From Promethearchaeota archaeon (GTDB lineage: Archaea > Asgardarchaeota > Lokiarchaeia > Sigyniarchaeales > SOKP01): 64,000 nt of DNA. The notes beneath the pieces were generated by a model. That model was not told the DNA's origin and ran no database searches. It saw only the letters and a program-made list of their open reading frames with translations. The stretch is from positions 1-64,000 of the forward strand of contig JABCSY010000001.1 of NCBI GenBank assembly GCA_018238625.1. The letters run 5' to 3'. The position numbers were made by a program, and so were the translations under genes. Below are positions 1 to 64,000 of this stretch, piece after piece. The number at the start of each line of letters is the position of its first letter. The stretch's first letter is position 1.

Positions 1-2
1 AT

Positions 3-137
3 AAACCAGAACTATTAGGAGGAATTAATATCATTACCGGAAAAAATTCAAACAACGAGATATTCACAGCAATACCCTATTTTGCGTGGAGTAATAGGGA
101 GGCAGATAAAATGCAAATTTGGAACAAATCAATTTAA
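3..137 (+). CDS. C-terminal fragment of probable beta-L-arabinofuranosidase (GH127/DUF1680-like), truncated by window start
   Basis: Frame +3 open from the window edge: KPELLGGINIITGKNSNNEIFTAIPYFAWSNREADKMQIWNKSI*; AIPYFAWSNR...M.IW ending resembles GH127 C-termini. Confidence 0.55.
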   Translation, partial: KPELLGGINIITGKNSNNEIFTAIPYFAWSNREADKMQIWNKSI

Positions 138-1012
138 TTTGTATCATTCTTAAAAAATTCTATTAACGATGAAAAATCTCGATCCTTTTCTTTCTGAGTT
201 AAATATTTGAGATTCTCGTTTAATTCTTCAACGCTTTTTACCCCTGTAAGAACAACTGAAACTCCTGGAAGGGAATTTACGTAATTAATACATTGCATCG
301 GTGTTAAATCTCGAGGAATCTTTTTTTTAAGCTTGATTCCTCCAGTTTGATACTTTGCGATATATACCGTTTGGTTACGCATTAAAAGCTTTCCACCAGC
401 AAAAGGTTTTATTGCTATCAAACCAATTCTTTTTTTCAAACATGTTGTTAATAGTTCTTCCCTACCAGATAAATTATGATTTACAAAATTAATTGGAAAC
501 ATGATCGTATCAATCTTTCCACTATTCACAGCTTGTATGGCAATTGAAACGTTATGAGTACTAATTCCAATAAATTTAGCTTTTCCTTCTTTTTGAAATG
601 ATAATGCTAACTCGTATAAACCTCCCGCATTAAATAATTTAGGTAAATCTTTCAGCGTAACAAATTGTATATTAAGAATGTCTACATAATCAATTTCTAA
701 TATAGATAACATTTTTAAGAACGATTTCTTGCATTCTTCAATATTTCTTGTTTTCTGAAATCTACCTTCATTATCTTTCGTCCCTAAATGCCCCGTAATT
801 ATGAGTTGATCTCTATGACCCTTAATTCCTGCTGCTAATTTCTCGAGATAATTTTGTACTGTGAAAAGAATATCAACATAATTAATTTTATGTTTAATAG
901 CATGATTAATTACATCAATCGTAGTTTCTTTTGATTCCCTAAATAAATATTCTGTGCCTAATCCAATTTCACTAACTTTCAGACCTGTGTTGCCTAATTC
1001 TTTAAAAATCAT
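134..1012 (-). CDS. Aldo/keto reductase family protein
   Basis: N-term LGNTGLKVSEIGLGTEYL, KFIGISTHN, PGVSVVLTGVKSVEEL. Confidence 0.85.
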   Translation of the reverse strand: MIFKELGNTGLKVSEIGLGTEYLFRESKETTIDVINHAIKHKINYVDILFTVQNYLEKLAAGIKGHRDQLIITGHLGTKDNEGRFQKTRNIEECKKSFLKMLSILEIDYVDILNIQFVTLKDLPKLFNAGGLYELALSFQKEGKAKFIGISTHNVSIAIQAVNSGKIDTIMFPINFVNHNLSGREELLTTCLKKRIGLIAIKPFAGGKLLMRNQTVYIAKYQTGGIKLKKKIPRDLTPMQCINYVNSLPGVSVVLTGVKSVEELNENLKYLTQKEKDRDFSSLIEFFKNDTN

Positions 1013-1133
1013 AAATTCCCAACTGAAATGTTTATATATTGATTTTAATAAAGATATAAATTAAATATTAACTCTCTAGATTATTTCTTATTTATCTTTA
1101 TTTGGCTATTTTTCCTTAAATAAATGAGTAAGC

Positions 1134-1664
1134 TCAATCATTTGGTTTATACCTTTCAAAAAGAGTAGTTGTTATATCGTCAAACGATTTTTCAACATTT
1201 GCCCCCGTTTTGGAGGATAGTTCTATAAATGACGATAAATTATACTTTTTGGCCGCTAATATCCCTTCTTCTCTTGGAACAGATCTAAATTCCTCTAAAT
1301 CAAGCTTCGAACCAATTAACATAATGGGAATATCTCCTGCGTGTTCTCGAATGATCTGAGTCCAGTCTGGCAAGTGATCTAACGAAAGGCGATTAGTTAT
1401 GTCGTATAGAAAGAATGCAGCATTTGCGCCCTTACAGTATTGATGGAGTAGAAACCTAAACCTTTCCTCGCCACCAAAATCCCATATTTGTAGTTTGACC
1501 TTTTTTCCGTTGTGGTTGGTGGTCTTAGAATAGAAATCGACTCCAATTGTTAGTTTTAAGTCAGAAAGAAAGAAGCCAGAGATATATCTGATAGTGAGTG
1601 AGGTTTTACCAACAGCCGCGTCACCCAACATCATTATCTTCCAAGTATAATCATAATCCGTCAA
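1134..1664 (-). CDS. Rab/Ras-like small GTPase
   Basis: P-loop GDAAVGKTS, G3 WDFGGEERFRF, G4-like GSKLD, ELSSKTG. Confidence 0.9.
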   Translation of the reverse strand: MTDYDYTWKIMMLGDAAVGKTSLTIRYISGFFLSDLKLTIGVDFYSKTTNHNGKKVKLQIWDFGGEERFRFLLHQYCKGANAAFFLYDITNRLSLDHLPDWTQIIREHAGDIPIMLIGSKLDLEEFRSVPREEGILAAKKYNLSSFIELSSKTGANVEKSFDDITTTLFERYKPND

Positions 1665-1847
1665 TTTCCTTAACCCGTATAAGCGACTTGTAATTGCTTT
1701 TAATTTTATGATTTATTAATCCTTAAATTTAATTTATAATGTTTTCGATTGAACTAATTATATTTATCTTTGCAAGATTTTTTAAATGTATGTTTTTTAT
1801 TTATTTTTCAATACTTTTAAACCTTTTATCGCAATTATACTTAAAAC

Positions 1848-2498
1848 TCATAATATTAGAATTAGTATATTAAATATAGAATGAGCGATAGAGCTCGGGA
1901 GTAAAGAATTCTTAAAAGATATGAAAGTTAGAGCCAATAAAGATCCAAGCGTGAAGAAATAACCGAAAAAAGTAATAATTGTTGATACTGGGACGAGGAA
2001 AGGAGGAACGTGATAAATTGTGAAAATAAATGTGGATAATATTACTGAATATATTAGCTTCATTTTCTTCTGGCTTTTTTTTATAATAAAGCCTCTGAAA
2101 AAGCCTTCTTCACACGGACCAACAATAATTATTTGAATCGTTATAATAATTATCAATTGGGTAATTGTGGGATTAAAAGGCTCTGTTGTGATCGCATTTT
2201 CTACCCCCTGCTCAACAAATTGCGTTCCAAATAAAGTTTGCACTATAAAAGTAAAAAAATATAACATAAAGCTACTAAAGAAAAACAATAAGGTTCCAAT
2301 TAGTAATCCTAGGAAAATTTTTAGGGTTAAATTTTTTAAGCTATTTGTTTTTTGTAGAAAGCCCATTTCTTTAAATTCTTCGATAATCGGTCTTTTTTCT
2401 ATTTTTGAAGCAATAAAAGCAGGTATAAGGATTAAGAAAATCTCGAAAAATGTAATAATGATTAGTAACGATGGATCTTTTCCTAAATTAATAGCCAT
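1848..2498 (-). CDS. CPBP-family intramembrane metalloprotease (CAAX protease-like)
   Basis: EEGFFRG motif, FTIYHVP and HSIFN motifs, multiple TM segments. Confidence 0.85.
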   Translation of the reverse strand: MAINLGKDPSLLIIITFFEIFLILIPAFIASKIEKRPIIEEFKEMGFLQKTNSLKNLTLKIFLGLLIGTLLFFFSSFMLYFFTFIVQTLFGTQFVEQGVENAITTEPFNPTITQLIIIITIQIIIVGPCEEGFFRGFIIKKSQKKMKLIYSVILSTFIFTIYHVPPFLVPVSTIITFFGYFFTLGSLLALTFISFKNSLLPSSIAHSIFNILILIL

Positions 2499-2594
2499 TT
2501 TTAGTAAAGAGTTCTAATGATTCGAATTGGAAAAAAATTATAAAATTTAATCTCTCATCGTTATTAATATTAACTCTCTTCATTATAAAATTAG

Positions 2595-3875
2595 ATGACT
2601 ATTAGAGATAATTTTTCAAAGTCAAATATTATCAAATCCAATCAAGACATCAAAAATAATATTCTTTCTAATGAATCCGGTTTAACAAAAGAACAATTGT
2701 TGCTAATAGAATTAAAATCAATCGCTCAAGAATACTTAGGAATTGAAAATTTAAAAAATAAATTTGCTAAAAGTTTACTCGATAATCGTGAGAATTTAGA
2801 TTTTTCAGAATTTATAAAATACCCCAATTATAATATTAAAGAAAATATAGTTAAAAAGCAAGTATCACCTTCCAATATAAGAGGTTTGAATGTTGTTAGC
2901 GTTGATGGAAGTTCTGTTGTAAAAAAATTCATGAATGTAGATTTTTCTTTTTTGAAAGCTATAGCTGTGAAATACTATTTCTACAAAAATCATTCGTCTA
3001 AAATAGATTATTTTCCAGACATAACAGGGTTCAATAATTATATGGTACAAGCAAATTATATTAATCGTGAAGAGAACGCTGTGGAGACTAAGGTTTCTAT
3101 GGATATGACCTTTATGGAAATTAAACTCTTAAATGAGTTAATTGAAAAAAATAATTCAATAGATTTAATTATTATAGATGGCTCAGTCGTTATTATGCCT
3201 ATAAATTTAATCTTTTCCAAAGATCTTGAGATTTCAATAAAATACGATAAATTATTGAAAGAATATCAAACATTATATTCTAATTGTATTGAAAAGGGAA
3301 TAATTTTAATAGGGTCAATAAAAGATACGCGGACTTCAGCACTAACCCATCTAATAAGAAACTCAATTCAGATGTTGAAGCCAAGCACTACGAATTTAAC
3401 AGATTTTATAAAAATTAATTATCGCCAAATAGTAGATTATTTTTCCGATTTAGATTTATTCAATAGAGTTTTAATAAAATCAGAAAGAAGCTGTATCTTT
3501 AATTGTAAAAAGGAACTTGACAAAATTAGGGATACAGGTATAAAAAAAGAAATTCCTTATTATTTTCCCTTTAGTTTTTATGCGTTCTACCTTAAAACTA
3601 CGCTTCATGATACTCCGTGTAGAATTGAGTTTTTTATGGACGAGAAACACTCATTGAAAGATGCTTCAGAGAAAGCTGATTTGATATCGTCTATCCTCTT
3701 GCCTATCTCTAGCTTAAATGAATATTATGGCTTACCTATTCCTCAAATTGAAGCTCATAGAAGAGCTGTTTTTAAGCCCGCTGAGGTTAATTTATTATTT
3801 AATAATTTATCAAGAACTTTAAATAGCTATGGCGTCTCATTATTAGAAAAGCGTAGAGCTAGAAGACCGTTTTAA
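2595..3875 (+). CDS. nurA: NurA-domain nuclease-like protein
   Basis: VVSVDGSSVVKKF and LIIIDGSVV acidic motifs, C-terminal PIPQIEAHRRAVFKP typical of NurA. Confidence 0.7.
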   Translation: MTIRDNFSKSNIIKSNQDIKNNILSNESGLTKEQLLLIELKSIAQEYLGIENLKNKFAKSLLDNRENLDFSEFIKYPNYNIKENIVKKQVSPSNIRGLNVVSVDGSSVVKKFMNVDFSFLKAIAVKYYFYKNHSSKIDYFPDITGFNNYMVQANYINREENAVETKVSMDMTFMEIKLLNELIEKNNSIDLIIIDGSVVIMPINLIFSKDLEISIKYDKLLKEYQTLYSNCIEKGIILIGSIKDTRTSALTHLIRNSIQMLKPSTTNLTDFIKINYRQIVDYFSDLDLFNRVLIKSERSCIFNCKKELDKIRDTGIKKEIPYYFPFSFYAFYLKTTLHDTPCRIEFFMDEKHSLKDASEKADLISSILLPISSLNEYYGLPIPQIEAHRRAVFKPAEVNLLFNNLSRTLNSYGVSLLEKRRARRPF

Positions 3876-4570
3876 TCATTGCTTTTTTCCAAGCGATTCA
3901 AAATAATATCCTCGAAAAAAATATGCTCTTTTTTTAAAATAGTGTTCTTAAAACCTTGAATATTTAATTTATCGTTCAATTTTTTTAAATTCGTTGTGCT
4001 TGAACTGATGTAATAAATGTAAAACTTTTGGTTTGGATCTATAAAGGGTTTAACATCTCGAATAAATTCAAGGAATACCTCAAAGCCCTCTTTTCCACCA
4101 TTCCAACAATAGTCGGTGTTTTTCTTATCCCAACCTTCATTTTTAAACTTAAAAGAAGGCAAGTAGGGTGGATTAAAAATTAAAATGTTAAACGAGTTCT
4201 TAAGGATAGAGGGAAACGTTTTAAACAGATCTGATTGGATAAATTCTATTTTATTTTCTAAATTATTAGCTTTTTCGTTTGAAGTTGCGCATTTTATCGC
4301 ATTTTCAAGTATATCTGAAGCGAAAATTTGAGGTGAAAATTTTGGAACAATCGTTTTTATTAACTGTAAAAATATTGCGATTATTCCAGTTCCAGTGCCC
4401 ATATCCAAGACATTTCTAATTTTAGCTAATTCAAACCCATCAAAATAATTTTCATCGATTTTTTCTCTAAAATAGTCTATCATTAAGTAGCTATCTTCAG
4501 AAGGAGAATATACATCATCAAAAATGTTATTGATCTTGGGTTCAGGAAAAGAGTATATTATTCTCACCAT
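3872..4570 (-). CDS. HemK2/PrmC-like class I methyltransferase
   Basis: VLDMGTGTGIIAIFL and catalytic NPPYLP motif. Confidence 0.85.
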   Translation of the reverse strand: MVRIIYSFPEPKINNIFDDVYSPSEDSYLMIDYFREKIDENYFDGFELAKIRNVLDMGTGTGIIAIFLQLIKTIVPKFSPQIFASDILENAIKCATSNEKANNLENKIEFIQSDLFKTFPSILKNSFNILIFNPPYLPSFKFKNEGWDKKNTDYCWNGGKEGFEVFLEFIRDVKPFIDPNQKFYIYYISSSTTNLKKLNDKLNIQGFKNTILKKEHIFFEDIILNRLEKSND

Positions 4571-5443
4571 CTAAATTGAAAGGGTTTCATTCATTAAATT
4601 AAAGATTAACTCGCTTATTTTCACGAGTTCGTCGACTTTAAATTTAGTTACTTTCTCGTTATTTAAATTTTTATTTTTTAAATACTGAAGAATTTTTGGT
4701 TTTGGAATATTTATTACATTCTCATTCTTAAGAAACAGACTAATTGCATTTACAATGTTTTTATTCTTGTAAGGCATTATGCCAGCGACGAATCTCAGAA
4801 AGAACGACCTATTTATGTCAGATAATAAAAAGGGGTTAATGTCTTTTCTAGGTTTAACAATTATTAAAGATAAATCAATCCTTGGGGCTGGAAAAAATTT
4901 AAATCGAGATATATTGTATTTTTTTACAGGTATCATGAAAGCGTTGAAACTAACCGTTATTCGTGAGAAAGTCTTGTATTTATTTTGTATAAATATTCTT
5001 TCTGCTATGCTATTTTCAATTACTAAAACACCTCGAGGAGGTTTTTCGTTATAAAAAACTTTTTCAAAGATTGGTCCGGTAATGGAATAAGGGATGTTTG
5101 AGACTATTACATCGATTTGCGGAGGAATTTTTGCCTTTAATATATCTTCATTATAGATTTCAATATTTGCAGTTTGAGAAATTTTTTTTTTAAGATATTG
5201 AAACAATTTAAAATCAATTTCATAAGCGTAGACTTTTTTAGAAAACGCCAATAGTTCTTTTGTCAGTATGCCTAAACCAGGGCCAATCTCTAGTATTACT
5301 TCGTCTTCTGAGATTTGCGATTCTAATATTATTTTTTTTACAATATTATTGTCAAAGAGAAAGTTTTGGCCTAGTCTTTTATTAGGTATTATTCCTAATT
5401 CATTTAAAATAAGTTGAGTTTCTCTTTTATTCATGTTATTCAT
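4571..5443 (-). CDS. ksgA: 16S rRNA (adenine) dimethyltransferase KsgA/Dim1
   Basis: RLGQNFLFD, EIGPGLGILTKEL, SNIPYSITGPI motifs; ATGA overlap with upstream DUF655 gene. Confidence 0.92.
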   Translation of the reverse strand: MNNMNKRETQLILNELGIIPNKRLGQNFLFDNNIVKKIILESQISEDEVILEIGPGLGILTKELLAFSKKVYAYEIDFKLFQYLKKKISQTANIEIYNEDILKAKIPPQIDVIVSNIPYSITGPIFEKVFYNEKPPRGVLVIENSIAERIFIQNKYKTFSRITVSFNAFMIPVKKYNISRFKFFPAPRIDLSLIIVKPRKDINPFLLSDINRSFFLRFVAGIMPYKNKNIVNAISLFLKNENVINIPKPKILQYLKNKNLNNEKVTKFKVDELVKISELIFNLMNETLSI

Positions 5444-6099
5444 TCATATCTGCGTGTCTTCGAGAATAAGTAATATTTTATCCCATCACGTTGCAATTCT
5501 TTGATTATTCTTTGAGCGAGCTGCTTTGCGGGGTGAGATAAACTTGTTCGGTCAGTTATATCTTGAAATGTTGTGAATTTTTGCCTATTTCTTGCCTCTA
5601 TTAATTCCCACATATGTTTTTGGCCAACACCAGGTAATAACTTAAGCGAGTGCATTCTTGGAGTTATTGATGTAGAGTTATTAAAGAAATTAAGGAATTC
5701 TTCTTCGTAATTTAGTATTTCATTTTCAAGAATAGGTTGAATCAGAGCTTTTGAAGTGTTTGTTAAATCTTTATAATCAATTTTTTTTAAAACTTCTTTA
5801 AGTTTGTTTTGTGTTAAGAACACTTCGTATGTATTTTTTTCTTGAATTTTAATCTCAGATTCTCTATTACATTTAACTTCATAAAGGACAAAGTCTGGAA
5901 AAGTAAGAACTTGAGCAATTGGTGTTTTGGACCAACTAGGTTTATCTTCTTCTGGATGACCGTGCAATAATATATCTAGTATTACTAGTTCTCGATATTT
6001 TTTGATAAATTGTTTCTTTTTCCTTGGCTCTCTTCTTTGATACTTGGGTCTGTGAGGAGGCCTTCTGTATCGATCTCGATTCCTTTCCATACCGACCAA
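5440..6099 (-). CDS. DUF655 family archaeal RNA/DNA-binding protein
   Basis: VLDILLHGHPEED...; KLLPGVGQKHMWELIEARNRQKFTTFQDI HhH-like; position between Rpb4/L21e and KsgA as is typical in archaea. Confidence 0.8.
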   Translation of the reverse strand: MVGMERNRDRYRRPPHRPKYQRREPRKKKQFIKKYRELVILDILLHGHPEEDKPSWSKTPIAQVLTFPDFVLYEVKCNRESEIKIQEKNTYEVFLTQNKLKEVLKKIDYKDLTNTSKALIQPILENEILNYEEEFLNFFNNSTSITPRMHSLKLLPGVGQKHMWELIEARNRQKFTTFQDITDRTSLSHPAKQLAQRIIKELQRDGIKYYLFSKTRRYE

Positions 6100-6257
6100 T
6101 TTTCTTATTGTTGTTTACTTTCCCGATATGCATAATTATTTAAATTTTGAATATTCCTTTTTTAATAAGGATTGCTCAATAAAAATTAAAACAATTAAAA
6201 TTTATAAATTCTTCGTTGTTTAACTCACTTTTTAAAAGCTATATAGTAAGAATCCGT

Positions 6258-6632
6258 TTAAGAAGTTTTTAGTTCTTCCATTTGAGCGAGAAGCTCTTGT
6301 AACTGCAACTCATTAAATGTTTTTCCAATGAAACTTTTCTCTAAGATCATCCTAAGCTCTTGGATCGTATGAGGATCAATGTTTACGATGTTTATTGCGT
6401 AAATTTCTTCGATTTCATATTTATCTATTAAAAATTTTTGAATTTTAATCGCATCTTTCTCGCTCATTTTAGCAAATTTATTTACATAATTATAAGTAAT
6501 TTCTTGAAAATGAGTAAGGCCCTCTTCAGCGTCAATTTTTTCTTTTCTTTGCTTAACTATTTCCATTATTTTTTTTACTTCGGGTATAGAAATAGTTTTT
6601 TCACTTATTTTACGTCCAGACATACAAATCAC
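6258..6632 (-). CDS. rpo4: DNA-directed RNA polymerase subunit F/Rpo4 (Rpb4 family)
   Basis: Size, GRKISEKTISIPEVKKIM and YEIEEIYAINIVNIDPHTIQELRMIL; L21e-Rpo4-DUF655 gene order. Confidence 0.85.
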   Translation of the reverse strand: MICMSGRKISEKTISIPEVKKIMEIVKQRKEKIDAEEGLTHFQEITYNYVNKFAKMSEKDAIKIQKFLIDKYEIEEIYAINIVNIDPHTIQELRMILEKSFIGKTFNELQLQELLAQMEELKTS

Positions 6633-6656
6633 TGATTTTTTAGCTAATATAATAAA

Positions 6657-6962
6657 TTATTTTGCCATTCCCTTATTAGTTCGTAAATGTTCCTTTCCAA
6701 TTAATAGCATTTTCTTAGAATTTCCTAATTTAACCTCAACTTCGTAGCAACGCCCTCTTATACCGACGACCGTGCCAGTTAACCCATGATATCTTCTATG
6801 GGGGAATCCTCTCTTATGTTGCGATGGGTCGGTAATAACATCCACTTTATCGTTTATTTCATAATCGATTAAGTATTTTTCTATAGAACCCAACCCTCTA
6901 TCTCTTACATTTTTCCTATGTCTTTGACGCGATTTGTTCCTATAACCTTTATGTAAAGTCAA
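6657..6962 (-). CDS. rpl21e: 50S ribosomal protein L21e
   Basis: GYRNKSRQRHRKNVRDRGLGSIEKYL, HKRGFPHRRYHGLTGTVVG. Confidence 0.95.
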   Translation of the reverse strand: MTLHKGYRNKSRQRHRKNVRDRGLGSIEKYLIDYEINDKVDVITDPSQHKRGFPHRRYHGLTGTVVGIRGRCYEVEVKLGNSKKMLLIGKEHLRTNKGMAK

Positions 6963-7073
6963 ATTGCTTCCCTTCGCTATATTGAATTATTTTTTATTAA
7001 AAAATCAAGTATTTTATTCAAAATATGCAACATAATTTATTTATTTTTTGATTTAACAACTTTAACAAGTTAA

Positions 7074-8429
7074 CTAACATATTTTTAGCACATCTAGTTT
7101 CTTGCAGACAACGGAGAAACCAAATATTTCTGTAATTGAAGGCGTTGTTCTTCCATTGTCGCCGTTTATGAGTTCTTTAATGTAAGTTCCTCCTTGAGTT
7201 TCGATAAGAAATTCAAATACACCCTGTTTAACGAATTTTCCTTCCAATAGATAGATTTTTTTATTTCTAATTTTATCAGCACGACGATGAGACACTCTGA
7301 CAGGTGTCCTTTGATGAATCTTTTTATTTTCAAGTGCATCTTTTAATTTTTTTAATAAATTTCCAAAATTATCTTTTGTTACTTTCTCATTAGAATAAGT
7401 CAAGGCTTTATAGACCTTTCTGGTGTTTTCAGCGTCTAACTTTAGAGCTTTAACTTGTTCTTTATTACTATACTTTAACTCGTTAATTCTAACTTTTTTT
7501 TTGTTTCTTTTGTTAACTTTTTTTTGTATTCTCTCTAGCTCTAAAAATCTTGTTTTGGGTTTTATTAGTTCTAAAATGAAGGGTCTACCTTCCCCTAACA
7601 TCCTTACATCAATATCTTCTCTCCCAGCTCCGTGGAACTTTGAGCCTTCTGCTCTTGCTTTATTAACGAACTCTGGGCTAATAATTTCTTCTACACTAGT
7701 TGGATATTGCTTTCCAGTAAAATTGCACTCTTCACATCCTTTTCCTCTACATGTCCTACAGTCCCAATGAGTTTGTGGAATCCCTCTAAGAAACTTATTA
7801 TATCGTCCATAGATAAAAATTGATCTTATAAGCAAATTTATCTCAAACGAGTCAAGTTTCAACGAGTAAACAACCGTCATATCGGGTTTAGCAAATTCTA
7901 CGGGTTTTCCTAAAATTAATGATAAACATTTTCCAACTTCTCGGTTAAAATGACTTTTAAACGACTCAGAATCCAGTAAAGTGAATTGAGCTTTAAAGTT
8001 ATCTTCTCTGTTGACAATTTGAGAGTTCACAGTAGTTCCTACAAGAAGGTTTTTGAACTCAATATTTTGAAGTTGTTCTTCTGCTTTTTCGGCATATTTA
8101 TGGATATCGGAAAAAATGTCTTCACACAAATAACACTTTTCAAGCTTACTAACCTTGTTGTATTCAAAACCTTCTTTCTTCAATACACTTTGAGCGGGCG
8201 CGTATAATGCTTTTTCTGCTAGTGTTCTTAACTTAACGATAGCACTTTCGTGGTCTCCGTCTCGGGCTAAATATGTTCTGTGATTTTCCAGAGTAATTGC
8301 CAACAAGAGAGATATACCTCTATCGTAATTGGTTGTATCAGTCCCTAACAAGGAGAACATTCTACCTAAACAATGTGGGCAAATGTAATATTCTTGGTAA
8401 ATCTCTAAAACTTTGTCAAAAATATCCAT
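7074..8429 (-). CDS. pus10: tRNA pseudouridine synthase Pus10
   Basis: N-terminal CPHC/CYLC zinc module; THWDCRTCRGKGCEEC; GAGREDIDVRMLGEGRPF; KIYLLEGKFVKQGVFEFLIETQGGTYIKELI. Confidence 0.93.
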   Translation of the reverse strand: MDIFDKVLEIYQEYYICPHCLGRMFSLLGTDTTNYDRGISLLLAITLENHRTYLARDGDHESAIVKLRTLAEKALYAPAQSVLKKEGFEYNKVSKLEKCYLCEDIFSDIHKYAEKAEEQLQNIEFKNLLVGTTVNSQIVNREDNFKAQFTLLDSESFKSHFNREVGKCLSLILGKPVEFAKPDMTVVYSLKLDSFEINLLIRSIFIYGRYNKFLRGIPQTHWDCRTCRGKGCEECNFTGKQYPTSVEEIISPEFVNKARAEGSKFHGAGREDIDVRMLGEGRPFILELIKPKTRFLELERIQKKVNKRNKKKVRINELKYSNKEQVKALKLDAENTRKVYKALTYSNEKVTKDNFGNLLKKLKDALENKKIHQRTPVRVSHRRADKIRNKKIYLLEGKFVKQGVFEFLIETQGGTYIKELINGDNGRTTPSITEIFGFSVVCKKLDVLKIC

Positions 8430-8507
8430 ACTCTATTAAAATAATTAGGTATTGCTTTTGTTTTTAATGATCTAAAAGTTTAAAAAAAAAAAATTAAAAA
8501 TGGATTT

Positions 8508-9854
8508 TTATTTTTCCCATTCGAAATCTAGTTCAACAAATTTTCTTGTGTAGAAATAAGAAACTAGTAAGATGAGAGAACATATTGGACCCCAAATGAC
8601 CAAGCCTATTGAAAAAGTTGAGGTTCCTACCGTAACATCAGGCAATCCTAACATCAGGCCAAGCAAGAAAACACCAATTGCTTGGAATATGTTAAGTACT
8701 ATACTCGGAAAACCTACATAAACACCTGCTTTTAATTCTCCAGTAGATTTTTCGTCATCTTCGGCAATGTCTGCATACATAATATATGGAAATAGGTACC
8801 ACCCGCCTAAAATTAATCCAATTCCGGTTATAAAGAATATTCCAAGTATTAAATTGGGAATTGCTCCAACTAAACCTAGTAATGTTATTGGTAGAAAAAC
8901 TACTGCAATTAAAAAGATATATAAAAGTGTTTTCTTTTTCCCTATTCTCTCTATCTGTTTTCTCCATAAGTATAAAAATACAAAGATACTTAGAAGAAAT
9001 ATAACTGCGACAATGATATATTCTGTGGTCCCTAATGCTAATACGTCTTCAGTATAAGTCAACATCACTGTACTTATTATTGACCATCCAAAGCCTGAAA
9101 TTCCTTGCATGAGAACAATTTTCATAAAATTATTATTTTTAACTGTAGTTTTTAAACTTTCCCATAGACTAGATTCTATTGTATGATTTGGTTCTGTTGG
9201 CATTACAAATACAATTAGAATAAAAAGTATTGAAGAAATAATGCCAAATACGACTACGATCAATAGAAATTCAGGAGGAATAACATTAGGATTAGCTGCT
9301 ACCTTTTCAAAGACACCTGTTAAAACAAGTAAGGTGGTGAGTGCCATTAACCCATTCCCTATAAAATTGAAGGTGTTTTGGGTTTGAGATACTTTTGGGC
9401 GCTCAGAAGTAGGAAATAATTCTGCCATCCAAGCTTGATAAGGCGTTGTTACAGCATAGCTAAATCTAAAAATTACGTCCCAAATTAATAACCATATAAA
9501 TAAGATATTTTTATCGGCCATATCTGGCAAAACTAATGCTGGTAACAACAGAAATATAAACGAGATCCCCAATAATGGTCCAAATATTACCAAGTATGGC
9601 TTTCGTCTTCCTAGTTTAGTATATTTAGCGTCACTAAACCATCCTAATAAGAATTGTCCCGCAGCTATACTTAAATAACCCATTGCTAAAGCAAACCCTA
9701 TTGAAATCGAGTCCAAACCATATCCTAGGTAATAGAGCGTAAATAGAGCAAATCCTTCGATTCCTAATACCAATGACGTGCCCAACCTTGGAAATCCGAA
9801 TATAATTCTCTTTCCCTTTGTAGTTTCAGTTCTTTCTAATTCTGTATCGCTCAT
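8508..9854 (-). CDS. MFS transporter, GPH (sugar:cation symporter)-like
   Basis: ~12 hydrophobic segments, GWFSDAKYTKLGRRKPYLVIFGP motif. Confidence 0.85.
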   Translation of the reverse strand: MSDTELERTETTKGKRIIFGFPRLGTSLVLGIEGFALFTLYYLGYGLDSISIGFALAMGYLSIAAGQFLLGWFSDAKYTKLGRRKPYLVIFGPLLGISFIFLLLPALVLPDMADKNILFIWLLIWDVIFRFSYAVTTPYQAWMAELFPTSERPKVSQTQNTFNFIGNGLMALTTLLVLTGVFEKVAANPNVIPPEFLLIVVVFGIISSILFILIVFVMPTEPNHTIESSLWESLKTTVKNNNFMKIVLMQGISGFGWSIISTVMLTYTEDVLALGTTEYIIVAVIFLLSIFVFLYLWRKQIERIGKKKTLLYIFLIAVVFLPITLLGLVGAIPNLILGIFFITGIGLILGGWYLFPYIMYADIAEDDEKSTGELKAGVYVGFPSIVLNIFQAIGVFLLGLMLGLPDVTVGTSTFSIGLVIWGPICSLILLVSYFYTRKFVELDFEWEK

Positions 9855-10017
9855 AACGATTCACATGTTATTTCTTAATTTGTTTTTATTATTAAATTAA
9901 TAATATTTATAGATTAGAGAATAACGTATTTAATATTTATTATCAATTTTACTGAAGAAAAATCATTAATAAGAAAAAGTTGGATTCTATTGATACAAGA
10001 TTAGATAATTAAATTAA

Positions 10018-11001
10018 TTAATCTTCTTCTTCGTCCCATCCGAGATCTTTTAAAACATTTTCAAAGGTTGCTGACTCTTTATCTAACACAAATTCAGTTT
10101 CATACTCTGAAGCACCTTCTACAAATTCAGTATTAAAATCAGGTGGAGGAAGATCTTCGAGTGAAAGCAAACCCTCCTGTAAAGGTTGTTCCTGTACGAT
10201 TTGAGGCTCTTGATAGCTGGGGTCCTCTTCTATCTCCATCGGAGTATAATCTTCAAGGGGCACTGGGGCAATTTCGTCGTCATAAACTTTAAATTGTGGT
10301 TCATTGCTTTCAGTAGTAGAAGAGATCGGCACATGAGCTTCCGTACTCTCAGTGGCGCGTTCTAATTGCCTTTCATATTCTAAACCAAGAGAGGATGGGA
10401 TTGAAACAATGTTATTTTCGTTTTTAGATTCAGGGTCCTCGATTTCGCCACCTTCCTTCTCCCAGTCGTCTAAAAACCCTAATAAACCGTCTAACGCAGC
10501 CTTATCTTCTTCTATACTAGGTTTAACTATATCAATTATTTCCTCTTTTTCTTGCTCTTCCCTTAGTTTAGCCCTTTCGGATTCCTCTAAAGAAAGAGTC
10601 ATTTCAGTTATTTGTTCTCCTGAGATTAATATATTCAACTTTAGTGCTAATTCGCGTAAATAACCAAGGTAGTAACCTATTCGGTATACATTTTTTAAAC
10701 CACCAAATACAAGATATTCGTCGTTAATTGCTAAAATAATACTATACCCGGAAGTATTATGAAGAATAATTTCTGTTAAAGCGCCATGAGCTGTTGCTTC
10801 ACTTAACCTCAATCCCAAATCTATTAATGCGGTACTCGAAGCGGAAGTTGCGTCAGCGTCAAGTTCATAAGAAGTAGAAGAAGCTACTTTCATACCAACT
10901 CTAGATAAAACAGCTAAATTTTCTAAATCCGTTTTTTCTTCCTCGAGCTTTAAAATTTTCATCATATTCTCGCGAATACCTTGCACAAGCGACTCGGACA
11001 T
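10018..11001 (-). CDS. Roadblock/LC7-type protein with long acidic, probably disordered C-terminal tail
   Basis: N-terminal ~150 aa alpha/beta roadblock-like (LAVLSRVGMKVASSTSY...LTEIILHNTSGYSIILAINDEYLVFG); D/E/P/S-rich C-terminal half. Confidence 0.75.
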   Translation of the reverse strand: MSESLVQGIRENMMKILKLEEEKTDLENLAVLSRVGMKVASSTSYELDADATSASSTALIDLGLRLSEATAHGALTEIILHNTSGYSIILAINDEYLVFGGLKNVYRIGYYLGYLRELALKLNILISGEQITEMTLSLEESERAKLREEQEKEEIIDIVKPSIEEDKAALDGLLGFLDDWEKEGGEIEDPESKNENNIVSIPSSLGLEYERQLERATESTEAHVPISSTTESNEPQFKVYDDEIAPVPLEDYTPMEIEEDPSYQEPQIVQEQPLQEGLLSLEDLPPPDFNTEFVEGASEYETEFVLDKESATFENVLKDLGWDEEED

Positions 11002-11104
11002 TTTAAATCAAACTGTTTTTTTGGTTAAAGTTAATTAAAATTCAATAATTATTATATTCTCTTAATTTATAACATAAAATCTATATTAATATATTTTATT
11101 ATAA

Positions 11105-11836
11105 TTACATGAAATCATTTAAATTCTTTTGCGTAGAGGGAGAATTAACATGTTTATTGAACGAATAATCAGATAAATTGGTTATTATTTTTTTAATTTC
11201 TTCTACAACCTCTTCTGTGGTTAATTTATCTGTATCGATTATAAATATTTTTTTAGCTTGAGTTTTGGATAGTAGAAATTGGTTGTAATAGGAAAGAATT
11301 TTTAACAAATACTCTTTGTCGCTTTCATTCCACTCTTTTCTAATTTTATCAATTGAGCCTCTTTGAATAATTCTTTTTAATATTGTATTGGGTTCAGCTG
11401 TAAGATATACGATGTAATCTTCTTTCCATTTAACTGATTTATACATATCAAGGATAAGGTTATAATCCTTTTCCTTAAGATACAAACTTTTGGAATATAT
11501 TAATACACAAATAGGAGTCCGATCTAAAATAATAACTCTGCCATTATATTGGTTGTCAAAATTCGTAATATTCTTATTTCTTCTGATTAATTGTTGGAGA
11601 AAGTGAATTTCACTTCGAAATGCAATTTGTTTGTTGTCAGAGCCAAATGGAAAAGGAGGTATTTTTATGTATCTTTCTGGAAAAAATTTAAATTTGTTAT
11701 TATCTCCCAAATTTTTCTTTAAAAGATTAAAGACGGTTGATTTTCCGATTCCGTGTGGACCAGCAATCGAGATAATAACGTTATCCTTGCTTCCTTTATT
11801 TGCGTAATACCTTTTACCCAATCTCTCTTTCTCCAA
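11105..11836 (-). CDS. P-loop nucleoside/thymidylate kinase-like protein
   Basis: SIAGPHGIGKSTVFNLLKK; VIILDRTPICVLIYS; YIVYLTAEPNTILKRIIQRG. Confidence 0.75.
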   Translation of the reverse strand: MEKERLGKRYYANKGSKDNVIISIAGPHGIGKSTVFNLLKKNLGDNNKFKFFPERYIKIPPFPFGSDNKQIAFRSEIHFLQQLIRRNKNITNFDNQYNGRVIILDRTPICVLIYSKSLYLKEKDYNLILDMYKSVKWKEDYIVYLTAEPNTILKRIIQRGSIDKIRKEWNESDKEYLLKILSYYNQFLLSKTQAKKIFIIDTDKLTTEEVVEEIKKIITNLSDYSFNKHVNSPSTQKNLNDFM

Positions 11837-11955
11837 GTTGTTTAGATCATGTCAAATTTAAAAGAATAAAAGTTACTAATAATGCCACTAGAGATATGTG
11901 ATTTTTCTTTTTTATAAAATTTTATATTAAACAATAATATGGTGCGATCAAAAAA

Positions 11956-13083
11956 TTAAAAATACACTATCAAGATAACAATAGCAATATTGTAAATGAT
12001 GCTAGCGGTGATTGTGGTGAGAATATTTTTATTGGCTTCGTATAGTATACCTAAAAATATAAAAACCATGAAATTTACTAAAAAGAAATAAATTCCTATT
12101 GGTAAAGTAAACAATAGAAAAAGAACTGAGTATATTAGCGCGTTTATAAAAATTACTGAAGACCTCCCTAGTAAATTATTATCAAAACGTTCTTTTAGAG
12201 TATTATGTAACACTCCTCTAAATACTAATTCTGTAGAAATTGCAGATAAAGATAATATAACCATAAGCAATATTACCCAGATTAAATCTGTGTTTTGGAT
12301 TACCAGAGATTGATTGGCTAAATAAGAAAAAATATCAAAAAAATCTATTCCGGAGTCGTACATAAACTGTATTAATAACGAAGAGAAATTATCAATAATT
12401 ACTAATCCTATACTCCCGATTACGCCAATTAATAGCGCAATTAAAAATGGTCTTGCTTTAAAATTTAACCTTAATTTTTGAAAATTATGTTTTTTTGAAT
12501 AAATGTACCACACGGGATACAACCCAAATAAGACGTCAGGAATTTGACTTAATAGTATTGTTGTAATATTTAAATCAATTGGATCAGAAGATTCTAATTG
12601 TAGAGTTAATAACATAGTAATTAGTAATCGAATAATTATATATACCATAAGAGAGTTACCAAAAACGCTAATACCCTCTCTAAAATTCCAAGTCTCTTTT
12701 TTTATTATAAATTTTTGTTCTGGCACCAACTTTTTATTTGTAAAGACATAACCCGTTTTATTGAGATGTGTTTCACTTGATTGTGTTTTTTGAAGTTTTG
12801 GTATCTTTTCTAGCTTAGTATTACATATAGGGCATTGTTCTAGTACAGAAGAGGTTATTATCGACCCACAACCAGAACATTTTCTTGAAACTGTTTTTTT
12901 TTGAGGTGGTTTTGTTCCTTTGCTTGGCTCAATTTTTACTACGAGTTTTCCACATTTAGGACAGTAGATTTTGCTTTCTTCAATTTGAGTCCCACAGTAC
13001 ACGCAATGTTTTACTATTTGTTGTTTTTCATTTTCTTTTGACATTATACTCAAAAAATTAGGGTATTTTCTACTAAAGCACAC
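11956..13083 (-). CDS. Double zinc-ribbon protein fused to CPBP-like membrane domain (probable pseudoprotease)
   Basis: CVYCGTQIEESKIYCPKCG and CSGCGSIITSSVLEQCPICN; TELVFRGVLHNTL in TM domain. Confidence 0.75.
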   Translation of the reverse strand: MCFSRKYPNFLSIMSKENEKQQIVKHCVYCGTQIEESKIYCPKCGKLVVKIEPSKGTKPPQKKTVSRKCSGCGSIITSSVLEQCPICNTKLEKIPKLQKTQSSETHLNKTGYVFTNKKLVPEQKFIIKKETWNFREGISVFGNSLMVYIIIRLLITMLLTLQLESSDPIDLNITTILLSQIPDVLFGLYPVWYIYSKKHNFQKLRLNFKARPFLIALLIGVIGSIGLVIIDNFSSLLIQFMYDSGIDFFDIFSYLANQSLVIQNTDLIWVILLMVILSLSAISTELVFRGVLHNTLKERFDNNLLGRSSVIFINALIYSVLFLLFTLPIGIYFFLVNFMVFIFLGILYEANKNILTTITASIIYNIAIVILIVYF

Positions 13084-13222
13084 TTAGTTTATTATATAAA
13101 CTAAAAATTATATAGTTTATTGTTATTTAAAACAATCAAAGTAGTATGGTAAACAAACGGGGAAATTATAGGAGTTAGATATTCTAAAGTCTTTAACTCA
13201 AATCCTTTGATTTCAATCTTAT

Positions 13223-14464
13223 TTACTCTTTTATTTTTTTTTTAGTTATTGAGTAAATTTCCATAAGTAATAGATTATGATAAAATGTTATCGAATCAAA
13301 ATATCCTTCTCCTAAATCTGATTGATTAGCGTGAACTAATGCTAGTTGAGCATTAAGAGCAGATCTCATAAGAAACTCAATTCCTTTATGAATCAAGTTA
13401 GGACTCCACGCATCTCGAAGAGGATTAGCCCACCATGTACTATCCGAACAAATTCCTTTATCATAAAACCATCTAGCTGTGTTATAGTAATTTTCTACTT
13501 CCCAATCTTGAGTTAAATCTAGGTTTTCTAACAATGTCATTAAATTATTTAGGCTTCTCATTATCTTCCAATATAATTTATGGATGCTATTATCAGGATG
13601 GTCCCATAATGGGAACGGGATATGGGCCTTTATATCCTCATGAGTAGTGCTCCAACTTGAATCTCGTGGAATTATTTTTTCTTTATGAACCGGAAAATAT
13701 CTATCTAAATCGGATATAAATACAATCTTAATTTCTTTCTGTGAGTCAATAAGTTCAAAAACTTTACTCAAAAAAACTCTTTCATATTTCTTTATATGAT
13801 GACCAAATGTCTCAGAATCCATCGCAGTGATAACATATTTGTCTTTATCCTTAGACTCTTTTTTATTTTTAAAAATTTCATTTAAATCTTTGACGAATTC
13901 TTTTGCACTAATATTATTAAATGAAATTTTGTTACTTAAAATATCGTCTCTAAAAAAAAGCTGTAATCCATTTGGAGAACTATATATGTAATCATAGGGC
14001 CATTTTATTGGACAAGCTATTCCGCTCATTATTACCCATTTATAACCTAATTGCCGAATGAATTTGGCAACTTTAGAGTTAATAGACATTTCGGGCGGAA
14101 AAAAACCCTTTCGTTCCCATTTTTGAAATTCCAACCTATTAACCTCCTCATTTAATCGAATTTGGTTGTGAGCTTCTTTTTCGGGTATTAAGGGAAGAAT
14201 AGGATGAAATTTTGCGGTTCCGAGAATTTCAATTTTGTTTTCAGAAACTAAATTTTTTAATAACTCCAGTGTATCCTCTAAATCAAATTCGTGGAACATT
14301 TCAATAAGGTTACTATTTATGTTTAGACTGATTTTGATATTTTCGTGCTCTTCTAACATAGAAAATAGAGGTTTATAACACTCTTTATTAATTTTTCGCA
14401 AAACACCAACATCCTGGTATGGAGGTTGGTAAGCGTGAAGCATTGGCGCCCAATAAGTTGTCAT
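13223..14464 (-). CDS. Glycoside hydrolase family 57 protein
   Basis: N-term YWAPMLHAYQPPYQD, EILGTAKFHPILPLI, PPEMSINSKV, TAMDSETFGHH. Confidence 0.85.
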   Translation of the reverse strand: MTTYWAPMLHAYQPPYQDVGVLRKINKECYKPLFSMLEEHENIKISLNINSNLIEMFHEFDLEDTLELLKNLVSENKIEILGTAKFHPILPLIPEKEAHNQIRLNEEVNRLEFQKWERKGFFPPEMSINSKVAKFIRQLGYKWVIMSGIACPIKWPYDYIYSSPNGLQLFFRDDILSNKISFNNISAKEFVKDLNEIFKNKKESKDKDKYVITAMDSETFGHHIKKYERVFLSKVFELIDSQKEIKIVFISDLDRYFPVHKEKIIPRDSSWSTTHEDIKAHIPFPLWDHPDNSIHKLYWKIMRSLNNLMTLLENLDLTQDWEVENYYNTARWFYDKGICSDSTWWANPLRDAWSPNLIHKGIEFLMRSALNAQLALVHANQSDLGEGYFDSITFYHNLLLMEIYSITKKKIKE

Positions 14465-14530
14465 ATTAATGCAAAGGCTTTTGTTTTGTTTTATTTTATT
14501 AGGATATTGTAAAATTATTTAATTATTTAA

Positions 14531-15634
14531 TTATTTCTCCAAAATGGATTCTTTTATGGCAGTTCCAAAATGAGTCGCTCCTGGTCCAATATGTACTAAA
14601 ACCTCGTCGCCAATTTTAATAGCAACAACAGATTTAGCTTTACCATCCGGAGCAACTAATCGAATTGTTTCGGCATTTTGACATATACAACTCAAGGGAA
14701 TTTTTTTATTGCCTTCAGAAACTTCCAATTCAAATCTCAACATTGGTCGAATCTCTATTTTTACGCGTCCAATAGAAACAATTCGAGCTTCTCCTTTATA
14801 GTTTATAGCTAAGACTCTCTTGCCGCCTTTTAATTCGCTTAAATAATTTGTTCGATAAATCCTTTCAGGATCATCGTTAGGAACTATGATATACGCAGAT
14901 ACATCGCCTGCGTTGACACGAAATGGTCTAGAATTCACAAAATTTGTTTCAAATGTTTCAGAATGTATAAGTACAAAACCACGTGCCGTTGAACCAACGA
15001 GAAATCCCTCACCAGGTTGTAATAAAGAAGTACTATCTACGCAAACTCTCTCGCTCTCAGGTATATTTTGTATTTTAGTTATTTTTGCTTTAGCTAATTC
15101 AATTTTAATCTCAGGATGAATCAGTGATTTTAACTGAACGATATCGTTGACATTTTTTGGGGTAATAAGGATTCCATCGACCCCTGTTTCCAATGTTTTT
15201 AACATTAATTCAGCTTCTTCAATGTCTTCAACCATAGCAATTAGATCCGTATCGTTAGTATGCATTGCGGCAATAAGGTTTTCAAAAGGGATAACTTTCC
15301 AATCTTTTGCCGATACTATTATAAAATCTACTTCATTGGTTTTGGAAAGTTCTATTACTGCTTTTTCATCGTTTTTTAATTTTAATTCCATAAAAAAACC
15401 ACAATTTACACCTAATCTTTTTTCTTTTTTTAGTTGTTCTAGATTGTCAAAAATTAGATTATTAGCGGGAATTTCAAGATTTTTGGTAAAACTGTTAATT
15501 CTTTCGATCTTTTCCAATTCGGAATAAGTTTCTTCAGAGAGCAAGAAATTGAGAAAATTCATGTTAAAAGCTTCTTGCACCAAATCTTTGAAATTGTGGG
15601 TCTTTTTTTCGAAATTTAAAATTATTTTTTTCAT
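14531..15634 (-). CDS. aroB': 3-dehydroquinate synthase II (AroB')
   Basis: KRLGVNCGFFMELK, LQPGEGFLVGSTARGFVLIHSET, RPFRVNAGDVSAYI, HFGTAIKESILEK. Confidence 0.9.
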   Translation of the reverse strand: MKKIILNFEKKTHNFKDLVQEAFNMNFLNFLLSEETYSELEKIERINSFTKNLEIPANNLIFDNLEQLKKEKRLGVNCGFFMELKLKNDEKAVIELSKTNEVDFIIVSAKDWKVIPFENLIAAMHTNDTDLIAMVEDIEEAELMLKTLETGVDGILITPKNVNDIVQLKSLIHPEIKIELAKAKITKIQNIPESERVCVDSTSLLQPGEGFLVGSTARGFVLIHSETFETNFVNSRPFRVNAGDVSAYIIVPNDDPERIYRTNYLSELKGGKRVLAINYKGEARIVSIGRVKIEIRPMLRFELEVSEGNKKIPLSCICQNAETIRLVAPDGKAKSVVAIKIGDEVLVHIGPGATHFGTAIKESILEK

Positions 15635-15773
15635 TTATTATTGGACTCTAAAAGATTTATTGATAAGAACTATTATACTAAATTAAATTCTATCAAATTT
15701 TTAAGTTAATAATATCATATTAATAATATAAGAGATACTAATAAAATTACTCTAAAAGGAGTGAATAGAAGTA

Positions 15774-16424
15774 ATGGCACTTAAAAAAAAACTTTTTCCC
15801 CGTAAAGCTAAAGAAAAAGATGAATTAGTTATTAAAGCTAAATCGCACATTAGAAAAATAGCGTTAGCAAATAAAACTTACAACAGAAGATCAGAGATTG
15901 CTAGAAAAAACGCTAAAATTGCGATAAAGAGAGGAGAAAGAACTAGAGCGAAAAATTATTTAATTCAACACAAACAATATCAGTTGAAAGTAGATCGCGC
16001 GAACAACATTCGAGCCAGAATAGAAAGACAGATAGAGGCTATCGAAGAGGGTCAAATGATATCAATGACAGGCGATTTAATGGGCGGAATTAGGGATGAG
16101 CTAAAAGGTATTGCAACTCAGGTTGCCCCCGAAAAGATCGCTGAAATCGCAGAGGACTCTGAATTATATGTGTCTGAAATAGAAGAGTCTGCCGATATTC
16201 TTGCCGGAGATCCCGAAATTGATTTAGCAATCGATGTAACCGACGATTTAAATCAACTTGAAACTGAGATGCTACTGGAGCAGGGCGGCCAAATGCCAGA
16301 AGTACCTGCCGATGACTTGCAATATCTGAGCGAGTTTGACGAGATGGAAGAAGAGACTGAAATCAAAACAAAAGCAAAATTAGAAGACGAAATCGACAAA
16401 CTTAGAAAAGAATTAGAAACTTAA
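15774..16424 (+). CDS. ESCRT-III/Snf7-family protein
   Basis: Basic helical N-terminus, then QHKQYQLKVDRANNIRARIERQIEAIEEG...GDLMGGIRDELKGIATQVAPEKIAEIAEDSELYVSEIEESADIL, with Snf7/CHMP4/6-like register, and acidic C-terminal half ending in KLEDEIDKLRKELET; SD-like AAAGGAGTG upstream. Confidence 0.88.
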   Translation: MALKKKLFPRKAKEKDELVIKAKSHIRKIALANKTYNRRSEIARKNAKIAIKRGERTRAKNYLIQHKQYQLKVDRANNIRARIERQIEAIEEGQMISMTGDLMGGIRDELKGIATQVAPEKIAEIAEDSELYVSEIEESADILAGDPEIDLAIDVTDDLNQLETEMLLEQGGQMPEVPADDLQYLSEFDEMEEETEIKTKAKLEDEIDKLRKELET

Positions 16425-16483
16425 TTTTTTTAAACTTATTCTCTTTACCAATTTTTAATCGATCTTAAGTAGTTTTTTACTTT

Positions 16484-18589
16484 TTAGGTAAAATATCTTT
16501 TTCTATCGAATTTTTTGGCATTTCTTCTTAAAAAATCTTCTTCTTGCATATCTTCGTCGATCGATTCGATTTTTTTATCAATCGTGTAGAAATCCTTTTG
16601 TAAGTTCTTAAAATTTTTAAAGAAATCAATTTCCGAGATATTTCCAGATTCAAATTTTGATTCTAACGTTTTTAACGTTTCTTCGAGGCTATATTTTTCT
16701 TTTTCCAATTCAAACATTTTTTTACTTCTCGTTTTATTCATTTTCTTTGAATTAGGTCTTGGAAGATCGTTCGGTTGATTTGACATATTGTCATTATTAA
16801 ACAATTCCGAAAGATGATTCCTCGAATATTCGTTATATTGTGGCATCTGTCTAACTTTTTCATTCAATCGATAATAAGCCGGTTCGTACGAGCGATCATC
16901 AAAATCATTTCTATTTAATGGATTAGAAGAAGGGGCGCTGGATCTTTGTAATTGTTCTAATTTTCTCATTAGAAAGTTTTTCTCTTCAGCATCAGAAAAA
17001 CTGCTTTTATATCCGCTGTTAGACCTTACAGGATCGTAATTCTGTATCCTACCCCTCTCATGGAAATTTTGCATGAAGAATTCATTTTGATTGTAATTTG
17101 GAGGTAAGTAGTGCCTTATAGTGTTATTATAACGATTTAAATCTTCAGTAGTTTGAATTTGGCCGAATCCTTGATTAGAAAATCCTAGATTTTTTTGATA
17201 AAGCAATGGATTTCCGGGCACATTTTGATAATTATTAAATGGATAATTAAAATTATTTGGATAGGTGGGTTGATTTTGATCATGTGGAGCTTGGTGTGGA
17301 ATTTGATTTGGTAAATTCCTTGGATTTTGATTGAATAATGGGTTGGCATTGTGAGGATTAACGAGTACATTATTCGAATTAACATTATTATATTGGCATT
17401 TAATACTAAAGAAAGAATTTATTGTCTCCTCAATATAATTAGTTAAATCGCTCAAATCGACATCAATATCGTAAAGCTTTTTCGCTGCTACTTTATCATA
17501 CACAATAGTTTCATCAAAACTTCTGGCTAGTAGAATATAATCCAATACCCGCGAAATAGAATTTGTAGGAAGAGTGAATTCATATCTACCATAAGGAAAT
17601 TCGATATAAAGCTTTTTAAACACCTTACCTTTTATTTTAACGCTAGTTAAATCTTTAACCGGTGCTTTAAAGATGCCTTTTTGCTTTCTCTTTAATCTTC
17701 CATATTCGTGAACAAACGACAAGTCAAAATTAGTAATAAACAGGATACCTTTATCTTTTTTGTATTTATCTTGTGTGTTAAGACCATTAGCTAATTTTGC
17801 GTATATCGCATAAACAGGTTTTTCATCATCTGCTAAATTAAGAAATTTAACATAGTTTTTGAAATAAAATGTGATTTTATCTATGAAAATAAGATTTTTT
17901 AACAGGTTATCTATGCTAGTATTTATTGTTTTTACATTACTCTGAATAAAATCAGTTATAGAATTATAGCTTCTATTTAAATTTTCTAAAATGTCTTCTA
18001 TAATTCTTATGTTAGAATTTTGTTGAGTGTAAATATTAAAAAAATATTCTTTATTTATAGATAAATGTTGGATAAAATTATGTATTTTTTCGAGAAGAGT
18101 TTCTTTTGCGTATATAAATAGTTTAAAGAGCGCTAAGAGGTCGGACTCCATTTTTGGATAATGATAACACCTTATTGGAGGCGATCGTGCATCTATTACT
18201 TTCTGCCTCATCATATAAAGGGAGTTTACTATATCTCTGAATGGATCAATAAAGGAGCGTGCGTTTTTAATTAATTCTAAAAATTGTTTTTCTAAATCTT
18301 CCTTCTTTTCGTAGATATTAACAATTTGATGAGAATGACACTTGGGACAAGATTTTAAAAGTTGGTTCGTTTGGATTATATTCACATTTCCACAATCGTT
18401 ACAAATCTTTTGTTTGCTTGATCCTGAGATGGTTATATTTTTTGAATTGCAATCTTGACAAACATAAGAATCGATTTTTTCTTCGTGAAGGCAATCAGAA
18501 CAACAACTAACGCCACAATTTTCACAATAATACGCTATCTTCACGTTTCGCTGGCAAAAATGACATATTTGGAAGTGTTGCTCCGACAT
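16484..18589 (-). CDS. Multidomain protein: N-terminal zinc fingers, coiled-coil, PH/GRAM-like segment, N/P/Q-rich low-complexity linker, C-terminal helical hairpin
   Basis: CHFCQ...CENC...CSDC...CQDC...CNDC...CPKC; GILFITNFDLSFVHEYG...KLYIEFPYGRYEFTLP; NPLFNQNPRNLPNQIPHQAPHDQNQP...; LEETLKTLESKFESGNISEIDFFKNFKNLQKDFYTID. Confidence 0.8.
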   Translation of the reverse strand: MSEQHFQICHFCQRNVKIAYYCENCGVSCCSDCLHEEKIDSYVCQDCNSKNITISGSSKQKICNDCGNVNIIQTNQLLKSCPKCHSHQIVNIYEKKEDLEKQFLELIKNARSFIDPFRDIVNSLYMMRQKVIDARSPPIRCYHYPKMESDLLALFKLFIYAKETLLEKIHNFIQHLSINKEYFFNIYTQQNSNIRIIEDILENLNRSYNSITDFIQSNVKTINTSIDNLLKNLIFIDKITFYFKNYVKFLNLADDEKPVYAIYAKLANGLNTQDKYKKDKGILFITNFDLSFVHEYGRLKRKQKGIFKAPVKDLTSVKIKGKVFKKLYIEFPYGRYEFTLPTNSISRVLDYILLARSFDETIVYDKVAAKKLYDIDVDLSDLTNYIEETINSFFSIKCQYNNVNSNNVLVNPHNANPLFNQNPRNLPNQIPHQAPHDQNQPTYPNNFNYPFNNYQNVPGNPLLYQKNLGFSNQGFGQIQTTEDLNRYNNTIRHYLPPNYNQNEFFMQNFHERGRIQNYDPVRSNSGYKSSFSDAEEKNFLMRKLEQLQRSSAPSSNPLNRNDFDDRSYEPAYYRLNEKVRQMPQYNEYSRNHLSELFNNDNMSNQPNDLPRPNSKKMNKTRSKKMFELEKEKYSLEETLKTLESKFESGNISEIDFFKNFKNLQKDFYTIDKKIESIDEDMQEEDFLRRNAKKFDRKRYFT

Positions 18590-18772
18590 ATTTAAGTTTA
18601 AACCCGACCTAATTTAATTAAAAAAAAATCTATTTTTGATCGCTTTATCAACTGAAATAGATGAAAATAACTTACTAAAATAAGTGTGTTATTTATGTAT
18701 TATCTCGGAAATGCTAAAAATTAGTAAGAAGAGAGTTAGATTTCAATTAATTTTTAAATGAAAACTAAAAAA

Positions 18773-19066
18773 TTATTTAATAATTTTAATTTTAGTCCCC
18801 AGAGCTTGTCCAGGTACCCCGGCTTTTTTGAAGTGGGCTCTAACCGCTCCGCTGTTGCCGTGTGCGCGAGTTATTACAGCTTTTAATTCTTTTCCCGTAG
18901 AACTTACCCAAACTACAGTTCTCCCGCACAGTTTATTAGCCTCTTTTCTAGTCTTAACCTTTGGAAACACGATAATACAATGCTTTAAATGTATAGTATG
19001 GCGCCCCTGTTTATAATTAGAAATTGTGCCTTCCATACCTAATACGTCTAATTTACTCAAAGCCAT
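18773..19066 (-). CDS. rpl35ae: Ribosomal protein L35Ae
   Basis: GTISNYKQGRHTIHLKHCIIVF, VVWVSSTGKELKAVITRAHGNSGAVRAHFKKAGVPGQALGTKI. Confidence 0.93.
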   Translation of the reverse strand: MALSKLDVLGMEGTISNYKQGRHTIHLKHCIIVFPKVKTRKEANKLCGRTVVWVSSTGKELKAVITRAHGNSGAVRAHFKKAGVPGQALGTKIKIIK

Positions 19067-19203
19067 AAAAAAATCAACTCTTTAAATTAATGAATTATTA
19101 GAAAAAATATTTGAAAAGATAAAAATTTTTCGTAAAAGACATTCTTTTAATCTAACTTTTAAAAAAGAAAACTTTTTGAGTAAATTACTTTTAATATTAT
19201 CCA

Positions 19204-20613
19204 ATGAAAGTTGCTTTTAGTAAGTTAAATATTACTCCCAAAGAATATGTATCTAAACCTTTGGCAGGATATACACGCAAAAAACCCTGTTTAGGGAAGT
19301 TAGATGACATTTATGTTCATAGCGTTTTAATAGAAAGCAATTCAGTAGCGTCTAATAAAGATTTCTTGCTTCTAATATCTTTAGATTTGTTAAAAGTTCC
19401 TTTATCTATAACAAAATACATTAGAAATAAAATAATTAAGAAATATCCCTCTTTAAATTTTGAAAGCATTTTAGTGCATGCCACCCATACTCACGCTGCT
19501 TTTGATTTAACGGGCGAGTTTTATTGGCCTGGAGGGGCTCTAAATGTAATGAAGGGTATTATGTTTGGTGCGAATAGGAACGATAAATATATCGTATGGT
19601 TCGCTGATAAAATACTGAAAATGGTCGAAGGATTATTTAATGATTTAAAGTCTTGCAAAATTGCGTGGAAAACGGAACTCTTTAATCCAGACATCGTAAT
19701 CAACAGAAGACACCCCTCTAGGAAGACTCTTCCTCATTTAGGAGTAATAACTTTTAAAAGTCTAGAAGAAAATGAATTATTAGGTTTTATTATTAACTAT
19801 GCGTGCCACCCTACGACTCTATCTTTTCAGAATAACAAATTATCTGCCGATTATCCGGGTCGTATAATTCAAAAAATTAACGAATTGACAAATAATAAAG
19901 TAAAAGCAATATATTTCAATGGTCCATCTGGAGATTTAAACCCTATAACAACATGTGGGACGGAATACGAACAATTTGAATTGGATAAAACGCCAATATA
20001 CGATCAACTAGGTACTTACAATCATACAGAAAGAATTGGATATACGATTGCTGAAGAAGCGTTGAAATTAGCTAATTCTATTTCTGAAAACGATTATTAT
20101 AGCGCCATCGAATTCCAAATATATGCACACGAGTTTTGGATTCCAATGAAAGATCACAAGTATTTTTCTAAACAATGGTTTACAAACAAATTAATTTACG
20201 CAATTAAGAAATTATTCTTGCTAAACATTGCTAGATACACAATGATAAATTCTAATTTTCCAATTTTTATCATTGACAAAAAGAAAGGTAATTTCAGATG
20301 CAAAACTATTATTCAATACATCAAGGTTAGGGCAAAATCAAAATCTAAGGAAAAAGAATTTAGTTTAATGACAATTCCCGGAGAATTGTTTGAAGAAATA
20401 GGAAAAAGCTTACTTAAAGCGTCTTTAACTGGAAGGAATAATATTTTTATTTTTCAGAATGCTCAAGATTGGATAGGATATCTATTTCCTCTACACGAAT
20501 ACGTTGAGGAAGGAGGTTATGAGCCAATACCAAGTTTTAGCCCTCTCGGGGGTTATTTTGTAGAAAATGAAATGCTTAGACTTTTAACAAAAATTAGTAA
20601 TGAAATTAAATAA
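19204..20613 (+). CDS. Neutral/alkaline ceramidase-like protein
   Basis: FSKLNITPKEYVSKPLAGYTRKK; HATHTHAAFD; NYACHPTTL; FNGPSGDLNP. Confidence 0.75.
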   Translation: MKVAFSKLNITPKEYVSKPLAGYTRKKPCLGKLDDIYVHSVLIESNSVASNKDFLLLISLDLLKVPLSITKYIRNKIIKKYPSLNFESILVHATHTHAAFDLTGEFYWPGGALNVMKGIMFGANRNDKYIVWFADKILKMVEGLFNDLKSCKIAWKTELFNPDIVINRRHPSRKTLPHLGVITFKSLEENELLGFIINYACHPTTLSFQNNKLSADYPGRIIQKINELTNNKVKAIYFNGPSGDLNPITTCGTEYEQFELDKTPIYDQLGTYNHTERIGYTIAEEALKLANSISENDYYSAIEFQIYAHEFWIPMKDHKYFSKQWFTNKLIYAIKKLFLLNIARYTMINSNFPIFIIDKKKGNFRCKTIIQYIKVRAKSKSKEKEFSLMTIPGELFEEIGKSLLKASLTGRNNIFIFQNAQDWIGYLFPLHEYVEEGGYEPIPSFSPLGGYFVENEMLRLLTKISNEIK

Positions 20614-20627
20614 ATTTCTTCGTGTTT

Positions 20628-21833
20628 TTATTTTATTAATTCTTCCGCTAGTTCCCACGCTTTGTTATTTAAGGTTATGATTTTCTTCGTAAAATCGTCG
20701 CTAGAAAGAGATGTTTCTTGATTTGTAACGTTCTCTACATCGCTTAGTAATTTTTTTTCTACATCTCTTAATCTGTTGATATATTCTTGCTTTTCTGGTT
20801 TAATCGTGCGTTTTTTATATGGTCTTATAAATTCTTTATGCCTTGACCAAAACCAAGATGAATCTAGCTCCTTGTATGGTCCAGGCTTTTCTGTAGAAAA
20901 TATTTGTCCTTGTCCCGGAAAAATATATGGTTTAAAGGTATTTAAGCACGGAAGTGACCCTCCAGTGAACCAATGTATAGATTTACCATCTTTTTTTAGG
21001 TGTGATACTTGAGAGCCTGTTGATTGAAACGACCCATGCATGCATATTCCTACATTGTGTTCCCTCAAAAACTCCATCATTAAAGCTGGAGTAATCTTTT
21101 GATTATTATCGTTTAACATCGCCAATGAACACCCATCTCGTGTATTATGTGAAAAACTATCGGGAATTTGAGGGTCTGAAAAAATCATAGCGAAATCAAA
21201 ATCGTTGTCGTCTTTACAATATCCTTTTTCAATAGCGTGTTGGATTATACCTTTTCGCCTAATATCACCTTTTCCCCTAATTGATAGGTTGTTGGAAATT
21301 GATCTTACATCCTTAACAATTTCTGCAATCCACCATTTGTCAGCTGTTTCTAATACATAAGCTTCTTTTGTATCCGCAATTAAAAACGAATTGTGGTATG
21401 TCCAACCTTGTTGCCCATAAGCACAACCTCCTCCTTGCCCAAATTTCTCTAACAAATCTGTGATTACATTTAACGCTTCTTTAGCCGATTGTCCTCGCTC
21501 CACGCCTAAGCGTAGTAAATCCATCCCTAATAATCCCATATCTTGATAATTTTCTTTTGAATATACTGCCTCGTTTCCTATTACAACGCCATATGAATTT
21601 GCGGCCATTTCAGCTCCAAACATCCAATAAGGTTGTGAGAGGATAGTCTCATGTGTTTCAGAGACTTGTGGAATGGAGATATAGGTACATTTTACTTCTT
21701 CTCCTTTGGAATATTGCGTTCGGGGAAGGTGAGTTACCAGTTGGGCTTCAGATTGAGGTCTATCACTATTCTTTCCAAAAACTACATTTCCATCTTTGGT
21801 TGAATTTCCTAATGCTACTAATGTATCGCACAT
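20628..21833 (-). CDS. C69-family peptidase/secernin-like hydrolase
   Basis: MCDTLVALGNSTKDGNVVFGKNSDRPQSEAQ; NEAVYSKE; LLGMDLLRLGVERGQSAKEAL. Confidence 0.88.
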   Translation of the reverse strand: MCDTLVALGNSTKDGNVVFGKNSDRPQSEAQLVTHLPRTQYSKGEEVKCTYISIPQVSETHETILSQPYWMFGAEMAANSYGVVIGNEAVYSKENYQDMGLLGMDLLRLGVERGQSAKEALNVITDLLEKFGQGGGCAYGQQGWTYHNSFLIADTKEAYVLETADKWWIAEIVKDVRSISNNLSIRGKGDIRRKGIIQHAIEKGYCKDDNDFDFAMIFSDPQIPDSFSHNTRDGCSLAMLNDNNQKITPALMMEFLREHNVGICMHGSFQSTGSQVSHLKKDGKSIHWFTGGSLPCLNTFKPYIFPGQGQIFSTEKPGPYKELDSSWFWSRHKEFIRPYKKRTIKPEKQEYINRLRDVEKKLLSDVENVTNQETSLSSDDFTKKIITLNNKAWELAEELIK

Positions 21834-21974
21834 AATTTCTTCTAAATCTTCATTTTATTTATTTAATTCTATAAGAATAGCTCAATAAAAATTTTAATTA
21901 TTTAATTTAATAACTACAGTTAAAATAAAATTGTTAATTTCTTAAAATAAGAAAAACTGGAAAATAAATTATAG

Positions 21975-23624
21975 TTGATATTAGTGGGATTATTAATTAA
22001 AAATGGACTGATTTTAGATGGTACTGGTTCACAAGGCTTTATATCAGATATTTTAATTAAAGGGGATAAGGTTGTTCAAATCAAGCAAAACATTGATGTA
22101 GCTGGAACAGAAATAATTGACGCTTCAAATAAAGTTGTTGCCCCAGGTTTTATTGACATGCATCATCACGGAGATCTTTCAATTATGGAGATAAATAAAG
22201 CTGAAGCGTCTATAATGCAGGGTGTAACGACGCTCGTAGTAGGAATGTGCGGATTGGGCCTTGCTCCTGCTAACGAAAAAGTGAGAGATTATTACTATAA
22301 TTTCGTTAAAAACATTTTTGGATCCTCTGATATATTGTATGATACAATTCAAGAATACATGGATGCGATTGCAAAAAAAGGGGTTTCTGTTAATCTTGCT
22401 TTTTTTATCCCGCACGGAAACGTTAGGTTTTTAGTTTTGGGATCTGAAAGGCAACCCGCAAACGAAAGGGAGATGGAAGAGATGAAAAAAAGCGTAGAAG
22501 AAGGGATGAAAGCTGGAGCGTTTGGGTTAACCACGGGTTTGATTTACCCTCCAGGCTCTATAACCTCTACAGAAGAAATAATTGAACTATGTAAAATTGT
22601 AGCTCAATATAAGGGAATTTACGATTCGCACATGAGAAACGAAGGAGGAGATGTAATCAAGATAGGTATGACAGAACTTATAAGAATTGCCAGAGAAGCA
22701 AACGTTCAAGCGCAAATTTCTCATTGGAAAGCTGGAAGTAGTTTTGCTTGGAAATTAACTTCAGATATGATTAATTTAGTTAAAGAAGCTAGAGAACAGG
22801 GGTTAAAAATCTATGCTGATTTATATCCTTACGAAGAAAGTTCTACAAGTCTATCTTATATCCTACTTCAACCTTGGGTTTATGATAATTTTAAAGAAAA
22901 TCTCACTGATTTAGAAAAAAGAAAAAAAATTATCAATGAAATATTTAATTTAATATCAGCTAATTTTTTATCAAGCGCCCCTAAAGTAATAAAACTTGTC
23001 CCTAAAGTTATTTTACGAAAATTTCTCTTAAAATTTTTTAAAAAATCAGTGAGAATAATTAGTGTAACGCATAATCATAAAATAGAGGGAGAATTTTTAG
23101 GGCGCGCTATCAAAATTTTATATCCAAAAAGAAAATTTGTTGATGGTTTATTAGATTTTGTAAGAGATGAAGAAGGAGGAATAATGGTTTCAATGAGAAT
23201 GATGAGTGAAGCAAAAAGCATTAATTTCCTTTTTAAACAAGACTTTGTATGCGTAGGCTCTGACGGTTTCTTGGTTAAAGATGTAAATACTCACCCACGA
23301 TCGTACGGGACATTTCCTAAAATCTTATCTAAATATGTAAGGGAAAAAAACTTAATATCCTTAGAAAAAGCAATTAAGAAGATGACTTCCTTACCGGCGA
23401 CCATATTGGGATTAAGTGATCGCGGCGAAATTAAAGAAAACAAAAAAGCTGATATTGTAATATTTGACTTTGAAAAAATAGAAGATAAATCTACATACAA
23501 AAATGGGCGGCAATTTCCTGAAGGAATTGACTACGTTATCGTAAATGGTAAAATAGTCGTTAAGAAAGGCATCCATACAGGGGCTTTAAACGGCCAAATC
23601 CTAAAACATAAAAGCGATAAATAG
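21975..23624 (+). CDS. N-acyl-D-amino-acid deacylase (D-aminoacylase)-like amidohydrolase
   Basis: LIKNGLILDGTGSQGFISDILIKGDKV, APGFIDMHHHGD, SHMRNEG, SHWKAG, HPRSYGTFP. Confidence 0.85.
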   Translation: MILVGLLIKNGLILDGTGSQGFISDILIKGDKVVQIKQNIDVAGTEIIDASNKVVAPGFIDMHHHGDLSIMEINKAEASIMQGVTTLVVGMCGLGLAPANEKVRDYYYNFVKNIFGSSDILYDTIQEYMDAIAKKGVSVNLAFFIPHGNVRFLVLGSERQPANEREMEEMKKSVEEGMKAGAFGLTTGLIYPPGSITSTEEIIELCKIVAQYKGIYDSHMRNEGGDVIKIGMTELIRIAREANVQAQISHWKAGSSFAWKLTSDMINLVKEAREQGLKIYADLYPYEESSTSLSYILLQPWVYDNFKENLTDLEKRKKIINEIFNLISANFLSSAPKVIKLVPKVILRKFLLKFFKKSVRIISVTHNHKIEGEFLGRAIKILYPKRKFVDGLLDFVRDEEGGIMVSMRMMSEAKSINFLFKQDFVCVGSDGFLVKDVNTHPRSYGTFPKILSKYVREKNLISLEKAIKKMTSLPATILGLSDRGEIKENKKADIVIFDFEKIEDKSTYKNGRQFPEGIDYVIVNGKIVVKKGIHTGALNGQILKHKSDK

Positions 23625-23786
23625 ATTTATAAAAATCTCATATTTTACCACGATTGACCCAAACAATAGATAAATTTAATTAAACTTTAATAAAAGTAAT
23701 ATTTTAAGACTTTGACTAAATAATAATAATTAAATAAGTCTTGAGCTTTTTTCCGGTAAATTAAATTCTTGAAAAAATGAGATAAT

Positions 23787-25580
23787 TTGATAGAAAATAA
23801 GAAAAAAGTATGGATTTTTTCATTTGAGTACGCTGGTGTAGCTAAAGTTGGAGGCCTTGGGGAAGTACCGGCAAACCAAGCAAAACAATTAGCCGATCAG
23901 TTTGATATAACCGTATTTATGCCGTCTCATGGGCAACTTGAAAATTTAAAAACCAAATTTAATTTGGAAAAATTACCATTCACTTGTGTCGGTCAAATTA
24001 ATCCTTCTTTTAGCGGAATAAATGAACAGGAAGAGAGCTATTTTATTTCATTTTATAAATTTAAAATGAAAAATGTCAACATCATTTTAGTTTCTGGAGA
24101 GAATGATTTCACCTCAAAGTATTTAGATGATAAGACGGTTTATAATCCAGAATCAATAAAAGGCAAGATATCTCTATTTAGTATTGGGATTCAGTGTTTA
24201 GTAGAATTCTTTCTAGAAAATAATAAAAAAGATTTGCCTGAAGTTGTTCATTTGCACGATTATCACGTTGTTTTGCCCTACATAGGAATGAAACAGATCT
24301 TAGCAAAAAATAGTTTAAATATTGCTTCAATATTAACGATACACTTATTAACTTGGCCAAGGTTCGAATACAACTTTTATAGAGCAAGTGGAATAGATGA
24401 AACGCCTATTAGAGTCTTGTTAAATGAAGGGTTTAAAATGTTAAATTTGAATGAAATATTTAGACTATCTAATGAATTTAACGAATCGGGCGATGAGTAT
24501 ACAATACCCACAGTTGAAAAGATTGGAGCTATTATATCAGATGTGGTTACTACAGTTAGTCAATCATATTTAATTTCAGACATTATTCCAAACTGTGGCA
24601 AAAAATTAATAGAGTTCAAAGCTGATTTTGTTTGGGATGGATGCGATTGGGACTATTATGAGATTTATAAAAAAGTAGGGACAATTCATGGAAAAGAAAT
24701 TCGCGAATTCCTAAATCTCTCTGAAGAAAATGAGATTACAACTATCAACATGAGAAAGTTCCTTTTAGAATACAAAATAGGTAATCTCAGTCAAAGCCCA
24801 TTAATTAATTCTAAATCCGTTTTAGATACAATAAACGAAATATCAAACGGAAATCCTTTTATTAAAAACGGAAATATTAAAGCCTTTTCAGAATCAGGCC
24901 CGTTAGTTCTTACAACAGGAAGGGTTTCTCCTCAAAAAGGTTTTGAAATTATATTTGAAGCAATTCCAGAGGTCTTAAAAACAGTTCATAATGCAAAATT
25001 CCTTTTTCTCATATTACCAACTGATTATAGCTTGAATGAAATAAAATCATATGCTCACTATGTTAAACAATATCCTGAAAACATACGCATAATTTTCGGA
25101 GTAGCTTCCGATATTTTTTATCTGGCACACATATCTGCCGATGTATTTGTATCTCTTTCCCGATGGGAACCATTTGGTATTATGGCATTAGAAGCTATGG
25201 CATCTAAAATGCCCATCATTGCAAGTAAAGTTGGAGGCTTACAAGAAACCATCATTGATGTAAAAATGTTTCCCAAAATAGGTACTGGCATTCTAATAGA
25301 AAAAGATAACCCCCATCAATTTGCAACGGCATTAATTTCCCTCTTAAAATCGTCAGAAGTTGCTCAACATATGAAAGATTCCGAAAATATTACAATCTAT
25401 GATATTGATATTCTAAATATCATTAACCAGATACCAGATGAAGTTATTAAATCACATGTTTTATTAGATCCATATTATTTTCTGAAAATTAAGGAAAATT
25501 GCTACAAAAGAGTCAAGACCAATTTTACGTGGAGCATCGTTTCTAAAAAACTAGCTAATCTGTATCTTAATTTACATTAA
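23787..25580 (+). CDS. Glycogen/starch synthase-like glycosyltransferase (GT5)
   Basis: FSFEYAGVAKVGGLGEVPANQAKQLA; VVHLHDYHVVLPYI; TGRVSPQKGFEII; SRWEPFGIMALEAMASKMPIIASKVGGLQETI. Confidence 0.88.
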   Translation: MIENKKKVWIFSFEYAGVAKVGGLGEVPANQAKQLADQFDITVFMPSHGQLENLKTKFNLEKLPFTCVGQINPSFSGINEQEESYFISFYKFKMKNVNIILVSGENDFTSKYLDDKTVYNPESIKGKISLFSIGIQCLVEFFLENNKKDLPEVVHLHDYHVVLPYIGMKQILAKNSLNIASILTIHLLTWPRFEYNFYRASGIDETPIRVLLNEGFKMLNLNEIFRLSNEFNESGDEYTIPTVEKIGAIISDVVTTVSQSYLISDIIPNCGKKLIEFKADFVWDGCDWDYYEIYKKVGTIHGKEIREFLNLSEENEITTINMRKFLLEYKIGNLSQSPLINSKSVLDTINEISNGNPFIKNGNIKAFSESGPLVLTTGRVSPQKGFEIIFEAIPEVLKTVHNAKFLFLILPTDYSLNEIKSYAHYVKQYPENIRIIFGVASDIFYLAHISADVFVSLSRWEPFGIMALEAMASKMPIIASKVGGLQETIIDVKMFPKIGTGILIEKDNPHQFATALISLLKSSEVAQHMKDSENITIYDIDILNIINQIPDEVIKSHVLLDPYYFLKIKENCYKRVKTNFTWSIVSKKLANLYLNLH

Positions 25581-25631
25581 ATACGCTAAACTTCTTGAAT
25601 TGATGTAAATCAATTGGTTCTCTCTAATATT

Positions 25632-27611
25632 TTAACTGTGCCAAAATGGATATAAATTTTTAGTTAGAGCACCTTTCCTGTCTGGCACAACAACAAGTTC
25701 TTTTCTTACCCATTCAGAAATCCATTTGTACTTTTGTTTAAAACGGAAATCCATAAATATTATTGCGCCTTTATCTTTTAATTTTCGAATAGGGCGCCCA
25801 GAAGCTTGGTTTGCCCTTTGAACGGCAGGATATAGGTATGCGAAATTCCATCCTTGTTTATCAAAAACCTTATCGTAATATTCTATTTTTGCATTAACTC
25901 GAGGAGTGGGTAAATGATACGGAAATCCAGCAATAATTACTGAATTCATATGATCTCCGGGATAATCTTCCCCTTCCGAATTTCGCCCTCCGCACACGCC
26001 CAATAAAATAGCTCCATTACGAGAAGGTGATGCCATTGATTTAAAATCGTTAACCAAGAAGGCATTTTCTGAAGCAGATAGTCCTGGTTCCTCTACAAAT
26101 AATTGTTTTTTATTCTTAATAGCTATAGATTCAATACCATTTGTAACTAATGCGTTTAGAACTTTATACGAAGCACAAAAGATACCTATGTTAGCAGGGG
26201 TGCTATAAATTACTTCGTCAATTTTAGAGAGTATTTTTTTAAACATTGGACCTGTACGACTCCCTCTACGCGTGTCTACACCTTCAGTAATTATTGCTTT
26301 AATGTTTTCCTTTTGAAATGGTGAATTCGCAACGATTCCCTTATAGCTTTTTCCACTTTCTCTTAAACCCATCAAATTATTATAAACATAAGGGTTTACG
26401 GTCCCAGATAGATGCACGCTAGTATAGCATTCTTTTAAAATGGGAGTAACAATATCTCTTGGATCTAACGCAACAATTTCCATTGAAATTATTGGTTTCT
26501 CTCTTACCCTTTTAAGACTATAACAAAAGAAATAATTATCCAGTAAATAGCATCTTATCCATTTTAGCCAGAACTCTGCTAATGCACCTACGAAATCTCT
26601 TGAAACATCACCGTTTGCGACCTTATCGTCGTGAATTGAAGCACTGAAAGAGTGTAAATCCCTAACGAGATTCTTAAAATCGTTTAAGTTTGAAAACCCT
26701 AACCGTGAATAAACTTGAAGCAAGAAATCTTCTGCTTTAATTTCTATTTCTGTCACACTTAAACTCTTTTTTTTCTTTTCTAAATGGCTTAATAGGACTT
26801 TTACAAACCTCTGCATAATACTTGGGGACCGGAAAATCTCTAAATCCTTTAGACATATTCTTAGGGCGTACGGGGTTATTCTATCGGAATTAATTTCTGT
26901 TGCCATATCAATTACATTATGGCATTCATCAAGCACTAAAATGCAATTATTAAGCTCTTCATCTATAAATTGTAAAAAATTTTCGCGGATAAAAGGATTG
27001 AAAATCCACTGGTAATTGCAAGTAATTATTCTCATTTCTTTTAGAAGAAACTTGCTCAAAAAGTAAGGACATAATTTTTTATCTTTACATAAGTTAATTA
27101 AATCTTCGGCATCAACCGGTTTACTTAATAAATCGGGAGCAATATCGATAGAGTTATCGTATTCACTTCTTTTTTTGATTAAATTTAGAAAATATCTACA
27201 ATTTTTATTTTTTCTTAGGTCTCCGCACACGGACATCGATTCTTTTGGATTAAGTTTTAACGATAATAGCGTTTCGTTAAGGCACATTTCGTTCCTTCCC
27301 CTAATGGAAAGGCCGTTTATTTGGATTTGGGGGGTTTTCTTTTTTAGAAAATTTGAGATTTTCGTTAGTTCTTTAATAATCCTTGTATTCTGAGAATGAG
27401 TACGGCACATATAGATGATTTTTAAATCATTTCGTATTGATAGAGGTAATAAAGCACTTAAAGCAATTATTGTCTTACCTGTACCATTTGGAGCTGCGAG
27501 TAAAGTAATTTTTTTTTCAATTGAAGCTTTTTCAACTTTTTTGATGATGTCTTCTTGGTCGCGTCTAAATTTGTCATATGGAAAGAAATCAAGGTAATTT
27601 ATTTTATACAC
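25632..27611 (-). CDS. XPD/Rad3-like DNA helicase with Fe-S cysteines
   Basis: LLAAPNGTGKTIIALSALL, MCRTHSQNTRIIKEL, LDECHNVIDMA, four candidate Fe-S Cys (EMCLN, SVCGD, NCRYF, LCPYF), VQRANQASGRPIR. Confidence 0.88.
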   Translation of the reverse strand: MYKINYLDFFPYDKFRRDQEDIIKKVEKASIEKKITLLAAPNGTGKTIIALSALLPLSIRNDLKIIYMCRTHSQNTRIIKELTKISNFLKKKTPQIQINGLSIRGRNEMCLNETLLSLKLNPKESMSVCGDLRKNKNCRYFLNLIKKRSEYDNSIDIAPDLLSKPVDAEDLINLCKDKKLCPYFLSKFLLKEMRIITCNYQWIFNPFIRENFLQFIDEELNNCILVLDECHNVIDMATEINSDRITPYALRICLKDLEIFRSPSIMQRFVKVLLSHLEKKKKSLSVTEIEIKAEDFLLQVYSRLGFSNLNDFKNLVRDLHSFSASIHDDKVANGDVSRDFVGALAEFWLKWIRCYLLDNYFFCYSLKRVREKPIISMEIVALDPRDIVTPILKECYTSVHLSGTVNPYVYNNLMGLRESGKSYKGIVANSPFQKENIKAIITEGVDTRRGSRTGPMFKKILSKIDEVIYSTPANIGIFCASYKVLNALVTNGIESIAIKNKKQLFVEEPGLSASENAFLVNDFKSMASPSRNGAILLGVCGGRNSEGEDYPGDHMNSVIIAGFPYHLPTPRVNAKIEYYDKVFDKQGWNFAYLYPAVQRANQASGRPIRKLKDKGAIIFMDFRFKQKYKWISEWVRKELVVVPDRKGALTKNLYPFWHS

Positions 27612-27702
27612 CGAAGGAAGTTTTAATAATTATTGTTAACCTATAATTTTGAACTAATAATAGCACAGAGTATTTATGTTTTTTATTATTTATTATTAAA
27701 AA

Positions 27703-28602
27703 ATGAGTGATAATAATTCTGATGAAAAGGCTTTACTTCTAAGAGAATTACTTGGTGAGACTTTATTTAGAGACATAATAATTTTTATTATTTTATATTT
27801 ATTTATCCTCGCTCAATCTTGGGAAAATTTATTTCTACTGTTATTTCCAATTATAACGTTTGCGTATTCGGTATTTTTCAGAATAATTAATACAAATAAA
27901 TGGAGAACCACTTCTAATAACACCCAAATTCATTATAACCCCATTGGATTAGAAAAAAAGCACGCTAATCGATTATTTTTCACGGCAATACTCCAATTAA
28001 TTCTATTATTTTGGATAGGAGCAGAATCTTATTATCATCCACAGCTAATTCAATCTTATGATCTATTTTTTAACATAATTTTTAACTTTCTCTACACTTT
28101 CGGGTTTTATTGGATACTAATTGATGTATGGAATTATTCCAAAATAGTAATTCGGTTTAAAAATAATAAACTCAATACTCAAGCTCAAAACAATACTTTA
28201 CTTAAAAGCAATTTAGATAAAGTAATCTCACAGCTAAAATTGAAGAGTTTTAAAATCGTTAGCGTTGTTAACTTAAGTACATTCATATTCCTAAATGTCT
28301 TAAATATAAGTTTCACTTTATTTATTGATAATACTTTTTCAAGATTTTCGTATTATTTACCAGGTACTGGAATTGAGGGTTCACTCCCAATAAATATATC
28401 CGTCGTATCATTTTTAATTGTTATAATTTCACCTCTAGTAACAAGTTTTTTACTTATCTTAATCTATAAAGATTTGAACAGCATTAATCCCGCTGATTTT
28501 GAAAATTTATTGAAAGAATTGTCCGAAGAAGATCGTAAAAACATAGTTGAAAATCTTACTAAAATAAATAAAAAATTTAATCGAGATTTAGCTAGAGAAT
28601 AA
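27703..28602 (+). CDS. Multi-pass membrane protein of unknown function
   Basis: 300-codon ORF with several hydrophobic segments; no motif recognised. Confidence 0.7.
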   Translation: MSDNNSDEKALLLRELLGETLFRDIIIFIILYLFILAQSWENLFLLLFPIITFAYSVFFRIINTNKWRTTSNNTQIHYNPIGLEKKHANRLFFTAILQLILLFWIGAESYYHPQLIQSYDLFFNIIFNFLYTFGFYWILIDVWNYSKIVIRFKNNKLNTQAQNNTLLKSNLDKVISQLKLKSFKIVSVVNLSTFIFLNVLNISFTLFIDNTFSRFSYYLPGTGIEGSLPINISVVSFLIVIISPLVTSFLLILIYKDLNSINPADFENLLKELSEEDRKNIVENLTKINKKFNRDLARE

Positions 28603-28690
28603 ATTTTAGAATTTTATTAATTTATTAAAATCATATTTATTAAAATCTAATCCATATATTTATTACTTGAATTTCAAACAATTATATAAT

Positions 28691-29233
28691 ATGTCGCAAC
28701 CAACCAAGCAAAAACGCAAATATCTTTTTAAGGTAGTCGTTGTAGGAGATGGGGGGATCGGCAAAAGTACTATGATACAGAGACTGATTACGGGACATTT
28801 TACCCCTATGAAAATCACTATTGGGACAGATTTAGCCACTTATCAGATGGAATTTGAAAAGATGGTAGTAAAACTTCAAATTTGGGACTTCGCTGGCGAG
28901 AAAAGGTTCAGGTTTTTTTTACCGAATTATGCAAGAGGTGCTCACGGTTGTCTGATATGTTATGATATTACTAGATATACAAGTTTCCAGAACCTTCAAG
29001 AATGGTACGATATTATTCAAGAGAATTCTTCAGACCCAGTGTTTATATTAATTGGAGGGAAAGTTGATCTAGCTGACACTAGACGAACTGTTAAGCGAGA
29101 AGAAGCTGAGGAATTTCGGAAAGAGCATGAAATACCTTATCTTTTTGAAACGAGCTCAAAATCGGGTATAAATAATAAAATTATATTTGAAAAGTTAATA
29201 AAAGAAATACAAAAAAAAATAGGTTTGGGTTAA
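28691..29233 (+). CDS. Rab/Ras-like small GTPase (ORF track starts at TTG 28667; ATG 28691 also possible)
   Basis: VVVVGDGGIGKSTMIQRL, WDFAGEKRFRFFLPNYARGAHGCLICYDIT, GGKVDL, ETSSKSG. Confidence 0.9.
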   Translation: MSQPTKQKRKYLFKVVVVGDGGIGKSTMIQRLITGHFTPMKITIGTDLATYQMEFEKMVVKLQIWDFAGEKRFRFFLPNYARGAHGCLICYDITRYTSFQNLQEWYDIIQENSSDPVFILIGGKVDLADTRRTVKREEAEEFRKEHEIPYLFETSSKSGINNKIIFEKLIKEIQKKIGLG

Positions 29234-29247
29234 CTACTTTAAATATT

Positions 29248-30201
29248 TTACTCTAGTAAGTCTTTGAACTCATCTATGTTTAAGTGTAGGTATTTAGCAG
29301 TAATTAGTTCTCTACCTAACAAATTTAAGAAGTTTTTCTTTCTCTTCTTGTTTATGAACTTTTTCATTTCGCTGAGATCAGGTTCTTTATTTGTTACTTC
29401 GATTAATTTCTTCTTTATTGCGTGATCTACGACTTTTTGACCTACATCAGTTCTAACGATCAAAAATGCTTCTCCAGAACCTTTAGGTGCACCCCATGGA
29501 CTGTAAGAAATATCAGAAAACTCTCCAGTGTAATCAGTACAATATTTACAACCTGCCATTCCACCAGAAGAGCAAGCAAAGCCTATCTTTAGGGAAGTAC
29601 GCTCAGCACCCGTGTTAAAATCGCTTGTTAAAATTTTTGCAAGGCCTTGAAGATGACATGGATTCGCTATAATGCCTATTTCCCGCTTTCTATCCATATA
29701 AGCTCTTCCAATTCCAGTGATTAAGGGTCCAGCGTTTTGAGTGGGGTTGTTAGGGATGTATTGTTTAGCATCATTCGCGCTATCAACAACTACAGGAAAA
29801 GCAACGGGTGGTTTTTTGCTTTTAGGTTTGCTCAAAACAAAGTGCTTAACAATTCCAGAGTCGAATGCGGCCGAGACTAAATTGTATAATATCTCATCTT
29901 TATTTTTGGATTTAACCTGAACAATATCTTTATATACCCCAACAGCTAAGTCAACGCGATTTTGACCAAACATTTTTAGCTCAATTTCGGATATAGGAAG
30001 GAAACTTCGTGGGCATGCATTATAGCACAAACCAACAGTCTCAGCACATTCGTCAACGACATAAGCTAATCCAGTTTCTTCATTAAAATCCATATGTGGA
30101 CAAAACGCGTTACAACTTCCGCAATGAATGCATAAACCGGCATAAATTACTTCATTTTCAAGTTCTTGACTAGATTTTTCAATCTTCATTAACTTAGACA
30201 C
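29248..30201 (-). CDS. Coenzyme F420 hydrogenase/dehydrogenase beta-subunit (FrhB/FdhB) family protein
   Basis: CIHCGSCNAFCPH ferredoxin-type motif; IGIIANPCHLQGL; KIGFACSSGGMAGCKYCTDYTGEFSDISYSPWGAPKGSGEAFLIVRT. Confidence 0.85.
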   Translation of the reverse strand: MSKLMKIEKSSQELENEVIYAGLCIHCGSCNAFCPHMDFNEETGLAYVVDECAETVGLCYNACPRSFLPISEIELKMFGQNRVDLAVGVYKDIVQVKSKNKDEILYNLVSAAFDSGIVKHFVLSKPKSKKPPVAFPVVVDSANDAKQYIPNNPTQNAGPLITGIGRAYMDRKREIGIIANPCHLQGLAKILTSDFNTGAERTSLKIGFACSSGGMAGCKYCTDYTGEFSDISYSPWGAPKGSGEAFLIVRTDVGQKVVDHAIKKKLIEVTNKEPDLSEMKKFINKKRKKNFLNLLGRELITAKYLHLNIDEFKDLLE

Positions 30202-30265
30202 TTTAATATGTATAATTTTTATTGATAAAAATTTGTTTTATAAAATGGAACATAAAATATAAAGC

Positions 30266-30285
30266 TAGTGTGAAAATTCACACTA
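30266..30285. promoter_or_regulatory. Perfect inverted repeat TAGTGTGAA-AA-TTCACACTA, candidate operator
   Basis: 9-bp arms with 2-nt spacer, 65 bp upstream of the FrhB-like start codon at 30201 (minus strand). Confidence 0.6.
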
Positions 30286-30387
30286 TCTATTTTCTAAGGC
30301 TAAAACCGCATAAATTAAGGTTTAAAATATAAAAAAAAAATTAGGAAAACTTATTATTAGAAGAATAGAAGATATTATTTCCAACAA

Positions 30388-30435
30388 ATCCGTTCCAATA
30401 GGGATTTTCATCGGAAATTTCCGATTTTTTTTTTT
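30388..30435 (+). terminator. Candidate hairpin (AAATCC..GGATTT) followed by palindrome ATCGGAAATTTCCGAT and T9 tract
   Basis: Two consecutive inverted repeats and a T-run, upstream of the roadblock gene's TATA-like element (30452-30465). Confidence 0.45.
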
Positions 30436-30520
30436 ACACCCTAAGCAAACACATATATATTTAAAATTCCTAATATTTTCTTGTTAAAATTATTTTTAAC
30501 CGAGAACAAAGGGCTAATTT

Positions 30521-30901
30521 ATGACGTCCAATCTAGAAGAATACCTAGAAAATTTGTGTAAGAAAAACATAGGGATTAGCGCAATCATAATTGTGGGTAA
30601 TGAAGGCTTACCCATTGCTTCTTTTGTAGATGAAAACACCGATCGAACGCTTATTGCCGCGATCAGTGCTGCCCTAAGGTGGATCGGAAAACAATTTGTT
30701 GGTGAAATAACAGCTGGTAATCTAAAACGAATACTAATTGATTGTTCTAATGGGGCAATATTAATACAACCGTTAAACCACTATGGAATCTTACTTGCTT
30801 CATGTAAGAGCGCCGCTTTTTTAAGCGAAATCGATGTAGAATTTATCCAGTCTTTTTTTTCGCCTAACCTACCAAAATCTATTAGTTCTATTGTAGATTA
30901 G
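30521..30901 (+). CDS. Roadblock/LC7 domain protein
   Basis: Single ~125-aa domain: GISAIIIVGNEGLPIASFVDENTDRTLIAAISAALRWIGKQF...KRILIDCSNGAILIQPL. Confidence 0.85.
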   Translation: MTSNLEEYLENLCKKNIGISAIIIVGNEGLPIASFVDENTDRTLIAAISAALRWIGKQFVGEITAGNLKRILIDCSNGAILIQPLNHYGILLASCKSAAFLSEIDVEFIQSFFSPNLPKSISSIVD

Positions 30902-30994
30902 CTTAGAAATATGTGGGATTAAAGTCATCAATTTAAATTATAGATATTACTATACGTGATAAATTACTTTAATGATCTAGTAATTTAGATTTCA

Positions 30995-32092
30995 ATGCCT
31001 AAAATTCCTTCTTTACCTCGTAATGTAACGCTCCATCTTACTGAAAATTGTAATTTGCGTTGCAAAATATGTTATTATTGGGGAGAAACTGGTGCGTATT
31101 CTAAATCTCAGACTAATCAAAAACCCAAGACTCTAAATTTTGAAATCGTTAAGAACTTAATCAGGGAACTTGCGATTGTAAAACCAACCTATTCGCTATT
31201 CGGTGGAGAACCGCTACTATATCCTTATTTTGAAGAGTTATTAGATGAAATTAAAAAGAATAATTCCTTTGTAAATACTCCAACAAATGGAACGCTTTTG
31301 TCCGATAATGCAGAATTGTTGGTAAAAAAAGAATTTGACTTGGTGCGAATTTCTCTTGATGGACCTCGAGATATAAATGATAAAATGAGAGGAGTAGGGA
31401 GCTATGAAAAGGCAATACAAGGAATAAATGATCTTTTTGAGGTGAAAGAGAAGGAAAAAGCAAATAAACCTCTTATTGATATAATTTACACTGTAACTCC
31501 TGATAACTTTCTAACAATCGAGGAATTTTTCTTGCAGGATCTTGATATTTCAAAATTAGATCGTATTACAATACAAATGCAGAACTTTATTACAAAACAG
31601 ATGGGAGAAGATTACGCAGAATTTCTCAGTTCAGAATTTGGAATTCTAAGTGATACCTATTGGAAGGGTTTGGTCCGTTTACCATCTGAATTTAATGAAA
31701 TAGATAGAACCGAGTTATCTAGACAAGTAAATAGAGTACGGACCTATTATTCGAGTCAAAATAAGTACGCAGTGCTTCTACCACCTACTTTTTCTTCACA
31801 AAATTTAGAAGCGTATCTAACTTCGAATTGGGATCAGATGACTGATGTGTATGAAAAGTGCATTATTCCTTGGGTGTCAACTGAGATTGTTGCTAATGGT
31901 GATGTTGCTCCTTGCCATATCTTCTATGATTTAGTGCTTGGAAACCTACATGAGAATAGTATTGTCGACATTTGGAATGGAGATAAATACAAGAGGTTCA
32001 GAGATTATATGGAGTCAAAAAAATTCATGCCAATATGTCCAGGGTGTTGTATCTTATATTTAGCTGGTAAAAAGTTGAGAAAAAAAAGATAA
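30995..32092 (+). CDS. Radical SAM/SPASM-type protein
   Basis: LTENCNLRCKICYYW (CxxxCxxC), FGGEPLLYP, C-terminal CIIPWVSTEIVANGDVAPC...CPGCC. Confidence 0.9.
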   Translation: MPKIPSLPRNVTLHLTENCNLRCKICYYWGETGAYSKSQTNQKPKTLNFEIVKNLIRELAIVKPTYSLFGGEPLLYPYFEELLDEIKKNNSFVNTPTNGTLLSDNAELLVKKEFDLVRISLDGPRDINDKMRGVGSYEKAIQGINDLFEVKEKEKANKPLIDIIYTVTPDNFLTIEEFFLQDLDISKLDRITIQMQNFITKQMGEDYAEFLSSEFGILSDTYWKGLVRLPSEFNEIDRTELSRQVNRVRTYYSSQNKYAVLLPPTFSSQNLEAYLTSNWDQMTDVYEKCIIPWVSTEIVANGDVAPCHIFYDLVLGNLHENSIVDIWNGDKYKRFRDYMESKKFMPICPGCCILYLAGKKLRKKR

Positions 32093-32095
32093 TCC

Positions 32096-32383
32096 TCAGC
32101 ATTTATCATCGTCTTTTAAAAAACGAGAACAAGTTTCGTCTAATTTCTTTATTATATGATTTCGATCTTTCCACATAATCCAGGTGCTTCCTGATTTTTC
32201 AAAATGAAAACCATCGTATTCTTCTTTTATTTTAGTTAGCGTTTTTTTCACGAAGCTCCAAGAAAATCCGGTTTTCTCAACTACTTCAGCGATTGCGATT
32301 GGACGATTCATTTCAAGATTGTTGTTAAAGAAATTTATTATTTTTTGGAAACCGGTTTTAGGAGCTGAATCTTTTTCATTCAT
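32096..32383 (-). CDS. Small winged-helix-like protein
   Basis: PIAIAEVVEKTGFSWSFVKKTLTKIKEEYDGFHFEKSGSTWIMW. Confidence 0.6.
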   Translation of the reverse strand: MNEKDSAPKTGFQKIINFFNNNLEMNRPIAIAEVVEKTGFSWSFVKKTLTKIKEEYDGFHFEKSGSTWIMWKDRNHIIKKLDETCSRFLKDDDKC

Positions 32384-32456
32384 TTTTCATGAAGAAATAA
32401 TTATATCGATTATTTAGGTTAATACTTGTTGTAAATTAATATTTATTCTTAAAAAA

Positions 32457-33659
32457 TTATTTTCTCATTTTTAGAAAATTTCCAGATTTCATTAAGTTGC
32501 ACGGTCTAAAATAAGCGATTCCAGTAAAATCTGAAAGATCATCTAACATATGAGACCATCTTTCGTAGTTCTTTTTACCAGCTCCAAAAGGTCCGGGCAT
32601 GTCCATTCCAGCTAACATCGTGTCGTCAATTACTTTATATCCCGAAACAATTTTTTCCTCTAATAATCTACAACCTTCGTTTAATTGGATCGCGTAATAG
32701 TGCTCTGGACTAAATAATCCTGCTTTTTCATGAAAGCTAATTTTTGGCTTTCCTTCAAACCACTCATAAATACCTTTTCCCGATTTTCGTCCCAAATTTC
32801 CCGCTTTAAGAAGATTTGTGAGCGTTTTGCCGGGGGTAAATTCGGGTGAAATCTCTTTAACAAAATAATTCATAACATCGCAAATAACATCTAAACCTAA
32901 GTAATCCCATTTAGCTAAGGGGCCTAATTCAGGGGAAGATATAAAATCATTGTCAATTTTTTCGTAAGGTATTCCTTTATCCGTTGCCATATCTAAAAGC
33001 CAATTAAAAAGGAGATTTGCCGCAATGGTTAAACGGTTTACAATAAAGCCTGGACTTTCTTTTTCTATTTTTGCGATATATCTTTTGCCTTTGAGCGCGG
33101 GTAGCTTTTGACCAATTGCTACTCCTAAGTTAAACGCTTCTTGAGATGTTTTTTCTCCTTTAATTAATTCAATTAATCGGAGTAACGGAATAGGAATAAA
33201 AAAATGCATTCCAATTACTTGTTCGGGTCTGTTTGACGCTTCGGCGATTTTAGAAATGCTCATTGTTGACGTATTTGTTGCCAATACGGCATGTTCTGGC
33301 GCGTATTGCCCGAGTTCTTTAAATAAATTTCGCTTTAATTCCATTACTTCGGGTATCGCTTCCACGATAAAGTCTGCTTCTTTAATAGAATTAATTAGGT
33401 TTTTATCAATCTTAAGTTTTTTAATTAGAGAAAGCGTGGTTAATCCTTGGCCTAACTTTCCTTTAGATTCAATTTTTTCTATACCAAGTTTAATAAATTT
33501 TTTCGCGTTATTTAGAGCATTTTCGTTAATGTCGTTCAAAATAACACTGTCAAATATATCTGACATTAAAGCAACTTGGGCAATTTCTCTCCCCATGGTT
33601 CCAGCACCAATGACCGTAAATGTTTTGATAGAACTTAAATCAACCATTATTTCTTTCAC
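32457..33659 (-). CDS. 3-hydroxyacyl-CoA dehydrogenase
   Basis: TVIGAGTMGREIAQVAL, DFIVEAIPEVMELKRNLF, NTSTMSISKIAEASNRPEQVIGMHFF, PGFIVNRL. Confidence 0.92.
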   Translation of the reverse strand: MKEIMVDLSSIKTFTVIGAGTMGREIAQVALMSDIFDSVILNDINENALNNAKKFIKLGIEKIESKGKLGQGLTTLSLIKKLKIDKNLINSIKEADFIVEAIPEVMELKRNLFKELGQYAPEHAVLATNTSTMSISKIAEASNRPEQVIGMHFFIPIPLLRLIELIKGEKTSQEAFNLGVAIGQKLPALKGKRYIAKIEKESPGFIVNRLTIAANLLFNWLLDMATDKGIPYEKIDNDFISSPELGPLAKWDYLGLDVICDVMNYFVKEISPEFTPGKTLTNLLKAGNLGRKSGKGIYEWFEGKPKISFHEKAGLFSPEHYYAIQLNEGCRLLEEKIVSGYKVIDDTMLAGMDMPGPFGAGKKNYERWSHMLDDLSDFTGIAYFRPCNLMKSGNFLKMRK

Positions 33660-33671
33660 CTCTTAGAAATT

Positions 33672-34736
33672 TTAAAAAAAGATATTTAATGTAAATTGAG
33701 ACAGGAAAAAAGCACCTATGCCTAAGAAAATAGAAATTGGGAGTCCAGGCAGAATTTTATTTCTTTTTAATCCCGAAATTGTAATTCCTGTTCCGATCAG
33801 AATTGCAACTGTGGTAAAAACCATGATTATTACATTATTTGTATGAAGAAGGACGCTGGAAGTAAGTAGACTGTAAAAAGCTAAATCCCCGATACCAATC
33901 TCTAATTTTGATGTATCATAGATTATTTCACCGTTCTTAATTTTTTCTTTTATTTCTGTTTTTGTTAAGTTATTTTCATCGTCATTTTGAGAAGCTATAT
34001 CTATCATAGCTTTAATTGGACCATGTTTATAAAGAACACCAAAGATATCCCAAAGCGAGATGCCAATTAATATAGCTAAAGTGCTCCAAAAGGGCAAAAT
34101 AATACTCATCGAAGCACTAATTAATAAGCTGACGTATAAAACGATTAAGTTTTTTGTATTAATTGATTTTGAAGTATAATATTTGTAAAGTATTAGAAAG
34201 ACTAAAATTGCCGTCAGTGTTGGCAAGTAGATGTTAATTAATAGAAAATAAAGCTTCAAAACGAAAGTTGTTTCAGGAAATTGAACAAAGATTACATATA
34301 TAATTACCTCGGAAAACATTAGAGTCATAAAGAAACTTATAAAAGCAAAACTCAGGCCAAAAATGTATTTTAGAACATCTATTCCAAATTTTTTTATAAG
34401 AAAGACGATAACAAACGCTGAAACTACGGCCATTATAGTGAAAATAGCTCCATTTAATACTGCGGCCAAGGCACCAAACTCGGCTTCAGAGACATAGCTT
34501 TCTTCAATCTGGATACCCGCAACAAAAAATGTGAGGTAGGCTAAAATAGCTGCAAAAACAATAACTATTACTATAGGTAATGGATATAACAAAGATTTAA
34601 TTCTGTAAGTTGGTATAAAGTGAGGTACAAAATCTTTTTCTATTACTTCTTTTTGCTTCTCGTTAATTTCCAAATTTAATTGAGCATCTCTTTGGTCATC
34701 GTCTTGAGAATTTATTGATTTAGGACTATCCGACAT
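33672..34736 (-). CDS. Presenilin/SPP-type intramembrane aspartyl protease homolog
   Basis: SLWDIFGVLYKHGPIKAMIDIASQNDDE (TM6-type Asp), LEIGIGDLAFYSLL (GxGD), LPGLPISIFLG (PAL-like), ~9 TM segments. Confidence 0.85.
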   Translation of the reverse strand: MSDSPKSINSQDDDQRDAQLNLEINEKQKEVIEKDFVPHFIPTYRIKSLLYPLPIVIVIVFAAILAYLTFFVAGIQIEESYVSEAEFGALAAVLNGAIFTIMAVVSAFVIVFLIKKFGIDVLKYIFGLSFAFISFFMTLMFSEVIIYVIFVQFPETTFVLKLYFLLINIYLPTLTAILVFLILYKYYTSKSINTKNLIVLYVSLLISASMSIILPFWSTLAILIGISLWDIFGVLYKHGPIKAMIDIASQNDDENNLTKTEIKEKIKNGEIIYDTSKLEIGIGDLAFYSLLTSSVLLHTNNVIIMVFTTVAILIGTGITISGLKRNKILPGLPISIFLGIGAFFLSQFTLNIFF

Positions 34737-34841
34737 TACAATAATAAGAAAGATTTTTATAATAATTATTTAAATTTATAAAATTTTTTATAACTTAAAT
34801 AGATAATATTTATGAATAAAAAAAGAGTATAACCGTTTTTT

Positions 34842-35543
34842 ATGTCAAAATTTCAAAATGGTAAAGATTTTTTAAATAAGCACACTCTAGTATTACCAAT
34901 AAATCAATCTACTAATAGACGAATTATATTTCCTTGTCATTTGGGAATTATCTTTATTGGTAATGTGTCAACTTCTATGTTAAAAAAGTTGAGATTTCAT
35001 TTGGAACAAACATTCGATTCTTTTTTTTTCGACATTCAGTTTATAGAAGATGCAAATTTACACCCTGACATATTTAAATTAAAAGCCAAGGAGGAGCATA
35101 ATTTATTAAATAAATCTTCAGAAAAGGTCCTCCTCCAACCAACTAATAGATTTTATGAAATTATTGTAAATAAAAAATTTGAATATAATTTTGATATTGG
35201 CATAGGATTGACAAATATACCAATCTATTCAAGTAGTAATGAAAATTTATTATTTTTATTTGGAGAGGCACATATTAAATACATGTGTGCTATAGTATCT
35301 ACTCATAACCTGATAGATTTGTTTACTTTTAAAGATGTTAAATTGAAAAAGATAGAAAGAAGGATCTACAAAGAAGTAATTCATGAAATTGGGCATTTAA
35401 TCTTCGGTTGTGAGCATTGTCTTAATGATTATTGTGTTATGCGCTTCTCTAAAAATATTAAAGAAATTGATAATAAATCTATTTATCTCTGTGAGAAATG
35501 TAAATTAAAACTAGAAAAAGTTAGAGCGAGAGATAATTTTTAA
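34842..35543 (+). CDS. amzA: Archaemetzincin-like zinc metalloprotease
   Basis: HEIGHLIFGCEHCLNDYCVM followed by CEKC. Confidence 0.8.
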   Translation: MSKFQNGKDFLNKHTLVLPINQSTNRRIIFPCHLGIIFIGNVSTSMLKKLRFHLEQTFDSFFFDIQFIEDANLHPDIFKLKAKEEHNLLNKSSEKVLLQPTNRFYEIIVNKKFEYNFDIGIGLTNIPIYSSSNENLLFLFGEAHIKYMCAIVSTHNLIDLFTFKDVKLKKIERRIYKEVIHEIGHLIFGCEHCLNDYCVMRFSKNIKEIDNKSIYLCEKCKLKLEKVRARDNF

Positions 35544-36802
35544 AAGGTTACGCTTGGCAATTGTAGGATAAATTCTTTTACTAACTCCACGCGAGTTTTT
35601 CTATCTTTTCCATTGTATCGTAAAGGATAGAGTTCGTTAATTGTGAAATTGTATAGTTTAATCCATGTTTTTGCGATTTCGCTTATTCTATAATCTTGAG
35701 CTACTTTTTGAGCATTTTTTCCAAATTCTGCCCTAAGATCGTCATCTTTTAATAACTTTATAACGTAATCTTTAAATTGATCGAGATTATTTGCTAAATA
35801 CCCCGTTTTGCCATGTCGAATTATATTGCTAATTCCACAAGCATTAGCTCCAACACTGGGAGTTCCCTGAGCCATCGCTTCGAGTAAGACAAGCCCTTCA
35901 GCTTCAATCCACGACCACAAGCAAGTTAGATCTGCTGTATTATATAATTTTAATAAATCTGGAAAAGGTATTCTACCAGCATACGAGACGAAATCTCGAT
36001 ATTGTTTCTTTTTAATTATTCTTTTTACGTGGTCAGTTGAAGGACCGTCGCTTCCAACTAATAATAAGTGAGCGTTAGGAATTGCTTTACGAACTTCTTT
36101 AAATATTTTAATAATATCTATAGGGTGCTTTTCTGGGGATAACCTCGATGCGTATAAAAGGACCTTTTTACCTTCTAAATTATATTTTTCACGAATACCA
36201 TTTTCTTTTAAATCTGTAAAATATAAATCGTGAATACCATTCGTCATGCAAATCATAGGTTCTTTAAATCTGTAATCTCTTAACAAATCTTTTTTGGATT
36301 TTGTAGCAACATGGACAACATCGTATTTATCCACTATATGGCGTTCGTATCTCCAAATAAGGTCGCCTTTTGTTAATAGGTTACCAATAACCGGAACATA
36401 TTGAGCCGTGTAATACTGCATAGGACTATTATGGGTCCCTATCATTGGAATCCCTAAATATTTAGACCAATTTACTGCCATGGATCCTACAACAGCATGC
36501 GTATGGATGTGGGAAATATCGAGATAATCGTGTTTGCAGAAAAAGATTTTATGTATAGGGGCACTTAAAACAAAACCCGTTTTAGGAGCAATCATTACAC
36601 CCCCAATTTCGTGAAAATGTAAAGTTTTCGGCTTTTTATACCCATTTTGAACTCGAGGAGCAAAAACATGAACATTGTGACCAAGATTTGCAATTGCTTC
36701 GGATAAAAATCGAACAGCGTGAGCAGTACCATTAACCTGACTGTACATTGTGCTGAAAAAACCGATATTAAGTGCTTGTTTAGCCATGGTTGTTATCCAC
36801 AA
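35540..36802 (-). CDS. GT4-family glycosyltransferase
   Basis: FSTMYSQVNGTAHAVRFLSEAIANLGHNVHVFAP, HIHTHAVVGSMAV, ASRLSPEKHPIDII, EAEGLVLLEAMAQGTPSVG. Confidence 0.92.
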   Translation of the reverse strand: MWITTMAKQALNIGFFSTMYSQVNGTAHAVRFLSEAIANLGHNVHVFAPRVQNGYKKPKTLHFHEIGGVMIAPKTGFVLSAPIHKIFFCKHDYLDISHIHTHAVVGSMAVNWSKYLGIPMIGTHNSPMQYYTAQYVPVIGNLLTKGDLIWRYERHIVDKYDVVHVATKSKKDLLRDYRFKEPMICMTNGIHDLYFTDLKENGIREKYNLEGKKVLLYASRLSPEKHPIDIIKIFKEVRKAIPNAHLLLVGSDGPSTDHVKRIIKKKQYRDFVSYAGRIPFPDLLKLYNTADLTCLWSWIEAEGLVLLEAMAQGTPSVGANACGISNIIRHGKTGYLANNLDQFKDYVIKLLKDDDLRAEFGKNAQKVAQDYRISEIAKTWIKLYNFTINELYPLRYNGKDRKTRVELVKEFILQLPSVTF

Positions 36803-37043
36803 ACAAATATTTTAATTGTTTTATATGTTTATCTAGAAGTTTATTTATATTTTAAACATAAGTTTTTATTAAATTTTTCACGATTTCTTAATAAAACCGT
36901 TGAAACCGTTAGTTTTAAATACGATAAATTTTGATTGAGTTTATTTTTTTAAATAATAAAGTAATATCCAGAGGAATTACTTTTATTACGCAATTTTTAA
37001 GCATTCTTATTTGGAAATAATGATTTAAATATTAGATTGAGAT

Positions 37044-37526
37044 ATGCCGAAATATCATATGAAAAAAAAAGAAAGGGAAATAACGAATAAAAATACGATA
37101 ATTGAAATATTGAAAAATGGAAAATTTGCAACTATTTCAATGTGTAGAGCTAACGAACCTTACATCGTAACTTTAAGTTATGGTTTTGACTTAAAAAGAA
37201 ATTCTTTATACTTTCATAGTGCTAAAGAAGGGTTAAAGGGTGAGTTTTTAAGGGAAAACTCGAACGTGTGTGGCACAGTAGTGAATGATCTAGGTTATGT
37301 TATGAACGATTGTTCTCATAAGTACCGTTCTATCGTATTCTGGGGTCAAATGGTAATTGTAGAAGATTTGAAAGAAAAAAAATACGGATTTAACATCATT
37401 CTAAATCACTTAGAAGATAATCCAGATAAAGTGAAAAAAAGATTCCTTGAAAATGATCAAGCGTATGATAAAGTATGTATTATAAAATTAAATCTTATTG
37501 AGATGACTGGAAAAGCATTGTTGTAA
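37044..37526 (+). CDS. Pyridoxamine 5'-phosphate oxidase-like flavin-binding split-barrel protein
   Basis: KNGKFATISMCRANEPYIVTLSYGFDLKRNSLYFHSAKEGLKGEFL; KYRSIVFWGQMVIV. Confidence 0.85.
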   Translation: MPKYHMKKKEREITNKNTIIEILKNGKFATISMCRANEPYIVTLSYGFDLKRNSLYFHSAKEGLKGEFLRENSNVCGTVVNDLGYVMNDCSHKYRSIVFWGQMVIVEDLKEKKYGFNIILNHLEDNPDKVKKRFLENDQAYDKVCIIKLNLIEMTGKALL

Positions 37527-37599
37527 GTAATTTTTATTTAAATAAATAATTTTTAGAAAAATAGAAAAATTTTTTTTAACTGCATGCTATTTTTATATT

Positions 37600-37779
37600 A
37601 TGGACACTGCTGAAGAAAAAATAATTGTCAACGAAATATTAAAAGATAGAGCGTTGTCTTATTCTATTGAATTATTAGAAGTTGAAGGAGACAAATATAC
37701 TGTACGAAATACTTTTGGCTTAACAATAATATATAAGAAAAAGGGAAGTAAATACTTCTTAGAGGACGAATTAGATTAG
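37600..37779 (+). CDS. Small hypothetical ORF (59 aa), not in supplied ORF track
   Basis: ATG...TAG: MDTAEEKIIVNEILKDRALSYSIELLEVEGDKYTVRNTFGLTIIYKKKGSKYFLEDELD; alternating amphipathic pattern; fills an otherwise empty intergenic gap. Confidence 0.45.
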   Translation: MDTAEEKIIVNEILKDRALSYSIELLEVEGDKYTVRNTFGLTIIYKKKGSKYFLEDELD

Positions 37780-37956
37780 ATTTTTGCTTATTTAAGAGGT
37801 TAAGATCCCACAAAATTCTAAAAACCATATATTGAAATAATAAACTAACTATCTATGGTCTTTTTTAAATGAGTAATATTAATAAAAGACAATTATATTT
37901 TTTCATACATAAAATTATAAAATTATTTTTTTATTAATTTAACAATAGAATATTTT

Positions 37957-39150
37957 TTGGTTAGAATCATGAGAAAAAGAAAGCTTAAATCAAATAGTTT
38001 TGATGAGATGTACAACGAACAATTTCGAGCGGTAATAGACAATTGTACTTCTCTTTCAATATATAATAAAAAAAGAAGATCTTTTTGTATTATTCGAAAG
38101 AACTTAGCAAAAGATTATGAAATTGAAGTCGATGCTTCAGAAGCGCCAGTATTAAACAAATTGCTTGATTCACCGCAACCTTTTGAAAGCTCAATGGCTA
38201 ATTTAAATATTTTTGAGAATGAAATTTTTCCCTTAATTGATGCTTTTAAAAATGTTTTTGGAGAGGAAAAAGAGCTAAAATTAAAATCCATTAAATTAGC
38301 AATTGGAGGAAGTAATACTGATTATGTTACAATCAGAGAAAATGATTTAACAAAGTATGATGTAAAACCAACTCTCAGTGGATTGAGAGATTTCATTGAA
38401 GAAAACAATGATAGCATTTTAGGCTTTCTTGATAGTGAATATATTAGCGAAGAGGGAAATGTAATTTATTTAAACTGTGAAAAAAACGAAGTTTCTGATA
38501 ATATTTACTCGATAAAGATCAAAATCCTAGCGTCAATGCAACAACGAGGATATTTCCTCCAAGAAGAGCACAAATATTATGGTCTACAATTATTTATTAT
38601 CATAGAATCAAGAAAACCGAACGATGACAAATTATTTAAATTTTTAAAAGAGTTAGGAATCGATTGGGAATTGATCTTTTTTCGAAGAAGATTGGCAATT
38701 CACGATTGGACGGAGATTGAATGTCAAAATAATTCTGAAAACCTTAAATGCTTTATAAGAACAAAGTTTGACACCTTAAATTATTTTGACATAAACAACA
38801 TCATTAGAATAATAGTAAAAAATCAATTACCTTTCAATGTGGCGGACAAAATGGCTTCTTTATTATACAAGATGAAATCTGAAAGAGCTATAGAACTACA
38901 AGAAAAAAAATATCAATACGACCCATTTATTGATGAATCGATACAAAATGAGAGAAATTATCGAAAAACACGCTATATCGATCAAACACAACCAGTTGAC
39001 GAATATTCTCTAACCTTGAAAAAAGCTGAAATTGCTGCAGCAGCTAAAATAGCTTGCGCCTATTTAGGAATTCATACAGAAATTAAAATTGATAAAGATA
39101 TATCCAATGCAGAAATATTAAAATATCAAAGCGAATTAACTAATTTTTAG
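37957..39150 (+). CDS. Hypothetical protein, 397 aa
   Basis: Long ORF on free intergenic territory; no recognised motif. Confidence 0.7.
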   Translation: MVRIMRKRKLKSNSFDEMYNEQFRAVIDNCTSLSIYNKKRRSFCIIRKNLAKDYEIEVDASEAPVLNKLLDSPQPFESSMANLNIFENEIFPLIDAFKNVFGEEKELKLKSIKLAIGGSNTDYVTIRENDLTKYDVKPTLSGLRDFIEENNDSILGFLDSEYISEEGNVIYLNCEKNEVSDNIYSIKIKILASMQQRGYFLQEEHKYYGLQLFIIIESRKPNDDKLFKFLKELGIDWELIFFRRRLAIHDWTEIECQNNSENLKCFIRTKFDTLNYFDINNIIRIIVKNQLPFNVADKMASLLYKMKSERAIELQEKKYQYDPFIDESIQNERNYRKTRYIDQTQPVDEYSLTLKKAEIAAAAKIACAYLGIHTEIKIDKDISNAEILKYQSELTNF

Positions 39151-39211
39151 ATTTTTGAATCGTAATTTAGCAGAAATAAAAAAAAATAGAGTAATATTGA
39201 TAAAGTTAATT

Positions 39212-40219
39212 TTAACTTAACTTATAGGACTCTTTTAATAAATTGTGGTTAATTTCACCAACTGTAATACTCTTTCCTGTTTGAACATTTGTTACCGTAT
39301 AAATTGCCGGAGCGAATAATCCTGGATCAATCGCATAGAAATCATAATTTGCTGCTTTAAATGTTTCTATAAATGGTTTTCCATAACTAGACGATGTATT
39401 TGCAGGAGCTTTTTTAAGCAGATCAAAAAGTTCATCTTGTTTGTCCTTTTCAACATCAATCGTATAGTAAGTCATACCGGCTGCACTAATAGAATCATTA
39501 GTTCGCCCCATAGCTCCAAGATCGTCTTTAGCAATAGGGGCTATTGTAGCCGTTCCAAAACCGTCTTTGAGCACATCTAAAGGAAAATGTATTTCATGGA
39601 GTTTATGTATGCCCGTTTCTACGATTCTAGCAGCAACTTGGATGGAGCCCGTTAAACACGCAGTAGGGGCGCAGACGGCATAAGTCTTACTTGCGTCTAC
39701 TCCACATTTTTCTGCTACTATTGCCATCACTTCTTCGTTAGGCAACTTTGCGGTTTCAAAAACAATCACAGCACAGTCCGAATCGTCGGCGTATTTAATT
39801 TCTTCGAATAACTTCTCTACTTTACTTTTAGCTCTAGCAGGTCCTGAACCTAATGATTGAAAAATTGTCTTTTTTTTTTTAACACCTTCTTTTTCTACTT
39901 CTTTTTTCAATTTTACGTTCCATCCCGCTAGTTGAGATGCCATACAAGATATTATTGGTTCGGAAGTATAAACATTGACACTCGGTATATAATGACCATC
40001 TAAGTTATAGGAAGTAAAGTCAACTGTTCCTAATCCGCCCATACAAATTTCACCAACTAGTTTTCCCCCGTTCCACGACGCATTTGTCATGTCTAAGACT
40101 GTAGCACCATTATCAAGTTTATGTATTTCGGCTTTATAAAATTCTTTATTTTCAATTATTTTTTCAACAAGCTTTAAAGTTAGCTCATTAATTTTAACAT
40201 GGTGTGTCATATTTTTCAC
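39212..40219 (-). CDS. mch: Methenyltetrahydromethanopterin cyclohydrolase
   Basis: GATVLDMTNASWNGGKLVGEICMGGLGTVDF, ACPTACLTGSIQVAARIVETGIHKL, FGTATIAPIAKDDLGAMGRTNDSI. Confidence 0.92.
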   Translation of the reverse strand: MKNMTHHVKINELTLKLVEKIIENKEFYKAEIHKLDNGATVLDMTNASWNGGKLVGEICMGGLGTVDFTSYNLDGHYIPSVNVYTSEPIISCMASQLAGWNVKLKKEVEKEGVKKKKTIFQSLGSGPARAKSKVEKLFEEIKYADDSDCAVIVFETAKLPNEEVMAIVAEKCGVDASKTYAVCAPTACLTGSIQVAARIVETGIHKLHEIHFPLDVLKDGFGTATIAPIAKDDLGAMGRTNDSISAAGMTYYTIDVEKDKQDELFDLLKKAPANTSSSYGKPFIETFKAANYDFYAIDPGLFAPAIYTVTNVQTGKSITVGEINHNLLKESYKLS

Positions 40220-40305
40220 TTAATATTTTTTTTTAATTGAGTATTTAATATTAAATTCTTATTTTAATATATTAAATTAAGTTTATATTAAAATTTTATA
40301 AAAAA

Positions 40306-41811
40306 ATGAATGAAAAACTTAAACTATTAACATCTGATCTAACAGAAACAATAAAATGGTTTCAAGATCATCTAAAAAAGTCTGAGGCTTCTGTTCAGAT
40401 ATATACTCATTTAGATGCAGATGGGTTAACCTCTGGGGCAATTCTTGGGAAAGCTCTATATAGGGAAGATATTCCTTTTCAGATTTCTGTGTTAAAACAA
40501 TTAGAAAGAGAAGAAATTATTAAAATCGCAGAAAAAGTTCAAGACTATAATAATGTAGTAATTTTTTCTGATTTTGGTAGCGGACAATATTTAGAACTTG
40601 AGGATAAATTAAATAGTAATAGTATAAAAACGCCTTATATTATTTTAGATCACCATTTTCCCCAAAATATTTCAGATAAGAATGACAAAAAAATTAAAGA
40701 TATTTATAAAAATTCGAAACCTTGGCATATCAATCCTTATTTTTATGAAATTGATGGTAGTAAAGAAATTTCTGGAGCAGGAATTTGTTACTTCTTCGCT
40801 AAAACATTAAATAAGAATAATATAGATCTGTCTCCAACAGCACTTATAGGAGCAACGGGTGATGTTCAAAATCGGGGACCTAATAATTCTTTTACCGGAT
40901 TAAATTCTATTATTTTAGAAGATGCCGTTAAGGTAGATTTAGTCGAAAAGGTAAATGACTTGAATTTTTCTCCTATTAAACCTCTAAACGAAGCAATAGC
41001 TTACTCCGGCGATATTAATTTACCAGGATTAAGTGGAAATACGAGTAAAATGTTAAAATTCTTACAAACTTTAGGAATTTTAATGGAAAAATCAGATGGA
41101 GATATAAGAACTTTAAATGATTTTAACCAAGAAGAAAAACAGAAGGTTTCTTCTGCCATAATTAGGTATGTATCTCTTAAACTCGATGTTGAGCCTTCTG
41201 AAATTATAAATAAGCTTATTATTAATAGGTATATATTAAAAAATGAATTAGTTGGTTCTGAATTACACGATTTAAAAGAATTTTCCTATCTTTTAAATTC
41301 ATGTGGGAGAAGTCACAATGGATCGTTAGGAATCGCTATTGCAATGGGCGATAGAAAAATTGCTTATAAGAAAGCAAGAGAGCATTTAATAGAGTATAAG
41401 AAATCTTTAGCCCAAGCATTATCATGGATACACGATGAAAATAAAATTCAACTCAAAGAACACATCCAATTTTTTTTTGGAGAAGAAGTTATACCAGAAG
41501 CTATTATCGGTACAATTGCCTCTATGTTAATGTTTAGCAAAAGCGATATAATAGATAAATCAAAACCTATTTTTGGGTGTGCCAAAAGAAAAGAGGAGGA
41601 TGTATATAAAATATCGAGTAGGGCGAACGATAATATTGTGAAAAAAGGGGTAAACCTTTCAGAGGCGATCAGAGAAGCACTAAAACTTTCAAATTTAGAC
41701 GCATTAGGCGGAGGTCATCCGCCAGCTGCGGGTACAATAGTTCCAGTTGATAAAATTGATACTTTTTTAGAAAATTGTAATAAAATAATTAAAAAACAAC
41801 TACAAGAATAA
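40306..41811 (+). CDS. DHH/DHHA1 phosphoesterase (archaeal RecJ/GAN-like)
   Basis: IYTHLDADGLTSGAIL, ILDHHFPQN, GATGDVQNRG, GGGHPPAAG. Confidence 0.9.
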   Translation: MNEKLKLLTSDLTETIKWFQDHLKKSEASVQIYTHLDADGLTSGAILGKALYREDIPFQISVLKQLEREEIIKIAEKVQDYNNVVIFSDFGSGQYLELEDKLNSNSIKTPYIILDHHFPQNISDKNDKKIKDIYKNSKPWHINPYFYEIDGSKEISGAGICYFFAKTLNKNNIDLSPTALIGATGDVQNRGPNNSFTGLNSIILEDAVKVDLVEKVNDLNFSPIKPLNEAIAYSGDINLPGLSGNTSKMLKFLQTLGILMEKSDGDIRTLNDFNQEEKQKVSSAIIRYVSLKLDVEPSEIINKLIINRYILKNELVGSELHDLKEFSYLLNSCGRSHNGSLGIAIAMGDRKIAYKKAREHLIEYKKSLAQALSWIHDENKIQLKEHIQFFFGEEVIPEAIIGTIASMLMFSKSDIIDKSKPIFGCAKRKEEDVYKISSRANDNIVKKGVNLSEAIREALKLSNLDALGGGHPPAAGTIVPVDKIDTFLENCNKIIKKQLQE

Positions 41812-41839
41812 AGAGATTGTTCCTTTAATTTATGTTTTT

Positions 41840-43159
41840 CTATATCTTATAAGTTTCACCGATTTCAGGAGCAACTGAATTAAAACCTTTGTCTGACAAA
41901 TCGTAAGCAAATGATGTTGTTGATTTTGCATCTCCATGCATACAAAAAATAAATTTAGAATCGTTTTGAAACTTTAAATCTTCGATATATCTGTGTAAAT
42001 GAATTTTATCAGCGTGGCTAGAAAAATCATAATAATCTACATTACATTTTGCCTTGATAAAAATATCTCTAGTACGATAATTCCTACTATTGCTTTCTTT
42101 AAACTCGAAAATTCTTTCGTCAATTAATTTTCTTCCAGGAGTCCCTTCGACTTGATATCCCACAAGAAAAACAGCTGAGCTTGGGTCATTTAAGATTGAG
42201 CCGATATATTCAAGAGCTGCACCCCCCTTTAACATACCTGATGGAGATATGATTAAACCATCTGATCTCTTTTTAGCATTCTTTCTTTTTTCTTTAGATG
42301 TTATTAATTGAGCTTTTTTAAAAGCAGACTTATATTCAGCAAAATTTTTAAAAGAATTAGGAAATTGAGCGTACTCTATCGAAACTTTTCTTGCTAAACC
42401 ATCAAGAAATACTTCACTTTTAAAATTGTATTTTTGCAAAACTAACAAGATTTCTTGTGAGCGAGCAACCCCAAAAGCAGGAACGAGAACCTTTCCGCCG
42501 TTTTCGATAATATTTAGGGTATCATCAGTAAATCTTTTTTCAAGTTCCGCTCTTATAGGATGTTCTCTTAAAGAATACGTGGATTCCGTAATTAAAGCAT
42601 CAATTTCAGGCAATTTAGAAGGTTCAGCGGGAGAAACTAGGTTCGTTTCTTGAGTATTGATATCTCCCGTGTAAAGAATTCTCTTATTATCGACTTCTAC
42701 TAATATGGATACGCTACCAGGAATGTGTCCTGCGTCGTAAAATGTAATATAGAAATTATCGTCAATCTTCTGACGGACTCCGTTGCTAAGAAAAGAAGCG
42801 TTTTTAATTGTTTTTTGTAACTCTTTATACCCGAACGGGTAAGGATAATTGGAGATTTTAATCGTGTCTTTTATCAATATCTCTGACATTCTAAGCGTTA
42901 GAGGGTTGGTAAAGAGGGGAATGTCTTTGTTTTTAAATAAAAAAGGTAAAGCTCCAGAATGATCTACATGACAATGAGACAACGCAATAGCTTTAAGATT
43001 GCTAAAATCTCCATCTAAAGGTAATCTCTCTTCGCCCTTGAATCTAATGCCATAATCTAAAATACATTGTGCTCCATTTTTTGACTCAATTAGGACTGCT
43101 GACCTTCCTACTTCCCTACATCCCCCAAGAAATTTTATAACTGGCATTTGTGTCCTCAT
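41840..43159 (-). CDS. Beta-CASP metallo-beta-lactamase ribonuclease
   Basis: LSHCHVDHSGALPFLF, DAGHIPGSVSILVE, TGDINTQETNLV, SPSGMLKGGAALEYI, SSHADKIHLHRYI. Confidence 0.9.
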   Translation of the reverse strand: MRTQMPVIKFLGGCREVGRSAVLIESKNGAQCILDYGIRFKGEERLPLDGDFSNLKAIALSHCHVDHSGALPFLFKNKDIPLFTNPLTLRMSEILIKDTIKISNYPYPFGYKELQKTIKNASFLSNGVRQKIDDNFYITFYDAGHIPGSVSILVEVDNKRILYTGDINTQETNLVSPAEPSKLPEIDALITESTYSLREHPIRAELEKRFTDDTLNIIENGGKVLVPAFGVARSQEILLVLQKYNFKSEVFLDGLARKVSIEYAQFPNSFKNFAEYKSAFKKAQLITSKEKRKNAKKRSDGLIISPSGMLKGGAALEYIGSILNDPSSAVFLVGYQVEGTPGRKLIDERIFEFKESNSRNYRTRDIFIKAKCNVDYYDFSSHADKIHLHRYIEDLKFQNDSKFIFCMHGDAKSTTSFAYDLSDKGFNSVAPEIGETYKI

Positions 43160-43261
43160 TTAGGAAAATTAAAAAAAAATATGATCCTTATTGAATAGAT
43201 TAAATTAGCATAAACTTTCAAAAAATTTCAATCTTCTGATTATTTAAAAAAAAGGAAGTAG

Positions 43262-44020
43262 TTATTTTATTTTCTTTATCGCATTTGTCAATAAAGCGAT
43301 AACATTATGAACATTTTTACCAAAGATTTCTAAGATATCATCCCAAGTTACAGGAGCTTCGTCATCTTTCCAGCAGTCATAATCTGTAGACATAGCTACA
43401 GCAGCATATGGAATTCCGGCTTCGTTTGCTAAAATTGTTTCAGGAGCTATACTCATATTTATTACATCAGCACCCCAGATTCTAAACATTTCAGATTCTG
43501 CTCTAGTCGAAAATCTAGGCCCTTCGATTGTAACCACAGTTCCTTTCTCATGATATTTGAGATTGAGTTCCTTAGAAGTTTCAATAAGAATCTTTCTTAA
43601 ATCTTCCGAATAGGGATAAGCCATTGCTGTGTGTTTAGCAGCACCTGGAGGAAATTCATCAAAAAAACTTACTTTTCTTAACCTCGTAAAATCAATAAAT
43701 TGATCAAGAATAATGAAATCGCCTCTTCCTATCTCTTCTCTCAAACTACCGCAAGCTGTTGTAGCTAAGATGTGAGTACATCCTTGATCTTTCAATGCTT
43801 GTATGTTAGCTCTATAATTTACCTGTGTTGGGGGAATTGTGTGCTCTCTCCCGTGTCTTGCTACGAGAACAATTTCAACATCGTTAATTTTCCCTAATTT
43901 TAGAGGTGAAGTTGGTTTTCCATATGGTGTACTAACTTCTATTTCTTTTACATCTTTTAAAATGTCTGGATTATCTAATCCAGAACCTCCTATTATTCCG
44001 ATTTTAACCATTTTACTCAC
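43262..44020 (-). CDS. mtnP: S-methyl-5'-thioadenosine phosphorylase family
   Basis: IGIIGGSGLDNPDIL, LVARHGREHTIPPTQVNYRANI, IEGPRFSTRAES, STDYDCW. Confidence 0.9.
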   Translation of the reverse strand: MSKMVKIGIIGGSGLDNPDILKDVKEIEVSTPYGKPTSPLKLGKINDVEIVLVARHGREHTIPPTQVNYRANIQALKDQGCTHILATTACGSLREEIGRGDFIILDQFIDFTRLRKVSFFDEFPPGAAKHTAMAYPYSEDLRKILIETSKELNLKYHEKGTVVTIEGPRFSTRAESEMFRIWGADVINMSIAPETILANEAGIPYAAVAMSTDYDCWKDDEAPVTWDDILEIFGKNVHNVIALLTNAIKKIK

Positions 44021-44110
44021 TATACTAAATTCTTAAAATATAATTTTTATAATATTTAAAATTGTTCAAATTTTATTTTATTTTGTTTAATAAAATAAAA
44101 ACTAAGTGAA

Positions 44111-44980
44111 ATGATTATGAAAGAAAAAGAAAGGACAGTTGATTTGGCAATAATAGGAGGGACTGGTTCTAATGTCACTCTTGATAATTTAGAAGAAGTA
44201 AAAGTCTATACCCCTTATGGTAGTACCTCAGCAGCGATAGCAATAGGTGATTTTAATGGGAAAAAGATTGCCTATATTCCTCGACATGGCATAGATCATT
44301 CAATTCCTCCTCATAGGATAAATTTCAGAGCAAATATATGGGCTTTAAAAAAATTAGGTGTAAAATTCATCATATCTCCATCAGCTGTTGGATCGTTAAA
44401 AAAAAAGCACAATAAAGAGAAATTTATCTTAGTAGACCAATATATTGACAGAACTAAAAAAAGAGTTGATACCTTTTATGAAAACGGTCAATTATGTCAT
44501 ATTGGACAAGCTGATCCATATTGTGATTATTTAAATAGACTTTTCTTTGAAACAGGAAAAGAATTAAATTTAGACATTCAAAATGGAGGAGTTTACATTT
44601 GTATTGAAGGTCCAAGGTTTTCGACAAGAGCAGAATCAAAAATATTTCGCCAATGGGGAGGGGATATAGTAGGAATGACAAATTATCCCGAAGTTGTTCT
44701 TTCAGCAGAAAAAGAAATTTGTTATTGCTGTATTGCGATGGTTACCGATCTGGATGTGTGGGCAGGCGAGTGCTCAGAATGTGGTATTGTTGAATTTGCT
44801 CAAAAATGTGAAATTTGTGGTGGAACCGTAGATAAGCTATCTGTTAATGTGCCAGAAGTTATAGAAACGATGGGTAAAAATGTTGAAAATTTAAAGAAAT
44901 TACTTGAATTAACTATTCAAAAAATAGATATTGAAAGAGAATGTCCATGTCATCATTCTCTTACAGACGCTCTATTATAG
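44111..44980 (+). CDS. Second MTAP/MTIP-like purine nucleoside phosphorylase carrying a zinc-ribbon-like insert
   Basis: AIIGGTGSNVTLDNLEEV, IPRHGIDHSIPPHRINFRANIWALK, IEGPRFSTRAES, VTDLDVWAGECSECGIVEFAQKCEICGGT. Confidence 0.87.
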   Translation: MIMKEKERTVDLAIIGGTGSNVTLDNLEEVKVYTPYGSTSAAIAIGDFNGKKIAYIPRHGIDHSIPPHRINFRANIWALKKLGVKFIISPSAVGSLKKKHNKEKFILVDQYIDRTKKRVDTFYENGQLCHIGQADPYCDYLNRLFFETGKELNLDIQNGGVYICIEGPRFSTRAESKIFRQWGGDIVGMTNYPEVVLSAEKEICYCCIAMVTDLDVWAGECSECGIVEFAQKCEICGGTVDKLSVNVPEVIETMGKNVENLKKLLELTIQKIDIERECPCHHSLTDALL

Positions 44981-45014
44981 TATTGTAAAATAAGGTTATT
45001 TATTATTATTATTA

Positions 45015-46451
45015 TTATTCTTTTAGCACTGGATTTCTTGCGGCAATTACTGCGTCTAATCGTCCAATTGACGTGTTATGTGGCGCTGTTTTCAGGAGTT
45101 CTGGTTTATTTAACGCTTCCTCGTAAACCTTCAGCATTGCTTCGATGAATTTATCTAAGGAATGTTTGGATTCTGTTTCTGTCGGTTCAATCATTATTGC
45201 TCCATTTACAATTAAGGGGAAATAAATAGTTGGAGCGTAATAACCATAATCAAGAATTCTTTTAGCAACATCTTCAGTTGTAATATCGTTTGGTAAGTTT
45301 TTATCTGATAAAACAAATTCGTGTTGACACATGCGGTTATAGGGAAGGTCAAATTTCTTTTGTAGCAAGCATTTTAGGTAGTTAGCGTTTAAAACGGCTA
45401 TCTGGCCAACCCGTTTTAACCCATCTGCACCTAAAGAGAGTATATAAGTATATGCCCTTAAGATTATCCCAAAATTACCCCAAAAAGCTTTAATTCGGCC
45501 TATTGATTTATCATTATTCTGTTCGCAAACAATACCTCCATCAGTCGAAATTATACAGGGTTTTGGTAAAAATGGGATAAGTTCATTTATAACACCAATA
45601 GGGCCAGAACCAGGCCCTCCACCACCGTGAGGGGTTGAAAAAGTTTTATGTAAATTCAAATGAACTATATCAAAACCCATATCTCTGGGCCGACAAATTC
45701 CTAACATAGGGTTTAGATTTGCTCCATCGTAATAACATAATCCCCCATGCTTGTGGATGATTCTAGTTATATCTTTAATTTGCCTATCAAAAACACCTAA
45801 GGTGTTAGGATTTGTTAACATGATTCCTGCTACATCACCTTGTTCCATTGCAAATTCAAGATGGTCTAGTGGAACTTCACCGTATTCGTTTGATTGTAAT
45901 TCAATAATTGAAAACCCCGCCATTTTCGCCGACGCAGGGTTAGTGCCGTGAGCCGAATCTGGAACTATAATTTTATCTTTGATAATCCCTTTAGTCTCGA
46001 AATATTTTTTTATTATTAACAAACCAACTAATTCTCCATGCGCTCCAGCTGCAGGTTGTAATGTAAATCCGTCCATACCAGTAATTTCACCTAACGCTAT
46101 TGAAATATTGTATAGTAATTCAAGTGAACCTTCACTTTCATCCTGAAGTGGATGTATTTGCGAAAATTCATTCAATCGTACTGCTATCTCGTTAATTTTT
46201 GGGTTATACTTCATGGTACAAGAGCCTAACGGATAAATTCCGGAATCTACACCGTAGTTTATCGTGCTTAATTTAACATAATGGCGAACTATCTCAACCT
46301 CAGGAACGTCTGGAATTGGAAGTATCTCTCTTAAGAGATTTTCGGGAATGAAGTCCTCAAGTTTTTCTACTTTAATATCTATTTTTGGTATAAAGTTTTT
46401 TTGGGCGCGGTCAACCCCTTTTTCAAAAATCAAAGAATTATTATTATTCAT
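45015..46451 (-). CDS. gcvPB: Glycine dehydrogenase (decarboxylating) subunit 2 (ORF extends upstream to 46511; ATG at 46451 is the likelier start)
   Basis: GSCTMKYNPKINE, LQPAAGAHGELVGL, DSAHGTNPASA, LNLHKTFSTPHGGGGPGSGPIGV. Confidence 0.93.
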   Translation of the reverse strand: MNNNNSLIFEKGVDRAQKNFIPKIDIKVEKLEDFIPENLLREILPIPDVPEVEIVRHYVKLSTINYGVDSGIYPLGSCTMKYNPKINEIAVRLNEFSQIHPLQDESEGSLELLYNISIALGEITGMDGFTLQPAAGAHGELVGLLIIKKYFETKGIIKDKIIVPDSAHGTNPASAKMAGFSIIELQSNEYGEVPLDHLEFAMEQGDVAGIMLTNPNTLGVFDRQIKDITRIIHKHGGLCYYDGANLNPMLGICRPRDMGFDIVHLNLHKTFSTPHGGGGPGSGPIGVINELIPFLPKPCIISTDGGIVCEQNNDKSIGRIKAFWGNFGIILRAYTYILSLGADGLKRVGQIAVLNANYLKCLLQKKFDLPYNRMCQHEFVLSDKNLPNDITTEDVAKRILDYGYYAPTIYFPLIVNGAIMIEPTETESKHSLDKFIEAMLKVYEEALNKPELLKTAPHNTSIGRLDAVIAARNPVLKE

Positions 46452-47802
46452 TTTTTTTTCCCTCCTTTTTGTTATATAGAGCATTCTTAGCCGCATTGAT
46501 AAACTTTTCAATTGATTCGCGAGAATTCATTTCTGTCACACACACTAAAACTATGTTCTCCAAATTTGGAAAATACTTTGAGAGACGAAGGGGAGGGAGC
46601 AAGTTTAATTGCTTGCACTCATGAGTAAAAGCATCAACATCTGGACATTTTACAATAAATTCGTTGTAAGTTGGTTTTTTGTTTAAAATTTCGTAACCAG
46701 GAATTTCGGTTAGTTTGTTTTTAACATAATTAGCTTTTTGAAAGTTTTGGGTTGCGATTTCGCGCAATCCTGTTTTTCCTAAAGATATAATATATATTAA
46801 GGCAGATAATGAACATAATGCTTGGTTTGTGCATATATTTGAACTCGCTTTTTCTCTTCTTATATGTTGTTCACGGGCTTGTAACGTTAGTAAAAATCCC
46901 TCGCGTTCGCCGTTGATTTCCTTTGTTTTGCCAACCAACCTACCGGGCATTTTTCTCAAATATTTTTTCTTTGCTGCAAAAATACCTAATCCAGGACCGC
47001 CAAATGAAGGACTAATTCCAAAAGACTGTCCTTCTGCTACAAATATATCTACATCAGTTTCCCCTGGTGGTTTCAGAACACCTAAACAGGTGGGGTCGGT
47101 CATACATTGTATCAATAAGCAATTAGGAACTTTTTCTTTCACCTTTTTTGCTAACAACGATATATCTTCAATGTCTCCAAAGAAATTTGGACTCTGAAAT
47201 AAAACAGCTGCAATATCTTTGTTTAACTCGTCTATTAATTCATTTTCAGCGATAATTCTAAGATCGATTCCTTGTCCCCAACAATAAGTCTTGACAACTT
47301 CAGAATATTCGGGATGAATGCCTTCTAATAATAATAGACTGTTTTTCCTTGTTATTATAGTTGCCATAATAGCTGCTTCCGCAAGAGCAGTAGATCCATC
47401 GTACATACTCGCATTAGCAACATCCATCTGAGTTAGTCGAGAAATTACGCTTTGATATTCATAGATCGCTTGTAAAAACCCTTGACTAGCTTCTGCTTGA
47501 TAGGGGGTGTATGAAGTATAGAACTCTGTACGACTTATTACAAAATCAACTAAAGAAGGGATGTAATGAAAATAATAACCTGCTCCCAAAAAGGAATTAG
47601 AATAAACTTTGTTCTTTTGAGAAAGTTCTTTTAAGTTTTTCAGAACATCTGGTTCGGATAAGCCTAAAGGTAAATTTAAACTGTTAATAATTAAATCTTT
47701 AGGAATATCTTGAAATAATTCTTCTAAATTATTAACGCCAATAACTTTAAGCATTTCAGTAATAGCTTTATCGTCATGAGGAATAAAATCCAAATTAATC
47801 AA
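46444..47802 (-). CDS. gcvPA: Glycine dehydrogenase (decarboxylating) subunit 1
   Basis: FLGAGYYFHYIPSLVDFVISRTEFYTSYTPYQAEASQGFLQAIYEYQS, GGPGLGIFAAKKKYLRKMPGRLVG. Confidence 0.93.
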   Translation of the reverse strand: MINLDFIPHDDKAITEMLKVIGVNNLEELFQDIPKDLIINSLNLPLGLSEPDVLKNLKELSQKNKVYSNSFLGAGYYFHYIPSLVDFVISRTEFYTSYTPYQAEASQGFLQAIYEYQSVISRLTQMDVANASMYDGSTALAEAAIMATIITRKNSLLLLEGIHPEYSEVVKTYCWGQGIDLRIIAENELIDELNKDIAAVLFQSPNFFGDIEDISLLAKKVKEKVPNCLLIQCMTDPTCLGVLKPPGETDVDIFVAEGQSFGISPSFGGPGLGIFAAKKKYLRKMPGRLVGKTKEINGEREGFLLTLQAREQHIRREKASSNICTNQALCSLSALIYIISLGKTGLREIATQNFQKANYVKNKLTEIPGYEILNKKPTYNEFIVKCPDVDAFTHECKQLNLLPPLRLSKYFPNLENIVLVCVTEMNSRESIEKFINAAKNALYNKKEGKKNE

Positions 47803-47852
47803 CTCATACTTCTAAAATTTTAAGAAATAAAATTAAAAATTGGAAAAAAAGT

Positions 47853-48248
47853 TTATTTATTCTCTTCTTCTACTATTTTTTTATAATCTTCAACGGATAA
47901 AAGTTTGTTAATTTCGCTACTATTTGAAAGCTTTATCTTCATCATCCAACCAGTCCCATAAGGGGAAGAATTAATTGATTCGGGGCTTTCTATTATAATA
48001 GCGTTAACTTCAACGATTTCTCCGGATAATGGCATCAGAATTTCTCCAACGGCCTTAACAGATTCAATTTCACCAGCACTACTTTCTTTTTCTAGCATTC
48101 TTCCTATTTCGGGTAATTCAACATAAACTATATCGCCTAATTGATGCTGAGCAAAATCGGTAATGCCTATAGTAGCCGTATCGCCTTCAATTCGCACCCA
48201 TTCATGTGACTTCATATATTTTAAATCATCAGGAAATTCGTATTCCAT
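47853..48248 (-). CDS. gcvH: Glycine cleavage system H protein
   Basis: YMKSHEWVRIEGDTATIGITDFAQHQLGDIVYVELPEIG, ESVKAVGEI lipoyl-lysine motif. Confidence 0.95.
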   Translation of the reverse strand: MEYEFPDDLKYMKSHEWVRIEGDTATIGITDFAQHQLGDIVYVELPEIGRMLEKESSAGEIESVKAVGEILMPLSGEIVEVNAIIIESPESINSSPYGTGWMMKIKLSNSSEINKLLSVEDYKKIVEEENK

Positions 48249-48276
48249 AATTTTTCACTTTTTCTTTGTTGTATAA

Positions 48277-49371
48277 TCACACATTTCTATAAAACGGTGT
48301 AGCAACTACTTTTCCTCTCAAGAACTTATTGCGAATTTCAATTTCAAATTCCGTTCCTACTTCGCTATATTGTTTTTCAACAAGGCCTAAACCAATTGTT
48401 TTCTTAAGTGTAGGTGAATATCCTCCTGAAGTAACGAATCCAATTTCATTACCATTTTTAAAAATTTTATAATGCTCTCTAATAATACCTCTATCCAACA
48501 AATTCAACCCAACAATAGTTAGATCTGTTCCTTCAGATTTTTGTTTTAATAAAGTTTCTTTTCCAATATAATCAATACCCTCTTTAGGTTTGACGAGCCA
48601 AAAAAGTCCTGCTTCAATAGGCGTGATTGAGTCGCTAATTTCGTGACCATATAACGAGTAGGTTGCTTCTAATCTCAACGAATCTCGCGCCCCTAAACCT
48701 GCTGCTGAGGCTCCAGTTTTAATTAAATCATTCCATATTTTCTCAGCATATTTATTATCAAATGAAATTTCAAATCCTCGTTCACCAGTATATCCGGTTC
48801 TAGCTATAAATATTGGAGCCCCGTTTAACATAGTGTGAGCAAAATAAAACCTATTTATCGAAGATAAATCAACATCCACTAATGGTTGGAGATATTCGTC
48901 GGATTTTGGACCTTGAAACGCTAAACGACATCTTTTTGAGGATAAATTAGTAATTTTAACATCTTTACTTCCAATATGCTCGTTTAACCATTGAAAATCT
49001 TTTTCGACATTGCCAGCGTTAACGATCATTCTAAATCGCTCAGGTTCTTCCTCGTAATAAACAAGATCGTCAACAACAGTCCCATTTTCATAACACATAC
49101 ATGAATATTGTCCTTTTGTGGGTTCTAGTAGCTTTAAATCGTTAATCATTACATATTGAAGAAAGGATATTACATCTTTCCCTTCTAACAGGAATTCCCC
49201 CATATGTGAAACATCAAATATACCCGCTTTATTGCGTACCGCTTCGTGTTCTTTTATAATGCTTTCGTACTGCACTGGCATACTAAAACCAGCAAAGTCA
49301 ACCATCCTTGCTCCTAAATTCACGTGAATATTATAAAATGGAGTCTTTTTCAGTTCTTGAATCAAATCCAC
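48277..49371 (-). CDS. gcvT: Glycine cleavage system aminomethyltransferase T
   Basis: MVDFAGFSMPVQYESIIKEHEAVRNKAGIFDVSHMGEF, TGYTGERGFEI, GLGARDSLRLEATYSLYGHE. Confidence 0.95.
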   Translation of the reverse strand: MDLIQELKKTPFYNIHVNLGARMVDFAGFSMPVQYESIIKEHEAVRNKAGIFDVSHMGEFLLEGKDVISFLQYVMINDLKLLEPTKGQYSCMCYENGTVVDDLVYYEEEPERFRMIVNAGNVEKDFQWLNEHIGSKDVKITNLSSKRCRLAFQGPKSDEYLQPLVDVDLSSINRFYFAHTMLNGAPIFIARTGYTGERGFEISFDNKYAEKIWNDLIKTGASAAGLGARDSLRLEATYSLYGHEISDSITPIEAGLFWLVKPKEGIDYIGKETLLKQKSEGTDLTIVGLNLLDRGIIREHYKIFKNGNEIGFVTSGGYSPTLKKTIGLGLVEKQYSEVGTEFEIEIRNKFLRGKVVATPFYRNV

Positions 49372-49494
49372 ACCTTGTAATGTGTTTATTTTAATACTGT
49401 GAGTATAAAGTACAGAGAATTATTTAAATTTTCAGCCTAAAAAATAAGGGTAATTATATGGGAAAAAAATGGGTGGATGTGTTTATTCCGTTTA

Positions 49495-50022
49495 CTATTC
49501 TTCAACAGCTACTTTAATCAGACTAATTATATCATAGCCTTCTAATTTGTCTCGACCATGTAAACTACCTGTAAGCTCAATAACAAATGCAATCCCCGTT
49601 ACGCTCCCACCTGCCTTTTCTATTAGATCGCAAGATGCTTTTGCAGTTCCTCCAGTTGCTAACAAATCATCAAACAATAACACTTTTTCACCTTCTTCTA
49701 TGGCATCCTTATGCATTTCAATAGTGTCAGTACCATATTCGAGTTCATATGTCTCACTAAATGTCTCAGCGGGTAGTTTTCCTGGTTTCCGTATCAATAC
49801 GAACCCAGCGCCCAATTTATACGCTAAAACTCCGCCCCACACGTAACCTCTAGCTTCGACAGCACAAACTTTCTTGATTCCTTTGTCTTTGAAATGATCT
49901 ATTAGTTTGTCACATGACTCCTTAAAAGAAGCGTGAACCTTACACAAAGTTGTGACGTCTTTAAATTGAATTCCTTTTATTGGAAAATCTGGGACATTCC
50001 TTATATAATCTTCTAAATTCAA
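49495..50022 (-). CDS. apt: Adenine phosphoribosyltransferase
   Basis: IRNVPDFPIKGIQFKDVTTL, AVEARGYVWGGVLAYKLGAGFVLIRKPGKLP, VLLFDDLLATGGTAKA. Confidence 0.94.
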   Translation of the reverse strand: MNLEDYIRNVPDFPIKGIQFKDVTTLCKVHASFKESCDKLIDHFKDKGIKKVCAVEARGYVWGGVLAYKLGAGFVLIRKPGKLPAETFSETYELEYGTDTIEMHKDAIEEGEKVLLFDDLLATGGTAKASCDLIEKAGGSVTGIAFVIELTGSLHGRDKLEGYDIISLIKVAVEE

Positions 50023-50252
50023 ATTCTTTCAATTCCTTTTATTGTTAGTTTAAAATATATTATTATTTAAATTAATTAAAAATTATATTTAATTGAATCA
50101 TCCATGCAATTAAAATCTAATAAATCGTATAATAATTAGAAAAAATTAAATAAACATTAATTTATAAAAAATATATTAGACGATTAATTATTTTTAAGAT
50201 TAAATCAATCGTCGCAATATTTTGAACATTAAAAGTATAACGGTGAAATAAA

Positions 50253-51206
50253 ATAAAAATACTCCTATTTGGCCCTGGTGGTGCGGGTAAAACGTCATTA
50301 ATGCGGACTACTTGTTTAGGTTATAATTTCATGAAAGTACTTAATCTGAAACCTACAAAAGGAGTCTCGAGGGAAAACTTTATATTTAGGGGAATAATGG
50401 AACTTTCCATCTGGGATTTAGGCGGTCAGGAACTTTATATGGAAAGATATTTCTCGGAAAAACAGCGAGAGCTTGTGTTTTCTGAAGTAACAGCTGCAGT
50501 TTTCATGGTTGATTCGGCAGCAGAAGAACCAAAACTAAAAGATACCTTTGGCAAATTCTTGAAATACCTTTTCGAATTTAGTCCTGAAGTAGGAAAAGTA
50601 TACGTCTTATTAAATAAAACTGATCTTCAAGAATCAAAAGAAGATGACATTTATGAACTATTAATTAAAGATCTTACAGACGATTTAAAAAGCAAAATTG
50701 CTTTTACACCTGTATCAGTAAAAGAGGGAAGTGCTCAACATCGATTGATCGAAATACTCGATTATAAAATTCAAGAGAACACATTAGCTTTACAAAGACT
50801 TGGGAAAATACGCCATTTGTTAGACCAATTGAAGATCAATACGCTTTCAGAATTTCTTTTGTTTAACCAACCAGATGGTTTATTAATAGCATCCACAATA
50901 GGAAAATTTGAAAGTCCAAATCTCCAATTCCTCCGTTTTGAAATAGGAAGCCTTGATTCAAATATATATCAAATCTATACAAAGATTATGGAACTTTCAG
51001 ATTCTTCGATTTCTCCTTTAGAATTATCGACAGTTATATATGAGAGCGAACATAACTACATCTTAGTGAAGGAAGTTAGCAATGGATCGGTACTGATGGT
51101 TGTTACTAAAGAGAAATCCATTAGTATTTTTAATACTGTGATGGACGACTTAAATGGCGAAAATTTCCAAAATTTGAAAAAATTCCTTAGTAGGGACGAT
51201 TTTTAA
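50253..51206 (+). CDS. Gtr/Rag-like GTPase with apparent C-terminal roadblock/longin-type domain; start codon unclear
   Basis: In-frame translation upstream of the listed ATG: IKILLFGPGGAGKTSL-MRTTCLGYNF; WDLGGQELYMERYF; LNKTDL; C-terminal DQLKINTLSEFLLFNQPDGLLIASTIGKFE... Confidence 0.8.
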   Translation: MKILLFGPGGAGKTSLMRTTCLGYNFMKVLNLKPTKGVSRENFIFRGIMELSIWDLGGQELYMERYFSEKQRELVFSEVTAAVFMVDSAAEEPKLKDTFGKFLKYLFEFSPEVGKVYVLLNKTDLQESKEDDIYELLIKDLTDDLKSKIAFTPVSVKEGSAQHRLIEILDYKIQENTLALQRLGKIRHLLDQLKINTLSEFLLFNQPDGLLIASTIGKFESPNLQFLRFEIGSLDSNIYQIYTKIMELSDSSISPLELSTVIYESEHNYILVKEVSNGSVLMVVTKEKSISIFNTVMDDLNGENFQNLKKFLSRDDF

Positions 51207-52227
51207 CTGATTCTAAATCAATTTTATTAGAAAATAATGTTCTATTAGAATGTTCTTCAATTATAGAAAACAAGTAATTATTTGTATTTTTGATTACAGG
51301 CGTTATAAACAATAATTCTTCTTCTGGAAGGCATTTTTCAACTTTTTCGTTTAATACCTCTTTTTCAAAAAACTCTTTAATGTAAGTAATTCGGATGATG
51401 AGATCGTTGAATTCCTTTTTGCTGTTATTCTTTACTAAAACTTCTATTTCCTGAAAATTGTTAATAATATTTATGTTTGTTATTTTAAATTGATCTTTTA
51501 TTCCTAATTTTTGTTGAACAACTCTATCGTAATCAAATAATCGAATTTTAGAAAACGATTCATTTTGAGCGTCCATAACAATGTGGTCAATATCAATTCC
51601 TTTAAATGTTAAATAAGAAATTGCTTTTTGCAATTTGAAAGAAGTCGCATCAGTTTGTTTAATTACCGATGAAAAATGTTCCTCACAAGTAAGGTTAATT
51701 ATTGCTTTTATTTCTTCTTTTATTTGGTCTCCTTTTTTTATTACATTGATTAATTTTTCCGTTTTAATAACTTCCAGTTTCGCAATTTCTGACTCTATTA
51801 CCTGATAAAGCGTATTTTCAAATTGATCGATTATTTTTTTCGTTAATAAATTTATTAATTCGCCCCCAAAAACATCTAAATCTGTTGGCAACACAAGTAT
51901 CAACACAACAATTTCACCCCTTTTTTGGAAAGACCCTGCTCTTCTTTTGACCCTTTTAGATTCAACAATAAATTTCTTCGCAAAATACATATTATTACTG
52001 TATTCTAAATCAATTCGGTTAATTGTAGTTTTATCTTTAAGCTCTAAAAACCAAATTGGATGGTATCTTATAAGATGCATTTTTCCTGAGTCATCATCTA
52101 GCGCGTTTTCTGGACAAATAAGAAGTGGGACATGGCCTATAGTCTCATCAAAATAAAACAAAAGAGTCTCACATAATTCCTTAAATGGACAATCTGTATT
52201 GGCGTTATTTAAGCGATTTTCTTCCAA
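51187..52227 (-). CDS. Hypothetical protein, 346 aa, downstream of hydrogenase operon
   Basis: Long ORF, 58-nt gap after mvhA on same strand; no confident motif (central segment longin-like only by impression). Confidence 0.65.
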   Translation of the reverse strand: MEENRLNNANTDCPFKELCETLLFYFDETIGHVPLLICPENALDDDSGKMHLIRYHPIWFLELKDKTTINRIDLEYSNNMYFAKKFIVESKRVKRRAGSFQKRGEIVVLILVLPTDLDVFGGELINLLTKKIIDQFENTLYQVIESEIAKLEVIKTEKLINVIKKGDQIKEEIKAIINLTCEEHFSSVIKQTDATSFKLQKAISYLTFKGIDIDHIVMDAQNESFSKIRLFDYDRVVQQKLGIKDQFKITNINIINNFQEIEVLVKNNSKKEFNDLIIRITYIKEFFEKEVLNEKVEKCLPEEELLFITPVIKNTNNYLFSIIEEHSNRTLFSNKIDLESVKNRPY

Positions 52228-52285
52228 TTTAAGTCAACCTCTTCTATATTAGATTAATTACATTTAATTTTTATGATTTTTAACG

Positions 52286-53590
52286 TTAATGAGAAGCGCA
52301 CGATATGCAAGGATCAAATGCTCTTATCATTATTTGAGTTTTTTCTTTAACAGACTCGATATCTTCTTTTTCATATAGCTTCTTAGCATATTCAGTGATC
52401 ATTTTGTTAATAATAGGCAAATTTATTTCGGTTGCAATGAAAAGCTTTACTTGATCAACGGTTTTAGCTTTATTTAAGTGATAATGATGCATTAGTATAC
52501 CTCTTGGTGCTTCGATAACCCCTATCCCATTTGATTTTTTTATTGAGTTTAGTTGTTTAAGTTGTGTTTTACTTTTTAGTGAAGTAGTATTTAATATTTC
52601 AATACTTTTTTGAATTTCGCAATAGCTTTCAATTAATTGTAAAAAGTTTAAAAATAATAAATTGCTTTTCCATTTTTTTCCAAAATTACCCATATATTCG
52701 GATATTTTATCTATCCCATAATTTTGAGTTAACCTATAGCGCGCTATTGGTCCTGTTAAAATCTTATTTTTCGAATTCGACTTAAAAGTAATCCCATAAA
52801 GATTAGAGTCTTTATCAAAATATTTTGAATAATTTTTCGCTTGAAAATCGTCGTAAGTTGTTTCACTTCGTTTAATTCTAAGGTCTCCTTCATACCTATC
52901 AAACCCCATATTATTCTTTAAGCCGAAATATATAGGGTTAGAAAGATTAAATTCTGTAGGAGGTTCAAAAGCAGAAAATAAATCTATAAAATTTTCAATT
53001 AAGGTTTCTATGTAGTAAATTCCCTTTTTTAGATATTTCTCCGTAAAAATTAAACTTTTTCGAGTAGGATTGAATATTAATCCTCCCGGAATCGGAGTAA
53101 TTGGATGTAGTGCCCTTCCTCCTATTAATTTGTTTATTTCTGAACCAATTTTTATTAAATTAAATACATTTGTCGCTAAATGAGGATTGTAATTAATTAA
53201 ATTATAAGAATCGTTATCAATAGTTTTAATTTTAAATATTTTTAATAAATCTGGAAAGGACTGTAAAAAATAATGCATAATGTGCGATTTTATTAATTCT
53301 CCAGACAATAATACCTTTCTAAGCAAAATTGATTGGTGTGATGGTTCTATTCCGTATATACTTTCTATTGCTTTGCAACTTGCAATTGTTTGAGATGCGG
53401 AGCATTGTCCACAAATTCTAGATGCAATTTTTGGAATATCTAATAGCTTTTTACCTACTAAAATATTTTCAAATCCTCTAAATACTGAAAAACTCAATTC
53501 AGTTTGATAAATTTCATCGTTTTTTAAATAAATGTTTAAGTTTCCACAACCTTCAACCCTTGTGCATGCTTCTACAACTTTATCCATCAA
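52286..53590 (-). CDS. [NiFe]-hydrogenase large subunit, MvhA/group 3-like
   Basis: RVEGCGNLNIYLK, SRICGQCSASQT, C-terminal DPCISCASH. Confidence 0.9.
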   Translation of the reverse strand: MMDKVVEACTRVEGCGNLNIYLKNDEIYQTELSFSVFRGFENILVGKKLLDIPKIASRICGQCSASQTIASCKAIESIYGIEPSHQSILLRKVLLSGELIKSHIMHYFLQSFPDLLKIFKIKTIDNDSYNLINYNPHLATNVFNLIKIGSEINKLIGGRALHPITPIPGGLIFNPTRKSLIFTEKYLKKGIYYIETLIENFIDLFSAFEPPTEFNLSNPIYFGLKNNMGFDRYEGDLRIKRSETTYDDFQAKNYSKYFDKDSNLYGITFKSNSKNKILTGPIARYRLTQNYGIDKISEYMGNFGKKWKSNLLFLNFLQLIESYCEIQKSIEILNTTSLKSKTQLKQLNSIKKSNGIGVIEAPRGILMHHYHLNKAKTVDQVKLFIATEINLPIINKMITEYAKKLYEKEDIESVKEKTQIMIRAFDPCISCASH

Positions 53591-54351
53591 TCCTTCCCTC
53601 CTACATGTGATTTTGAGAACCTATAATAAATCCCTTTATATTTTCTTAGATCTTTAGAAAGATTAAAAAGGCTTAAGAAATTGATTAAATTCGAGGTAAA
53701 CCCCTTTGAAACAGGACCTAAACATCCTTCACAGGGTAATCCTTGATTTATGCAGAGATGGTCGCAGCCATCCCGAGTAACAGGGCCTAAACATAAAATC
53801 CCATCGTTCAAAAAACACGATAAATTTTCTTCCGGAAAACGAATTTCATCGTTTCTTGGAACTATCTTTTCTATTGTTAATGGTAAATCTAATTTTGCTT
53901 GGTTGTTTAAAGGACAAGTAGAACACATATTTTTTGAGCTTAGCTCGAATTTTTTGTTCTCAACTAGCCTTAATAAACAATTTCCTAAAAGTATAGATGG
54001 AGGCGGGCATCCAGGTATAATACCATCAACTTCTACAAACTTTGAAATAGGATACGCTTCTTTTTTATTTGAGAGACTAAGAATTCCCCCAAACGCTGAG
54101 CATGTACCTAATGCATATAGTTTTTTTGCATTTTTTCGTATTTCTTGAAGATACTCGATTTGATTCTTTTCTGATACGCACCCCTCTACTAGCGCTATAT
54201 CGCATTCTTTAATCTCTAAATTATCAGATATAAATGGAAAATATTCGATTTTCGTTCTTTCAAGAAATTGTGGAAATATATCTAGCGATATTAATGCTGA
54301 TATACATCCAGTACAAGAAGTTAAAGATGTAATTAAAAATTTAAGCCTCAC
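53587..54351 (-). CDS. [NiFe]-hydrogenase small subunit, MvhG-like
   Basis: LTSCTGCISALI, VEGCVSE, LGTCSAFGGI, GCPPP, DGCDHLCINQGLPCEGCLGP. Confidence 0.9.
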   Translation of the reverse strand: MRLKFLITSLTSCTGCISALISLDIFPQFLERTKIEYFPFISDNLEIKECDIALVEGCVSEKNQIEYLQEIRKNAKKLYALGTCSAFGGILSLSNKKEAYPISKFVEVDGIIPGCPPPSILLGNCLLRLVENKKFELSSKNMCSTCPLNNQAKLDLPLTIEKIVPRNDEIRFPEENLSCFLNDGILCLGPVTRDGCDHLCINQGLPCEGCLGPVSKGFTSNLINFLSLFNLSKDLRKYKGIYYRFSKSHVGGKD

Positions 54352-56887
54352 TTTTAATCTCCTCCTTTAGTAAATTATAGAATTTATTAGAGATTTCAGC
54401 AAATAGCTGTCCTTCTACTCCGTTTAAACTCATCACTATTATCCGTCTGCTTAACTTTGGTCCTAGAATCTTTTTTAAAAGCCCAACTCTTTTTTTTAAT
54501 TTTTCAATCCCGTCAATATATCTACAAGAATCCTTTCTGCAACCGATAATCATAACTCCGTCAAACCCCATTTCAAGAGATTTAACAATGAATTCAGTAT
54601 CAATACGGCCAGTACAAGGAACAGAGATTATAAAAACATTAGGTTGATATAACAATTTCTTTAATCCTGCATTGTCAGCGGCAGCGTAACCGCACGATTG
54701 GCAACAAAAAGCGATGATTTTTGGTTTTTTATTGAATTTTGAGAAAATTTCGATCGTTTTTAAAATCTTTTCTGATGTATTTATATTCATTTCGATGGCA
54801 TTAGTAGGACAAACACTAACACACATACCACAAGCTTTACATTTAAACTTATCAACAGTAATTTTTTCGGAGTTTATGCTTATTGCATTGTAAGGGCAAG
54901 AAATAACGCAGAGGTTACACAATCCACATTTGTCTTCATTAATCTCTATTCCAGTATATTCTGTTATTAAATAATCGTTTGAAAGAAGTGATATTACTTT
55001 TAACGCTATGTTATTGGTGGTTGCTATAGTCGAGTGATAATTTAATGGGCCAAATATTGTTCCAACACCATAAATACCAGAAGCTAAAGTTTCTTCACTC
55101 ATAAAACCATAATCATTTAAAGTGAAGTCCATAATCTTTCTTAGAGATTTCAAATCCTTATTTGGAATTAATTTAAGGTTTAAAACAATCAAATCACTTT
55201 GAAACTCAATAGAATCCGCAATTACATAGTTAATATTCTCTTTTGTCTCAATTAATACTTTATTAGCGTAAAGAAATCTCGGATGAGTAGATTTTAGTAT
55301 TATCTCGTCTTTTTCTTTTAGTTTACTTAAATCGTAAAAAACATTAACTTCACAATCAGGGCTCTTTACTTTAATAACATCTATATACTTTAGGGTTAAA
55401 ATATCCGAATATTCACATAGATAGTTTGAAGATCCAACTTCTTGAATAATTGATATTGTTTTTACTGGTTTCCCATCAGATAATTTTACTATCTTTCCAT
55501 CAGTTAGGCCATCTGAACATAAAATTCGTTCAAATTCTGCTGAAGTTATAATATTATTTTGTGGATTATAATTATATTCTTTTAAATTTGAAGAAAGATC
55601 TGAACCAATAGCTATAACTTTAGCGCCTACTTTAATTCTTAATTCCTTAGGCTTTTCTCTTAAATTAATTGCTTTATTTGCACAAGCACGTTCACATATT
55701 CCACATTCAAGGCAGCTTTTAATATCTTCATCGTCAATAACAGGAACATAAGGATAACAATATTGAAAAGGAAAGTGAATTATTTTTCTATGCGTTAAAC
55801 CAAATTCATATAGATTAACTTTCTCTCGAGCACACACATCCACACATTGCTTACAACCTGTACATTTTGTCTCATCAACATAGCGAGGATTTTTAATTAA
55901 ACTTATAGTAAAATTGCCAACTTCTCCCGATACGCTAATTATTTCCGTATTTGTCAAGATCTCAATATTATTTTCTTTCACAATTTCCCCAATTAATTCG
56001 GAGATTAAACAAGTAGAGCAATCTCCCATATTTGAAATCTTTTGCCATCTTGCTACTTTTCCTCCTAATGTAGGAGACTTTTCAATTAGGTAACACTTAA
56101 TACCTGCCCTTGATAAGTTTAACGCTATATTCATACCAGCAATCCCTCCTCCCAGAATTGCGCAACTTTTTTCAACTTCAACTCTTTTTATCTTAATTGG
56201 TTTTTGAAGACTTACTCGATTAACTGAGGCTTCAATAAGTAATTGCGCTTTTTTCAAAGTTAAAAGGCTATCAATGTGCTTTTTACTTGAATAATGTACC
56301 CAACAACATTGTTCTCTTATATTTGCAATCTCAATATTAGCATTATCAATTATATTATGAAAAAGACGTTCAAATACATGTTGATGTGTTTTAGGAGAAC
56401 AGGCAGCGATAACAATTTTATTTACGAAGTTATCAGTAATCCAATTATTAATTTTATCTTGGTTTTTTTCTTGACATAAATTATCAAGAATTTTAACTGA
56501 GACTACATTATTTATTTTACTTGCATAGTTTTCTAAGGAATTAATGTTAAGGACATTTGAAACTTCTGTATTACAATTACAGATGATAACACCTATTCTG
56601 TTTATTTCGCTTCCTTTTGATTTTAAATAGTCTATTTCCTCTCCAGATAAAATTCTTTTATTTAATCCTAATATCCTTAAAACTCTTTTACCGTCATCTG
56701 TTAAATAATATGATTTTTTGTCTTTACTTACTAAATTATTAAGCTTTTTCAAATGAAAATTTAATTGCCCTGTTTGTTCTATACCTAACTTCATCATTAA
56801 TTCAGTATATGGAATAAAACCTTCTTCTTCGAGAATGTATAAGAGTTTTCTTCTGATTGGATGAGCTAAAATTGAATAAATATCCAT
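54341..56887 (-). CDS. HdrA-MvhD fusion with N-terminal winged-helix domain
   Basis: wHTH: ILAHPIRRKLLYILEEEGFIPYTELMMKLGIEQTGQLNFHLKKLNNL; HdrA: VIICNC...AACSPKTHQHVFER, ILGGGIAGMNIALNLSRAG, multiple CxxCxxCxxxC; MvhD: AFCCQSCGYAAADNAG...GCRKDSCRYIDG. Confidence 0.9.
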   Translation of the reverse strand: MDIYSILAHPIRRKLLYILEEEGFIPYTELMMKLGIEQTGQLNFHLKKLNNLVSKDKKSYYLTDDGKRVLRILGLNKRILSGEEIDYLKSKGSEINRIGVIICNCNTEVSNVLNINSLENYASKINNVVSVKILDNLCQEKNQDKINNWITDNFVNKIVIAACSPKTHQHVFERLFHNIIDNANIEIANIREQCCWVHYSSKKHIDSLLTLKKAQLLIEASVNRVSLQKPIKIKRVEVEKSCAILGGGIAGMNIALNLSRAGIKCYLIEKSPTLGGKVARWQKISNMGDCSTCLISELIGEIVKENNIEILTNTEIISVSGEVGNFTISLIKNPRYVDETKCTGCKQCVDVCAREKVNLYEFGLTHRKIIHFPFQYCYPYVPVIDDEDIKSCLECGICERACANKAINLREKPKELRIKVGAKVIAIGSDLSSNLKEYNYNPQNNIITSAEFERILCSDGLTDGKIVKLSDGKPVKTISIIQEVGSSNYLCEYSDILTLKYIDVIKVKSPDCEVNVFYDLSKLKEKDEIILKSTHPRFLYANKVLIETKENINYVIADSIEFQSDLIVLNLKLIPNKDLKSLRKIMDFTLNDYGFMSEETLASGIYGVGTIFGPLNYHSTIATTNNIALKVISLLSNDYLITEYTGIEINEDKCGLCNLCVISCPYNAISINSEKITVDKFKCKACGMCVSVCPTNAIEMNINTSEKILKTIEIFSKFNKKPKIIAFCCQSCGYAAADNAGLKKLLYQPNVFIISVPCTGRIDTEFIVKSLEMGFDGVMIIGCRKDSCRYIDGIEKLKKRVGLLKKILGPKLSRRIIVMSLNGVEGQLFAEISNKFYNLLKEEIKSEA

Positions 56888-57096
56888 TTCTGAGCTTTCC
56901 TATTGATTTTTTATTTTAAATTTATTTTGTTAAAAAAAAAAATTTGACAAATTATTTTTTCTTCATGACAATATATGTTGTAAAAATATATAAATGTGTT
57001 AGAAAATGATCATATGATCCGCGAATTTCATTAATAAAAATGACGATTTTCGATTAACTAAAAAATTTGTTTAGAAAATAATTTTGATAATATTTC

Positions 57097-57163
57097 TTAT
57101 CAATATGTTAAAAAATTTTCTTGTCAAATTCTTTTTATTTTAGGCTTATGACAATTTAATTAG
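57097..57163 (+). repeat. Upstream copy of ~67-bp duplicated leader element
   Basis: Ungapped match to 62032-62098, 54/67 identical by hand count; contains CTTGTCAAATTCTTT. Confidence 0.7.
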
Positions 57164-57209
57164 GTAAGTATTTTTTTAAAAAGTTGAAATAAAAGAGGTG
57201 TATTATTAT

Positions 57210-57827
57210 ATGGAAGTATTGGAATTGAAACCAGTAAAAAATAAAAAAATAATAGTGTATATGTCCTCAAAAGAAAATGGTAGGTATTTTCAAAATCAAG
57301 ATACATCAAGATTAACTGATTTTCTCAAAAAGAAAGATGTTAACTTTGTAACCGTAGATTTTCAAGTAGATATGAAAGTGTTTAAGAAAACACCTTTTGC
57401 ACAAACATTAGATAAACTTGGAATACCATATATTCAAGTAGATATTCCAGATTATGCAATGGGATATCTTTACGAAGAAATTGTCGAAAAACAAGAACTT
57501 CAAAATGAATTATTTGAAGAATACGACAATATGAGCGATAAAGAATCTTTCAAAGGGCAAAGTCTAAAAAATTGGATTGACATGCTAAGCGAAGAAATTC
57601 AAGAAAGAGAGATTTTTTTAAGCTTGAAACTAAGACCACAGTGGATCGTAAAAAAAATGCTAGATTTTGCAAATCGTTTTGAAAATGAAGTGGTTTCTTT
57701 TGTACATTTTGTTCAAGAGGATATTTGCGAGGATATTTGCCCTCAAGTCGTTGCAAATTTAAGAGATTTGGGAGTAAAAGTAATTTCCTATACTAAAAAA
57801 CACACAATTCAAAATATTATATTTTAA
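57210..57827 (+). CDS. Hypothetical protein (paralog A of tandem pair); ORF track starts at GTG 57198, but ATG 57210 follows GAGGTG SD
   Basis: MEVLELKPVKNKKIIVYMSSKEN...; shares N-terminus with the next gene. Confidence 0.7.
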   Translation: MEVLELKPVKNKKIIVYMSSKENGRYFQNQDTSRLTDFLKKKDVNFVTVDFQVDMKVFKKTPFAQTLDKLGIPYIQVDIPDYAMGYLYEEIVEKQELQNELFEEYDNMSDKESFKGQSLKNWIDMLSEEIQEREIFLSLKLRPQWIVKKMLDFANRFENEVVSFVHFVQEDICEDICPQVVANLRDLGVKVISYTKKHTIQNIIF

Positions 57828-57850
57828 TTAAAAAAAAGGAGTTAAAAAAA

Positions 57851-58582
57851 ATGCCAGAAGTATTAGAATTAAAGCCATTAAAAGATAAGCATTTAAAGCT
57901 TATCATGGTAGAAAGTGAGTTTCCAATAGATTGGTGGTTCGAAGTTCCTAAAGAAAAAAAGGAAGATTTGCTATGGTCTTTACATCTTATTAGCAAAGAA
58001 TATCTTCAGCTCATCGATGGTTTAATAGACAAATATTCACCTGATTTTGCTTTAGAAGAAAAACCTAATTTTTGGGATGACCCGTTAAACCCTAACGATC
58101 CTCTAAAAACATTACTCAAAAAGAAAGGAATTCGATTTAAACATGCTGATATCTCTGAAAATGCGGAATTTTATCTTTCTGCTGCTTTGGATGAACACAG
58201 AAGTATGCTACAAACACTTGAAAAACGAATCAAAGAGATAATTACAGAAAATGGTGGTGTTCCTTCCGAAGATGAACTTTTCCAACAATTAGTTTTATGG
58301 AAGGACTATCTCAAAAATGATTATGACTCACAAGAAGATGAAATACGATATAAAGTTAGAGAAGCTTGGATGATGATGAATACTCTAAACCTTGCAAAGG
58401 AGATTAAAGGGAAAAAATTAAAGGGGTTATTTATTTGCGATTTAAGGCACTTTGAAGGCTTAGATAAGTTAGCAAACGATTTAGGCATCGATACAGAGCA
58501 GATTAAAATTAAAAGAACTATTAAAACCGCAGAAATCGAAAAAGAGTATGAAGAAGAGGTAGAAGTTGAAATATCTAAATAA
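57851..58582 (+). CDS. Hypothetical protein (paralog B of tandem pair)
   Basis: MPEVLELKPLKDKHLKLIMVESEF...; 23-nt gap from preceding gene with AAAAAAAGGAG SD. Confidence 0.7.
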   Translation: MPEVLELKPLKDKHLKLIMVESEFPIDWWFEVPKEKKEDLLWSLHLISKEYLQLIDGLIDKYSPDFALEEKPNFWDDPLNPNDPLKTLLKKKGIRFKHADISENAEFYLSAALDEHRSMLQTLEKRIKEIITENGGVPSEDELFQQLVLWKDYLKNDYDSQEDEIRYKVREAWMMMNTLNLAKEIKGKKLKGLFICDLRHFEGLDKLANDLGIDTEQIKIKRTIKTAEIEKEYEEEVEVEISK

Positions 58583-58636
58583 TTTTTTTTTTAGTTATAA
58601 TTTCTATGAATTTTATAGTTTAAATAACGATGTGAG

Positions 58637-59650
58637 ATGAGAAAAATTACTCAAAATGATGAAATTGGAAATAAAATTGAAAGTATTCTCGGTAAAAAAT
58701 CAATAATAGAATTGACGCCAATTAAAATAAAGAAAAAGGATAGTTCAGATAAGATTTGCTATTTTTTTGACACGGATGATAACGCTTCTCCGTTTGACAT
58801 AAACATGGCTTACGACGCTGGTTTTGATATCGTTGTGCCAATAAGTAAAATGACGGCGGATCAAGTTCCTAAACTTGTCCAGGATGCTATATTTTCACGT
58901 AAACCTAAAGCACGGACAACATTTTTTATTGGGGGATCTAATGTAAAGGAGGGGGAAAAAATCGCTAGGAAAGTCATTGAATCCTTAGTACCTCCATTTG
59001 AATGTCCCGTAATAATAGATCCAAGGGGTTCTCATACTACTGCTTCTGCTGTTGTAGCTAAGACTTTATACGACGCTAAAAATATCCATAAAATTAGTGA
59101 TTTAAAAGGAGAAAAAGTCGTAATCTATGGGGCAGGCCCAGTTGCCAGAATTGCTGCTATATTAGCAGCAAAAGAAGGGTTGAATGTATTTTTAGTTGAA
59201 ACTTGGGATAAATCGAACGAAGAATTTATAAAAAATCTTGCTAAAGAAGTAACCGAAGAAGCTGGCGAGGGTGCAACCGAGATTAAAGGGGTGTTTGCGC
59301 CTGAAAAAGAACAAAGATATGATGTTGCTAAAGATGCGCTTATTATCTGGTCTTTAGCTGCTGCTGGTGTTGAAATTTTATCAAGCAATCTAATGGAAAG
59401 ATTAGAAGGTAAGAAAATTGTAGTAGATATCAATTTAGTTCCCCCTTATGGAATTGAAGGAATAAGACCAAAACACGATAATAAAGAAATATATTCAGGA
59501 ATTTTTGGAATCGGAGCATTAGCATTAGGTCGATTAAAAGCAAATTCGGAGGGAGAAATATTGAAAGAAGCAACAAAAACTAAAGGTACAAAGGTATTTG
59601 ATTATAGCTATGCGTTCGAAGTTGCTAAAAAATTGTTATCTAAGATTTAA
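58637..59650 (+). CDS. NAD(P)-dependent methylene-tetrahydromethanopterin dehydrogenase (MtdB-like)
   Basis: FFDTDDNASPFDINMAYDAGFDIVVPI...TTFFIGGSNVKEGEKIARKV...DPRGSHTTASAVVAK, VVIYGAGPVARIAAILAAKEG Rossmann motif. Confidence 0.85.
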   Translation: MRKITQNDEIGNKIESILGKKSIIELTPIKIKKKDSSDKICYFFDTDDNASPFDINMAYDAGFDIVVPISKMTADQVPKLVQDAIFSRKPKARTTFFIGGSNVKEGEKIARKVIESLVPPFECPVIIDPRGSHTTASAVVAKTLYDAKNIHKISDLKGEKVVIYGAGPVARIAAILAAKEGLNVFLVETWDKSNEEFIKNLAKEVTEEAGEGATEIKGVFAPEKEQRYDVAKDALIIWSLAAAGVEILSSNLMERLEGKKIVVDINLVPPYGIEGIRPKHDNKEIYSGIFGIGALALGRLKANSEGEILKEATKTKGTKVFDYSYAFEVAKKLLSKI

Positions 59651-59712
59651 ATTCTTAAATTTTTATTTTTTTTTTTTATTGATTTATTAAATAGTTTTTA
59701 AAGGGGAATAAA

Positions 59713-61986
59713 ATGGTTGAGAATATTGATGGGATTGTAAGTAAAGTAAGGATAAAAGACGCATTCAAAGAAGACGCAGGGAGAGGTATTGTAAGAGTAG
59801 ACCCAGAAATAGTTTCAAATTTAAAACTTAAGGTAGGTGATGTAATTAAAATCATCCATCCTGTAGTAAATAAAAAAACTGTTGCTTCTTTGTCAACAGG
59901 AAAAAATGAAGATAAAGGAAAAAAGATTATTCGTATGGATCCCTCCCTAAGACGAAATTTAGGAGCCTCAATTGATGACCTTGTTGAAATAAAAAAAATC
60001 AGTGTAGATATTGCCAATACAATAACCTTTGCTGGGTTAGATAATTCATTAATCCCACGAGATCCTCAAGCTTTAGCTAGAAAACTAGAAAATAGGGCAA
60101 TTACAAAAGGAGATAGCTTAAGTTTCTACGCTATGGCTCGCAGAATTGACCTTGTAATCGTTGATTACACTCCTAATTCTGAAGCGGTTAAAATTCAACT
60201 TGATACAAAAATATTATTTAGTGAAAAATCAACTCAAGAAATTAGCGAAATAAAAAAAAAAGAAATAACATATGAAGGAATTAGTGATTTAGAACAGAGA
60301 TTACAAGAGATTCAGGGAAAAATAACATACGAAGATATAGGTGGTTTAGAGGATTCGATTCAAAAGATTAGAGAAATGATTGAACTACCAATTAGACATC
60401 CTGAACTTTTTGAAAGAATTGGAATTGACCCTCCAAAAGGAGTTCTGCTCCATGGGGCTCCAGGTACAGGTAAAACATTACTAGCAAAAGCAGTAGCTTA
60501 TGAGACTGATGCCTATTTTATAAATATTAGTGGCCCTGAAATAATGAGTAAATTTTTTGGTCAAAGTGAAGAAAATCTTCGAAATAGATTTGAAGAAGCA
60601 AAAAATAACGCCCCCTCTATTATTTTTCTCGATGAATTAGATTCAATTGCTCATAAAAGGGATGAAAATAAAGGTCAAGTAGAATCAAGAGTTGTGGCTC
60701 AACTTTTATCTCTTATGGATGGTTTAGAAGGGAGAGGTGAAGTCATAGTCATTGGTGCAACGAATAAAATAAATAATATTGATATAGCACTAAGAAGACC
60801 AGGTCGTTTTGACAGAGAAATTGAAATTAAAGTACCTGATACTAAAGGCCGCTATGAAGTTTTATTGATCCATACTCGAGGAATGCCTTTAAATGAGGAA
60901 ATTGATCTAAATCTTATTGCTGAAAAAACACATGGTTTTGTCGGTGCAGATATAAAATCTTTATGCAAAGAGGCAGCTATGCTTGCGATTAGGGAGATAC
61001 TACCTAATATTGACTTAGATAAACCTATACCGGAAGAAATTTTAAACAAATTAATAATCAAAATGACACATTTTATTACAGCATTAAATAGTATTGAGCC
61101 ATCTGCATTAAGAGAAGTGTTCGTTACACAGCCAACTGAGACTTGGGAGGATATTGGCGGATTAGAAGATGCAAAGCAGCAATTAAGAGAAATAGTTGAA
61201 TGGCCATTTAAGTACTCGGGGTTCTATAAACATATGAAATCAAGACCCCCTAATGGAATTTTAATATTTGGTCTTCCTGGGACCGGTAAGACATTAATGG
61301 CTAAAGCGCTTGCCCATGAAACCGAAGTAAATTTTATTTCAGTAAAGGGTCCTGAATTTTTATCAAAATGGGTTGGTGAAAGTGCTAAAGCTGTAAGAGA
61401 AGTATTTCGAAAAGCAAGAACGGCTGCTCCTTGTATTATATTTTTTGACGAAATTGATGCTATCGCAGCAAGAAGGTCAACATCCTCAAGTTCAAGGGTT
61501 ATTGAACAAGTTGTAGCGCAATTTTTAACAGAAATGGATGGTTTAGAAGAATTAAAAGATGTTATATTAATAGCGGCTACAAATAGACCCGATATTCTCG
61601 ATCCTGCCATTCTGCGTTCAGGAAGATTCGGAAGGCATATAGAAGTTCCATTACCAAATAAAATATCTCGAATTAAGATATTTAAAATACACCTCGCTAA
61701 TCGTCCAATAGATAATAATATTGATATTGAAAAACTGGCAGAAAGGTTAGAAGGAAATACAGGAGCGGATATAAAAGCAATCTGCGAAGAAGCTACACTT
61801 TTAGCCATTCGCAGAAGTGTCATTAACAATAATATAGATACACAAAATCCTGATTCATATAAAAAGGTTAAAATTTCTCAAGCTGATTTTGAAAAAGCAA
61901 TAGAAAAAGTACAATTAGGCGCTAATAAAGCTAAAAGGGCTTATAAAGAAACTATTAAAGAAACTGTCGAAGATATTTACAGATAA
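59713..61986 (+). CDS. CDC48/VAT double-AAA ATPase
   Basis: [59 protein letters not shown]-terminal double-psi barrel-like region. Confidence 0.96.
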
Positions 61987-62031
61987 AAAAAATTAATTAA
62001 ACTTGTCAAGGATATTTTTTGAAAAATAAAA

Positions 62032-62098
62032 TTATCAATTTATCAAAAATTTTTCTTATCAAATTCTTTAAATTTGTCGCTTAAGAGTATTTAATTAG
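62032..62098 (+). repeat. Downstream copy of ~67-bp duplicated leader element
   Basis: Match to 57097-57163; contains CTTATCAAATTCTTT; 42 nt before ATG 62140. Confidence 0.7.
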
Positions 62099-62139
62099 AA
62101 TGTATAAAAAAATTAAATAAAAATTAAAAGGTGTATATA

Positions 62140-62391
62140 ATGGTGATAAGTTTGGTTAATGAAGTAAATAGTTTTGAAGAAAAAATCGTTTTATCTTCTA
62201 AAAGTGAATTTATATCTGAATTTGCTCGAGGTTACTTTGAAGCGGAGATAATTGAAAAAGAAACACAATTAAATGAATATTTAAATGCGTATAATGCTAT
62301 TCGTGAGAAAGACTCATTTAATAAACAATACATAGAAACTTTAATATATTTATTAAAATCTGAAATAAAGGGAATCCAAAAATTGTTTTGA
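62140..62391 (+). CDS. Small helical hypothetical protein (83 aa from ATG; ORF track uses GTG 62131)
   Basis: MVISLVNEVNSFEEKIVLSSKSEFISEFARGYFEAEIIEKETQLNEYL...; AAAAGGTG SD. Confidence 0.65.
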   Translation: MVISLVNEVNSFEEKIVLSSKSEFISEFARGYFEAEIIEKETQLNEYLNAYNAIREKDSFNKQYIETLIYLLKSEIKGIQKLF

Positions 62392-62415
62392 AAGGATTCC
62401 CTTAATTTTTTTAGT
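62368..62415 (+). terminator. Intrinsic-like terminator hairpin AAGGGAATCC(16-nt loop)GGATTCCCTT followed by T-tract
   Basis: 10-bp perfect stem overlapping the 3' end of the small ORF, then AATTTTTTTTAG. Confidence 0.65.
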
Positions 62416-62487
62416 ATTATTGTTTATTCTAAGAAATTAAATTAAAAAAATAAGAATTTTTAAAAAAATATATTTTAATAGTAATAA

Positions 62488-63336
62488 TTAAGCTTCTTTT
62501 TCGTGCAGCTTTCTCTTGGTTAAAAGATGTTGCTTAGAATGATGAGGTGTTCTCAATACTGTATCGTTAGATTTTTCTATTTCTCTGGCTTGTGTGCATA
62601 ATTCAGCAGCTGTTTTCATCATTTCGTGAGATGCAGCTAATAAAGGCATATATTCGGCTCTATCTTTTAAAACAAAGCACGCTCTTCCCGTAATCTTAGA
62701 AACTGAAGCTGCTAATTCAAAAGCTGCAATAGCTTTAGCTTGGGCGTAAGGATTTGAAAAGCCTGCTGCCTCTGTAGCGTTAGTGGCTTTAATCTCGATT
62801 TGAGGTAAAGTAGGGGCCTTCCCTTCTAACATATCCATTATAACTTTATTTAATTCGTTAGTTATTATATTAAAAGCACCAGTAATCGCAAGAACTTTTA
62901 ATAGATCTGCATTGAAACAACTCATCTCGACAGTGTCTAGAAATGGACGCCTTGCTCCTATCATAGAGTCACAGCCTACTATTATATATCCCATGTTTTT
63001 TTCTTTAAATTCTTCGATAGCCTTTTTTGCTGGAGCATCAGAGATTATAATCGTAGGAATATTTCCTGCTAATTCTCTTGCTGCTTTCGGTCCTTTTAAC
63101 GCTGCATTTGGGCTGGACATTAAGATTAATTCCGGTTCAAATTCTAATAATTTTTTCATAGTTTCTACGCATTCCTCTGGAGGGTTCATCTTCGCTCCCG
63201 AGGTAACTTCTCGCACAACTATATTCTTAGATTCTGCCCTTTCATCCAGTAAAAAAGCAAGTAATAACGAAGAACCAATTGTTCCATTCTTAAGTATCCC
63301 AATTTTTAAAACTTTTTCTTCACTCATTTTTGACAA
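62488..63336 (-). CDS. mtd: F420-dependent methylenetetrahydromethanopterin dehydrogenase
   Basis: KIGILKNGTIGSSLLLAFLLDERAES, REVTSGAKMNPPE, MSSPNAALKGPKAARE, IISDAPAKKAIEEFK, DSMIGARRPFLD. Confidence 0.95.
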   Translation of the reverse strand: MSKMSEEKVLKIGILKNGTIGSSLLLAFLLDERAESKNIVVREVTSGAKMNPPEECVETMKKLLEFEPELILMSSPNAALKGPKAARELAGNIPTIIISDAPAKKAIEEFKEKNMGYIIVGCDSMIGARRPFLDTVEMSCFNADLLKVLAITGAFNIITNELNKVIMDMLEGKAPTLPQIEIKATNATEAAGFSNPYAQAKAIAAFELAASVSKITGRACFVLKDRAEYMPLLAASHEMMKTAAELCTQAREIEKSNDTVLRTPHHSKQHLLTKRKLHEKEA

Positions 63337-63500
63337 CTTTAAACTTATTAAAAATCATAAAGATTCTATTATGAATTTCTTAAATTGATAATTAATTAAA
63401 ATTTTTAGCTTTTTTTCTTAAAAATTTTATATATTATTGCGCTCTATTAAAATTTATAATATTAGGATTTAAATTACATAATAGAAATGTTGATTAAAAA

Positions 63501-64000
63501 ATGGAAATAAATGGAGTAGAAATTGAAGATACTTTCTGTGAAGCGTTTGGAGCTGTTTTTACTAGAATTTTAGTAACTACCATAAATGAAAAATGGGCGA
63601 AAATTGTTGCTCAAATCGCAACTGGTTATGGAACATCAACGATCCATTGCGATTCAGAAGCCGGTATAGATGTATTTGTTTCTGCTGAAAAAACACCCGA
63701 TAACCGACCTGGAGTTGTATTGATGTTTTTTAAGACTAAAAAAGATAAAATGGACGGTGTTTTATTGAATAGAATGGGTCAATGTGTATTAACATGCCCA
63801 ACAACTGCTTGTTTTGACGCATTTAATGGTTCTCTTGTTCCAGAGAAAGAATTTGAAATAAAAACAGGATATAAGCTAAAATTTTTCGGTGATAAATTTG
63901 AAGAAAAAATAGAAGGAGTTTATCCTTTTGAAGCCTGGAAAATTCCCGTTATGGACGGTGAATTTATCGTTCAAAGCACATTTAAAGTTGGAAAAGGAAT
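63501..64000 (+). CDS. ftr: Formylmethanofuran:tetrahydromethanopterin formyltransferase, truncated by window end
   Basis: Translation from ATG 63501: MEINGVEIEDTFCEAFGAVFTRILVTTINEKWAKIVAQIATGYGTSTIHCDSEAGIDVFV...; absent from ORF track because it runs off the window. Confidence 0.92.
   Translation, partial: MEINGVEIEDTFCEAFGAVFTRILVTTINEKWAKIVAQIATGYGTSTIHCDSEAGIDVFVSAEKTPDNRPGVVLMFFKTKKDKMDGVLLNRMGQCVLTCPTTACFDAFNGSLVPEKEFEIKTGYKLKFFGDKFEEKIEGVYPFEAWKIPVMDGEFIVQSTFKVGKG

Follow-up and report, generated by a model that had tools for sequence, protein, structure and literature searches.

In Asgard archaea, the closest described counterpart of the protein analysed here is Znr_PH_CC_SB (also written Znr_CC_PH_SB; cog.011556), an Asgard-only family that is absent from eukaryotes, is likely ancestral in Asgard archaea and has been proposed as a likely ESCRT-I component of these organisms, with all three of its zinc modules called zinc ribbons (Makarova et al. 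2024, PMC10936438). In the literature searched, this study was the only one found on the family. For the ESCRT-III subunit encoded next to it, the closest described system is Loki GC14_75 CHMP4-7 (PDB 9FN1), which forms helical filaments (PMC11791191). ESCRT-I Vps23/TSG101 carries its steadiness box at the C-terminus after a flexible, proline-containing linker, as does the adaptor described below, whereas the adaptor has no UEV domain and contains zinc fingers and a PH domain instead. Similarly, ESCRT-II Vps36 (GLUE plus NZF) has a PH-type fold and zinc fingers in common with the adaptor, which however lacks EAP30 winged helices and has its zinc fingers preceding the PH domain and not inserted in it.

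The gene pair studied here lies in a 64,000-nucleotide stretch of a Lokiarchaeal genome (hereafter the window). By its architecture and the published description, the 701-aa protein of this pair is an ortholog of Znr_PH_CC_SB, with which it shares zinc modules, a PH domain, a helical/coiled-coil region, a steadiness box and the company of ESCRT genes. It differs in its long disordered linker, in which two motifs are conserved, in four of six CxxC pairs that look B-box/FYVE-like and not like simple ribbons, and in the split of the gene cluster. The split cluster, the B-box/FYVE-like finger, the two linker motifs and the inositol-phosphate-synthase neighbours in sister families were not seen in the text of PMC10936438. 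The first-pass annotation was right in its observation and largely right in its interpretation, but the family is already published and the observation mostly known. The present analysis adds the cluster split, a view of how deep the linkage to ESCRT-III goes and which ESCRT-III class it involves, and more precise readings of the modules.

Organization of the locus and the ESCRT-IIIB gene

The features of the locus are as follows (residues are those of the 701-aa adaptor).

15774..16424, + strand: ESCRT-IIIB (Vps20/32/60-like, CHMP4-7-like) gene, 216 aa; Pfam Snf7 8.7e-9, phmmer match to 9FN1, B clade 100/100
16293..16319, + strand: tail of ESCRT-IIIB, candidate MIM2-like motif MPEVPADDL, read from sequence, a putative Vps4 MIT contact
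16425..16483: intergenic region of 59 bp, rich in T, separating the stop codons of the convergent genes
16484..18589, - strand: Znr_PH_CC_SB adaptor gene, 701 aa; matches in relatives (55/58), profile in Asgard genomes (170/180), published cog.011556 architecture
16493..16756, - strand: steadiness box helical hairpin, residues 612-699; Vps23_core, 2p22_A, AlphaFold
16757..17365, - strand: disordered N/P/Q-rich linker, residues 409-611; pLDDT mostly <50, composition
16799..16819, - strand: conserved motif NHLSELF, residues 591-597; majority-residue fraction 0.72 over 589-598
16943..16990, - strand: conserved motif around LMRKLEQ, residues 534-549, MIM1-like; majority-residue fraction 0.58
17525..17818, - strand: PH domain, residues 258-355; AlphaFold, bPH_3/GRAM in members, Foldseek
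17840..18316, - strand: helical bundle, residues 92-250; AlphaFold, pLDDT mostly >90
18338..18565, - strand: zinc modules, residues 9-84; conserved cysteines, Pfam in members, spacing, PDB profile matches

The Snf7-type protein that the first-pass annotation had placed at 15774-16424 on the plus strand was confirmed as an ORF with a Pfam Snf7 score of 35.7 bits against a cut-off of 27.3, and the coordinates and strands of both ORFs agree with a convergent pair 59 bp apart. Its best solved relative in a phmmer search is 9FN1 (E=1.3e-91; 69% identity over 217 aligned columns), deposited as a Vps20/32/60-like ESCRT-III; the Loki GC14_75 protein is an ortholog of the same ESCRT-III class, and no architectural difference between the two was found. 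Asgard Snf7 trees contain two clades, A and B (support 100/100), and the window protein falls in the B clade together with 9FN1 and the Heimdall ESCRT-IIIB (9ftl). Elsewhere in this genome, the Snf7 copy located beside Vps4 (contig C125) belongs to the A clade, its best matches being CHMP2A and CHMP1B. MIM2 motifs are an established class, and the sequence MPEVPADDL near the end of ESCRT-IIIB looks like one of them, a candidate contact for the MIT domain of Vps4. Near the locus, window positions 11956-13083 encode a CAAX-protease (Rce1-like) protein that carries zinc ribbons at its N-terminus.

Domain architecture of the adaptor

From the letters of the sequence, the 701-aa protein had been described as having at least three CxxC-type zinc modules, a coiled-coil-rich middle, strands resembling PH/GRAM, an N/P/Q-rich linker and a C-terminal helical hairpin, and each of these elements was recovered. 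The protein alone gives sub-threshold Pfam/NCBIfam matches only (Vps23_core 0.013, PH_SLA1 0.064), and 24 orthologs were scanned with Pfam to resolve them. Whole-chain AlphaFold prediction revealed folded regions at residues 5-408 and 612-693, separated by a largely disordered linker (409-611).

The N-terminal region contains six CxxC pairs (C9/12, 22/25, 30/33, 44/47, 63/66 and 81/84), enough for three zinc sites, whose cysteines are invariant or near-invariant across Asgard relatives. The first four pairs are spaced C-x2-C-x9-C-x2-C-x4-C-x2-C-x10-C-x2-C and are followed by a two-pair zinc ribbon. Compared with the well-known eight-cysteine spacing of FYVE fingers, this arrangement fits a FYVE finger, and it is also compatible with a B-box-like finger. 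Among the 24 orthologs, zf-B_box was matched in 8 (best 8.1e-5) and ANCHR-like_BBOX in 3 (best 1.3e-5), and the N-terminus of the family profile, searched against solved chains, matched a RING finger (RNF4; 5.6e-6) and, weakly, the TRIM28 B-box and FYVE fingers. The basic motif R(R/K)HHCR, by which FYVE domains bind PI3P, is absent from the adaptor, the sequence at that place being KIAYYCEN. By pattern only, the first four pairs thus look like a B-box/FYVE-like finger.

The segment 86-413 was predicted by AlphaFold with a pLDDT of 89.3 and a pTM of 0.81, and contains in order the helical bundle (92-250), which accounts for the coiled-coil-rich middle, a PH domain of seven strands with a closing helix (258-355) and another helix. 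The PH assignment agrees with matches of orthologs to bPH_3 (7/24, best 3.8e-7) and GRAM (1/24, 9.6e-5), and with Foldseek matches of the PH fold to TBC1D23 (TMt 0.68), Exo84 (0.70) and the ESCRT-II GLUE domain 2hth (0.60).

The linker consists of N, P, Q, S and Y to 51% and its conservation is low (majority-residue fraction 0.27-0.36) outside two islands. One of these, around LMRKLEQ, reaches 0.58, where the linker on either side has 0.36 and 0.27, and appears to resemble a MIM1 motif; the other is NHLSELF. The C-terminal hairpin was predicted with a pLDDT of about 90 up to residue 680. The Vps23_core model was matched by 11 of the 24 orthologs (best 4.8e-6), and the family profile found the yeast ESCRT-I Vps23 core among solved chains (2p22_A 3.3e-5, 2f66_A 9.5e-5, 2caz_A 2.3e-4), with TSG101, Vps28 and Vps37B below significance in the same search. 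Since, in addition, the steadiness box of an Asgard UEV-Vps23 aligns to this hairpin, the C-terminus of the adaptor is a steadiness box.

Distribution and gene order across Asgard archaea

Matches to the adaptor were obtained in 55 of 58 sampled related genomes, which excludes a chance ORF. A profile of the family has matches in 170 of the 180 Asgard genomes that are at least 80% complete, although in some families these are weak or partial, or may come from a steadiness box in a different protein, and the adaptor family is almost phylum-wide in Asgard archaea. A scan of the collection with the family-level alignment gave named matches that are all from Lokiarchaeota/Lokiarchaeia.

A lack of conserved adjacency in related genomes together with the lack of a PH/GRAM or ESCRT-related fold had been named beforehand as what would refute the adaptor reading. 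Both conservation and fold were found, the adjacency being kept in many families. Among relatives, Snf7 is convergent on the 3' side of the adaptor in 38 of the 39 contigs carrying both genes. The same holds for 50 of 59 named Loki loci; of the others, six stop in the adaptor gene or at its end and a seventh stops 1 kb beyond it, while L090 and L104 contain no Snf7 in the 6.0 and 2.2 kb downstream of the adaptor. Within the own family of this genome the pair lies inside a wider conserved block with L35Ae, DHQS and GH57, and hence adjacency in this family alone is weak evidence. In family f2 (G040, G044) and in f10 the pair is kept with different outer neighbours, and the convergent pair recurs elsewhere in the phylum, in f8, f10, f13, f21, f22 and f25, often as part of Vps22-Vps25-Vps4-IIIA-IIIB-adaptor. 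Most of the lineages covered thus have the adaptor convergent and downstream of ESCRT-III. The adjacent Snf7 is of the B type in f1, f2, f10, f13, f21, f22 and f25, and of the A type in f8. Other arrangements occur in f15, where a distant relative lies upstream in tandem, and in f12, where Snf7 follows 3 kb downstream in tandem; no adaptor-Snf7 linkage was found in f20, and in several f4 to f7 genomes the adaptor is not beside Snf7.

The full order, (Vps22), Vps25, Vps4, ESCRT-IIIA, ESCRT-IIIB and adaptor, is present in f13, f21 (L156) and f8, the latter with only one Snf7. Some further features of these neighbourhoods were observed. Genes for a calcineurin-like phosphoesterase and a UbiA prenyltransferase precede the adaptor in f21 (L156:6631-8303, L157:6122-7743), and a phosphoesterase related to the f21 one adjoins the adaptor in L049 and L050. 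In f15 (L158:7495-8940) the cluster is of Heimdall type, with a UEV-steadiness box-Vps28 fusion at the other end, as published for HeimAB125.

A split ESCRT cluster

The first-pass annotation had stated that Vps4, EAP30 and Vps25 are missing from the window, and indeed none was identified among the window ORFs; the genome-wide matches are on contig C125. This contig encodes a Vps22-like protein (+), Vps25 (-), Vps4 with an MIT domain (-) and ESCRT-IIIA (+). The contigs extend far beyond both breakpoints (34 and 109 kb), so the split is real and not due to an assembly end. The absence of these genes from the window is no departure from the common Asgard arrangement: the window is without Vps4 because the ancestral cluster was split, with its other half on C125. 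The pair in the window is the part with ESCRT-IIIB and the adaptor, which came away from the ancestral Asgard cluster in this lineage of Lokiarchaea. The same genome also has ubiquitin-like and E2-like genes, a Vps28-C protein and a protein of 475 aa that matches the adaptor steadiness box at its C-terminus.

In f22, f10 and f5, a gene for a HerA-like (DUF87) ATPase lies between ESCRT-IIIA and ESCRT-IIIB (L154:3863-6913, L053:9817-12657 and L060:5173-7941, respectively), and these arrangements are possible intermediates of the cluster split. No mention of HerA was found in the Asgard ESCRT literature searched. What looks like an interruption of ESCRT-IIIB in L053 comes from a stretch of Ns in the record and is not a biological stop. 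A HerA-like gene is also near ESCRT-IIIB in L047, and a 345-aa protein without a Pfam match then follows in L154 and L047. The L047 contig (G047:C290) is binned with f4/g12, its adaptor and ESCRT-III group with f22/f10, and it is probably a contaminant in that MAG.

Proposed function and alternative explanations

We favour the reading, with a probability of about 0.66, that the 701-aa protein acts early, as an ESCRT-I-like adaptor recruiting ESCRT-III, and that its locus is the detached half of the ancestral cluster. The initial guess of a membrane-binding, PH-like ESCRT adaptor is well supported by the steadiness box, the predicted PH fold and the convergent ESCRT-III linkage in many families, and the published proposal (PMC10936438) independently agrees with the ESCRT-I reading. 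Counting against it are the A-type neighbour in f8, the location of the adaptor away from Snf7 in f20 and several f4-f7 genomes, the wider conserved block around the pair in the own family and the sub-threshold Pfam matches of the protein alone; moreover, to our knowledge, phosphoinositide signalling is not known in archaea. In the proposed mechanism, the steadiness box would form a headpiece with further proteins that carry this domain (Vps28, SB proteins), the PH domain would dock on an anionic, possibly inositol-bearing, membrane lipid, and the conserved zinc fingers at the N-terminus may bind cargo, ubiquitin or another protein signal. The conserved linker motifs may catch Vps4 or ESCRT-III. 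The adaptor would thereby deliver ESCRT-IIIB to the membrane, and the remodelling there would be completed by ESCRT-IIIA and Vps4, whose genes are on C125.

A less probable alternative is a fused ESCRT-0/ESCRT-II-like cargo receptor, whose zinc fingers and PH domain would act like the NZF and GLUE of Vps36 on ubiquitin and lipid, with the steadiness box only tethering it to ESCRT-I. The Vps36_ESCRT-II Pfam model, matched in 3/24 orthologs (best 0.0011), and the GLUE domain among the Foldseek matches point this way, as does the genome itself, in which neither the 701-aa protein nor any other gave a Pfam UEV match, yet ubiquitin-like and E2-like genes are present. However, the Vps36 matches are weak, the PH domains of TBC1D23 and Exo84 fit as well or better, and Pfam found no EAP30 winged-helix pair in the 701-aa protein, the EAP30 match of this genome being on C125. 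It is very improbable that the pair reflects inherited local gene order only, with the large protein working elsewhere, for example as a zinc-ribbon nucleic-acid or transcription factor. Such an origin would fit the block L35Ae, adaptor, Snf7, DHQS, GH57 conserved in the own family and the fact that convergent genes are not co-transcribed, but the pair persists with other outer neighbours in f2 (G040, G044), f10, f13, f21, f22 and f25, Vps4 and Vps25 share the cluster with the adaptor in f8, f13 and part of f21, and the adaptor carries an ESCRT-I-specific domain. Least credible is a RhoGEF-like (DH-PH) regulator of Asgard small GTPases lying beside ESCRT-III by chance: DH-PH RhoGEFs occupy the top Foldseek ranks for the helical and PH segment (E down to 3.3e-7), but the arrangement fails to superpose (TM-scores <=0.38, rmsd about 20 A), for which reason a DH fold packed on the PH domain was rejected, and the steadiness box and ESCRT linkage would be left unexplained.

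A further reading, which we consider unlikely as a whole, is that this one-chain adaptor merges roles that are distributed over ESCRT-0, -I and -II in eukaryotes (zinc-finger receptor, PH lipid reader and steadiness-box scaffold), recruits ESCRT-IIIB directly and reads an archaeal inositol phospholipid. The last part is hinted at by genes for myo-inositol-1-phosphate synthase near the adaptor in three sister families (L048:2262-3350, L049:5153-6244, L050:8227-9306), found within a few kb in a single genome from each of f5, f6 and f7. These neighbours are only a lead to the lipid, as a gene order inherited from a common ancestor may also explain them.

Should ESCRT-III of Asgard archaea be recruited by the adaptor, this would show a possible way of ESCRT membrane targeting outside the eukaryotic arrangement of Vps36 and UEV-Vps23, and the Loki CHMP4-7 filaments, which have been reconstituted in vitro, would gain a partner that can be tested. 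The cluster split is at the same time a practical warning, as anyone seeking Vps4 next to this ESCRT-III gene will overlook half of the system in Lokiarchaea.
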